A stretch of 38,198 bases of DNA from Tidjanibacter sp. Lineage in GTDB: Bacteria; Bacteroidota; Bacteroidia; Bacteroidales; Rikenellaceae. A model generated the notes under the pieces. The model was not told the origin of the DNA and ran no database searches. It saw nothing but the letters and a program-made list of their open reading frames with translations. This document shows positions 1 to 38,198 of this stretch, in pieces (the first letter of the stretch is position 1; each line of letters opens with the position of its first letter). The stretch covers positions 1 to 38,198 of the forward strand of contig JAFXAY010000042.1 of the NCBI GenBank assembly GCA_017521965.1, in the 5' to 3' direction. Made by a program: the position numbers and the translations under genes.

Positions 1-184
1 AAAGTGCGGTAACAAAAGTCACCGAAAGAGCCATCACCACCGAAGGCTTCAACTGCACAGTCACAGCAAGTGCCGAGCAGATACCCAGAATCTGAACGAT
101 TACAGGGTTGTTGCGGTTGAAGGGATTGGTGAGCGACTGCATATTCTTAGGCGAAAACAACGCCTCTTTTACTTCATTACTCAT
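1..184 (-). CDS. nqrD: Na+-translocating NADH:quinone reductase subunit D, N-terminal part (cut by window edge)
   Basis: Membrane subunit of the Na+-NQR respiratory complex; with NqrE it forms the membrane core that holds an iron centre and takes part in Na+ transfer. Only the first 61 codons are in the window, beginning at the ATG at 184 on the minus strand. The translated piece starts MSNEVKEALFSPKN and contains QILGICSALAVT followed by ALSVTFVTAL, the conserved start of the first membrane helices of the NqrD/RnfE family. It lies 15 bases downstream of nqrC, in the usual A-B-C-D order. The rest of the gene, and presumably nqrE and nqrF, lie beyond the edge. Identity rests on the motif and the operon position. 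Confidence 0.9.
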   Translation of the reverse strand, partial: MSNEVKEALFSPKNMQSLTNPFNRNNPVIVQILGICSALAVTVQLKPSVVMALSVTFVTAL

Positions 185-199
185 TGTCTTCTACCTTAA

Positions 200-1018
200 T
201 TATTTGTTAGACATAGCCTTCTGCAAGAAAGGCACATACTTGGCGATACTATCCTTAATCATATTCTGCAAGCCAATCGAAGTCTTGGTACCACCGGTCA
301 GTGCATCGACAGCGTGGTTGTCGCCCTCTTTTGCACCACCTTTAACCACATTGATACCTACATACTCCGTTCCCTCGAAGATGGTCTTACCGGGGAACAT
401 AGCCCAGAACTTCTCGGTAGCAATCTCAGCACCCAGACCGGGAGTCTCACCAGCGTGCGAGAAAACTACACCATTAATAGTATTCATATCGCCTTTCAGA
501 GCCACATAGCCCCAGATTTCGTCCCACAGACCCTTACCGGTTACGGGGATTACATAAAGACCATCGGCTGCACTCTCAAATACGGGAAGAGTACCATCGG
601 CGTATGCACCGGGCAGATCAAAGAGCATCTGCAATGCATCGTCGCCACTGTACTGCGGCATAACCTCACCCTGAGCATCAACAACGTAGGCCGAAACCAC
701 ATCGTCGTAGTTGCCTGCCAGGCCGAGCGACTGCATAATTGCGGTCTTCTTCTCGCCGAGCACGTTAGCATCCTGACGCTCTTTGAGCGACATTGCTGCG
801 AATGCGAGGATTGCTGCCACGATAACAACCATAACAGTCGAGTAGAAGACGATGTAGGCGTTGCTGTTCTTGCCACCGAGGAAACCCTTCTTGGCAGGTG
901 CAGCAGCGGGAGCATCGACAGCCTCGAAGTTGGAAGCATCGACACCACACACAGGACACTTCTCGGGAGCCTTATCGCCTTCGTGAATGTATCCGCAAAC
1001 TTTACATTTGAATTTCAT
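200..1018 (-). CDS. nqrC: Na+-NQR subunit C with an N-terminal rubredoxin-like domain
   Basis: NqrC carries a covalently bound FMN on the periplasmic side and passes electrons through the Na+-NQR complex. The 272-residue protein has three parts. Residues 1-34 are rubredoxin-like, with C5, C8, C21 and C24 in two CxxC pairs (CKVCGY and CPVCG) like the C-terminal domain of rubrerythrins. An Ala/Pro linker covers about 35-46. A membrane helix at about 53-77 is followed by the FMN-binding domain, with the attachment motif DALTGGT ending at T244. The usual motif has Ala where this has the second Gly. NqrC of well-known species starts directly at the membrane helix, so the rubredoxin-like part is extra. 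The start is firm because the Cys pairs begin at residue 5. Neighbours nqrB and nqrD are 17 and 15 bases away, so the gene is co-transcribed. Confidence 0.93.
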
Positions 1019-1035
1019 ATCTTGTTCCTCCTCTG

Positions 1036-2199
1036 TTATTTAACTAATTTAACACGTTTGTTTCTGCGACGGATATTAGCCCCTACCACATAGTGGTCGA
1101 TCAGAGGAGCCACACCGTTCATAAAGAGGATTGCGAGCATCATGCCCTCGGGATAACCGGGGTTAACCACACGAATCAGCACCGCAAGTGCACCAATCAT
1201 CAAACCGTAGATGATCTTACCGCAATTGGTCTGAGCCGAGGTAACAGGGTCGGTAGCCATAAATACAGCACCAAAGGCAAAACCACCGAGCAACAGATGG
1301 TGATGAGCGGGCAGCAACATATAGTCGTTAGCACCGATGAGGTTGAATACCAAGCCCATCAGGTAGCCACCGGCAAATACGCTGAGCATTGTACGCCAGC
1401 TTGCTACGCCTGTGAAGAGCAGGATAGCAGCACCAATCATAATTGCCACAAACGAGGTCTCACCAATCGAACCGGGGATAGTACCGATAAACCAATCCAT
1501 AGCGGTAGTGTGGGGAGCAATGCCATCTGCCAACTGGGTCAGAGGAGTAGCACCGGTGAAGCTGTCGAGTGCACCACCCTTAGCCAGACCCTCTACCCAT
1601 ACCTGGTCGCCGGAGATATGCGAGGTGTAGGAGAAGAAGACAAAGGCACGAGCCAAGATAGCGGGATTGAAGACGTTCATACCCGTACCACCAAATACCT
1701 CTTTACCAATAATAACAGCAAACGCAGTACCCAGAGCAACAATCCAGAGAGGAATATCAACGGGCATCACCAGAGGAATCAGCATACCGCTGACCAAGAA
1801 ACCCTCGTTAATCTCCTCGCCACGGATTTGAGCCATAGTAAACTCGATACCCAGACCTACTACATAGGATACAACGATAATAGGAAGAACCTTCCAGAAA
1901 CCAAACCAGAAGCACTTCCAGATAGAAGCGGCAGCAGCCATCTCGCCAAATGCGGTGAAGTGCTGCAAACCAACGTTATACATACCGAAGATAGCAGCGG
2001 GGAGCAGAGCCAGCACCACTACAATCATCACACGTTTCAAATCGACGCAGTCGCGAATGTGCGAACCCTTCTTAGTTACGGTGTTAGGCACAAACAAGAA
2101 GGTCTCAAAGCCCTCGAAGGTCGATTCCAAAGCCGCAAACTTACCTCCCTTGGAGAAGTGGGGCTTAATTTTATCAACATATTTTCTAAGTGCTTTCAT
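1036..2199 (-). CDS. nqrB: Na+-translocating NADH:quinone reductase subunit B
   Basis: Large membrane subunit of Na+-NQR. It holds covalent FMN and riboflavin and forms much of the Na+ path and the quinone site. The 387-residue protein has a soluble N-terminal segment (about 1-50) and about ten hydrophobic helices. The FMN attachment motif SFTGATPL places the flavin on T218, and the [10 protein letters not shown] stretch near 171-180 is typical of NqrB/RnfD proteins. Length matches the family (about 400). The start is 4 bases after the nqrA stop, consistent with one transcript from upstream of nqrA. Nothing looks degraded. Confidence 0.96.
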
Positions 2200-2203
2200 A
2201 CGC

Positions 2204-3562
2204 TTACATCTCTTTAATCATCAGGTTAATACCATCGCGGAGGATAGTCTGAATCTCGGTCTTCGAGGGATCAGCAAACTCGCAGAGTGCCAAATCCTCC
2301 TCTACCACCTCGTAGATACCCAAGCCAATCATCTTGTCGAAATCCTGAGCCAGGATAGCCTTCAACAGATACATAGGATAGATATCCATAGGCAACAACT
2401 TCTCATACAGACCGGTCACAACGTATGCGCGAACACCACCATTGAGGTTGGTATCCAGGTCATACTGCTTCTTGGGGCAGAGCCACGAGAAGTAACTATG
2501 CGAAGCAGAGAACTTCTTGAAGCGAGGCATAGCCCAGCCAAGGAACTCGTACTTGTCACCCTCGGGAATAGCAGTGAGCTGGTTGCACTTGATGCTGCAA
2601 TAGTCGTCATTGGTAGTCTTGGTACCTGTCAGAACGTTACCATCAATCAGACGAACGCTGTCGCCCTCTTTCTGAGCTTTCAGACCACCGGCAGCAGCCA
2701 CTACCTTATTAATACTTGCACCTGCAACACTCTTCACATACTGAGGCTTCTCAAACTGCGAACCGGTAACAGCGATAGTGCGAGTCATATCCAAAGCACC
2801 TGTGCGGAAGAGGCGGCCGATGATAGCCAAGTCCTGAACATTTACAGTCCAAACCACCTCACCTGCTGCAATAGGAGCAATGTGATGAATCTGTACACCT
2901 ACGTTACCTGCGGGGTGAGGACCATCGAAGTAGAACTTCTCAACGCCCTGCAACTCCTCGCATACACTCTTCTGACCGGCTTTCAGACCCATATAGACCT
3001 TACCGTCAGTCAGTTTCGAGAGTACCTCGACACCCTTCTGGAGATTCTCCTTCTCACCTTCGAGCACAAATGCCATATCGGCTGCAAGCGGAGCGCTGTC
3101 AAATGCCGAGCAGAAGATAGCACGGGGGGCTACCTGAGGCGAAGGAATTACACCATAGGGACGCTGCAAGAAGAGCGACCACAAACCACTGTCGAGCAGT
3201 GTTTTCACAAGTTCCTCACGCGAGAGTGTAGCCAAATCGGTAGCAAAAGATTCGCTCTCCTGCTTACCATCAGCCTCCACTACAACCGAAAGGACTTTAC
3301 GCTTCTCACCTCTATTAACGGCACTAACCACACCACTGACAGGCGAACAGAACATCACCTCGGGGCGGGTCTTGTCGAAATAGAGAGGCGAACCGGCCTT
3401 AACAACATCACCAACTTTGACCAAAATTTTAGGCACACAGCCCTCATAATTGGTCGGGCACGATGCGTAAAGACCACTTACGGGCATTTCTACCACGGTC
3501 TTCTCGGCAGCACCGACAAGTTTGATGTCGAGACCTTTTTTCAATTTAATGACTTTCGACAT
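2204..3562 (-). CDS. nqrA: Na+-translocating NADH:quinone reductase subunit A
   Basis: Peripheral cytoplasmic subunit of Na+-NQR, implicated in ubiquinone/menaquinone binding. 452 residues, the normal size. The N-terminus shows a biotinyl/barrel-sandwich-like fold typical of NqrA (KILVKVGDVVKAGSPLYFDK, about 45-64), followed by the VSGVVSAVNRGEKRKVLSVV strand region; later GPHPAGNVGVQIHHIAPI and RTIAVTGSQFEKP are family hallmarks. It starts with ATG at 3562 and is the first gene of the operon. A -7 promoter element on the minus strand about 75 bases upstream (3634-3641) probably drives the operon. Confidence 0.96.
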   Translation of the reverse strand: MSKVIKLKKGLDIKLVGAAEKTVVEMPVSGLYASCPTNYEGCVPKILVKVGDVVKAGSPLYFDKTRPEVMFCSPVSGVVSAVNRGEKRKVLSVVVEADGKQESESFATDLATLSREELVKTLLDSGLWSLFLQRPYGVIPSPQVAPRAIFCSAFDSAPLAADMAFVLEGEKENLQKGVEVLSKLTDGKVYMGLKAGQKSVCEELQGVEKFYFDGPHPAGNVGVQIHHIAPIAAGEVVWTVNVQDLAIIGRLFRTGALDMTRTIAVTGSQFEKPQYVKSVAGASINKVVAAAGGLKAQKEGDSVRLIDGNVLTGTKTTNDDYCSIKCNQLTAIPEGDKYEFLGWAMPRFKKFSASHSYFSWLCPKKQYDLDTNLNGGVRAYVVTGLYEKLLPMDIYPMYLLKAILAQDFDKMIGLGIYEVVEEDLALCEFADPSKTEIQTILRDGINLMIKEM

Positions 3563-3633
3563 AGTTAATTAATGTAAATTATTGAGTATTAGTGATTTAT
3601 TGAAAATTTCCTATTTTCTCACAAAAATCAGCA

Positions 3634-3641
3634 CAAAGATA
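3634..3641 (-). promoter_or_regulatory. Putative promoter (-7 element) of the nqr operon
   Basis: On the minus strand this reads TATCTTTG, a match to the Bacteroidota -7 consensus TAnnTTTG. The -33 element at the expected distance is poor. It lies about 70 bases upstream of the nqrA ATG, in the 213-base AT-rich gap shared with the divergent tatD-like gene. Confidence 0.5.
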
Positions 3642-3745
3642 AACTTTATTTCGTAGAAATAACCCTATTTTGTTATTAAATTCACAAACATTTTAATAAT
3701 TTTTATCGGCTATTCTGAACTTTTTCTAATTTCGCGCAAATCGAC

Positions 3746-3753
3746 TATATTTG
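3746..3753 (+). promoter_or_regulatory. Putative promoter (-7 element) of the tatD-tcdA operon
   Basis: TATATTTG, a full match to the Bacteroidota -7 consensus, 22 bases before the GTG start of the TatD-type gene. The -33 element is weak (T-rich run at 3721-3726). The divergent nqr promoter is about 105 bases away. Confidence 0.6.
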
Positions 3754-3775
3754 TACAACTAAACTACTTTGGACG

Positions 3776-4414
3776 GTGACAGACTATATCGACATACACA
3801 GCCACAACCCTCTCTCGGAAGATTTTTGTACATTTTCCGTGAGGCTTGGGGTTGACCAAATTCCGGAGGGTCTGCGCTACTCTGCGGGAGTACATCCGTG
3901 GGATATCGAAAAGGTCGATTGGAACAGACAAATCGAGTTATTAACAACCCTCGATGTTGTGGCAATCGGGGAGTGCGGATTGGACTACACCATTGGTTTA
4001 GATAGAGAGGTACAAAAGATTGTATTTCAAAAACATATAGATATAGCAGTAGAGCGCAATTTACCACTGATTATTCACTCCGTTAAGGCCAACGCTGAGG
4101 TAATTGAGATGTTAAAAAAGTCGGTTATTAACAATGCTATTTTTCACTCATTTATCGGCTCAAAGGAGCAGGCAGCGGAGATAATCAGACGTGGGTGGTT
4201 GCTAAGTTTTGGCCCTCACTCCCTGCGTTCATCGCGTACGGTGGAGATAATAAAAACCGCCCCCATTTCGTCTATTCTATTGGAGAGCGACGAGAGCCGA
4301 GAGGGTGTTTCGGCAATATATTTTGAGGTAGCACGATTAAGAAATTGCACCATTGAGGAGTTAAAGTACAACATTAGACAAAACTATATAAGAATTTTTG
4401 AATCAAACATATAA
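3776..4414 (+). CDS. TatD-family metal-dependent hydrolase (DNase-like)
   Basis: Amidohydrolase-fold enzyme of the TatD family, generally metal-dependent 3'-5' DNases or phosphoesterases. 212 residues, shorter than the usual 255-265 because loops are trimmed, yet the metal ligands are all visible: H8 and H10 (DIHSH), E66 (GECGLD), H101 (LIIHS), H124 (FHSF) and D172 (LLESDES). The start is GTG at 3776; the HSH motif starts six residues later and no ATG fits, so GTG is the best choice. The next gene, tcdA, starts 2 bases after the stop, so the two are one operon. The true substrate cannot be read from the sequence. Confidence 0.87.
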   Translation: MTDYIDIHSHNPLSEDFCTFSVRLGVDQIPEGLRYSAGVHPWDIEKVDWNRQIELLTTLDVVAIGECGLDYTIGLDREVQKIVFQKHIDIAVERNLPLIIHSVKANAEVIEMLKKSVINNAIFHSFIGSKEQAAEIIRRGWLLSFGPHSLRSSRTVEIIKTAPISSILLESDESREGVSAIYFEVARLRNCTIEELKYNIRQNYIRIFESNI

Positions 4415-4415
4415 T

Positions 4416-5138
4416 ATGAATAGTTGGCAGGAGAGAACAGAGTTGTTATTAGGTGAGGAGAAGATTGAGATTCTTCGCTCGGCACACGTTCTGGTAGTTG
4501 GGTTGGGCGGTGTAGGTGCATACGCTGCCGAGATGCTTGTCAGAGCGGGTATCGGAAGGCTCACCATTGCCGACGCCGACACGGTCGGAGAGAGCAATCT
4601 GAACAGACAACTTTTAGCCCTCCACTCCACCCTCGGAAAGAGCAAAGCAGAGGTGATGGCAGAGCGTCTGCTCGATATTAATCCTTTGGTTGAGCTGACC
4701 GTTGTAAATAACTATATCAAAGACCAAAAGACCTTCGACCTACTCGACTCTGCACCCTTCGACTATGTGGTCGATTGTATCGACACTCTCTCGCCAAAAG
4801 CCAACCTTATTAAGGCCGCACTCGACCGCAATATGAGGGTTGTCAGCGCTATGGGAGCAGGTGCAAAAACACGTCCCGAATTGGTAGAGATAACCGACAT
4901 CGGCAAGTCGCACCACTGCCCACTCGCTCATATGTTGCGTAAGCGTCTGCACAAGATGGGCATTAAGAGTGGATTTTGGGCGGTCTTCTCGCCTGAGCCT
5001 GTACGCGAGGGTGCAATGATTATCTGCGAGGAGCAAAACAAAAAATCCAACGTGGGCACAATCTCCTATATGCCAGCAGTCTTTGGTTGTCACTGCGCTT
5101 CGGTCGTGGTGCGCGACCTTATTAACGAAATGAAATAG
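4416..5138 (+). CDS. tcdA: tRNA threonylcarbamoyladenosine dehydratase (ThiF/E1-like)
   Basis: Cytoplasmic ATP-dependent enzyme that dehydrates t6A37 of ANN-decoding tRNAs to the cyclic form ct6A. The protein of about 240 residues has the E1-like nucleotide-binding start VVGLGGVGAYAAEMLVRAG, the acidic IADADTV segment, the SNLNRQ arginine finger region and VVDCIDTLSPKANL, all typical of TcdA/CsdL. I use ATG 4416 rather than an in-frame TTG at 4398, because the latter lies inside the upstream gene and adds only six poorly conserved residues. Two later genes in the window, mtaB and miaA, also modify tRNA position 37. Confidence 0.9.
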   Translation: MNSWQERTELLLGEEKIEILRSAHVLVVGLGGVGAYAAEMLVRAGIGRLTIADADTVGESNLNRQLLALHSTLGKSKAEVMAERLLDINPLVELTVVNNYIKDQKTFDLLDSAPFDYVVDCIDTLSPKANLIKAALDRNMRVVSAMGAGAKTRPELVEITDIGKSHHCPLAHMLRKRLHKMGIKSGFWAVFSPEPVREGAMIICEEQNKKSNVGTISYMPAVFGCHCASVVVRDLINEMK

Positions 5139-5161
5139 AAGAACTTATAAAGTTATCAACA

Positions 5162-6181
5162 ATGAAACCGACAATCGTTTTTCTCGATGTTTTCAGTCTT
5201 GGCGGAGCAGATTTGAGCCGCATAACCCGACTCGGCAAATACATTGAGTACCAGACCACTAAGCCCGAAGAGGTGGTCGAAAGGTGCAAAGATGCCGAGA
5301 TAGTAATCACCAACAAGGTGCGTATCAGCGCCGCAGATATGGCCGCCCTACCCCGTCTGCGCCTTATCTGCGTGGCGGCAACGGGTATGAACAATATCGA
5401 CCTGCCGGCAGCTGCCGAGCGCGGCATTGTGGTGCGCAATGCTGTGGGCTATTCGACTGAGACAGTGGCAGAAACAACGATTGGCGATGCCATTGCGCTC
5501 CTGCGACAAGTGGCCTATTACGACAATTTCGTAAAGAGTGGTGCCTACGCTGCGTCACCTCGCTGGATAAACTTCGACCGAAAACTCTACTCGCTTAGTG
5601 GCAAGAATTGGGGTATCATCGGTCTTGGCAACATTGGTCGCCGAGTGGCACATCTTGCCGAGGCGTTCGACTGCAACATTGCTTACACCTCCACCTCGGG
5701 CGTTAAACGCGAAGAGCATTATGAACAAATGACTCTTAATGAGCTACTTGCGTGGGCCGATATTATCTCCGTACATTGTCCGCTCTCGGAGCAGACTCGC
5801 GGATTGATTGGTGCTGAGGAGTTAAAGCAGATGAAACCGACTGCCATACTGATTAATGTGGCGCGTGGCGGCATTATCGACGAACAAGCCCTGGCAGAAG
5901 CACTTAACGAGGGAGTCATTGCAGGTGCTGGAATAGATACCTACTCCATAGAGCCGATGAAGGCCGACAACCCTCTACTCTCGCTAAAAGATCCGTACAA
6001 ACTGATAGCCTCGCCCCACAATGCGTGGGCAGCCACCGAGGCAATAGACAAACTTGTCGGTTGCATTGCCGACAACATCAACCATTGGTTTATCGAAGAG
6101 GGGTTAAATGGCTCTGTAATCGCCAATTCCGCGGAAGCCGCGAAGCAGGTCGGCGACAGCCATACGACGCTTGCCCGATAG
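5162..6181 (+). CDS. D-2-hydroxyacid dehydrogenase (glycerate/hydroxypyruvate reductase type)
   Basis: NAD(P)-dependent oxidoreductase that interconverts a 2-oxoacid and a D-2-hydroxyacid. 339 residues. The Rossmann motif GLGNIG is at 154-159; the catalytic triad is R235 (NVARGGIID), E264 (DTYSIEP) and H286 (ASPHNAW). SPHNAW and the overall length favour the glycerate dehydrogenase/hydroxypyruvate reductase branch, but the substrate is uncertain. The last 20-25 residues (after WFIEEGL) run past the normal end of the family and lie antisense to the end of fmt, a 78-base convergent overlap. Start is ATG 5162, 23 bases after tcdA; probably co-transcribed. Confidence 0.88.
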   Translation: MKPTIVFLDVFSLGGADLSRITRLGKYIEYQTTKPEEVVERCKDAEIVITNKVRISAADMAALPRLRLICVAATGMNNIDLPAAAERGIVVRNAVGYSTETVAETTIGDAIALLRQVAYYDNFVKSGAYAASPRWINFDRKLYSLSGKNWGIIGLGNIGRRVAHLAEAFDCNIAYTSTSGVKREEHYEQMTLNELLAWADIISVHCPLSEQTRGLIGAEELKQMKPTAILINVARGGIIDEQALAEALNEGVIAGAGIDTYSIEPMKADNPLLSLKDPYKLIASPHNAWAATEAIDKLVGCIADNINHWFIEEGLNGSVIANSAEAAKQVGDSHTTLAR

Positions 6182-7057
6182 TTGCAACTCGTCCAAATAG
6201 ATATAGCCATCGGCGCACGCAACCTTTACAAAGGTGCGGTCGTCGGTAACTATTGTGCCCTGCTCATAATTTGTCTGAGCAGCCTCAAAGTGGGTCTTAA
6301 AGACCTTGACGGTGAGGTTATCCGAAAGCGCAAACCACGCAGCGGGATAGGGAGAGAGGCCACGAACAAAATTGACAATCTGCTCACCCTTGCGCGAGAA
6401 ATCAATGTGGCAATCCTCCTTGAAAATTTTCGGTGCGGGACGAAGCTCACAATCAGCCGACTGAGGCAGTGGCTCAAAGCCACCTGCGGCTATCTTCTCG
6501 ACCGACGAAATCACAAGTTCAGTGCCTCGCCACATCAGCTTATCGTGCAGAGTGCCGGCTGTTTCGTCGTCGGTAATCTCCACCTCGGCCTGCTCAATAA
6601 TAGCACCCTCGTCAATTCGGTGATTAAGGAAAAAGGTTGTCACACCGCTCTTGCGGTCGCCATTGATAATAGCCCAATTGATAGGAGCAGCGCCTCGGTA
6701 CTGAGGCAGAAGCGATGCGTGGAGGTTGAAAGTACCGAGTTTGGGAGCGTTCCAAATCACCTCAGGTAACATTCTGAACGCCACTACAATACCCAAGTCC
6801 ACATCAAGTGAAGTAAACTGCTCGACAAACTCCTCCGATTTGAGTTTTTCGGGTTGTAGCAAGAGCAGTCCCTGCTCGGTTGCATACTCCCCTACTGCGC
6901 TGCGCTGCATCTTCTGTCCACGTCCCGCAGGTTTGTCGGGCATAGTCACCACAGCCACAACATTATATCCACCCTCGACAAGTGCACGCAGCGGTGCCAC
7001 AGCAAAGTCGGGAGTACCCATATATACTATTCGGAGTTCTTTTGCGCTCTTATCCAT
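6104..7057 (-). CDS. fmt: Methionyl-tRNA formyltransferase
   Basis: Transfers a formyl group from 10-formyl-tetrahydrofolate to Met-tRNAfMet for translation initiation. About 317 residues, normal length. Visible motifs: RIVYMGTPDFAV at the start, the formyltransferase signature FNLHASLLPQYRGAAPINWA with the catalytic Asn and His, and VTTFFLNHRIDEGAI. The C-terminal domain ends with GKRRMAVADLLRGFRG, normal for Bacteroidota. I choose ATG 7057, which overlaps the end of the upstream permease gene by 8 bases; a GTG at 7069 in the same frame is possible. Co-transcribed with the LptF/G-like gene. Its 3' end overlaps the opposing dehydrogenase gene. Confidence 0.96.
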   Translation of the reverse strand: MDKSAKELRIVYMGTPDFAVAPLRALVEGGYNVVAVVTMPDKPAGRGQKMQRSAVGEYATEQGLLLLQPEKLKSEEFVEQFTSLDVDLGIVVAFRMLPEVIWNAPKLGTFNLHASLLPQYRGAAPINWAIINGDRKSGVTTFFLNHRIDEGAIIEQAEVEITDDETAGTLHDKLMWRGTELVISSVEKIAAGGFEPLPQSADCELRPAPKIFKEDCHIDFSRKGEQIVNFVRGLSPYPAAWFALSDNLTVKVFKTHFEAAQTNYEQGTIVTDDRTFVKVACADGYIYLDELQLSGKRRMAVADLLRGFRGIGDYRAI

Positions 7058-8531
7058 TTTTCTTTGCACTCAGTTTCTTCTTTTTGCCAAATCGCTCACG
7101 CAGCCAATCGCGCAGAGCCACATATTTCATATAGTACCAATCCACATTGAGCAGATTGGAGTCGTTGGTTGCCTTATAAGTCAGGTAGATAGCTATCGGG
7201 AAGAGGATAAACGACGATATCCACATACCCTCAAATGCACCCATAGAGCCCTCTTTCGCCATCTTCTCGCCCATCATACTCACAATGTAGTAGAAGACAA
7301 AGAAGAGCACCGACACCACCGTAGGCATACCCAAACCACCACGACGGATAATAGCACCCAACGGAGCACCTATCAGGAAGAAGATGACCACCGAGAAGGG
7401 CAGTGCTATCTTGCGGTGCCACTCCACTTCGGCTTTATAGAGTTGGTTGAGATTATCTTTGGCGGTTGTTTCGTTGAACGATAGGATTGTACGCGATGCC
7501 TCGGCCTGATTGGCCGCCTTGTCCCAGATAAGGAAACTACGACGATAGTCGGCCGAGAAGAGCGAGTCGGAGAGAGCACGTTGCTCCATCGGGAGTCGCT
7601 CAACCTCTACCGTATCGAGCAGGCCCATCACACCACGATCCATCGTAAAGAGATAGGTTTCCAACAGTGGCTGATAGGAGCGACGGGTATTAATGGAGGC
7701 CAAGTGCGAGAGCGAGTCTATATCCATCTGCAACTCCTTAACACCCTTAGTCTGACTCGAATTGAAGAGCGACACATCGGTACGCTCAAAGGCAAAACCG
7801 TCCATCTTGATAGCACCGTTCTGCTCCGTAAAGATGTGGTGTCGCAAAGCATTCTCCTCGCTCCAACGGTAGTTTCGGGTTGTTTCGTAAGTCTCACCAT
7901 TGTAGAGGGTTACGAGCAGGAATTGCTTATCGTCGGAGATGCGGATAAAGCCCGATTCGGCCATAGTGGTGGTCATATTGCCACCCGGGTCGCGAGTGTC
8001 GTAGATGAGCACGTCGTAGAGTTGGCCCGTTGCAGGGTCTTGGTGACCGACGCGGATACTCATATTGTCGATACCGTTGAAGAAGATACCGTCCTTAAAT
8101 TCAAGGGTTTGCTTCTGCTGTTTGATATCGTAGAGTATCGCCATCATCTGCTTATTGGCGTACGGGACAAGATTGTTTGCAATAAAGAAACTACCCACCG
8201 CCACAAATGCCACCACCACAATCAGCGGTCGGAGAATACGCGGCAACGACATACCAGCCGACTTCATAGCCAGCAGCTCGTAGTTTTCGCCGAGGTTACC
8301 CATAGTCATAATTGCTGCGAGCAGAGTAGCGAGCGGCAATCCCATAGGCATAGTGTTGGCCATAGCATAGAAGAGCAGTTCGACAATAACGCCGAAGTCG
8401 AGACCTTTACCCACAAGTTCGTCGATATAGCGCCACACGAAGTTCATCATCATAATAAACAATACGATGCAGAACGTGAGCACCATAGGGCCCAAGTAGG
8501 ATTTAAGGACAAATCTATCTATCTTTTTCAC
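7050..8531 (-). CDS. LptF/LptG family permease (YjgP/YjgQ type)
   Basis: Inner-membrane permease of the family that, with the LptB ATPase, extracts lipopolysaccharide from the inner membrane. 493 residues, longer than enterobacterial LptF (about 366) as is common in Bacteroidota, which carry an enlarged periplasmic domain. N-terminal helices contain IDRFVLKSYLGPMVLTFC and FYAMANTMPMGLPLATLLA; the periplasmic part is about 125-375; the C-terminal helices contain FFLIGAPLGAIIRRGGLG, a signature of the family. It starts with GTG at 8531, overlapping the stop of the permease upstream by 4 bases (GTGA), so translation is probably coupled. I cannot say whether it acts as LptF or LptG. Confidence 0.88.
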   Translation of the reverse strand: MKKIDRFVLKSYLGPMVLTFCIVLFIMMMNFVWRYIDELVGKGLDFGVIVELLFYAMANTMPMGLPLATLLAAIMTMGNLGENYELLAMKSAGMSLPRILRPLIVVVAFVAVGSFFIANNLVPYANKQMMAILYDIKQQKQTLEFKDGIFFNGIDNMSIRVGHQDPATGQLYDVLIYDTRDPGGNMTTTMAESGFIRISDDKQFLLVTLYNGETYETTRNYRWSEENALRHHIFTEQNGAIKMDGFAFERTDVSLFNSSQTKGVKELQMDIDSLSHLASINTRRSYQPLLETYLFTMDRGVMGLLDTVEVERLPMEQRALSDSLFSADYRRSFLIWDKAANQAEASRTILSFNETTAKDNLNQLYKAEVEWHRKIALPFSVVIFFLIGAPLGAIIRRGGLGMPTVVSVLFFVFYYIVSMMGEKMAKEGSMGAFEGMWISSFILFPIAIYLTYKATNDSNLLNVDWYYMKYVALRDWLRERFGKKKKLSAKKNG

Positions 8532-9364
8532 CTTACTCTTTTACGCTTCTTAAATTTGCACAAAGGTACAAGTTTTACAACAATCAGCACAATGGTCAGC
8601 AAAAAAATAGTCGCTGCACCTGTCGGCACGTCCAATCGGTAACTCATATAGAGACCTGCCAAGTTACCTACAATAGCAATCACCACCGATAGAATTGTAA
8701 TTTTGCGGTAGGAGCCCGAGAGCGAATTGGCAATTACGGGAGGTATGGTGAGTAGCGATATCAGCATCACGATACCTACTGCCTTAATCGAGAGCACGAT
8801 TGTTATGGCGGTCAGCACTGCCACCGTGTAGGCCACCAACCCCGTACGCACACCCTGACTCTCGGCATACTCTCTGTCGAATGCCACAAACATCACCTGT
8901 CGGTGCCAAATGGCAAACATCACCACCAAAAGCAGCGCCAAAGCAGCCAATAGTTTGATATTAAGGCTTGTAACGGTCAGTATATTGCCAAATAGGAAGT
9001 TCATCAGATTGGGCACATAGCCCGGCGTGAGGTAGATAAATAAGATACCGATTGCCATACCCACACTCCACATAATACCGATAGCGGAGTCCTCTCTCAC
9101 CTCCCCCTTGCGCGACGAGGCCTCGATGCCGACCGCCGAGAGTACAGCAAAGACTCCCGCTCCGACAAGAGGATTAATACCAAGATAGTATGCAAGTCCT
9201 ATTCCGCCAAACGAAGAGTGGGTGATGCCACCACCGAGGAAGACCAATCGGCGCACCACCATATAGGTTCCCACAATACCGCAGCACACACCACACAGAA
9301 TAGCGGCAGCCACAGCATTGGCCAAGAAACGATACTCAAATATATCTGTCAGAAACTCTGTCAC
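8528..9364 (-). CDS. Metal ABC transporter permease (ZnuB/MntB, ABC-3 family)
   Basis: Membrane permease for zinc, manganese or iron ABC uptake. The hydrophobic protein of about 278 residues has eight or so helices. Family signatures are GIVGTYMVVRRLVFLGGGITHSSFGGIGL, shown here by its core RRLVFLGGGITHSSFG, and SLLTIPPVIANSL near the C-terminus. Start uncertain: GTG 9364 begins VTEFLTDIFEYRF just before the first helix; a TTG at 9388 in the same frame adds eight residues. No ATPase or binding-protein gene is adjacent; the gene upstream is divergent mtaB, so its partners must be elsewhere. First gene of the permease-lptF/G-fmt transcript. Confidence 0.88.
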   Translation of the reverse strand: MTEFLTDIFEYRFLANAVAAAILCGVCCGIVGTYMVVRRLVFLGGGITHSSFGGIGLAYYLGINPLVGAGVFAVLSAVGIEASSRKGEVREDSAIGIMWSVGMAIGILFIYLTPGYVPNLMNFLFGNILTVTSLNIKLLAALALLLVVMFAIWHRQVMFVAFDREYAESQGVRTGLVAYTVAVLTAITIVLSIKAVGIVMLISLLTIPPVIANSLSGSYRKITILSVVIAIVGNLAGLYMSYRLDVPTGAATIFLLTIVLIVVKLVPLCKFKKRKRVR

Positions 9365-9440
9365 TCTAAATGTTGTTACCTCCCTCAAAACACTCTCGGA
9401 GCAACATTATAACGCCGCCCCAAGCGGAAGAATTATCCTG

Positions 9441-9448
9441 CAAATGTA
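9441..9448 (-). promoter_or_regulatory. Putative promoter (-7 element) of the permease-lptF/G-fmt operon
   Basis: Minus-strand TACATTTG fits TAnnTTTG; TATG lies 19 bases further upstream as a weak -33 element. It sits about 75 bases before the proposed GTG start, in the gap shared with divergent mtaB. Confidence 0.5.
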
Positions 9449-9469
9449 GTCATTTTCCTATTTTTTTCA

Positions 9470-9477
9470 TAACTTCG
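9470..9477 (+). promoter_or_regulatory. Putative promoter (-7 element) of mtaB
   Basis: TAACTTCG, one mismatch to TAnnTTTG, 22 bases before the mtaB ATG and preceded by a T-rich stretch. It lies back to back with the permease promoter. Confidence 0.4.
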
Positions 9478-9499
9478 CACCAAGAAACTGTTTTGAGAG

Positions 9500-10804
9500 A
9501 TGGAGAGAGAGAAAAAGGTCTATTTTCATACGCTCGGTTGCAAACTCAATTTTGCCGAGAGTTCCACACTTGCCCGTCAGTTCGAGGAGGGTGGATTTCG
9601 TCGTACGACCCGCAGCAGCGAAGCCGATATATGCATCATCAATAGTTGCACGGTGACCGACCACGCCGACAAAAAGTGTCGCAACATTGCCCGACGTATC
9701 CACCGCGAGAATCCCTCTGCCATCATCGCCATAACAGGCTGTTTTGCACAACTTTCGCCCGAAGAGGCTGCCTCGATTGAGGGGGTAGATATCGTCTTGG
9801 GCAACAACGAGAAGGTTAATCTCTATGAACGTGTCTCGGCACTTGCGGCCAAGCAGCAGAGCACGATTGTGGATAGTTGCTCAGCCGAGGAGATCTCCAC
9901 CTTTTTTGCCTCTTGTTCGGGTGGCGACCGCACCCGCTCGTTTCTGAAAGTGCAGGACGGTTGCGACTACAAATGCGCCTACTGCGCTATACACTATGCG
10001 CGCGGTTGCAGTCGCAATATCCCCATCAGCGATATTATACCCCAAGCCGAGGCAGCCGCAGCCAAAGGGATTAAGGAGATTGTCATTACGGGGGTCAACA
10101 CGGGCGACTTTGGCCGCACCACTGGCGAGAAGTTTATCGACCTGCTCCGCGAACTCGACCGTGTGGAGGGCATTGAGCGTTACCGTATTTCGTCGATTGA
10201 GCCCAACCTGCTCACCGACGAGATAATAGAGTTCTGCGCCGCCTCCACCAAGTTCCAGCCCCACTTCCATATTCCGTTGCAGAGCGGTTGCGACAAGATT
10301 TTGGGACTGATGCGTCGTCGCTACACCACCGCAATCTATGCCGACCGTATCGCAAAGATACGTTCATTGATGCCCGATGCCTTTATCGGTATCGACGTGA
10401 TTGTGGGCTTCCCCGGCGAGAGTGAAGAGGATTTTGCAGCCACCTACAACTTCTTGAAAAATCTTGCTCCTGCATATCTTCATATCTTCCCCTTCTCCGA
10501 GCGCGAGAACACTCCTGCACTGACGATGCCCAACAAGGTACGCGAGTGCGACAAGCGCGACCGTGCAGGCCGATTGGGTGAGCTGTGCGAGGAGTTGCAC
10601 TACTCGTTCTGCAAGCAGTGGTCAGGCTCCGTGGGGCGTATATTGGTAGAAAATAGCGTCAAAGATGGCAAGATGTTTGGCTATACGGAGAACTATGTCA
10701 AGGTACAGATTGAGGCCGACAGGTCATTGGCAGGCAAAATTGTAAAGGTAAAACTTGGTGATATTGATAATAATTGCACACTCAGTGGCGAAGTTATCAA
10801 TTAA
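9500..10804 (+). CDS. mtaB: tRNA t6A37 methylthiotransferase (radical SAM)
   Basis: Radical SAM enzyme that converts t6A37 to ms2t6A37 in ANN-decoding tRNAs. 434 residues with the three expected domains. The N-terminal UPF0004 domain carries auxiliary-cluster cysteines C14 (TLGCKLN), C50 (NSCTVT) and C81 (TGCFAQ). The radical SAM core has C155-x3-C159-x2-C162 (GCDYKCAYC). The C-terminal TRAM-like domain covers about 370-434. The TLGCKLN motif separates MtaB from MiaB and RimO. The residues after the cluster read AIHYARG where TIPLARG is more usual; this is conservative enough not to suggest loss of activity. Start ATG 9500. Confidence 0.94.
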   Translation: MEREKKVYFHTLGCKLNFAESSTLARQFEEGGFRRTTRSSEADICIINSCTVTDHADKKCRNIARRIHRENPSAIIAITGCFAQLSPEEAASIEGVDIVLGNNEKVNLYERVSALAAKQQSTIVDSCSAEEISTFFASCSGGDRTRSFLKVQDGCDYKCAYCAIHYARGCSRNIPISDIIPQAEAAAAKGIKEIVITGVNTGDFGRTTGEKFIDLLRELDRVEGIERYRISSIEPNLLTDEIIEFCAASTKFQPHFHIPLQSGCDKILGLMRRRYTTAIYADRIAKIRSLMPDAFIGIDVIVGFPGESEEDFAATYNFLKNLAPAYLHIFPFSERENTPALTMPNKVRECDKRDRAGRLGELCEELHYSFCKQWSGSVGRILVENSVKDGKMFGYTENYVKVQIEADRSLAGKIVKVKLGDIDNNCTLSGEVIN

Positions 10805-10809
10805 TTTCT

Positions 10810-10817
10810 TATATTTG
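10810..10817 (+). promoter_or_regulatory. Putative promoter (-7 element) of the receptor-trkH-SPOR-nfeD-floA cluster
   Basis: TATATTTG, a full consensus match, six bases after the mtaB stop codon and 23 bases before the ATG at 10841. No clear -33 element. It suggests the cluster is transcribed independently of mtaB. Confidence 0.55.
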
Positions 10818-10840
10818 CTAAATTAAACACCAAACAAGAA

Positions 10841-11629
10841 ATGGGACTTCGAAAAAGAATATCGATAGGTTTTATGAGCCTTGTGGCTCTGCTCTTTTTT
10901 GCTGTTGCTATCTCGGTGGCCGAGTTGGGCCGACTGAGGAGTGATGCACGCGAGATTGTCGATGCCGGCAAACGAGGTAACGATTTGGCTGCTATGATGA
11001 TGTCGGGTCTGCAAAAGCAGAACAGCGCAATTCTGCGTATGGTTGCTACCGAGCACATCACTCCCGACAGCGAGTACGACGAGGGCAAGAAGGAGTTTGA
11101 GAATGCCTACGCCGAGGCTATGGAGGTGATGATTCACGGTACCGACCTCGACGCAGTCACCACTGCCGAAGAGAACTATCGCTCGGTTGTGGAGAGCTAC
11201 CTCTCCCCCGCCCCTGCACCTATCACCAACGATTCGACAGGTATGCTCGAACCGTTCCGTCCCGACGCAAAGAAGTTTTTGGAGGAGTACCTCCCTGTCT
11301 ATTACTCGCTCGACGAGGCAGTTAAGCGTTATATGGCATCGCCTCAGAGCTCGATTGCGCGACGTACCGCAATGGTCGAGGATAATGCCTATCGTACCAT
11401 CACGCCGAGCATTATCACTCTGCTGGTTGCTATTTTGGTGGTGCTGATGTTCCACTTCTTTATCGACATCTACTACATCAAGCCTGTACTTCGTATCAAC
11501 AAAAGCCTCGAACAATACCTCGCTACCCGCGTACCGTTTGCTCCGAAGGTCGATGGCGAGAACGAGATTAGCGGGCTAAGAGATAACATTGAGAAACTAA
11601 TCGAACTCCAAAAGAGTAAAAAAGCATAA
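10841..11629 (+). CDS. Membrane receptor-like protein: periplasmic four-helix sensor and HAMP-like linker, no output domain
   Basis: 262 residues. Membrane helix at about 9-28, a helical periplasmic region of about 155 residues that looks like a four-helix-bundle ligand or mechanical sensor (4HB_MCP type), a second membrane helix at about 187-207, then a HAMP-like segment (IKPVLRINKSLEQYLATR, then E-I-S-GLRDNIEKL) running to the C-terminus. There is no kinase, methyl-accepting or cyclase domain after HAMP. The stop codon is not followed by a frame that would restore one; trkH starts 11 bases later. I do not know its function. By context it may regulate TrkH or the envelope proteins downstream. 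The topology call is firm, the family call is moderate. Confidence 0.7.
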   Translation: MGLRKRISIGFMSLVALLFFAVAISVAELGRLRSDAREIVDAGKRGNDLAAMMMSGLQKQNSAILRMVATEHITPDSEYDEGKKEFENAYAEAMEVMIHGTDLDAVTTAEENYRSVVESYLSPAPAPITNDSTGMLEPFRPDAKKFLEEYLPVYYSLDEAVKRYMASPQSSIARRTAMVEDNAYRTITPSIITLLVAILVVLMFHFFIDIYYIKPVLRINKSLEQYLATRVPFAPKVDGENEISGLRDNIEKLIELQKSKKA

Positions 11630-11640
11630 CTTATACCACT

Positions 11641-13086
11641 ATGAGATTACACGTAGTATTGCGATTTATTGGTATGGTGCTGCTCTTCAATGCAGCATTT
11701 ATGCTTATATCTGCAATTATCTCATACACAAACGGTATTGACAGTGGTTTCACTCCTCTGATGCTCTCCACTCTGCTCACCGCCACACTCGGACTATTCC
11801 CGATGATATTTGTGCGTCGCACCCGACAGATAACCTCCAAGGAGAGTTACGCCATTATGATTGGTGCGTGGTTGATGTCGTGCTTGGTCGGCACTTTCCC
11901 CTACCTGATGTGGGGCGAGCCATTCACCTTTACCAATGCTTGGTTTGAGAGCGTTTCGGGCTTCACAACCACCGGCTCCACCATTTTGAGTAATGTCGAG
12001 GCACTTCCGGATAGTCTGCTCTTTTGGCGTTCATCAACGCACTGGCTTGGTGGTGCGGGTGTAGTTATCTTTTCGCTCGTTATTCTGCCATCATTTGGTA
12101 AGGCACGTTCCACAATCACAAGCGTCGAACTATCCTCCTTGGCGCGCGACAACTATCGCTACCGTACCCGCAAAATCGTCGAGATTATATGTCTGGTCTA
12201 TCTGGGACTGACAGCAACCAGCACTCTGCTCTTCAAGGTGGCAGGTATGGATTGGTTTGATGCTATCAACCACTCCTTCTCGGTAGTTTCGACAGGTGGA
12301 TTTAGTACCAAGAATGCATCGCTGGCCTATTTCGATAGTGCGCTGATTGATTGGATAGCCATCTTCTTTATGCTTATTTGTGGTATCCACTTAGGTGTCA
12401 TCTATGCCACCGTAACCGGTAAGAAGAACAACATCTTCCGATTGGAAATTTCGCGCTACTACCTGATATCCACTATTGTAGCCTGCTTAGTAATTACTCT
12501 GAGCCTTACCATTAGTGGCGAGTACGACTCATTTGGCGAGTCGGCACGTTACGGTTTCTTCCAGGGTATCTCAATGGTCTCCACTACGGGTTTTGCCACT
12601 GCCGATGCAAATGTATGGCCACCGCTTGCACTGTTGGTAATTATCCTGTTGGGTATCCAATGTGGTTGCGCGGGCTCTACTTCGGGTGGTATCAAGGCCG
12701 ATCGCATAGTGCTTGCCGGTAAACTTATCAAACAGAATTTAGTCCAGCAGCAACACCCGACTGCAATAATGCGAACAAAAATTGATGGCATCACTCAGGA
12801 ACGTGAGGTCACCAACTATGCAATACTTTATATAGTTCTATTCGTTATATTGGTAATTATAGGCGCAATAGTCAATACTGCGTGCGGTATGGACCTCGGC
12901 ACAGGCTTTACCGCTGCACTCACTTGGATGGGCAACGTAGGTCCTGCATTTGGCAGTATGGGTAGTTTCGACAGTTTTGCCGCCCTGCCCGAGTTTGCCA
13001 AACTGTTCGGCACACTGCTGATGTTGCTCGGTCGTTTGGAGATTTTTGGTCTGTTGCAACTATTCTTAATGAAGTGGTGGGTATAA
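11641..13086 (+). CDS. trkH: Trk-type potassium uptake channel subunit TrkH
   Basis: K+-translocating membrane subunit of the Trk system, normally gated by the cytoplasmic NAD/ATP-binding protein TrkA. 481 residues, the normal size. The four pore loops with selectivity-filter glycines are visible: VSGFTTTGSTI, VVSTGGFSTK, VSTTGFATAD and MGNVGPAFGS. No trkA gene is next to it, so the gating subunit must be elsewhere. It lies 11 bases after the receptor-like gene and 4 bases before the SPOR gene, a tight operon. Confidence 0.96.
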   Translation: MRLHVVLRFIGMVLLFNAAFMLISAIISYTNGIDSGFTPLMLSTLLTATLGLFPMIFVRRTRQITSKESYAIMIGAWLMSCLVGTFPYLMWGEPFTFTNAWFESVSGFTTTGSTILSNVEALPDSLLFWRSSTHWLGGAGVVIFSLVILPSFGKARSTITSVELSSLARDNYRYRTRKIVEIICLVYLGLTATSTLLFKVAGMDWFDAINHSFSVVSTGGFSTKNASLAYFDSALIDWIAIFFMLICGIHLGVIYATVTGKKNNIFRLEISRYYLISTIVACLVITLSLTISGEYDSFGESARYGFFQGISMVSTTGFATADANVWPPLALLVIILLGIQCGCAGSTSGGIKADRIVLAGKLIKQNLVQQQHPTAIMRTKIDGITQEREVTNYAILYIVLFVILVIIGAIVNTACGMDLGTGFTAALTWMGNVGPAFGSMGSFDSFAALPEFAKLFGTLLMLLGRLEIFGLLQLFLMKWWV

Positions 13087-13090
13087 TTGT

Positions 13091-14746
13091 ATGAAAAAGA
13101 TTGGTTTACAGATATTAAGTTTTGTAGTAGCGACCCTCTTGTTGCCCTCTGCGCTATCGGCTCAGAGCAACGACGAGGCACTCTACAAATCGCTATCGGA
13201 GAGCGCAGCAAGGCTCACCGCAAGCGAGGACTCGCTGAGTGTGCTACTCAGCCGAGCACGCCAACTCTACGCCGAGGCCGACGACGATGGTAAGGCTGCT
13301 CAGGCAGAGGTTATCCTCGACTTGGAGTCCAAAATTTTCAGTCTGCATAGTTCGATTGACGACGTGGCCGCACAACTCCGCAAGTTGGAGCAAAAGGGCA
13401 TAACAGCCTCAGTTGATAACACCCAAACACCACAAGTGGCTGAGCCTGAGATTGCTGACGACCGTATCTTCAACTCGTCAGGTGGCGCCGACCGCACCAT
13501 ACTCGTCGAGAACAAGTACTTTGCCGACAACCTCCCTGCCGATGTATATTCTTCGCTCTTGGAGGCACAAGCAGCCGAAAAGTCGGTCGATAACTATTTG
13601 CAGATTATCCGCCACCAATACGAAAGGATGATTGGTCTGGACTCGCAATTCTACCAAGCCACCAGCGCAAAAGCGGCACTCAGCATTCTCAACGACTACA
13701 ATCGACTCGACCAGATTAATGCACAAATTAGCGATAGTATTGCCGCTAAACAGCAGTACATCATCGACACCAAGAGTTATGCCTACACCTTTATCCTCGA
13801 CAAGGAGGGTAAGAGTGTGATGATGGAGGATTTCAGCCGACTGATAACAGATGCGCGAGTGGAGGAAGATGAGGTCAGCGACCTCAGTTATAGCCGCTCG
13901 GTGGCGCTGATACCTGTCCGCAAGAAATTGATACTCAGTATGGAACGCGATATGGCCGAGGCACTTAGCATCGCTCCCGCACTCGACTCACTGACCCGCA
14001 CACTTCGCACCTTGGCCCCCGGGGAGTATATGCTACCTCCCATTGTCGGACCGCAGGTAGCCGAGGGTGTGGAGTATGCCGATGCAGTGAAGGGCACAAC
14101 ATCTATCTACTCTTCGCGCAACCCTATCCCTGAGGCAATTATCCCGGAAGTGGGTACGGTATATCGTTTGCTGGTAGGCAGTTACACTCAGCGTCAAGCC
14201 ATTAACATTTTCCGCAATGCCTCGCCTCTGAGCGTCGAGCGCAAGAGCGACAAGCGCTATTACTACTACGTTGGCGACTACCCGAACTTCGCAAGTGCCA
14301 CCGCCGCTGTCGATTCGTTGCGCGCTATGGGATTCCGCCAGCCGAGAGTGGTTGTGTGGAACAATGGCGAATATACCCTCGAACCTACCGAGGAGGTTGC
14401 AATGCACTCAACTCCCACCCTCCCCGAACAGCAGAAAGTAGTGGAGGAGCAGCAGCCCGCGAGCAGCACCCAACGCCCGACAGCGACCACCACTGCCACC
14501 AATACAACCATACGCCACCGTATCGAGATAGTTGGTGCAGGCTCTACCCTGTCGGAGGAGGTACGCAATGCTATCCGCAGCGCCGCACCCGGCAAAGAGA
14601 TTTCGCGTATAGTTGATGGCGCAACAGGTCAGACCATTTTTGCTGTTGGCACCTTCCCCGAAAAGGCCGATGCCGAGAAGGTGGCCGAGGCTATCAAGAG
14701 TGCCGATGGCTCACTTTCGACCAACATCATCGAATTGGGTAAATAG
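13091..14746 (+). CDS. Secreted protein with two SPOR-like domains
   Basis: 551 residues. A signal peptide (MKKIGLQILSFVVATLLLPSALSAQ) is evident, of which the tail is LPSALSAQ. Then a helical, probably coiled-coil region (about 30-120) and a long middle region with no family I recognise. Two C-terminal SPOR-like modules follow: about 350-430 (TVYRLLVGSYTQRQAIN, then YYVGDYPNFASATAAVDSLR) and about 475-551 (HRIEIVGAGST, then IFAVGTFPEKADAEKVAEAI), joined by a Thr/Ala/Gln-rich linker. SPOR domains bind denuded peptidoglycan glycans at division sites, so a role at the cell wall is likely. Start is ATG 13091, four bases after trkH. Confidence 0.82.
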   Translation: MKKIGLQILSFVVATLLLPSALSAQSNDEALYKSLSESAARLTASEDSLSVLLSRARQLYAEADDDGKAAQAEVILDLESKIFSLHSSIDDVAAQLRKLEQKGITASVDNTQTPQVAEPEIADDRIFNSSGGADRTILVENKYFADNLPADVYSSLLEAQAAEKSVDNYLQIIRHQYERMIGLDSQFYQATSAKAALSILNDYNRLDQINAQISDSIAAKQQYIIDTKSYAYTFILDKEGKSVMMEDFSRLITDARVEEDEVSDLSYSRSVALIPVRKKLILSMERDMAEALSIAPALDSLTRTLRTLAPGEYMLPPIVGPQVAEGVEYADAVKGTTSIYSSRNPIPEAIIPEVGTVYRLLVGSYTQRQAINIFRNASPLSVERKSDKRYYYYVGDYPNFASATAAVDSLRAMGFRQPRVVVWNNGEYTLEPTEEVAMHSTPTLPEQQKVVEEQQPASSTQRPTATTTATNTTIRHRIEIVGAGSTLSEEVRNAIRSAAPGKEISRIVDGATGQTIFAVGTFPEKADAEKVAEAIKSADGSLSTNIIELGK

Positions 14747-14775
14747 AGTAAAGGTTTAACTAAACACAGATAACT

Positions 14776-15246
14776 ATGTGGTTGATAATTAGTTTAATTA
14801 TAATAGCAATGCTCCTGCTGCTGGTAGAGATAGTTCTGCTGCCGGGTGTGAGCGTTGCAGGTATCGGAGCAATTATCTCCTATGCGATAGCGGTCTATAA
14901 GGCATTTATCGAGTACGACAGCGAGGGCGGTTGGCTGGTATTGGTCATCGCCATTATCTCGGCTATTGCCACTATCGCCATTGCAGTCAAGGGCAACATT
15001 TGGCAGCGTTTCTCACTCAAAGACAACATCGACTCCCGCTCGCAGACCCCTGCCGAGGAACAGAACATCGAGCGCGGCGCACGAGGCACCGCTATCACCC
15101 GCCTTGCACCTTCGGGCAAGGTGATGGTCGATGGTAAGGTATTTGAGGCACGTTCTATTGATGCCTACATTGACCAGCGCACCGAGATTGAGGTTATCGA
15201 CTTCGAGAACTTCACCCTCATAGTACGCAAAGCAAAGACAGAATAA
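14776..15246 (+). CDS. NfeD-like membrane protein (short form)
   Basis: 156 residues: N-terminal membrane helices (about 2-25 and 27-45, then 54-74) and a C-terminal soluble domain of about 60 residues (GTAITRLAPSGKVMVDGKVFEA, core RLAPSGKVMVDG) that forms the OB-fold typical of NfeD. Short NfeD proteins without the protease domain act as partners of flotillin-type proteins. The flotillin gene floA follows by 31 bases, which fits this known pairing. Start is ATG 14776. Confidence 0.87.
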   Translation: MWLIISLIIIAMLLLLVEIVLLPGVSVAGIGAIISYAIAVYKAFIEYDSEGGWLVLVIAIISAIATIAIAVKGNIWQRFSLKDNIDSRSQTPAEEQNIERGARGTAITRLAPSGKVMVDGKVFEARSIDAYIDQRTEIEVIDFENFTLIVRKAKTE

Positions 15247-15277
15247 TCACTCAATAATAACTTAAAATAGACAACTT

Positions 15278-16246
15278 ATGGACAGTATTGGACTCTATGC
15301 GGTAGTGGCGGTAGTTGCCATTATCCTCCTTTGGTTGATTCTCTACTTTGTACCTATCGGCCTTTGGTTTTCGGCATTGGTATCAAACGTTAGAATTTCG
15401 CTTTTGCAGCTTATCCTTATGCGCTGGCGTAAGGTACCACCATCGATTATTGTTTCGGCAATGATTGAGGGTACTAAGGCAGGCCTTAAACTCAACGCCA
15501 ACGAATTGGAGGCTCACTACTTGGCACGCGGTAACGTTGCCAACGTGGTACACGCTCTGGTTTCGGCAGAGAAGGCAAGCATCCTGCTCGACTTTAAGAT
15601 GGCTTCGGCTATCGACTTGGCAGGTCGCGATGTGTTTGAGGCAGTGCAGATGTCGGTTAACCCCAAGGTTATCAACACTCCTCCCGTGTCGGCAGTGGCT
15701 AAGGACGGTATCCAGCTCATTGCCAAGGCTCGCGTAACTGTACGCGCCAACATCAAGCAGTTGGTTGGTGGTGCAGGCGAGGAGACCGTATTGGCACGTG
15801 TTGGCGAGGGTATCGTTTCGTCGATTGGTTCGGCTCAGTCGCACAAGGAGGTATTGGAGAATCCCGACAATATCTCGCGCGTAGTATTGGAGAAGGGTCT
15901 TGATGCAGGTACTGCCTTTGAGATTCTCTCGATTGATATTGCAGATATCGACGTAGGTAAGAACATCGGTGCAGAGTTGCAGATCGACCAAGCAAATGCC
16001 GACAAGAACATCGCTCAGGCTAAGGCTGAGGAGCGCCGCGCAATGGCAGTTGCATTGGAGCAGGAGAACAAGGCTAAGGCTCAGGACGCTCGCGCTAAGG
16101 TTATCTTGGCCGAGGCTGAGGTACCTCTGGCAATGGCTGAGGCCTTCCGCAATGGCAATCTCGGTATTATGGATTACTACAAGATGAAGAATATCCAGGC
16201 CGACACCACAATGCGCGAAGGCATCTCTACCGGCACAAAGAAATAG
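15278..16246 (+). CDS. floA: Flotillin-like protein FloA
   Basis: Bacterial flotillin that organises functional membrane microdomains. 322 residues. An N-terminal membrane-embedded hydrophobic segment (about 5-45) precedes an SPFH/Band 7-type domain ([20 protein letters not shown] region to [19 protein letters not shown], core [13 protein letters not shown]), then a helical Ala/Glu-rich C-terminus with [20 protein letters not shown]. This is the YqfA/FloA architecture. Codon use is strongly biased, suggesting high expression. It closes the receptor-trkH-SPOR-nfeD-floA chain and is followed by a strong terminator. Confidence 0.94.
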
Positions 16247-16273
16247 TTGTTCGGAGAGTAATTATTTAATAGC

Positions 16274-16301
16274 AAAGGGTGCTGACAATTCAGCACCCTT
16301 T
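16274..16301 (+). terminator. Intrinsic terminator after floA (probably bidirectional)
   Basis: Perfect 12-base-pair stem AAAGGGTGCTGA / TCAGCACCCTTT with a CAAT loop, followed on the plus strand by an AT-rich tail. It sits between convergent floA and the LRR gene, and the A-rich left side gives T-run potential on the minus strand as well. Confidence 0.85.
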
Positions 16302-16323
16302 ACTATTTAATCGAGTAGTCTAT

Positions 16324-17289
16324 CTAGAAATCATACCCAACAATCTTGGAGGCATAGTCGCTCCAACCCGGGGCTGCTTTGTAGGCATCGACACTTGACG
16401 AGGGAACATAGAACGTACAATTATCCATAAGCATAGGAGGCTGAGCACCTCGTTGAGTGTTATTATAATCGTGAAGCGCAAATACCGACACACCCAATGT
16501 AGGAGGAGTTGTGGCCTTACAATAGACCTCTCTGAGGCTCACACACTCAAAAAATGCGAATTGGCCAATCGTTTTAAGCGTTGAAGGCAGCGTAACGGTT
16601 GTAAGATTCGTGCACTCCCAAAAAGCCTGATTTCCAATTGAGGTCAAACCCTCTTCGCTGGTAAACTCTCTCAGTTTCTCATTGTAGCGAAAATAATAGT
16701 TGCCAAGTTTAGTCACAATCGACGGAATTGCAACATATCCAAGATCGGCCCAGCCATCGAATACATCACGCGAAACAAAACGAGTTCCCTCTCTCAGAGT
16801 GAAATTTGTAAGAGTACCATCAACCAAATCGACTGCATAGCTATCGGCATAGCTAATACCATCTACTACTGGCAGACTTTTGCAACCCAGAAACAAATTC
16901 ACACCTACCGAAGTAACACCTTTCGGTATGTTAATAGTTGTAAGGTTTATACATTTCTCAAATGCAGATTCACCTAACGAAGTGATACTCTCGGGCAGAG
17001 TAATACTGACGAGCTGTTCGCAGTCGGCAAATGCCTCCTTGGGGACTTTGGTCACTGATGTAAAGTATTGAAACTCATCAAAAGAGGTGATGGGAGTACT
17101 ATGAAATTCGTGGACAATTTGCACAACAGCTGCCGCCTCTTCGAACGACAACTTACCATTGCCATCAGTGTCCCAATGTTGTAAACAAATTTGCTCGACT
17201 TGTTTATCGGCAAACTTAATGTTATTACTGCCGCAACTTGTATGTAATGCACCAGCAATAACCAATAGGGTAAATAGTGTTTTCTTCAT
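16324..17289 (-). CDS. Leucine-rich repeat lipoprotein (BspA/LRR_5 type) with an EF-hand-like segment
   Basis: 321 residues. The N-terminal signal ends in a lipobox-like ALHTSC with C19 as the lipid site; no acidic surface-export signal follows, so a periplasm-facing location is as likely as the surface. An EF-hand/dockerin-like loop (DTDGNGKLSFEE, about 40-51) comes next, then repeats of the LRR_5 type: LVSITLPESITSLGESAFEKC (core ITLPESITSLGESAF), LTTINIPKGVTSVG, LTTVTLPSTLKTIGQFAF. The C-terminal segment (CTFYVPSSSVDAYKAAPGW) is also typical. Such proteins mediate adhesion or protein binding in Bacteroidales. Monocistronic, with its own promoter and terminators on both sides. Confidence 0.88.
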   Translation of the reverse strand: MKKTLFTLLVIAGALHTSCGSNNIKFADKQVEQICLQHWDTDGNGKLSFEEAAAVVQIVHEFHSTPITSFDEFQYFTSVTKVPKEAFADCEQLVSITLPESITSLGESAFEKCINLTTINIPKGVTSVGVNLFLGCKSLPVVDGISYADSYAVDLVDGTLTNFTLREGTRFVSRDVFDGWADLGYVAIPSIVTKLGNYYFRYNEKLREFTSEEGLTSIGNQAFWECTNLTTVTLPSTLKTIGQFAFFECVSLREVYCKATTPPTLGVSVFALHDYNNTQRGAQPPMLMDNCTFYVPSSSVDAYKAAPGWSDYASKIVGYDF

Positions 17290-17327
17290 ATTACAATTGG
17301 TTTAGAGTGTTAATCTGTTTCGGAGTA

Positions 17328-17335
17328 CAAATATA
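17328..17335 (-). promoter_or_regulatory. Putative promoter (-7 element) of the LRR lipoprotein gene
   Basis: Minus-strand TATATTTG, with TTG about 20 bases upstream (within the T-rich tail of the preceding terminator). About 40 bases before the ATG at 17289. Confidence 0.6.
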
Positions 17336-17354
17336 TATATTTTTAACACAAAAC

Positions 17355-17385
17355 AAGGGTGCAGACCATCACGGTGTGCACCCTT
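17355..17385 (-). terminator. Intrinsic terminator after the phosphate transporter gene
   Basis: Stem AAGGGTGCA / TGCACCCTT with an inner ACC/GGT pairing. On the minus strand it is followed by a T-rich run (CTTGTTTTGTGTT). It lies about 50 bases after the PiT gene stop. Confidence 0.75.
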
Positions 17386-17433
17386 ACGCATTATCAACTA
17401 ATATAACCCTAATGTGTTGTAAATATAAAACGT

Positions 17434-19665
17434 CTATTGTATTTGGTTCTCAATGAAGTAGCGCTGCGACTTAACCAAGTTGCGGGCTTGGAGCACCATA
17501 CTCTTGGTCTCGTTAAGAATATCCAGGTAGAGCAAGCTGGCGCGAGTAGGAGTCTCGATTGAGGTATCGTTGATACGCTGCAACTGATTCTTGGTCACAA
17601 AGGCAATCTCCTCGAAGAGACGGTCACGCTTATCGAGAATCTCGTCGATCGAGGCATAATCCTTATTGCGAATCATCTGGTTAATCTGACCGAAAATCTC
17701 CTCCACAGAGTTGTTGATGCTCATCAAGTCGGCCACCTGCTCCTGCAAGAGTCCCGCGTGGTGATTCTCAATATGCTCTGCTGCGGGGCGTACCACGTGG
17801 TAGAGAGCCTTGGTCACCTCCGAGATATAGTCAACCACCTGCACATAGAAGTGGCCTGCCTCGATATTGTGCGACTCGAATTGGCGCAGAGTGGTGATTA
17901 CACCATACTTCCTGCGGCGAGCCTCTTCGAGCAACTCTTTCGACTCGGTGAGCATCTCGCGGAGCACCTTGCGATTCTCCTTGAAAAGGCCAACCATTGT
18001 GCGGTTGTAGATGCGGTTGACGCGCTCCATTGTTTCGATTACCTCGTCGGTGCAGTCTACCAGCAGGTCGTCGGTTTTAGAGTGTTTTGCAAGTTTGAGT
18101 CGCTCCATCTCCTCTCTCTCTGCGCGGCGACGATGCGAACGAGTGCTGTAAACAATCACTGCCAAACATACAATCACCATTATCACGATTGCCACATTTC
18201 CGCCCCACGCCATAATCGAGGTGATAAGCAGCGACATCAGGAAGCCGCAGAGTGCGGTGAGGAACCAGCCCGAAATTACGGTAAATACACCCGTAATGCG
18301 GTACACTGCCGTTTCACGCCCCCAAGCACGATCGGCAAGCGACGAGCCCATGGCCACCATAAAGACAACGTAGGTGGTCGACAAGGGCAACTTCAACGAA
18401 GTGGCAAGCGAAATCAATATGGAAGCGGCGGTCAGATTGACCGTAGCACGAATCAGATCGTAAGATGCGTCGCCACGCTCATCGGCTGTGAGGGGGGTGA
18501 AACGTTTATTAATTGCTGTTCTAACTTTGAGGGGTACTACCTTATTATAAGAGTTGTTAATAATCATAGCCATACGCACCAAACCACGCGAGAGCTTCGA
18601 CGATGCGAAGTGCTCATCGCCCTCGTTCTGCGACGAGAGCGAAAGCTCAGTTTCGGTCACCTTCATCGCCTTCTTGTTGAAGAAGAGGGTGAGAATCATA
18701 ATCATACCTGCCGCACCAAGAATCCAGTGATTAGCCTTTACAGGCTCACTAAGTCCGCTCATCATAATCTGCTCGCTACCTGCATCGAGTGCCAAACGGT
18801 AGGAGTCGTAACCTGCGTAGGAGACACCGATAAAGTTCACCAAGTCGTTACCTGCGAAGGCAAGTGCAAGCGAGAAAGTACCGGCGAGGATTGTGATTTT
18901 GAGGATATTAACCTTTGCTCGTTGCAACAAGAAGAGAACGAGCGAGCAACCCAACCATATAACGAGCAGAGCCAGAGCAGTGTTGCCATTGATAAACTCA
19001 ATCAGTCCATCAGGCACCAAGCCCGAACTTTTCAGACCCTTGAATAAGATAAAATAGACGATACCGGTCAACGAGATACCGCACCAGAAAGCACCGAAAC
19101 GGGAGAAAATTTTGTGATAGCGGAACGAGAATATCAGTCGCGAGAGATACATCAGTACCATACCTGCCACAAAGGCCACCGCAACAGATATCAGAATACC
19201 ACTAATAATTGCAAGAGCCTTTCCTGTGTTGATATACTCGGAGAGGTTTGCCATTGTTACGCTCGGGTCGAAATAGATGTGGTGAAGCGACACTGCAACA
19301 GCCGCACCCAACAAACCAAAGACCATCGACACGGTAGTCGATGTAGGCAGACCGAGCGAGTTGAATATATCGAGCAAGATGATATCTCCGATAATCATAC
19401 CCAGGAAGAGTACCATTATCTCACTAAAAGTGAACTGAGCGGGATAGAATACACCGCTTCGTGCAACCTCCATCATACCCGACGAGGTCATAACACCAAC
19501 CATAATACCCACTGCCGCAACTGTGAGGATAACTCGGCGAGTGGTGATTTTCGAACCCATTGCGGCGTTCAAAAAATTCACTGCATCGTTTGCCACACCC
19601 ACGATAATATCGAAGATGGCTAACACGATGAGTGTAATTAGGATAAATGTAAAAATAGGACTCAT
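17434..19665 (-). CDS. PiT-family inorganic phosphate transporter with a C-terminal PhoU-like domain
   Basis: Membrane phosphate/cation symporter. About 743 residues, much longer than bacterial PitA (about 500). Both PiT signatures are present: GVANDAVNFLNAA at 23-35, and the second half-motif LAFAGNDLVNFIGV in the middle. The membrane part spans roughly 5-530. After a basic linker (STRSHRRRAEREEMERLK) comes a helical region of about 200 residues (LVDCTDEVIETMERVNRIYNR onward, with LREMLTESKELLEEARRRK) that resembles PhoU, a regulator of phosphate uptake. I choose ATG 19665; an upstream TTG at 19698 is unlikely. The two-component system immediately upstream on the same strand may control it. 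Confidence 0.92.
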   Translation of the reverse strand: MSPIFTFILITLIVLAIFDIIVGVANDAVNFLNAAMGSKITTRRVILTVAAVGIMVGVMTSSGMMEVARSGVFYPAQFTFSEIMVLFLGMIIGDIILLDIFNSLGLPTSTTVSMVFGLLGAAVAVSLHHIYFDPSVTMANLSEYINTGKALAIISGILISVAVAFVAGMVLMYLSRLIFSFRYHKIFSRFGAFWCGISLTGIVYFILFKGLKSSGLVPDGLIEFINGNTALALLVIWLGCSLVLFLLQRAKVNILKITILAGTFSLALAFAGNDLVNFIGVSYAGYDSYRLALDAGSEQIMMSGLSEPVKANHWILGAAGMIMILTLFFNKKAMKVTETELSLSSQNEGDEHFASSKLSRGLVRMAMIINNSYNKVVPLKVRTAINKRFTPLTADERGDASYDLIRATVNLTAASILISLATSLKLPLSTTYVVFMVAMGSSLADRAWGRETAVYRITGVFTVISGWFLTALCGFLMSLLITSIMAWGGNVAIVIMVIVCLAVIVYSTRSHRRRAEREEMERLKLAKHSKTDDLLVDCTDEVIETMERVNRIYNRTMVGLFKENRKVLREMLTESKELLEEARRRKYGVITTLRQFESHNIEAGHFYVQVVDYISEVTKALYHVVRPAAEHIENHHAGLLQEQVADLMSINNSVEEIFGQINQMIRNKDYASIDEILDKRDRLFEEIAFVTKNQLQRINDTSIETPTRASLLYLDILNETKSMVLQARNLVKSQRYFIENQIQ

Positions 19666-19717
19666 ATAATAAAAATATGTAAGTTCTTTCTCTTTCAAAA
19701 AGGGTGCAAAAAAGAGA

Positions 19718-19762
19718 AACTCTGTATCTCCTTTTTGACCACTGCAAAGGAAATACAGAGTT
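19718..19762 (-). terminator. Intrinsic terminator after the histidine kinase gene
   Basis: Inverted repeat AACTCTGTAT / ATACAGAGTT, with a second inner pairing CCTTT/AAAGG. On the minus strand a pyrimidine-rich tail TTTCTCTTTTTT follows. It separates the kinase gene from the PiT gene, so the two are probably not one simple transcript. Confidence 0.75.
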
Positions 19763-19810
19763 GTTACAAAATTATTAACGATGTGTTACATTGTCGCTAA
19801 GAAACTGTTT

Positions 19811-21133
19811 CTAAACTCTTAGCGAAAAGTCAAATTGCAGGCCACCCTCTTTGCGATTCTTCGCCTCTATTGTGCCTCCGTGCAGAGCAACAGCATTGCG
19901 CACAATGGAGAGGCCCAAGCCTGTACCACCCAATCGGCGCGAACGACCTGCATCGACACGATAGAACCTATCGAACAGAGATTTGAGGTGCTCAGGCTCA
20001 ACACCAATACCATTGTCGTAGAAAGAGAGCAGATAGAACTCTCCTTCGGGTCGCTGCTCCTTCCCGCGATATATAATAAAAATATCACGACCGCCCGAAT
20101 AGGCAAAAGCATTATCCAAAAGATTGCGGAAGAGCGATTTCAGCGAGTCGTAATTACCCTGCATTGTCATAGGGTTGTCGGCGGGCAGTTGAAGGTTAAT
20201 TCTAATTGGCAACCTACCCTGTTTCAATTGTAACTCTTCTACCGCATCTTCTATAACATCTCGCAGTGCGATAGTGCTCTTACTAAACATCTCGGGAGCC
20301 TCGTCAAGACGTGTAATAGTGGCAACATCTTGAAGCAGTTTTTCCAATCGTTCTGTTTGGGCAAGACTCTTCTCTATGAAGTTTTCGCGCTGACTATCGG
20401 CCATATCAGGATTGGCCACCACAGTTTCGAGCGACGCCTTAATCACACATACCGGAGTCTTCAATTCGTGGTTTATATTGTTGGTCAACTGACGTTTGAT
20501 ACGTATCTTCTCCGATTGTTCAAATAGTGCTCGTTCGTGTTGCAGCTCTATCTCTTGCTCGTCGCGTTTGATTTTACGATAGGCCACAATGCTGAGCGCG
20601 GAAATAATGACCGTAACAGCCAACACATACCAGATAAACGAGTAATCAAATCGCAGACTCTTTTCCAGATAGGTGGAGTATGGTAATGCCGAGCGTACAA
20701 TTATATCGTCGCTCACAAGAGCAGAGTAGAAGTAGGTTTCCGATGTACTCTCCGACACACGTCGAACGGTAAAGCCACTCCCCTGTTCCAGAGCAATACG
20801 CACCTCGGGACGTTCAGCGTGGTTCACATTGACTGCTAATGGATGTGAGTCAAAAATTGGCTCACCGTCAAGACTGAGCAGCGTCAGACGAAGCGAAGGA
20901 TAGTATGTGGAGTTCTCCACAAAGACCTCGTTCATATTCTGACCGGCCGCATAGTCACGTGCGATGGTCTTGTTGAGTTGCAGAAGTGAGTTGTTGATAT
21001 ACTGCACTTTGAAGGAGCGCTCGCGCACAAAGCTAAATGTGGTGAAGCCAACCACAACAAACCACAGAAAGATAAAGAGCAATATAAAAAGATTGCCCCG
21101 TCGCCACAAATTATGCCTACCCCGCAAAGCCAT
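19811..21133 (-). CDS. Sensor histidine kinase (PhoR/RprX type)
   Basis: 440 residues. Membrane helices at about 14-35 and 164-184 enclose a periplasmic sensor of about 125 residues with no family I recognise. The cytoplasmic part has the H-box with H222 (NHELKTP), N-box (LFRNLLDNAFAYS), G1 (FYDNGIGV), F-box (LFDRFYRV) and G2 (GGTGLGLSIV), so all catalytic elements are intact. Start ATG 21133 overlaps the end of the response regulator gene by 17 bases. Nearness to the phosphate transporter makes phosphate sensing a reasonable guess; the sequence alone does not show the signal. Confidence 0.92.
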   Translation of the reverse strand: MALRGRHNLWRRGNLFILLFIFLWFVVVGFTTFSFVRERSFKVQYINNSLLQLNKTIARDYAAGQNMNEVFVENSTYYPSLRLTLLSLDGEPIFDSHPLAVNVNHAERPEVRIALEQGSGFTVRRVSESTSETYFYSALVSDDIIVRSALPYSTYLEKSLRFDYSFIWYVLAVTVIISALSIVAYRKIKRDEQEIELQHERALFEQSEKIRIKRQLTNNINHELKTPVCVIKASLETVVANPDMADSQRENFIEKSLAQTERLEKLLQDVATITRLDEAPEMFSKSTIALRDVIEDAVEELQLKQGRLPIRINLQLPADNPMTMQGNYDSLKSLFRNLLDNAFAYSGGRDIFIIYRGKEQRPEGEFYLLSFYDNGIGVEPEHLKSLFDRFYRVDAGRSRRLGGTGLGLSIVRNAVALHGGTIEAKNRKEGGLQFDFSLRV

Positions 21134-21806
21134 AACCGTATCCGTGACGTGTTACAATATGGTGACCATAGTCGCCAATTTTCTTACGCAGACGGGTAAC
21201 AAAGACATCGACCGTTCTATCGACCACCACTACATCGCTACTCCACACACGTTGCAAGAGTTCGTCGCGCGAGAAAATCTGCCCGCGATTGGTGAGTAGC
21301 AGGGTGAGCAACTCGAACTCCTTTTTGGTGAGCGACACGGAAGTACCGTCAATCGTACACTCCTTGGAGTCGAGGTCGAGCACAAGGTTCTCAAACTCAA
21401 CCACCGAGTGATTGGGAGTAGCAGCCGGAGCAGGCAGCGAGCGACGCAACACTGCCTTAACACGAGCCACCATCTCGCGCACCGAGAAGGGTTTGCGGAT
21501 ATAGTCGTCGGCACCTATGGTGAAGCCCGCCACGGTATCGTTCTCAGTATCTTTTGCGGTGCAGAATATGATTGGTATTGAGGCAGTTGCAGGGTCTTCC
21601 TTCAACTTTCGGGCGAGCGTAAAGCCACTCATCGGGCCCATCATCACATCGAGGATTATCAAGTTCATCGAAGCAATATCTTTCGATAGTGCCTCCTCGG
21701 CTGAATAGGCTACTTCAACTTCATATCCCTCTATTTCGAGATTAAAACAAATGACATCACAGATTGCCTCTTCGTCGTCAACCACAAGTATTTGTTGCTT
21801 GCTCAT
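21117..21806 (-). CDS. OmpR/PhoB-family response regulator
   Basis: 229 residues. Receiver domain 1-120 with acidic pocket D10/D11, phospho-acceptor D53 (IILDVMM) and the K in DDYIRKPF. A winged-helix DNA-binding domain covers about 135-229, including VVVDRTVDVFVTRLRKKIG and the RHGYGYGF end typical of OmpR-type regulators. It forms one transcript with the kinase gene downstream (17-base overlap). Start is ATG 21806. Confidence 0.95.
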   Translation of the reverse strand: MSKQQILVVDDEEAICDVICFNLEIEGYEVEVAYSAEEALSKDIASMNLIILDVMMGPMSGFTLARKLKEDPATASIPIIFCTAKDTENDTVAGFTIGADDYIRKPFSVREMVARVKAVLRRSLPAPAATPNHSVVEFENLVLDLDSKECTIDGTSVSLTKKEFELLTLLLTNRGQIFSRDELLQRVWSSDVVVVDRTVDVFVTRLRKKIGDYGHHIVTRHGYGYGFAG

Positions 21807-21834
21807 CGTCAGTCGATTTTACTATTTTGTTTCG

Positions 21835-21842
21835 CAAAATTA
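21835..21842 (-). promoter_or_regulatory. Putative promoter (-7 element) of the two-component operon
   Basis: Minus-strand TAATTTTG matches TAnnTTTG, about 29 bases upstream of the regulator ATG. No convincing -33 element. Confidence 0.5.
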
Positions 21843-21927
21843 ACCAACTTTATCGAGAGAATAGATTATTCGGAGACTATTTTAATCAAAATGTAACATT
21901 TTTTCGACAAAAAAGAGTGGTATAGAA

Positions 21928-21958
21928 TTGATAACTCCGCACAAAAAGAGTATATTTG
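21928..21958 (+). promoter_or_regulatory. Promoter of xpt
   Basis: TTG (21928-21930), exactly 20 bases, then TATATTTG (21951-21958): a complete Bacteroidota promoter. The ATG of xpt is 18 bases further on. The short leader leaves no room for a purine riboswitch. Confidence 0.75.
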
Positions 21959-21976
21959 TAAAAATGTAAGAATCCT

Positions 21977-22546
21977 ATGAAATTACTTCAAGAGAGAATA
22001 ATTAACGAAGGCAAGTGCCTCGATGGCGGAATACTCAAAGTAGATAGTTTTATCAACCATCAGCTTGACCCGCAGTTGATGGAGGCGATTGGCGAGGAGT
22101 TTGCTCGTCGCTTTGCCGACTGTGGCGCTACCAAAATCCTCACCGTAGAGGCGAGTGGCATTGCTCCCGCACTGATGACGGGCCTCAAAATGGGGCTGCC
22201 GGTGCTCTTTGCCAAGAAGCAGAAACCCTCGACAATGGAGGGTATGCTCACCACCTCCGTTCACTCCTTTACCAAGTGGCAAGCCTACTCGCTCTGCATC
22301 AGTAGTGAGTTTCTGAAAGCGGGTGATAGAATACTCTTCATCGACGACTTCTTGGCCTATGGCAATGCTGCGCTCGGAGTTATCGAGATTGCCGAGGAGA
22401 TTGGTGCCGAGATTGTCGGTATGGGCTTCCTGATTGAGAAGGAGTTCCAGAACGGAGCAAAATTCTTGCGCGAGAAAGGTATGCACGTCGAGTCGCTCGC
22501 CATTATCGAGAGTCTCGACAACCACACCATCAAATTTAAGGAATAG
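21977..22546 (+). CDS. xpt: Xanthine phosphoribosyltransferase
   Basis: Purine salvage enzyme that makes XMP from xanthine and PRPP. 189 residues, the normal size (about 190). The N-terminus [20 protein letters not shown] is typical of Xpt; [10 protein letters not shown] (58-67) and the PRPP-binding loop [13 protein letters not shown] (119-131) are intact. It starts at ATG 21977 directly behind a consensus promoter. The threonine aldolase gene follows 32 bases later in the same direction and may share the transcript. Confidence 0.94.
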
Positions 22547-22578
22547 AGATCCACCCTACCCTCACAAACCCAACCACA

Positions 22579-23613
22579 ATGGCAGAAAAACTCTACTTCG
22601 ACTGCGACTATATGGCAGGGGCACACCCTGATGTATTACAAGAGCTCATCGCCACAAACCTCACTAAACGTGTCGGTTATGGTTGTGATGATTTTACCGC
22701 TAAGGCCCGCGAACTGATACGCACAGCGTGCTCTGCGCCCGATGCCGACGTTCATCTGTTGGTGGGTGGCACTCAGACCAATGCAACCGTCATCGATGGA
22801 GTCTTGGCGCACCACGAGGGGGTACTCACTGCCGAGAGTGGCCATATCAACGTACACGAGTCGGGTGCTATTGAGGCGACAGGCCACAAGGTCCTCACCC
22901 TCCCCTCGCACGACGGAAAGGTGAGCGCTGAGGAGGTTGACCGCTATATCCGCAACTTCTACGCCGACGACACCTACGAGCATATGGTTGCCCCGGGTAT
23001 GCTCTATATCTCCTTCCCCACCGAGTATGGCACGGTCTATTCGCTGGCCGAGTTGGAGGCTCTGAGCAGCGTCTGCCACAGCCACAATATCCCCCTTTAT
23101 ATCGACGGAGCACGCCTCGGCTACGGTCTGGCTGCCGAGGGCGGCGATGTGACCTTGCAGGACATTGCCCGACTGAGCGACGTATCCTATATTGGTGGTA
23201 CTAAGGTGGGTGCGCTCTTTGGCGAGGCGGTGGTGGTGACAAATAAGAGATTGCTGCGCCACTTCTTCCCGCTCGTCAAGCAACACGGTGCACTATTGGC
23301 TAAGGGGAGCCTGCTCGGCATACAGTTTGCCACACTCTTCACAAATGACCTATATTTCAGGATTGGGCGCGAGGCAGTGGCAAAGGCGCAGCGTATCAAG
23401 CAGGCATTTATCAACAAAGGCTATACCGTAGAGGTCGATTCACCAACCAACCAGCAATTCTTCCGCCTGCCTAACGAGGTGGTTGACAGACTATTGCAGA
23501 GGGCAAGTTTTGAGATGTGGGGGCCACGCGGCGCCACAGAGAGCGTTGTCAGATTTGTGACAAGTTGGTCCACTACCGACGAGGAGGTCGAGGAGTTAAT
23601 ATCACTCTTATAG
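22579..23613 (+). CDS. Low-specificity L-threonine aldolase family protein (PLP-dependent)
   Basis: Fold-type I PLP enzyme that cleaves L-threonine or L-allo-threonine to glycine and acetaldehyde, or acts on related beta-hydroxy amino acids. 344 residues. The PLP lysine is K209 (YIGGTKVGALFG), and the cofactor-binding Asp is D176 (YIDGARLGYGL). GGTQTNATVIDG (63-74) forms the phosphate-binding region. Length and motifs fit the family (about 340). Its stop codon is one base from the stop of the opposing CNNM gene. Substrate specificity is not readable. Confidence 0.88.
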   Translation: MAEKLYFDCDYMAGAHPDVLQELIATNLTKRVGYGCDDFTAKARELIRTACSAPDADVHLLVGGTQTNATVIDGVLAHHEGVLTAESGHINVHESGAIEATGHKVLTLPSHDGKVSAEEVDRYIRNFYADDTYEHMVAPGMLYISFPTEYGTVYSLAELEALSSVCHSHNIPLYIDGARLGYGLAAEGGDVTLQDIARLSDVSYIGGTKVGALFGEAVVVTNKRLLRHFFPLVKQHGALLAKGSLLGIQFATLFTNDLYFRIGREAVAKAQRIKQAFINKGYTVEVDSPTNQQFFRLPNEVVDRLLQRASFEMWGPRGATESVVRFVTSWSTTDEEVEELISLL

Positions 23614-23614
23614 T

Positions 23615-24916
23615 CTATTCTTCGGTTGCGATATCGGCCGAACGCACCTCGCGAGTAACGAGGATTTTGTCGATGCGCACACCGTCCATATCGAGTACCT
23701 CGAAGCAGAACTCCTCCCAAGTCACCTTGTCGCCACATTGGGGTATCTGCTCCAACATTTCGAGCACCAATCCACCCACCGTGCTGTAATCCATATCGGT
23801 TGAGTAGAGGTGTTCGGAGTCGAAATAGACCAAAAAGTCGTAGAACGAACACTGGCCATCGACCAACCAACCATCGCCATCGCGACGCTCCACAATATCG
23901 GGGTCATCTTGCTGCGAGTCAATAGTACCAATCAGTCCATCGGTAATATCGCGCAAAGTAATCATACCCAGACAAGAGCCAAATTCGTCGTAGATAAGTG
24001 CCTGACCAATATGCAATTCGCGTAAGCGCTCCAAGGCCTTATAGACACTCATATTCTCGTGGAAACATACGGGCTCAGCAAGCAGATCGGTGAGCGAGAA
24101 ATCGGCACGGTGAAGGTCGAAAACCAAGTCGCGCAGATAGACGACACCCTTGACATTGTCGAAATTTCGGTCAACCACGGGATATGCCTCTTGGAGTGAC
24201 TCACGCAACACTCCCTCAATCTCTTTGGCGTTCATCGAGAGGTCTATTGCGGCCATCTCGGTGCGGTGGGTCATCAGTGATGTGATACGCAGGTCGCCCA
24301 TCAGGAATACACGCTCCACAATATCCTGCTCCACCTCTTGCACCTCGCCATCACGCGCTCCCTCTTCGATGAGCGACTTAATCTCCTCTTCGGTCACCTT
24401 CGACTCGTCGTTGCGGAAGCCGAACAGACGGAACAGACCCGATGTGCTCTTAGAGAGTATCCATACCAGAGGTTTTGTGAGTGTGGAGAGCAGTTGCATC
24501 GGACGAGCCATCGCCTTGGCAATTCTCTCTGCCATACTCATACCTATACGCTTTGGCAGCAACTCACCCAGCACAAGGGTCAGATAGGTAACCGTCACGA
24601 CTATAATCACTTGCGCGGCAGGATAGGCATATTGCGCACCCATACCCCACCCTACGAGTATAACACCAAAATTATCGGCCAGAGCATCACCGGAGTAAAG
24701 ACCTGTCAGAATGCCGATTACGGTGATACCTATCTGCACGGTCGATAGGAAGTTATCGGGCTCGGCTGCGAGTTTGAGCGCCGCACGTGCCGAGCGACTA
24801 CCGCGCTTCTCATCGGCAGACAATGCACCTTTTCGCGCCGACACTAGGGCCATCTCAGCCATCGACAAAACACCGTTCAGCAGAATAAGTATTATGATTA
24901 TTATCAGTTCTTTCAT
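23615..24916 (-). CDS. CNNM/CorC-type hemolysin-family membrane protein (DUF21, CBS pair, transporter-associated domain)
   Basis: 433 residues. The N-terminal DUF21 membrane domain (about 1-180) begins MKELIIIIILILLNG and includes FLSTVQIGITVIGILTG, the family signature. Two CBS motifs follow at about 200-325 (RITSLMTHRTEMAAIDLS; VCFHENMSVYKALERLRE), and the C-terminal CorC_HlyC domain (about 340-430) ends in MDGVRIDKILVTRE. Relatives act in Mg2+ or Co2+ efflux or are annotated as hemolysins; transport of divalent cations is the likelier role. I take ATG 24916 just before the first helix instead of an upstream in-frame start. Confidence 0.92.
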   Translation of the reverse strand: MKELIIIIILILLNGVLSMAEMALVSARKGALSADEKRGSRSARAALKLAAEPDNFLSTVQIGITVIGILTGLYSGDALADNFGVILVGWGMGAQYAYPAAQVIIVVTVTYLTLVLGELLPKRIGMSMAERIAKAMARPMQLLSTLTKPLVWILSKSTSGLFRLFGFRNDESKVTEEEIKSLIEEGARDGEVQEVEQDIVERVFLMGDLRITSLMTHRTEMAAIDLSMNAKEIEGVLRESLQEAYPVVDRNFDNVKGVVYLRDLVFDLHRADFSLTDLLAEPVCFHENMSVYKALERLRELHIGQALIYDEFGSCLGMITLRDITDGLIGTIDSQQDDPDIVERRDGDGWLVDGQCSFYDFLVYFDSEHLYSTDMDYSTVGGLVLEMLEQIPQCGDKVTWEEFCFEVLDMDGVRIDKILVTREVRSADIATEE

Positions 24917-24942
24917 ATTATTATCAACGTTATAATCGCCCA

Positions 24943-24973
24943 CAAATATATTGCAAAATAGTATGTTAAACAA
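24943..24973 (-). promoter_or_regulatory. Promoter of the CNNM-family gene
   Basis: On the minus strand: TTG (24971-24973), exactly 20 bases, then TATATTTG (24943-24950). About 27 bases from the ATG. Confidence 0.75.
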
Positions 24974-25283
24974 TTTTCTGACTATTCAGATATTATTTCA
25001 GACGATTAAATAAATCCACAAAACCCCTTATTGCTAACAATAATGTAGCAACTAAAAGGAACATGATGACAAAAAATACTTTATACACACTCTCACTAAG
25101 TCATATTATGATTGACATTCAGTCATGATTATTTAAAAATAACCAGTGTCTGCTATGAATTGACAGAGTGGATCAATTATCTTTGTAACGGAAAGTGTAA
25201 TAACTGCTCAGCAAGTATAATTGCCACAACCTTGAAACAAAGAACAAATTACATTGAAAGATAATAATATAAAATAGAAATAT
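24974..25283. other. AT-rich intergenic region with a possible 21-codon ORF
   Basis: About 310 bases, clearly AT-richer than the flanking housekeeping genes and similar to the gene that follows. An ORF of 21 codons (25063-25128, plus strand, starting MMTKNTLYTLSL) has a purine-rich AAAAGGA upstream but no recognisable product; I would not call it a gene. A promoter-like element occurs at 25154-25185. I see no repeat, terminator or RNA gene. Confidence 0.5.
25154..25185 (+). promoter_or_regulatory. Putative promoter of the nuclease-like/MBL gene pair
   Basis: TATG (25154-25157), 20 bases, then TATCTTTG (25178-25185), matching the -7 consensus with a weaker -33 element. The leader to the ATG at 25284 would be about 90 bases. 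Confidence 0.45.
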
Positions 25284-25928
25284 ATGAAAAAGAACATTGA
25301 GAAATCTATCTACTCCACATTCGAGGAATTAACAACAATGTATTGGTCTAACAATAACGATACGAGCATTGCATTTCCTTTCTACGCCGATAAGCAGACT
25401 ATTAGAGTAAGCGAACAAGAGCTCAGAATATGTCTAATTAAGAATCTACTACAAAATGAATGTAGCAGAATCTCTGTTGAAACACCAACAAGGCGTAACT
25501 ATCGTTTCAAGGGAGGCGTAAGGGTTGGTGACGATTGCGGACAAGAGAGATCAGAATCGGCTCGTATCGATCTAACATTATTAGATAAAACCAAGAAGAA
25601 GTGTGAGGCGATATTTGAATTAAAAGCACACGCAAGAACAAAAAAAATCGATCTATATCAGGATTTCGTCAAACTATCCATGGAAGAGGCAGAAACAAAG
25701 TGTTTTGTAATGATTTTTGAGGGTATGAATGATAAACAAAGAAAACACTTTTTGAAGAGATTTAATGACTGTTTTTCTGATGAAATAGATAAGAACGGTT
25801 ACCTGAAAGACAAAAAGAATGAAATTCTGGGAATGTGCTATTTTCATGATATTAAAAGAGAATTTGATAAGAGATTTTCAGAGCAACTTAAAACTGAGAT
25901 ATTAAACTATGAACCTGACCATCCATAG
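25284..25928 (+). CDS. Unrecognised protein with a PD-(D/E)XK-like nuclease signature
   Basis: 214 residues. I do not recognise the family. Residues 94-114 (R-I-D-L-T-L-L, then A-I-F-E-L-K-A) give D96 and E112-x-K114 on consecutive predicted strands, with helix-rich flanks and Y125/Q126 after them: the layout of a PD-(D/E)XK restriction-type nuclease core. No membrane helix or signal is seen. The gene is about 35% GC and Lys/Asn/Ile-rich, unlike its neighbours, which suggests acquisition. It overlaps the start of the following metallo-beta-lactamase-fold gene by 20 bases, so the two are likely translated from one mRNA. It could belong to a defence or repair pair, or be an isolated orphan. Start ATG 25284. 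Confidence 0.6.
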   Translation: MKKNIEKSIYSTFEELTTMYWSNNNDTSIAFPFYADKQTIRVSEQELRICLIKNLLQNECSRISVETPTRRNYRFKGGVRVGDDCGQERSESARIDLTLLDKTKKKCEAIFELKAHARTKKIDLYQDFVKLSMEEAETKCFVMIFEGMNDKQRKHFLKRFNDCFSDEIDKNGYLKDKKNEILGMCYFHDIKREFDKRFSEQLKTEILNYEPDHP

Positions 25929-27156
25929 AGGCACCCACGAGATTGGGGGCAGTTGTGTCGAGTTACGCACCACCGAGGCGAAGATTTTGATCGACTTCGG
26001 AATGCCCCTCGACTACGATAAGCGCACACCCGAAGAGCAGGAGCAGATTCGATGCACTGCCGCCGAGTGGTGCAAAGAAGTTGATGCACTCTTTTTGAGT
26101 CACGCTCACGCCGACCATTATGGGCTTTTTGAGTTACTACCTGACAATACCCCTGTCTATGCCACCGAGGAGACCTTTGCGGTACTTGCACTCGATGGTA
26201 TTCTCGGCAAAGACCCAACCGCACACCTCAAAAAGTGCCCGATACGGGGATATCAACGCTATGAAATTGTCGGAATAAGTGTCACCGCCTATCCAATCGA
26301 CCACTCTGCATACGGAGCGTGTGCCCTGCTCTTTGAGATGGAGGGTAAGCGAGTGCTGTATAGTGGCGATGTGCGTTTGCATGGTGTGAAAGGTAAGTTA
26401 TATAAATATCTGCCTCGCGAGGTCGATTATCTGCTGTTGGAGGGTACAAATATCGCACGAGAACAATATAATACCACCGAACGAGATGTTGAGAGCCAAT
26501 TTATCAACGCCTTTGATAATGCGCCTTATGCCCTCCATTTGGTGTGGTGTTCGTCGAAAAATATCGACCGAATTTGTGCCTTGTTCCGTGCTTGCTTGCG
26601 ACGAGGTAAAACACTCCTAATTGATCCCTACACAGCAAATGTGTTGGCTGCGGTGGCTACAATAAACCCCAAAATTCCGTCGGCAACTACTACCGAACAG
26701 ATCAAGGTCTATTTCCCACCACGCCTAACCACACGCCTAACAGAGCGTAATAAGGAGGAGTACATCTACTCTCTCTGCCCGCGTGAAAACAAGGTGACTT
26801 ATGCAGATATTTCTGCCACGCCCGAGCGTTATGTAATGTTGGTGCGCCCCTCGGTAGTGGAATTTCTGCAAAAGATAGAAGCCAAGCAGATACGGTTTAT
26901 CAAATCCATTTGGAGTGGTTATTGGGATGAGCCCAACACCGAGCGTTTTCGTCGTTGGGTAGAGGCTAATTGTGAGCAGTTGACCGATATCCATTCGAGC
27001 GGACACGCAGATATTACCTCACTGCAACACATTGTCGAGTTCGTGCAACCCAAACATCTTGTGCCTATCCATACCGATTCACCCAGTCGTTTTACAGAGC
27101 TGTTTCCAAATAGCAATGTAATATATCTAAACGACAATGAAGCAATCAAGATATAG
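25909..27156 (+). CDS. Metallo-beta-lactamase-fold hydrolase, RNase J/beta-CASP-like
   Basis: 415 residues. It begins MNLTIHRGTHEIGGSCVEL, the strand pattern seen at the start of RNase J and related nucleases. The zinc motif is H65-x-H67-x-D69-H70 (LSHAHADHYG). Further ligands are likely in AYPIDHSAYGA and YSGDVRLHG. The later SSGHADITSLQHIV and LVPIHTDSP segments match the beta-CASP motifs that follow the cap domain. It is shorter than RNase J (about 550) because the C-terminal domain is absent. A nucleic-acid hydrolase is the best guess, RNA more likely than DNA. Base composition is like the rest of the chromosome, in contrast to the overlapping gene upstream. Start ATG 25909. Confidence 0.8.
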   Translation: MNLTIHRGTHEIGGSCVELRTTEAKILIDFGMPLDYDKRTPEEQEQIRCTAAEWCKEVDALFLSHAHADHYGLFELLPDNTPVYATEETFAVLALDGILGKDPTAHLKKCPIRGYQRYEIVGISVTAYPIDHSAYGACALLFEMEGKRVLYSGDVRLHGVKGKLYKYLPREVDYLLLEGTNIAREQYNTTERDVESQFINAFDNAPYALHLVWCSSKNIDRICALFRACLRRGKTLLIDPYTANVLAAVATINPKIPSATTTEQIKVYFPPRLTTRLTERNKEEYIYSLCPRENKVTYADISATPERYVMLVRPSVVEFLQKIEAKQIRFIKSIWSGYWDEPNTERFRRWVEANCEQLTDIHSSGHADITSLQHIVEFVQPKHLVPIHTDSPSRFTELFPNSNVIYLNDNEAIKI

Positions 27157-27384
27157 ACACTTCAAAGACAGAATTACTCTCTATTTTGTAGAATTGGAGT
27201 TTCAATAAAGAGTTGCTTATCTTTGTTATGCTTATGCTTTTTCATTGCTTGTTTGAACGACACTATTTAGGAATATTTGAAGGAATATAGTCTCGTTTTC
27301 CGCGATAATTTCCTACACCCCCTAACCCCCTGGAAGGGGGCAGAGAGGGTCGCGGGCAGCGAGCGCCCTTCTTCATACAGAAAA
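27157..27384. other. Intergenic region with a G/C-tract hairpin
   Basis: No gene seen. At 27326-27340 a CCCCCT / AGGGGG hairpin with a three-base loop stands inside a C-rich/G-rich stretch that differs from its surroundings. It looks like the sort of short element that recurs between genes in a genome, but only this copy is in the window. No clear terminator for the upstream MBL-fold gene. Confidence 0.4.
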
Positions 27385-27401
27385 ACAGCCCAAAAGGCTG
27401 T
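27385..27401 (-). terminator. Intrinsic terminator after tRNA-Gly(CCC)
   Basis: Stem ACAGCC / GGCTGT with a five-base loop. On the minus strand a run of five T follows (GGCTGTTTTTCTG). It starts 11 bases beyond the tRNA 3' end. Confidence 0.75.
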
Positions 27402-27412
27402 CTTTCTGTTTG

Positions 27413-27485
27413 AGCGGAAAGCGGGGCTCGAACCCGTGACCCTCAGCTTGGGAAGCTGATGCTCTACCAACTGAGCTATTTCCGC
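27413..27485 (-). tRNA. tRNA-Gly (anticodon CCC)
   Basis: 73 bases on the minus strand. Acceptor stem GCGGAAA / TTTCCGC with discriminator T, as expected for bacterial tRNA-Gly; D-arm AGCTCAGTTGGTAGAGC; anticodon arm TCAGC-TTCCCAA-GCTGA with anticodon CCC; T-arm with GGTTCGAGCC. CCA is not encoded. It shares its acceptor stem and D-arm with the Gly(GCC) genes at the end of the window. Confidence 0.95.
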
Positions 27486-27496
27486 AGATTGGTGTG

Positions 27497-27504
27497 CAAA
27501 TATA
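27497..27504 (-). promoter_or_regulatory. Putative promoter (-7 element) of tRNA-Gly(CCC)
   Basis: Minus-strand TATATTTG ends 11 bases before the mature 5' end of the tRNA. The -33 element is weak. The element lies in the 37-base gap after the GNAT gene. Confidence 0.6.
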
Positions 27505-27522
27505 CGAATTGGATTTGAATAA

Positions 27523-28074
27523 TTACCCCTCGAAACAACTATTTTTCCACAATTCGGCAGTCATACAATTATAAACCACCCTCACCGTTACGCCACTGAG
27601 CGGGTGGGATTGTTCTTCGGTGTGGTGAAACTCGAAGCCGCACTTTTGCTGTACGCGGGCGGAGTTGTGGTTATAGTCGTAGTGGCTGCACCACAGCCTC
27701 GGCGCACCCAACTCGTCGAAGCAGCGACGGAGCAACAACGCACTTGCCTCAGGAGCAAATCCCCTGCCCCAATACTCTCGGCCGACCCAAAAGCCGAGTT
27801 CATACTCCCCCTCGGCGACGCACTCCGAGTGCGCAGCACCCGAGGCCAACAGGCCGATACTCCCCACCACCTCGCCGCTCTCGCGCAGCACGATAGCGTA
27901 GGTTTCGGGAGCGGAGAAGATGGTGCGAATAATCTCCGCGCTCTCCTCCACCGACCTATGCGCTGGCCACCCCGCCATCGGGCCAATCTCCTCCGCCGAG
28001 GCGAGGGAGTAGAGCACCGCGGCATCCTCCACGCGCCACTCACGCAGCAAAAGTCTATCGCCAATTATCTCCAT
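27523..28074 (-). CDS. GNAT-family N-acetyltransferase (RimJ/RimL-like)
   Basis: 183 residues. The N-terminal RLLLREWRVEDAAVLYSLAS is typical of RimJ/RimL-type GNATs, and the acetyl-CoA binding region is recognisable as YELGFWVGREYWGRGFAPEA (about 92-111), ending in the Q/RxxGxG/A-like WGRGFAPEA. The C-terminal part (LWCSHYDYNHNSARVQQKCGF) has the conserved N-x-x-S motif. The acceptor substrate is unknown; ribosomal protein alanine or a small molecule are options. It lies nine bases downstream of the LuxR-type regulator gene and is probably co-transcribed with it. Confidence 0.88.
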   Translation of the reverse strand: MEIIGDRLLLREWRVEDAAVLYSLASAEEIGPMAGWPAHRSVEESAEIIRTIFSAPETYAIVLRESGEVVGSIGLLASGAAHSECVAEGEYELGFWVGREYWGRGFAPEASALLLRRCFDELGAPRLWCSHYDYNHNSARVQQKCGFEFHHTEEQSHPLSGVTVRVVYNCMTAELWKNSCFEG

Positions 28075-28083
28075 AACGTCAGT

Positions 28084-28845
28084 TTAAATAATCCCCAATC
28101 TCTCGGCTATACTGCACGCCTCCAACGAGTTACCCGCGCCGAGTTTGGCGAGTATGTTTTGTCGGTGGCGGTTGACCGTGTTGACACTTATCGAGAGTTG
28201 CGAGGCTATGTGTTTGCTCTGTCGGCCACAGCTAATCAGCGACAAAATCTCCTTCTCGCGCTCCGAGAGGATGGTTGCGCAGTTCTCCTCGGCCACGCTC
28301 ACCACACTACCGTCGCGGGAGTTGACGATGCGGCTCTCACCCACCACGTAGGGGACAATGTTGTAGAGGCACAACGCCATCGGGATACTATCCGACTGCG
28401 GTGGGGCGAAGTAGGAGATGCGGTGGCGCACGCTGTACCACTTGCCCGCCTTGTCGCACATCTGCAACGTGCACTCCATATAGTAGTCGGAGCGCACAGC
28501 AGGTGCCGAGCGACGTATGAAGTGGAAGAATTTGAGTTCGTCGAGCTGCTTGCGGAGTATGTCGGCCTGAGCTATACGCTCAAAAATCTCCTCCTCCCAG
28601 ATTGTGTCAACCACACTACTCTCGCCCTTGCGACCGATGCCCAACAACTCGCCAAGGCCACCATAGAATATGTAGCTGCGGCGCTTATTCAGGTCGCTCA
28701 GTACAGCCAAAGAGTTTTCGACTATCGCATAATTCTCGGCAATCAGTAGGCAACGGTCGAGCGTAACAACATCTGCCGCATCGGTCGTAAATGACTGACG
28801 CAGAAGAACATCATTGAGTTGAGTATTAATTTCGGTCTTATTCAA
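28084..28845 (-). CDS. LuxR-type helix-turn-helix regulator without receiver domain
   Basis: 253 residues. The C-terminal GerE/LuxR domain (about 186-250) shows LSEREKEILSLISCGRQSKHIA and SVNTVNRHRQNILAKLG, of which the core is SEREKEIL and TVNRHRQNIL. The N-terminal 170 residues contain no phospho-acceptor and look like a PAS-like sensor (FHFIRRSAPAVRSDYYMECTLQ region, core FHFIRRSAPAVRSD). Such proteins are common in Bacteroidales and their ligands are mostly unknown. Start taken as TTG 28845, because an in-frame stop lies five codons upstream and no ATG precedes the conserved part; this start is uncertain. It may control the GNAT gene or the divergent DUF1349 gene. Confidence 0.78.
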   Translation of the reverse strand: MNKTEINTQLNDVLLRQSFTTDAADVVTLDRCLLIAENYAIVENSLAVLSDLNKRRSYIFYGGLGELLGIGRKGESSVVDTIWEEEIFERIAQADILRKQLDELKFFHFIRRSAPAVRSDYYMECTLQMCDKAGKWYSVRHRISYFAPPQSDSIPMALCLYNIVPYVVGESRIVNSRDGSVVSVAEENCATILSEREKEILSLISCGRQSKHIASQLSISVNTVNRHRQNILAKLGAGNSLEACSIAERLGII

Positions 28846-28863
28846 AATGGTTATAATTCAGTA

Positions 28864-28894
28864 TTGTACGACTCACTCACAGAGCGTACTTTTG
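28864..28894 (+). promoter_or_regulatory. Promoter of the DUF1349 gene
   Basis: TTG (28864-28866), exactly 20 bases, then TACTTTTG (28887-28894). The ATG is 30 bases further. It lies in the divergent gap next to the LuxR-type regulator. Confidence 0.7.
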
Positions 28895-28924
28895 TAGTCA
28901 ACAAATCTTAACAACAACAAAAGT

Positions 28925-29575
28925 ATGAAAAATTTTATTCTAACCCTAACAGCGCTCACTCTTTCGATGACTCTCTCGGCACAGACCCTCGACAAGATGC
29001 AGTGGTTCAACGAGCCCGAGCAGTGGAGCATCAAGAACAACGCGCTCACTATGCAGGTAACTCCCCAGAGCGACTATTGGCGTATCTCGCACTATGGTTT
29101 CACCGTCGATGACGCACCCTTTATCTACACCACCCGCGGTGGCGAGTTTGAGGTGAAGGTGAAGACCAGCGGCGACTATAAGGTACGCTTCGACCAAGCC
29201 GGCCTGATGCTCCGTATCGACAAGGAGAACTACATCAAGGCAGGTATCGAGTTTGTTGATGGCAAGTATAACCTCTCGTGCGTGGTTACCCACCACACCA
29301 GCGACTGGTCGGTTATCGAGCTGGACAAGCCCGTGGAGGCTGTGTGGATTAAGGCTGTACGCCGCTTGGACGCTGTGGAGATCTTCTACTCCTTCGACGA
29401 CGTGAACTACACTATGATGCGCAACTGCTGGCTGGCCGACAACTCGCCCGTTATGGTTGGTATGATGGCTGCTTGCCCCGATGGCAATGGCTTCGAGGCT
29501 CGCTTCGAGCACTTCACCATCAAGCACCTCCCCGACCAGCGTCGCTTGGAGTGGCTCAAAAACAACGCCGAGTAG
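28925..29575 (+). CDS. Secreted DUF1349 protein (concanavalin-like fold)
   Basis: 216 residues. A signal peptide (to about residue 20, ending TLSMTLSAQT) indicates export. The mature part matches the DUF1349 pattern: W-x-I-x2-N-x-L at 35-42, GEFEVKVKTSGDYKVRFDQAGLM (core GEFEVKVKTSGDYK), LMLRIDKENYIKAGIE, VVTHHTSDWS, AVRRLDAVEIFYSFDD. This family adopts a concanavalin A-like beta-sandwich and is thought to bind or process carbohydrates, though catalysis is not established. Codon use is highly biased, suggesting strong expression. Own promoter and bidirectional terminator. Confidence 0.85.
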   Translation: MKNFILTLTALTLSMTLSAQTLDKMQWFNEPEQWSIKNNALTMQVTPQSDYWRISHYGFTVDDAPFIYTTRGGEFEVKVKTSGDYKVRFDQAGLMLRIDKENYIKAGIEFVDGKYNLSCVVTHHTSDWSVIELDKPVEAVWIKAVRRLDAVEIFYSFDDVNYTMMRNCWLADNSPVMVGMMAACPDGNGFEARFEHFTIKHLPDQRRLEWLKNNAE

Positions 29576-29592
29576 TCCCGACTCGACAAAAA

Positions 29593-29629
29593 AAATAGTA
29601 GCGACCCGCATTGCAGGTCGCTACTATTT
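29593..29629. terminator. Bidirectional intrinsic terminator between DUF1349 and S1/P1 nuclease genes
   Basis: Perfect 14-base-pair stem AAATAGTAGCGACC / GGTCGCTACTATTT with a nine-base loop, A-run on the left and T-run on the right. It stands between two convergent genes, so it can stop transcription from both. Confidence 0.88.
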
Positions 29630-29646
29630 TTCTATCAACCGACAGA

Positions 29647-30438
29647 CTAACCGAACAATTCGTTCAGCAGGGCGGCGAGGCGGTAGCCTGCTTTGAGCAG
29701 TTGCTCCTCGCACAGGGGGCCGAAGTCGTAGAGGTACTGGTAAGATAGGTTTGCGCCTTCAACCGTACCGGCATAGACTGCCTTGCTGATATCAACAGTT
29801 TCGAGTGTCCAATCGCGGGGAGTACCGGCGGCGATGGCAGCGCGCTCCTTCTTATCGGCGCGGTCGAGCATCTGCTGCCACTCAGTGTAGCTCCACTTGC
29901 GGTACGACTCGATAAACTTGCTATCCCATACGGAGTGGAGGTTAGTCTCCTCGCCAAACCAGCGTACCTTATACTGGTTGCCGCCAAGGTCGGTCTTACG
30001 ACCTGCGTGCATCGGGCAGTGCATATCGCCAATCATATGGACCAACATTTTCAGATGGTCTTTCATCAGGCTGTCCGAGAGGTTACCCGAGCGGATAGCG
30101 GCGATAGATGCCTCGGTAGCGGTGAGCACATCGCCCTTAGGCTCGCGCTCCATAGTGTCGAGGGTCTTGCCCTCATCAACGTTCACATAGTGCCAGGTCT
30201 TGGTCTTGTCGTAGCCACCCTCCCAAGCGGGCGAGTTCTGGATATTGTCCATCCACGACGAGAAATAGACAATCGACTGACCATCAAGGATTTTGTCGAT
30301 AGCCTTGCGAGCGCGATTGGTCAAATGCTGCTCAGCGATATATGCCACAACATCGTGTCCCTTAGGGCCCCACGCAAAGAGCGAATCGACCCTCAGCAAC
30401 GATGCAGCCAGCACAACGGTTAAAAGTAACTTCTTCAT
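29647..30438 (-). CDS. S1/P1-type secreted nuclease
   Basis: 263 residues. Signal peptide of about 22 residues ending DSLFA, so that mature Trp starts the protein (W-G-P-K-G-H), which is the zinc-binding N-terminus of S1/P1 nucleases. Further zinc ligands are in WMDNIQ, TWHYVN, LVHMIGDMHCPMH and the GGNQYKVRWFGEETNLHSVWDS segment (core ETNLHSVWDS). These enzymes degrade single-stranded DNA and RNA and act as 3'-nucleotidases in the periplasm or outside. The gene starts 28 bases after rho, on the same strand; co-transcription is possible. Confidence 0.92.
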   Translation of the reverse strand: MKKLLLTVVLAASLLRVDSLFAWGPKGHDVVAYIAEQHLTNRARKAIDKILDGQSIVYFSSWMDNIQNSPAWEGGYDKTKTWHYVNVDEGKTLDTMEREPKGDVLTATEASIAAIRSGNLSDSLMKDHLKMLVHMIGDMHCPMHAGRKTDLGGNQYKVRWFGEETNLHSVWDSKFIESYRKWSYTEWQQMLDRADKKERAAIAAGTPRDWTLETVDISKAVYAGTVEGANLSYQYLYDFGPLCEEQLLKAGYRLAALLNELFG

Positions 30439-30465
30439 TTCCTTTTATTTAGGTTATTTGTAAAA

Positions 30466-32145
30466 CTATTTATTCATCGTAACGAGCAACTCCTCATTGG
30501 TCACTGCGCTTGCCATATGGCGTGTCATATCCTCCATAGCCTCATTGGGGGTCATATCGGAGAGGTAGCGACGCAAAATCCAGGTCTTTTGGAGCACCTC
30601 TTTGCTCACCAGCAAGTCCTCACGACGAGTACCCGAGGCAATGATATTCACAGCCGGATATACACGCTTGTCGGCCAACTTCCTATCGAGCTGCAACTCC
30701 ATATTACCCGTACCCTTGAACTCCTCGAAGATAACCTCGTCCATCTTCGAGCCGGTGTCAATCAGGGCGGTAGCAATGATGGTCAGCGAGCCGCGCTCCT
30801 CGGTATTACGGGCAGCACCAAAGAAGCGTTTGGGCTTGTGGAGGGCATTGGCATCGACACCACCCGAGAGCACCTTGCCCGATGCGGGCTGCACGGTATT
30901 GTAGGCGCGCGCCAGACGGGTAATCGAGTCGAGCAGAATCACCACATCGTGGCCACACTCGACCATACGTTTTGCCTTTTCGAGCACCATCTCGGCCACC
31001 TTGACGTGGCGTGCGGCCTGCTCGTCAAAGGTCGAGGCGACAACCTCAGCCTTCACATTGCGAGCCATCTCGGTCACCTCCTCGGGGCGTTCATCAATCA
31101 GTAGTACAATGAGATAGACCTCGGGGTGGTTGTCGGCAATGGCATTTGCAATGGCCTGCAACATCATAGTCTTACCCGTCTTGGGCTGTGCCACAATCAT
31201 ACCGCGCTGACCCTTACCGATAGGCGAGAAGAGGTCCACGATGCGGGTCGAGAGGTTGTTATGACCATTACCTGTAAGGTTGAACTTCTCCGAGGGGAAC
31301 AACGGAGTCATATACTCAAACTGCATACGATCACGGATATTCTCGGGCGACAGACCGTTAATCTCGATAGCCTTCACCAGCGGGAAGTACTTCTCGCCCT
31401 CCTTCGGAGGACGGATAATGCCGCGCACGGTATCGCCGGGCTTCAAGCCCCAATTCTTAATCTGCGAGGGCGACACATAGATATCGTCGGGCGAGTTTAG
31501 GTAGTTGTAGTCGGCCGAGCGGAGGAAACCAAACCCGTCGGGCATAATCTCCAACACACCCTCACCCTCAACGGTCACGCTGTCAATCTCGTGCTGCATC
31601 ACCTCGGCATCCCACTCCGCATAGGTCGGGATAGAGGTTGGCTCTGTTTCGGGAGGCAACTCCACTTTGGCACGACGACCACGCTGACGAGGCTCCATTT
31701 TGGGCCTCTCCTCAGCCATAGGCTGCTCAGCGCTCTCCTCGGGCATAGGCACAGGAGTAGGCTCAGGCTCCACAGCAGGTTCTACTACGGGCTCTGCAAC
31801 CACCTTTTTGGGTCTGCCACGACGTTTCTTGGGCTGTTCCTCGACGGTAGCAGGTGCAGGCTCAGCTACGGGCTCTTTCGCCGCAGGCTCGCTCTTAGGT
31901 TGTTCCTCTGCCACGTCGCCATCGTTAGAGCGTTTTTCGTAGGTCACCTTACGCGCTCCAAGACGCTTACGCTGCTTACGCTCAGGAGCTTCAGCAGCAG
32001 GTGCGGGCTCATCGGTAGCGGTAGCACGTTTTACAATCTCTTCGATTAGGTCGGCTTTGTTCATAGGCTTTTTGATGCCAAATACACGACCAATCTCGCG
32101 AAGTTCCGAGAGTGTTTTACCTCTCAACGCATCAATATCTTGCAT
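30466..32145 (-). CDS. rho: Transcription termination factor Rho, with a long disordered insert
   Basis: RNA-dependent ATPase/translocase that ends transcription. 559 residues against about 419 in E. coli. Order: N-terminal Rho_N/SAP-like helices (1-40), a low-complexity Pro/Glu/Ala/Lys-rich insert (about 42-172), the OB-fold RNA-binding domain ([12 protein letters not shown], 199-210), and the ATPase domain with Walker A PKTGKT (321-326), Walker [14 protein letters not shown] (core LIVLLIDER), and the Q/R-loop segment. The insert holds an AT-hook-like KKRRGRPKK (106-114) and a second basic GRR cluster (156-158). Inserts of this type are typical of Bacteroidota Rho. Start ATG 32143-32145. Confidence 0.97.
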
Positions 32146-32186
32146 AGATACTAAGTAAATATAAATAAGTTCTAACTGATTATCAT

Positions 32187-32204
32187 CTCTGTCGGGTGAC
32201 AGAG
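32187..32204. promoter_or_regulatory. Hairpin in the rho leader
   Basis: CTCTGTC / GACAGAG, a perfect seven-base-pair stem with a four-base loop, in the leader of about 75 bases between the rho promoter and the ATG. It has no T-run, so it is not a terminator. A role in rho autoregulation is possible but unproven. Confidence 0.4.
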
Positions 32205-32221
32205 GTAGGTTTTTGTGACGA

Positions 32222-32251
32222 CAAATATACTACTTTTATTTGTTTCTGCAA
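32222..32251 (-). promoter_or_regulatory. Promoter of rho
   Basis: On the minus strand: TTG (32249-32251), 19 bases, then TATATTTG (32222-32229), a full consensus match. About 77 bases upstream of the rho ATG. Confidence 0.75.
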
Positions 32252-32271
32252 CTCTCCGCGCCAATTTCTTT

Positions 32272-32745
32272 TCACACTTTCACACGCTTTACGCAAAATC
32301 CCTCGCGCTCCCAACTCGTCGGGCAGGGGCCTCTATCGGTCGAGCACAAGAGGGAGAGTCGGCGCATAGTATCGGCACGAAATGCGTAGATTTTCAACTC
32401 TTTATCCTCTCTGTCCATAAGTGCCGCAATCTGGGTGTCGAGTTCCCCGAAAGCCACTCTCAGCGCCTCCACGCTCTCCTCGGTGAGCCACTCCGCGCCA
32501 CCAAATGCTACAATGGTTGCCCAATAGCGTTTCCCGTGTCGTCGCTCACACTTGTCGAGCAGGCGCACCGCATCTGCCAAACTGCGACTGCCGCCACTCG
32601 GCAACAGATAGACTCTCTCGTCGGTCGTATCGAGCACTTCATCAGCACCAACAGCCACGTCGCAGAAAGAGCGTTCGGCAACCTCTGCCACTCTCTCCAA
32701 CTCAACAAACGAGCCACCGTCGAACAACTCAATCAGATATTCCAT
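32272..32745 (-). CDS. Conserved-looking hypothetical protein
   Basis: 157 residues from ATG 32745 (MEYLIELFDGGSFVELERV). I do not recognise the family. It is soluble, mixed alpha/beta in pattern, with C-terminal WEREGFCVKRVKV and no signal or membrane helix. Reality is supported by its own consensus promoter (-7 at 32769-32776), strand-consistent Bacteroidota codon use and the clean gap to rho. A longer reading frame starting inside the divergent acyl-CoA reductase gene is rejected as start. Not enough to assign a role. Confidence 0.6.
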   Translation of the reverse strand: MEYLIELFDGGSFVELERVAEVAERSFCDVAVGADEVLDTTDERVYLLPSGGSRSLADAVRLLDKCERRHGKRYWATIVAFGGAEWLTEESVEALRVAFGELDTQIAALMDREDKELKIYAFRADTMRRLSLLCSTDRGPCPTSWEREGFCVKRVKV

Positions 32746-32768
32746 AATTATAGCCTCAAATGGTAGAA

Positions 32769-32800
32769 CAAAAATAGAAATAAGTTTCCTATATTTGCAA
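32769..32800 (-). promoter_or_regulatory. Promoter of the hypothetical gene, overlapping the divergent acyl-CoA reductase promoter
   Basis: Minus strand: TTG (32798-32800), 21 bases, then TATTTTTG (32769-32776). The -33 element is immediately next to the plus-strand -7 element of the divergent gene. Confidence 0.6.
32790..32797 (+). promoter_or_regulatory. Putative promoter (-7 element) of the acyl-CoA reductase gene
   Basis: TATATTTG ends five bases before the ATG at 32802. Bacteroidota transcripts begin a few bases after this element, so the mRNA would be leaderless or nearly so. Confidence 0.55.
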
Positions 32801-32801
32801 T

Positions 32802-33836
32802 ATGGAGAGCAGCAGATTAGAACTATTAACCACACTCGGCCACCAACTCGCCACATTTGGCAGCGACCCCGAAAGTTGTCGCGCCATAGAGGAGGCGTGT
32901 GCTGCCAATGAGTGGTTTTCTGCCGAGAGCATTTGCCGCTCGGTGAGAGCTATCCGTGAGGAGATACTCACCCACGAAAAACTCTACACGTGGGCCGAGC
33001 GTTACTCTCTGCCCCTGCCCCACCCGCTCAACGTGGCGATTATTATGGCGGGCAACCTGCCGCTTGTCGGCTTTGCCGATATGCTCTACACACTCGCCGC
33101 AGGGTGTACCCCACTTATCAAACCCTCGTCGAAAGACCCGCTACCGCTCTACATTGCCAACCTTATCAACTCACTTGCCGGCACTGAGCGGGTACGCACT
33201 TTGCGCGATACCGACACCCCCGATGTGCTTATCGCCACGGGTAGCGACAGTAGCGCCGACTACTTCCGCTCGCTCTACCCCACTGCCGCGCGCCTAATCC
33301 GTGGGTCGCGCTACTCGGTGGCTCTGCTCACAGGCAGTGAGAGCGCCGAGGAGCTGCGACTGCTGGGCGAGGATTGCTTCGAGCACAACGGTATGGGGTG
33401 TCGCAGCGTCAGCCGCCTGCTCGTTCCGCAGGGCTACGATTTTGCACCACTTATCGAGGCTCTCGCCCCCTCGCTGTCGCTTTGCAGTGCGGGCTATGCG
33501 AGCAACTATCGCCAGACCCGCGCACTGCTCACAATGCGTGGCGCAGAGTTCATCGATGGCAAAGGGTTTGTACTCACCCCCGATGAGAGCATTGCCGAGC
33601 AGAGGTTATCGGCCATCTGTTACACCGAATACGCCTCCCAAGCCGAGGTAGCCGCCTACCTAAACGAAAGAAGCGACCACTTGCAGTGCGTAGTGGCCCA
33701 AAATAGCCCCTTTGAGCGCACCGTACCCTTCGGACAGGCCCAACACCCCACCCTCAGCGATTATGCCGACGGAGTGGATGTAATCGATTTTTTGAGCCAT
33801 TGCTGCGTCCAAGTGGAGCAACTCTCGGAAAAATGA
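32802..33836 (+). CDS. Acyl-CoA reductase, LuxC family
   Basis: NADPH-dependent reductase that converts acyl-CoA or acyl-protein to an aldehyde. 344 residues, shorter than LuxC (about 480). The nucleotide-binding segment is VAIIMAGNLPLVGFADML (78-95), with IKPSSKDPL at 106-114. The nucleophile is C200 in HNGMGCRSVSRL (195-206). This version is common in Bacteroidota, where the physiological acyl substrate is unclear. Start ATG 32802, only four bases after the promoter's -7 element; the next in-frame ATG is at residue 82, inside conserved sequence, so a later start is not plausible. Confidence 0.86.
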   Translation: MESSRLELLTTLGHQLATFGSDPESCRAIEEACAANEWFSAESICRSVRAIREEILTHEKLYTWAERYSLPLPHPLNVAIIMAGNLPLVGFADMLYTLAAGCTPLIKPSSKDPLPLYIANLINSLAGTERVRTLRDTDTPDVLIATGSDSSADYFRSLYPTAARLIRGSRYSVALLTGSESAEELRLLGEDCFEHNGMGCRSVSRLLVPQGYDFAPLIEALAPSLSLCSAGYASNYRQTRALLTMRGAEFIDGKGFVLTPDESIAEQRLSAICYTEYASQAEVAAYLNERSDHLQCVVAQNSPFERTVPFGQAQHPTLSDYADGVDVIDFLSHCCVQVEQLSEK

Positions 33837-33837
33837 T

Positions 33838-33845
33838 TATATTTG
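33838..33845 (+). promoter_or_regulatory. Putative promoter (-7 element) of the pRiA4b-like gene and miaA
   Basis: TATATTTG, directly after the acyl-CoA reductase stop and 43 bases before the ATG at 33889. No clear -33 element. Confidence 0.5.
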
Positions 33846-33888
33846 CGTAAGAAACAGAGTTAAGAAACAACTAAATCTACAATAAGAT

Positions 33889-34404
33889 ATGTCGATGGTA
33901 TTCAAATTCAGAATGATGAGCGACGAGAACGACGCTTTTGTTCGCGACTATGAGGTAATGTACGACGCTACACTGCTCGACCTGCACCACTTTATCTGCG
34001 CCGACTTGGGCTACGATGAGGTAGGTATGACCTCCTTCTTCACCTCCAACAGCGAGTGGGAACGCCTTCGAGAGTTCACCCTCGAAGATATGGGCGAGGT
34101 GGGCGAAGATTGCGCACTGCCTATGGAGAGCGTCACCCTCGGTCAGGTGCTCCACAAGAACCGCGACCGTCTTATCTATCTCTTCGATATGTTCGGCAAC
34201 CGCGCCTACTACCTTGAACTGACAGGTGCTGTCGAGGCCGAGGCTGGCGTGGAGTATCCGCGCACCACACTCGCCAATGGCGCACCGTCGGACCAGTACG
34301 ACCCCACAATTATCCCCGATGACGGTGGCTCCATCTTCGACGACGCTATGGGCGACTTCTACGACTTCGAGGGCGACGATGCCTATGACGACGACCTCTA
34401 CTAA
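33889..34404 (+). CDS. pRiA4b ORF-3-like protein with an acidic tail
   Basis: 171 residues. The start (MVFKFRMMSDENDAFVRDYEV) and the segments LLDLHHFICADLGYD, SFFTSNSEWER and VTLGQVLHKNRDRLIYLFD (core LIYLFDMFGNR) match the family named after plasmid pRiA4b ORF-3. The last 25 residues are very acidic (FDDAMGDFYDFEGDDAYDDD). The function of the family is unknown; the fold is small and soluble. Its stop lies 20 bases inside miaA, so both are probably translated from one transcript. Start is ATG 33889. Confidence 0.75.
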   Translation: MSMVFKFRMMSDENDAFVRDYEVMYDATLLDLHHFICADLGYDEVGMTSFFTSNSEWERLREFTLEDMGEVGEDCALPMESVTLGQVLHKNRDRLIYLFDMFGNRAYYLELTGAVEAEAGVEYPRTTLANGAPSDQYDPTIIPDDGGSIFDDAMGDFYDFEGDDAYDDDLY

Positions 34405-35296
34405 GCCTACGCTGGTAGTTATTGTTGGCCCGACCGGCTCGGGCAAGACCGCGGTGAGCATAGAACTCGCCCGCAGGCTTGGTGCGCCCATTATCTCCAC
34501 CGACTCGCGACAAATGTATCAGGGTATGGCTATCGGTACCGCCCAGCCTACCCCAGAGGAACTCGCTGCCGCCACACACTACTTTATCGCCGACCGTCCC
34601 ATCACCTCGCCACTCAGCGCAGGCGCCTATGAGCGTGAGGCTTTGGCCCTGCTCGATAGACTCTTTACCACCCACCCCACTGTCATCGCTGTTGGTGGCT
34701 CGGGGTTGTATGTCGATGCACTTTGTCGTGGCTTCGATGCACTCCCCACTGCTAATGAAGAGCTGAGGGCATCGCTCTCCCAACGCCTCAGCGAGGAGGG
34801 CTTGGAGTCACTCACCGAGGAGCTGCACCGCCTCGACCCCGCCTATTGGGAGGTGGTCGATAGAGCCAACCCTGCGAGGGTTATGCGTGCATTGGAGGTC
34901 TGCCTGACAAGTGGCCGCCCCTACTCCGAACAACGTAGCGGCGAGGAGGCCGAGCGCCCGTTCAGAGTGGTGAAGATTGGCGTCGATATGCCCCGCGAGG
35001 TGCTGTACGATAGGATAAACCGCAGGGTCGATATGATGATAGAGGCAGGCTTGGAGGCCGAGGCGCGCGCCTTGTGGCCGCACAAAGAGCTGAACGCCCT
35101 CCAAACCGTGGGCTATAAGGAGATGTTTGACTACTTCGAGGGCCGCTGCACCCTCGCCGAAGCGGTAGAACTCATCAAACGCAACACCCGCCGCTACGCC
35201 AAACGCCAACTCACCTGGTTCCGCCGCGACCCCTCCACCTATTGGATTAGCCCCACGGAGATTGAGAAAGCAATAAGAATTATCCAAACCATATAA
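34385..35296 (+). CDS. miaA: tRNA dimethylallyltransferase
   Basis: Transfers a dimethylallyl group to A37 of tRNAs reading UNN codons, giving i6A37. About 303 residues, typical for Bacteroidota. P-loop GPTGSGKT at 15-22, the substrate segment TDSRQMYQGM, VIAVGGSGLYVDAL and the C-terminal NALQTVGYKEM and RRYAKRQLTWFRRD are intact. Two start codons are possible, ATG 34379 and ATG 34385; the second is chosen as giving the shorter overlap (20 bases) with the preceding gene and a start just before the first strand. A longer open frame further upstream lies in the wrong frame of the preceding gene. Confidence 0.94.
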   Translation: MTTTSTKPTLVVIVGPTGSGKTAVSIELARRLGAPIISTDSRQMYQGMAIGTAQPTPEELAAATHYFIADRPITSPLSAGAYEREALALLDRLFTTHPTVIAVGGSGLYVDALCRGFDALPTANEELRASLSQRLSEEGLESLTEELHRLDPAYWEVVDRANPARVMRALEVCLTSGRPYSEQRSGEEAERPFRVVKIGVDMPREVLYDRINRRVDMMIEAGLEAEARALWPHKELNALQTVGYKEMFDYFEGRCTLAEAVELIKRNTRRYAKRQLTWFRRDPSTYWISPTEIEKAIRIIQTI

Positions 35297-35328
35297 CAAA
35301 GGTTGGCCTATCGAGCCAACCTTTGTTA
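35294..35328. terminator. Bidirectional intrinsic terminator after miaA
   Basis: Stem TAACAAAGGTTGGC / GCCAACCTTTGTTA (14 base pairs) with a seven-base loop; the first bases are the miaA stop codon. It lies between convergent miaA and the thioredoxin-like lipoprotein gene. Confidence 0.87.
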
Positions 35329-35338
35329 TTTAGCAAGA

Positions 35339-36166
35339 CTATTTTATTAACTCTCTTAGTGCTACCATATCGGGTAGTCCCTCTGTTTTGAGGGTCACAA
35401 TACCCTCTCTATCAATAAAATAACAGGTAGGAGTCGCCTGGCAGCCATACTTAATCTTGAAGTGTGAGTAGTCGGTCATCAACTCGGAGATAAAAGTGTA
35501 GTCCGAGGCGAACTCAATATCTAACTCCTGCAACTCTTCGAGCGAGCCTACGGGATAGTAAATAAGAATTGCAAGGTCATCTTTCGAGTACTCCTCGCGC
35601 AGAGCGGCCAGGTCGCGACGACCACTTGGGCCCATACAACCAAGTCCACCATAGAGAAGGAAGATATTTTTGCCATTATACTTATCCCACTCTATCCGAC
35701 TACCGTCAGTGGTAACCACATCAACAGGGTAATAATCCATTCCAACCTCAATCTGTTCGGTAGCAATATGCTCTTTAATTGCCTTGGCTGCGTTGGATTT
35801 GCGAAGGTCACGCGGAAGTTCTTTCAATATCTCTTTCAGCGTTGTCTTTGACAAATCATTTCGCAGCATAAAACAACGACGAAGGCCAGAGGGTGTTGCT
35901 GAGTACTCTATTGCTAACTCACGGTTGCGGCGGTCGCTATACTCCTCCAACTCTACTGCCTTACTATAAAGCAACTCTTCATCTTCGGCATAGAGCTCCA
36001 TCAATCGTTCACCCTCTGCCTCGTAATACTCCCACAGCGCATTGTCAGCCTCAATATATGCCTGTTCTTGCTCCGGATTATAGTTCTTAGGGGTGCAGCT
36101 AAGAAGCGACAACAGACAACAAAACAAACAGATATAGCAACATCTCATAAATTCCATCTGCATCAT
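35339..36166 (-). CDS. Thioredoxin-fold lipoprotein with altered active site
   Basis: 275 residues. Signal sequence with lipobox LLSC and lipidation at C24. A helical, Glu-rich segment (30-140) is followed by a thioredoxin-like domain (about 145-275): KNIFLLYGGLGCMGPSGRR, where CMGP (177-180) replaces the usual CxxC, and the cis-proline loop YGCQATPTCYFIDREG (P246). The second active-site Cys is missing, so a normal disulfide redox cycle is unlikely; C242 and C248 could give a different thiol pair. Relatives are found in TlpA/ResA-like Bacteroidota lipoproteins. 21 bases downstream of a small membrane-protein gene in the sigma factor operon. Start ATG 36166 uncertain by a few codons. Confidence 0.75.
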   Translation of the reverse strand: MMQMEFMRCCYICLFCCLLSLLSCTPKNYNPEQEQAYIEADNALWEYYEAEGERLMELYAEDEELLYSKAVELEEYSDRRNRELAIEYSATPSGLRRCFMLRNDLSKTTLKEILKELPRDLRKSNAAKAIKEHIATEQIEVGMDYYPVDVVTTDGSRIEWDKYNGKNIFLLYGGLGCMGPSGRRDLAALREEYSKDDLAILIYYPVGSLEELQELDIEFASDYTFISELMTDYSHFKIKYGCQATPTCYFIDREGIVTLKTEGLPDMVALRELIK

Positions 36167-36187
36167 TACCTAAATTAGCAATACAGA

Positions 36188-36550
36188 CTATTTACGCAGT
36201 TTGCGCTCAATGCACAACTCAATAATTATGGCCAAAGCACCAAGGAGCATTATAAAAGCTGCGAGCAGGACTTCGGGCACATTGGAGTATTGCGGAACTT
36301 CAATCTTCGTAATCCACAGCGACTGCAACATGGCGATACCGACACCAATCACCGCTGCGGCGATACGCATCAACCACCACACAGTCTGATCTTGATCCTC
36401 CACTTTGGGTGCGGCTTTACCCAAATACTCGACCAAACTCTCTCCTTCAAGTTTCTGCATAGCCTTCAAACGCTCATAGCGAGTGGTTGCCAAATCGACC
36501 AACTTATAAATGGCCAATACGATTACTACTGTAAAAAGAATTACTGCCAT
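36188..36550 (-). CDS. Small membrane protein of unknown function, sigma factor operon
   Basis: About 120 residues from ATG 36550. Three hydrophobic segments: about 2-18 (VILFTVVIVLAIYKLVDL), 62-83 (MRIAAAVIGVGIAMLQSL region) and 93-115 (VLLAAFIMLLGALAIIIE). A soluble part between the first and second contains RYERLKAMQKLEGESLVEYL. I do not recognise the family; similar proteins follow ECF sigma factors in Bacteroidales. A TTG nine bases upstream of the ATG is less likely as the start. Confidence 0.65.
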   Translation of the reverse strand: MAVILFTVVIVLAIYKLVDLATTRYERLKAMQKLEGESLVEYLGKAAPKVEDQDQTVWWLMRIAAAVIGVGIAMLQSLWITKIEVPQYSNVPEVLLAAFIMLLGALAIIIELCIERKLRK

Positions 36551-36632
36551 AACTCTCAATTTTTAGATTAATAATTTCTATTTTGTTTTCGTTTTGTTTG
36601 ACGCCGAAAATCAAATATGGTTACACTTATCG

Positions 36633-36971
36633 TTACTCAGGAATCTCCCATTTCTTGCAGAGCCAACGTTGCAATTCATAGAGCAGGTAGAAACCTGGCA
36701 AGAGAATCGCCACCAACTGCTGGATAGGTGTTAGTTCAAACTCGGCATTGGCCACATAAACTATCGCAAAACACCCAACGACCAGCAAGATAAGAATCGC
36801 CACCGCAATGGGAATAAGAAAGAGGCGGCGTTCACGTCGCAATTGTCGTTCGTGCTCACGACGCACCTCGCGCATAATTTTCTCGGTCATAAAGGCCGGC
36901 TCGTGGGGTTGTGGACGCGACTGCACCACGCGACGCAGAGTGTTGTCGTCTATTGTTTTTCGTTTATCCAT
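36633..36971 (-). CDS. Small membrane protein next to the ECF sigma factor (possible regulator)
   Basis: 112 residues. A basic, Arg/Glu-rich N-terminal cytoplasmic segment (about 1-48, with EPAFMTEKIMREVRREHERQ, core MTEKIMREVRREHE) precedes two membrane helices (about 50-73 and 83-100). The gene overlaps the end of the sigma factor gene by 22 bases, a usual place for an anti-sigma factor, but no known anti-sigma motif (such as zinc-binding HxxxCxxC) is visible. Function unknown; regulation of the sigma factor is inference from position. Confidence 0.65.
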   Translation of the reverse strand: MDKRKTIDDNTLRRVVQSRPQPHEPAFMTEKIMREVRREHERQLRRERRLFLIPIAVAILILLVVGCFAIVYVANAEFELTPIQQLVAILLPGFYLLYELQRWLCKKWEIPE

Positions 36972-37495
36972 AGTCCTAATTTTTTACGAATTCGATGCAA
37001 ACGCACCTTGGTATTTGTTTCCGAGAGCGAGAGTATCACGCTACACTCGCTCAAAGGGCGGTTTTCGTAGTAGTGAAGCTGCACCAAGGCCTGCTCATCA
37101 GGAGCAAGGCGATCAAGGGCAGCAAGGAGTGCCACCTCCTGCTCCTCGGTGGGGTCAGTCAACGCCTCCTCTGGCATATCGGGCAATCGCTCCGCGTGGC
37201 CGAAATCGAAGAGATGGAGATGTTTTCGTCGCCTCCTGACTGCCGAGAGTGCCTCGTTGGTGGCGATACGGTAGAGCCAGGTAGAGAAGGCACTGCGCCC
37301 ACCAAAGGAGGATAGCTTTGTATAGGCCTTGACGAAGATGTCTTGTGTAAGCTCCTCAGCCTCTTCGCGTTGGCCGACAATACGCACCACAAGGGCAAAA
37401 ATCGGGCGGCTGTACCGCTCGACCAATGAGGCAAAGGCTTCGGCATTTCCCTCCAATACCTTGCGAATTAATCGCTCTTCGTCGTGGTGTGTCAT
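36950..37495 (-). CDS. ECF-type RNA polymerase sigma factor
   Basis: About 181 residues from ATG 37495. Region 2 (NAEAFASLVERYSRPIFALV, core EAFASLVERYSR, with VFAL-type helix and DIFVKAYTKLSSF) and region 4 (LLAALDRLAPDEQALVQLHYYENRPLSE, core LAPDEQALVQLHYYE, with LSLSETNTKVRLHRIRKKL) are both intact and joined by a short linker. The group matches Bacteroidota ECF factors that control envelope or stress genes. An upstream TTG (37525) is possible but less likely. It heads a transcript of four genes ending at 35339. Confidence 0.92.
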   Translation of the reverse strand: MTHHDEERLIRKVLEGNAEAFASLVERYSRPIFALVVRIVGQREEAEELTQDIFVKAYTKLSSFGGRSAFSTWLYRIATNEALSAVRRRRKHLHLFDFGHAERLPDMPEEALTDPTEEQEVALLAALDRLAPDEQALVQLHYYENRPLSECSVILSLSETNTKVRLHRIRKKLGLWINEKQ

Positions 37496-37529
37496 CACCT
37501 GATTAGACTGCAAAATGGCTAACAAGTTA

Positions 37530-37537
37530 CAAATTTA
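37530..37537 (-). promoter_or_regulatory. Putative promoter (-7 element) of the sigma factor operon
   Basis: Minus-strand TAAATTTG matches TAnnTTTG, about 35 bases before ATG 37495. No clear -33 element; an ECF-type self-promoter cannot be excluded. Confidence 0.5.
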
Positions 37538-37827
37538 GCAAAGAAAATAGTTCGACAGAACTCAATTGTATGAATTTGCATTATTCGTTTTGTATGGATT
37601 TTTGTTCCGCAGATTTTATAATTGTACTCCATACACCCTTTTGCAGGCATATCCGACTCGGTAGGTTGAATATCATTTGGAATAGAACTCACTTGTGTTT
37701 GTCGCTAACCATAAACGAATTACAGAAAAAGGCACAATTAAACATATAATAGAATAATTTTTACCGACTGAAAATGAGGAAATTGAGATTTGAAGTGTGG
37801 TTTTTTTGAAAAAAAAGTCCGAAAATT
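37538..37827. other. AT-rich intergenic region
   Basis: About 290 bases with no gene, repeat or hairpin I can support. It is AT-rich and carries poly-T and poly-A runs near 37801-37816, just before the tRNA promoter. Confidence 0.5.
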
Positions 37828-37858
37828 TTTGCCACAAACAAAAAAGAGGCTATATTTG
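37828..37858 (+). promoter_or_regulatory. Promoter of the tRNA-Gly(GCC) cluster
   Basis: TTTG (37828-37831), 19 bases, then TATATTTG (37851-37858): a perfect match to the Bacteroidota housekeeping consensus. The first mature tRNA starts 45 bases later. Confidence 0.85.
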
Positions 37859-37902
37859 CACTCGCAAAACGGGTTAGCCCCGTGGAGCACTTGTTTTAAC
37901 AC

Positions 37903-37975
37903 GCGGAAATAGCTCAGTTGGTAGAGCACAACCTTGCCAAGGTTGGGGTCGCGAGTTCGAGTCTCGTTTTCCGCT
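37903..37975 (+). tRNA. tRNA-Gly (anticodon GCC), copy 1
   Basis: 73 bases. Acceptor GCGGAAA / TTTCCGC with discriminator T; anticodon arm CAACC-TTGCCAA-GGTTG with anticodon GCC; T-arm with GAGTTCGAGTC. CCA is not encoded (CAA follows). A short hairpin AAACGC / GCGTTT at 37978-37999 lies directly after it. Confidence 0.96.
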
Positions 37976-38019
37976 CAAAACGCTCAGAATAAGGCGTTTA
38001 ACAAGAATTATTCACCACT

Positions 38020-38122
38020 GCGGAAATAGCTCAGTTGGTAGAGCACAACCTTGCCCCAAGAGGAATCAAACTTCCCCAACCTTGGCAAGGAGAGCAAAGC
38101 CAAAGAGCAAAACCGCAAAACC
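38020..38122 (+). pseudogene. Broken, partly inverted tRNA-Gly(GCC)
   Basis: Bases 38020-38055 equal the first 36 bases of the intact Gly(GCC) genes, through the anticodon. The rest of the tRNA is missing: no T-arm and no acceptor 3' strand follow in this orientation. Instead, 38074-38090 (CCCCAACCTTGGCAAGG) is the exact reverse complement of 17 bases of the intact tRNA (anticodon loop, 3' stem strand and variable loop). On the minus strand, the continuation through 38056 has a T-arm-like GGAAG-TTTGATT-CC stretch. A 7-base stem CCTTGCC (38049-38055) / GGCAAGG (38084-38090) joins the two parts. The final 32 bases are an A-rich spacer. It cannot fold as a tRNA. Assembly error at a repeat cannot be excluded. 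Confidence 0.8.
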
Positions 38123-38195
38123 GCGGAAATAGCTCAGTTGGTAGAGCACAACCTTGCCAAGGTTGGGGTCGCGAGTTCGAGTCTCGTTTTCCGCT
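38123..38195 (+). tRNA. tRNA-Gly (anticodon GCC), copy 2
   Basis: 73 bases, identical to copy 1 throughout. The three bases after the discriminator, at the end of the window, are CCA; this may be an encoded CCA end or chance. It presumably shares the promoter upstream of copy 1. Confidence 0.95.
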
Positions 38196-38198
38196 CCA

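What the first reader, a model, noticed from the sequence alone, without database searches (positions are those of the whole stretch)
38020..38122. Chimeric tRNA-Gly with an inverted anticodon-arm segment between two intact copies
The middle unit matches the intact tRNA over its first 36 bases, then switches to sequence whose reverse complement matches the anticodon/variable loop part exactly over 17 bases (38074-38090) and may include a decayed T-arm. That is the pattern left by template switching at the near-palindromic anticodon arm CCTTGCCAAGG. Transcribed from the strong cluster promoter, it would give a 5' tRNA half joined to a hairpin, a possible small RNA.
Basis: seen in the sequence. 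Interest (0 to 1): 0.6.

Follow-up and report, generated by a model that had tools for sequence, protein, structure and literature searches.

The report
Conserved half-tRNA antisense leader, Bacteroidales
Just before a glycine tRNA gene sits a broken-looking copy made of half of that tRNA followed by its mirror image; the same unit recurs, always just upstream of the same tRNA gene, in more than a hundred stretches of Bacteroidales genomes, so it looks like an undescribed conserved RNA element that may control how the tRNA is made rather than a genetic accident.

Summary
The chimera is real and exact: 38020-38055 equals tRNA-Gly(GCC) nt 1-36, and 38074-38090 is the perfect reverse complement of tRNA nt 30-46. 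The inverted copy continues, interrupted, to 38116 (D-arm and 5' acceptor strand; no T-arm). It is neither an assembly artefact nor a recent accident. One capped scan found the same unit in over 115 Bacteroidales stretches (Rikenellaceae, Dysgonomonadaceae, Tannerella, Odoribacter, Paludibacteraceae, Bacteroidaceae), in arrays of 1-8. In 154 of 154 testable cases another unit or an intact tRNA-Gly(GCC) follows on the same strand within 121 nt; 111 of 124 first units have a Bacteroidetes promoter motif upstream. Every non-tRNA 5' half in the held loci carries the antisense piece; its variable bases track the host's tRNA, and its complementarity stops at fixed borders. Folding predicts a bistable precursor: either the unit closes on itself and tRNA-Gly folds normally, or the antisense piece takes the tRNA's anticodon arm and the unit's 5' half replaces the tRNA's own. 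Best reading: a cis-acting antisense leader that tunes tRNA-Gly maturation (mechanism about 0.4; conserved functional element about 0.85). No Rfam family matches and a limited literature search found nothing. No expression data were available.

The parts
37828..37858 (+). Bacteroidetes-type promoter of the tRNA-Gly cluster: TTTG (37828-37831), 19 nt, TATATTTG (37851-37858)
   Evidence: read in the sequence; TAnnTTTG lies within 160 nt of 111/124 first units elsewhere, against 9/124 in shuffled flanks
37903..37976 (+). intact tRNA-Gly(GCC), copy 1
   Evidence: ARAGORN; Rfam RF00005 70.5 bits
38020..38055 (+). element, 5' half: identical to tRNA-Gly nt 1-36 (acceptor 5' strand, D-arm with stem GCTC 38029-38032 / GAGC 38041-38044, anticodon arm up to GCC)
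   Evidence: conserved in relatives
38056..38073 (+). variable loop CCAAGAGGAATCAAACTT with mini-stem GGAA/TTCC; 17-25 nt and purine-rich in nearly all relatives, usually with AAGG
38074..38090 (+). antisense piece CCCCAACCTTGGCAAGG = reverse complement of tRNA-Gly nt 30-46 (conserved core 38077-38090); GGCAAGG 38084-38090 pairs with CCTTGCC 38049-38055 (stem P1)
38091..38116 (+). degenerate inverted copy of the D-arm and 5' acceptor strand of tRNA-Gly
   Evidence: duplex with the 5' half -19.6 kcal/mol, 0 of 2000 shuffles as good; z = -4.1
38123..38198 (+). intact tRNA-Gly(GCC), copy 2, the gene the element precedes; the contig ends here

Best explanation
38020-38122 is a member of a conserved Bacteroidales RNA element, built from the 5' half of tRNA-Gly(GCC) plus an antisense copy of that tRNA's own anticodon arm, and transcribed as a leader (here an internal leader) of the tRNA-Gly gene. 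Proposed mechanism: the nascent unit folds first on itself (stem P1, CCUUGCC/GGCAAGG, plus spacer pairing), leaving CNACCUU single-stranded as a toehold. Once tRNA nt 37-41 has been transcribed, a more stable alternative exists: the antisense piece pairs with nt 30-44 of the downstream tRNA while the element's 5' half takes over the tRNA's 3' half. The precursor is thus bistable: fold I yields normal tRNA-Gly, fold II a trapped tRNA-like hairpin that should be degraded or processed differently. The balance would set, or feedback-control, tRNA-Gly(GCC) output. Shown: conservation, cis linkage, promoter position, the antisense borders and their tracking of the host tRNA. Predicted only: the two folds. 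Inferred: transcription as one precursor and the effect on tRNA maturation. Probability that this is a conserved functional element: about 0.85; that it works in cis this way: about 0.4.
For: Same unit in relatives and across Bacteroidales. Strict cis linkage: 154/154 followed within 12-121 nt by another unit (45) or intact tRNA-Gly (109). First unit behind the promoter: TAnnTTTG upstream of 111/124. In searches that did not require the antisense piece, all tRNA-type halves carried it; over all held loci 148 exact, 15 with one and 4 with two mismatches, none without. Antisense bases follow the host tRNA (149/156 and 142/156 against 84 and 103 in shuffles; 119/129 against the actual downstream tRNA) and complementarity stops at nt 30 and nt 43/44. 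AAGG, complementary to both CCUU segments, in 91/144 loops against 18 expected. Fold II is the minimum in 100/101 loci, median 11.5 kcal/mol better than the separate folds, with the acceptor strand exchanged in 86/91; the switch comes at tRNA nt 37-41 in 44 of 45 traced loci. Element acceptor strand equals the own tRNA's in 117/128. Loop-spacer helix covaries in Alistipes-type units (CACATCC, CACACCC, GCACGTCC with matching partners).
Against: No expression, processing or genetic data. Fold II follows partly from the sequence identity itself, so its prevalence alone does not prove selection for it. Equilibrium folding ignores tRNA modification, tertiary contacts and kinetics; P1 forms first and could keep fold II from ever happening. 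Distribution is patchy (17/200 genomes of the own family, 32/81 Dysgonomonadaceae before removing chance coding hits, 3/295 and 2/295 in even order-wide draws), so it is dispensable. One eight-unit array (G544) has two mismatches in the antisense piece. In the window the unit follows a tRNA instead of coming first.
Confidence: 0.4

Rival explanations
1. The leader is cut off and acts in trans as a stable small RNA (5' tRNA half with a 3' hairpin) that binds mature tRNA-Gly, its cleaved 3' half, or another target.
For: Perfect 14-17 nt complementarity to the anticodon arm with an exposed toehold; cofold of element and tRNA -64.9 against -45.9 kcal/mol separately; tandem arrays of up to 8 suggest dosage.
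Against: A trans-acting gene need not sit within 121 nt upstream of tRNA-Gly in 154/154 cases. No unit was found away from a tRNA-Gly. No expression data.
Confidence: 0.22
2. A non-functional product of an ancient template switch, kept alike by recombination with the adjacent tRNA-Gly genes and amplified by unequal crossing over between the direct repeats.
For: Direct-inverted-direct layout; easy expansion and loss through 36-nt direct repeats; patchy distribution; within arrays the spacers are nearly identical.
Against: The antisense piece does not occur in that orientation in the tRNA, yet it is far better conserved than loop and spacer and has the same borders everywhere. D-loops drift while the D-stem usually stays. 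AAGG enrichment and loop-spacer covariation.
Confidence: 0.25
3. Relic of a mobile element that integrates at the tRNA-Gly anticodon arm (the inverted core being a reversed attachment site).
For: A tRNA anticodon arm is a classical tyrosine-integrase core site (established knowledge); a different tRNA-derived inverted-repeat element occurs downstream of tRNA-Gly in this genus.
Against: No match in 2.9 million viral contigs; units are about 100 bp; only a 5' half is kept, whereas integration usually duplicates the 3' end; the loop is similar across families.
Confidence: 0.05
4. Assembly artefact or one-off rearrangement in this strain.
For: The contig ends in the repeat.
Against: The same structure, with different loops, occurs in many independent assemblies, including the Petrimonas record AP018040.2 titled a complete genome and 8 tandem units on one 3.9 Mb contig.
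Confidence: 0.01

Closest known systems
T-box riboswitch (Rfam RF00230)
   Same: A leader RNA that can pair with a specific tRNA anticodon; the antisense piece contains GGC, the complement of the GCC anticodon.
   Different: It precedes the tRNA gene itself, not an aminoacyl-tRNA synthetase or amino-acid gene; it pairs with 14-17 nt, not 3; it contains a copy of the tRNA's own 5' half; no T-box match.
tRNA (Rfam RF00005)
   Same: The first 36 nt are tRNA-Gly(GCC).
   Different: No 3' half, T-arm or 3' acceptor strand; no tRNA hit by ARAGORN or Rfam.
Split or trans-spliced tRNA half genes (Nanoarchaeum type; from memory)
   Same: A 5' half ending in the anticodon loop, followed by a sequence able to form a duplex.
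   Different: No matching 3'-half gene; the downstream tRNA is complete; the duplex partner is the tRNA itself.
tRNA external-transcribed-spacer sponges such as 3'ETS-leuZ (from memory)
   Same: A regulatory RNA segment carried in a tRNA precursor transcript.
   Different: It lies 5' of the tRNA, is derived from the tRNA and is antisense to it, not to small RNAs.
tmRNA (tRNA-like domain with a long insert; from memory)
   Same: Predicted fold II joins a 5' D-arm and acceptor strand to a distant T-arm and 3' acceptor end.
   Different: Different sequence, no tag reading frame; fold II is only predicted.

Membership tests
tRNA (RF00005) | cloverleaf with T-arm and 3' acceptor strand | tested here: not met
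   no ARAGORN or Rfam hit at 38020-38122 nor at the units of seven other loci
T-box riboswitch (RF00230) | match to the family covariance model | tested here: not met
   no hit at E <= 1 in the window nor at E <= 0.05 in seven loci
T-box riboswitch (RF00230) | leader of an aminoacyl-tRNA synthetase or amino-acid gene | tested here: not met
   another unit or tRNA-Gly(GCC) follows in 154/154
T-box riboswitch (RF00230) | sensing of the tRNA 3' end by an antiterminator bulge | not testable with these tools
   needs probing with charged and uncharged tRNA
YrlA Y RNA-like (RF02553) | score above the gathering cut-off | tested here: not met
   29.3 bits against 69; the hit spans the T-arm of copy 1 and the D-arm of the element
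Split tRNA genes | a separate 3'-half gene to join | tested here: not met
   what follows is another unit or a complete tRNA-Gly
tRNA-integrated mobile element | occurrence in virus or mobile-element sequence | tested here: not met
   0 of 2.9 million viral contigs; integrases near the loci were not searched for

The most novel reading that the evidence does not exclude
One tRNA-Gly transcript encodes two alternative tRNA-like products: normal tRNA-Gly (fold I), and a longer tRNA-like RNA (fold II) made of the element's 5' half and the tRNA's 3' half with a long hairpin in place of the anticodon region. The choice is made co-transcriptionally by toehold strand exchange and may be sensed by tRNA-Gly itself, which would be a tRNA gene regulated by its own mirror image.
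Probability: 0.2. Interest if true: 0.92.

Novelty: categorically new. Interest (0 to 1): 0.72.

Why it matters
Bacterial tRNA genes are not generally known to carry structured regulatory leaders (established knowledge as I recall it). A widespread leader built from the tRNA's own 5' half and an antisense copy of its anticodon arm would be a new class of RNA control and would open the question of how individual tRNA levels are set in gut and oral Bacteroidales. Its partner sequences are defined base by base, so it is directly testable in culturable carriers such as Tannerella forsythia, Odoribacter laneus and Petrimonas. It is missed by ARAGORN and Rfam, and some assemblies, this one included, break at it.

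Tried and rejected
Assembly artefact: rejected by relatives. Decayed T-arm in the loop: no consistent T-arm in 144 distinct loops. Leader peptide: some Dysgonomonadaceae loops read ATG-AAA-ACG-ACC-TTG-GCA-AGG-TAA, but start and frame are lost in other lineages (judged by eye). Intrinsic terminator: none found on the plus strand behind the hairpin in the window. A single global secondary structure: alignment folding recovers only part of P1, because P1 lies in tRNA-identical sequence that cannot covary and the loop varies in length; spacers pair differently by lineage (5' half in 31% of unique spacers at z < -2; loop in some Alistipes-type units). Occurrence outside Bacteroidales: none in an even draw of 247 genomes of the phylum; the three other genomes hit have coding-like or terminator-like matches. 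YrlA hit: spurious. Literature: seven of ten searches and text look-ups in four papers on structured RNAs and the B. thetaiotaomicron transcriptome found nothing on such an element; subscription journals and supplementary tables were not covered.

Full report
What is there. The window (whole contig C32 of a 98-contig, 1.77 Mb draft) ends in a tRNA-Gly(GCC) cluster: intact copies at 37903-37976 and 38123-38198, and between them the unit of the finding. Its first 36 nt equal tRNA nt 1-36; 38074-38090 is the exact reverse complement of tRNA nt 30-46. The inverted copy does not stop there: 38091-38116 reads AGAGC-AAA-GCCAA-A-GAGC-AAAA-CCGC, complementary to the D-arm and the 5' acceptor strand (-19.6 kcal/mol against -8.4 on average, 0 of 2000 shuffles as good). 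The layout is tRNA(1-36), an 18-nt loop, inverted tRNA(46 to 1), then a full tRNA.

It is not an accident of this genome. A DNA search of 23 genomes of the genus and 100 relatives found the same unit with different loops in G004, G010 and G016 (same genus) and in G025 and G028 (other genera of the family). G016 appears to be the Tidjanibacter isolate RGIG9129: contig length 5840 and unit agree with JAGBHS010000094.1; Tidjanibacter belongs to Rikenellaceae. This is an inference from identical features. Viral contigs gave none. An even draw of 247 genomes of the phylum gave no further true member.

Prevalence is patchy. With a pattern that requires only the 5' half, 17 of 200 genomes of the own family matched, two of the 22 matches being coding chance, and 32 of 81 genomes of the Dysgonomonadaceae-like family, including a few coding chance matches. 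Even order-wide draws gave 3 and 2 of 295; one of the three is a terminator-like palindrome. One genome (G544) has eight tandem 118-bp units on one contig. The 36-nt direct repeats make expansion and clean loss easy, which may explain the pattern.

Conservation is where a functional element needs it. In the searches that did not ask for the antisense piece, every tRNA-type half had it; over all loci held, 167 halves that are not intact tRNAs carried it with 0 (148), 1 (15) or 2 (4) mismatches, and none lacked it. Many of these loci were chosen by the exact piece, so the first statement is the unbiased one. The loop is 17-25 nt in nearly all, purine-rich and otherwise variable, but holds AAGG in 91 of 144 against 18 expected; AAGG can pair with either CCUU. 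The antisense piece is complementary to tRNA nt 30-44: its two variable bases equal those of the unit's own tRNA half in 149 and 142 of 156 (shuffled means 84 and 103) and match the downstream tRNA in 119 of 129. Complementarity drops to background beyond nt 44 (C at the next position in 26/156) and beyond nt 30 (T after GGCAAGG in 52 of 168). Copying by template switching should leave ragged ends, so fixed ends point to selection. GGCAAGG alone would suffice for the hairpin; the extra CNACCUU makes sense as a toehold for the tRNA's 3' anticodon strand.

Anatomy and context. In 154 of 154 testable cases the next thing on the same strand, 12-121 nt on, is another unit (45) or an intact tRNA-Gly(GCC) (109), never anything else. 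For 124 units that come first, TAnnTTTG lies within 160 nt upstream in 111, against 9 in shuffled flanks. The unit is therefore, by inference, the start of the tRNA-Gly transcript; in the window it is internal. The acceptor strand equals that of the own tRNA in 117 of 128, while the D-loop differs in 24 of 128 with the D-stem usually kept. Spacers pair with the 5' half in 31% of unique cases at z < -2; in some Alistipes-type units the loop pairs instead with the spacer, with compensating changes (CACATCC, CACACCC, GCACGTCC).

How it probably works. Folded alone, the unit forms P1 (CCUUGCC/GGCAAGG) and the tRNA its cloverleaf: for the window -32.1 and -26.8 kcal/mol. Folded together the minimum is -76.4: the antisense piece pairs with the tRNA anticodon arm, and the unit's nt 1-7 pair with tRNA nt 66-72. 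The same holds in 100 of 101 loci (median gain 11.5 kcal/mol), with the acceptor strand exchanged in 86 of 91 and the partner switch at tRNA nt 37-41. Fold I can form first during transcription; fold II is the equilibrium state. I propose that the element is a cis-acting antisense leader whose two folds decide whether a transcript becomes tRNA-Gly. This is inferred: the folding model ignores kinetics, modification and proteins, and fold II is partly a consequence of sequence identity. Conservation of the toehold and the cis linkage are the arguments for selection.

Rivals. A trans-acting small RNA remains possible. A relic kept alike by recombination with neighbouring tRNAs is weakened by the fixed borders of a piece that does not exist in that orientation in the tRNA. 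An attachment-site relic and an artefact are unlikely. Rfam has no matching family for the window or for seven other loci, and the papers held gave nothing.

Caveats.

Noticed in passing
L013, L016, L018, L011, L034 (downstream of tRNA-Gly); window 27315-27332 (-): A second, different tRNA-derived element in the same genus: reverse complement of the tRNA-Gly 3' half, a C/G-rich core with AGGGGGTTAGGGGGTGTA, then the direct 3' half, about 120-150 bp, placed behind tRNA-Gly and sometimes in tandem. Only the core with a partial flank lies in the window, behind tRNA-Gly(CCC).
   Followed up: partly
L042 (G025:C18), behind its tRNA-Gly: A decayed tRNA-like sequence with AACCTTGCC-CCGATGAAAAAGAAATTC followed by CATACCGTCAGGTATG and a T-arm-like 3' half, resembling a unit fused to a tRNA 3' half.
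   Followed up: no
L165 (G281:C1:1974413) and L234 (G573:C28:41409): Hairpins whose two arms are ACCTTGCCAAGG and its inverted copy; in L165 it stands outside any tRNA gene and looks like a terminator.
   Followed up: no
L203/L224 (G544), units 1-8: The eight-unit array has the most divergent antisense piece (GGGCTTGGCAAGG) and an altered D-loop (GGATCGGT), possibly a relaxed or re-specialised copy.
   Followed up: no
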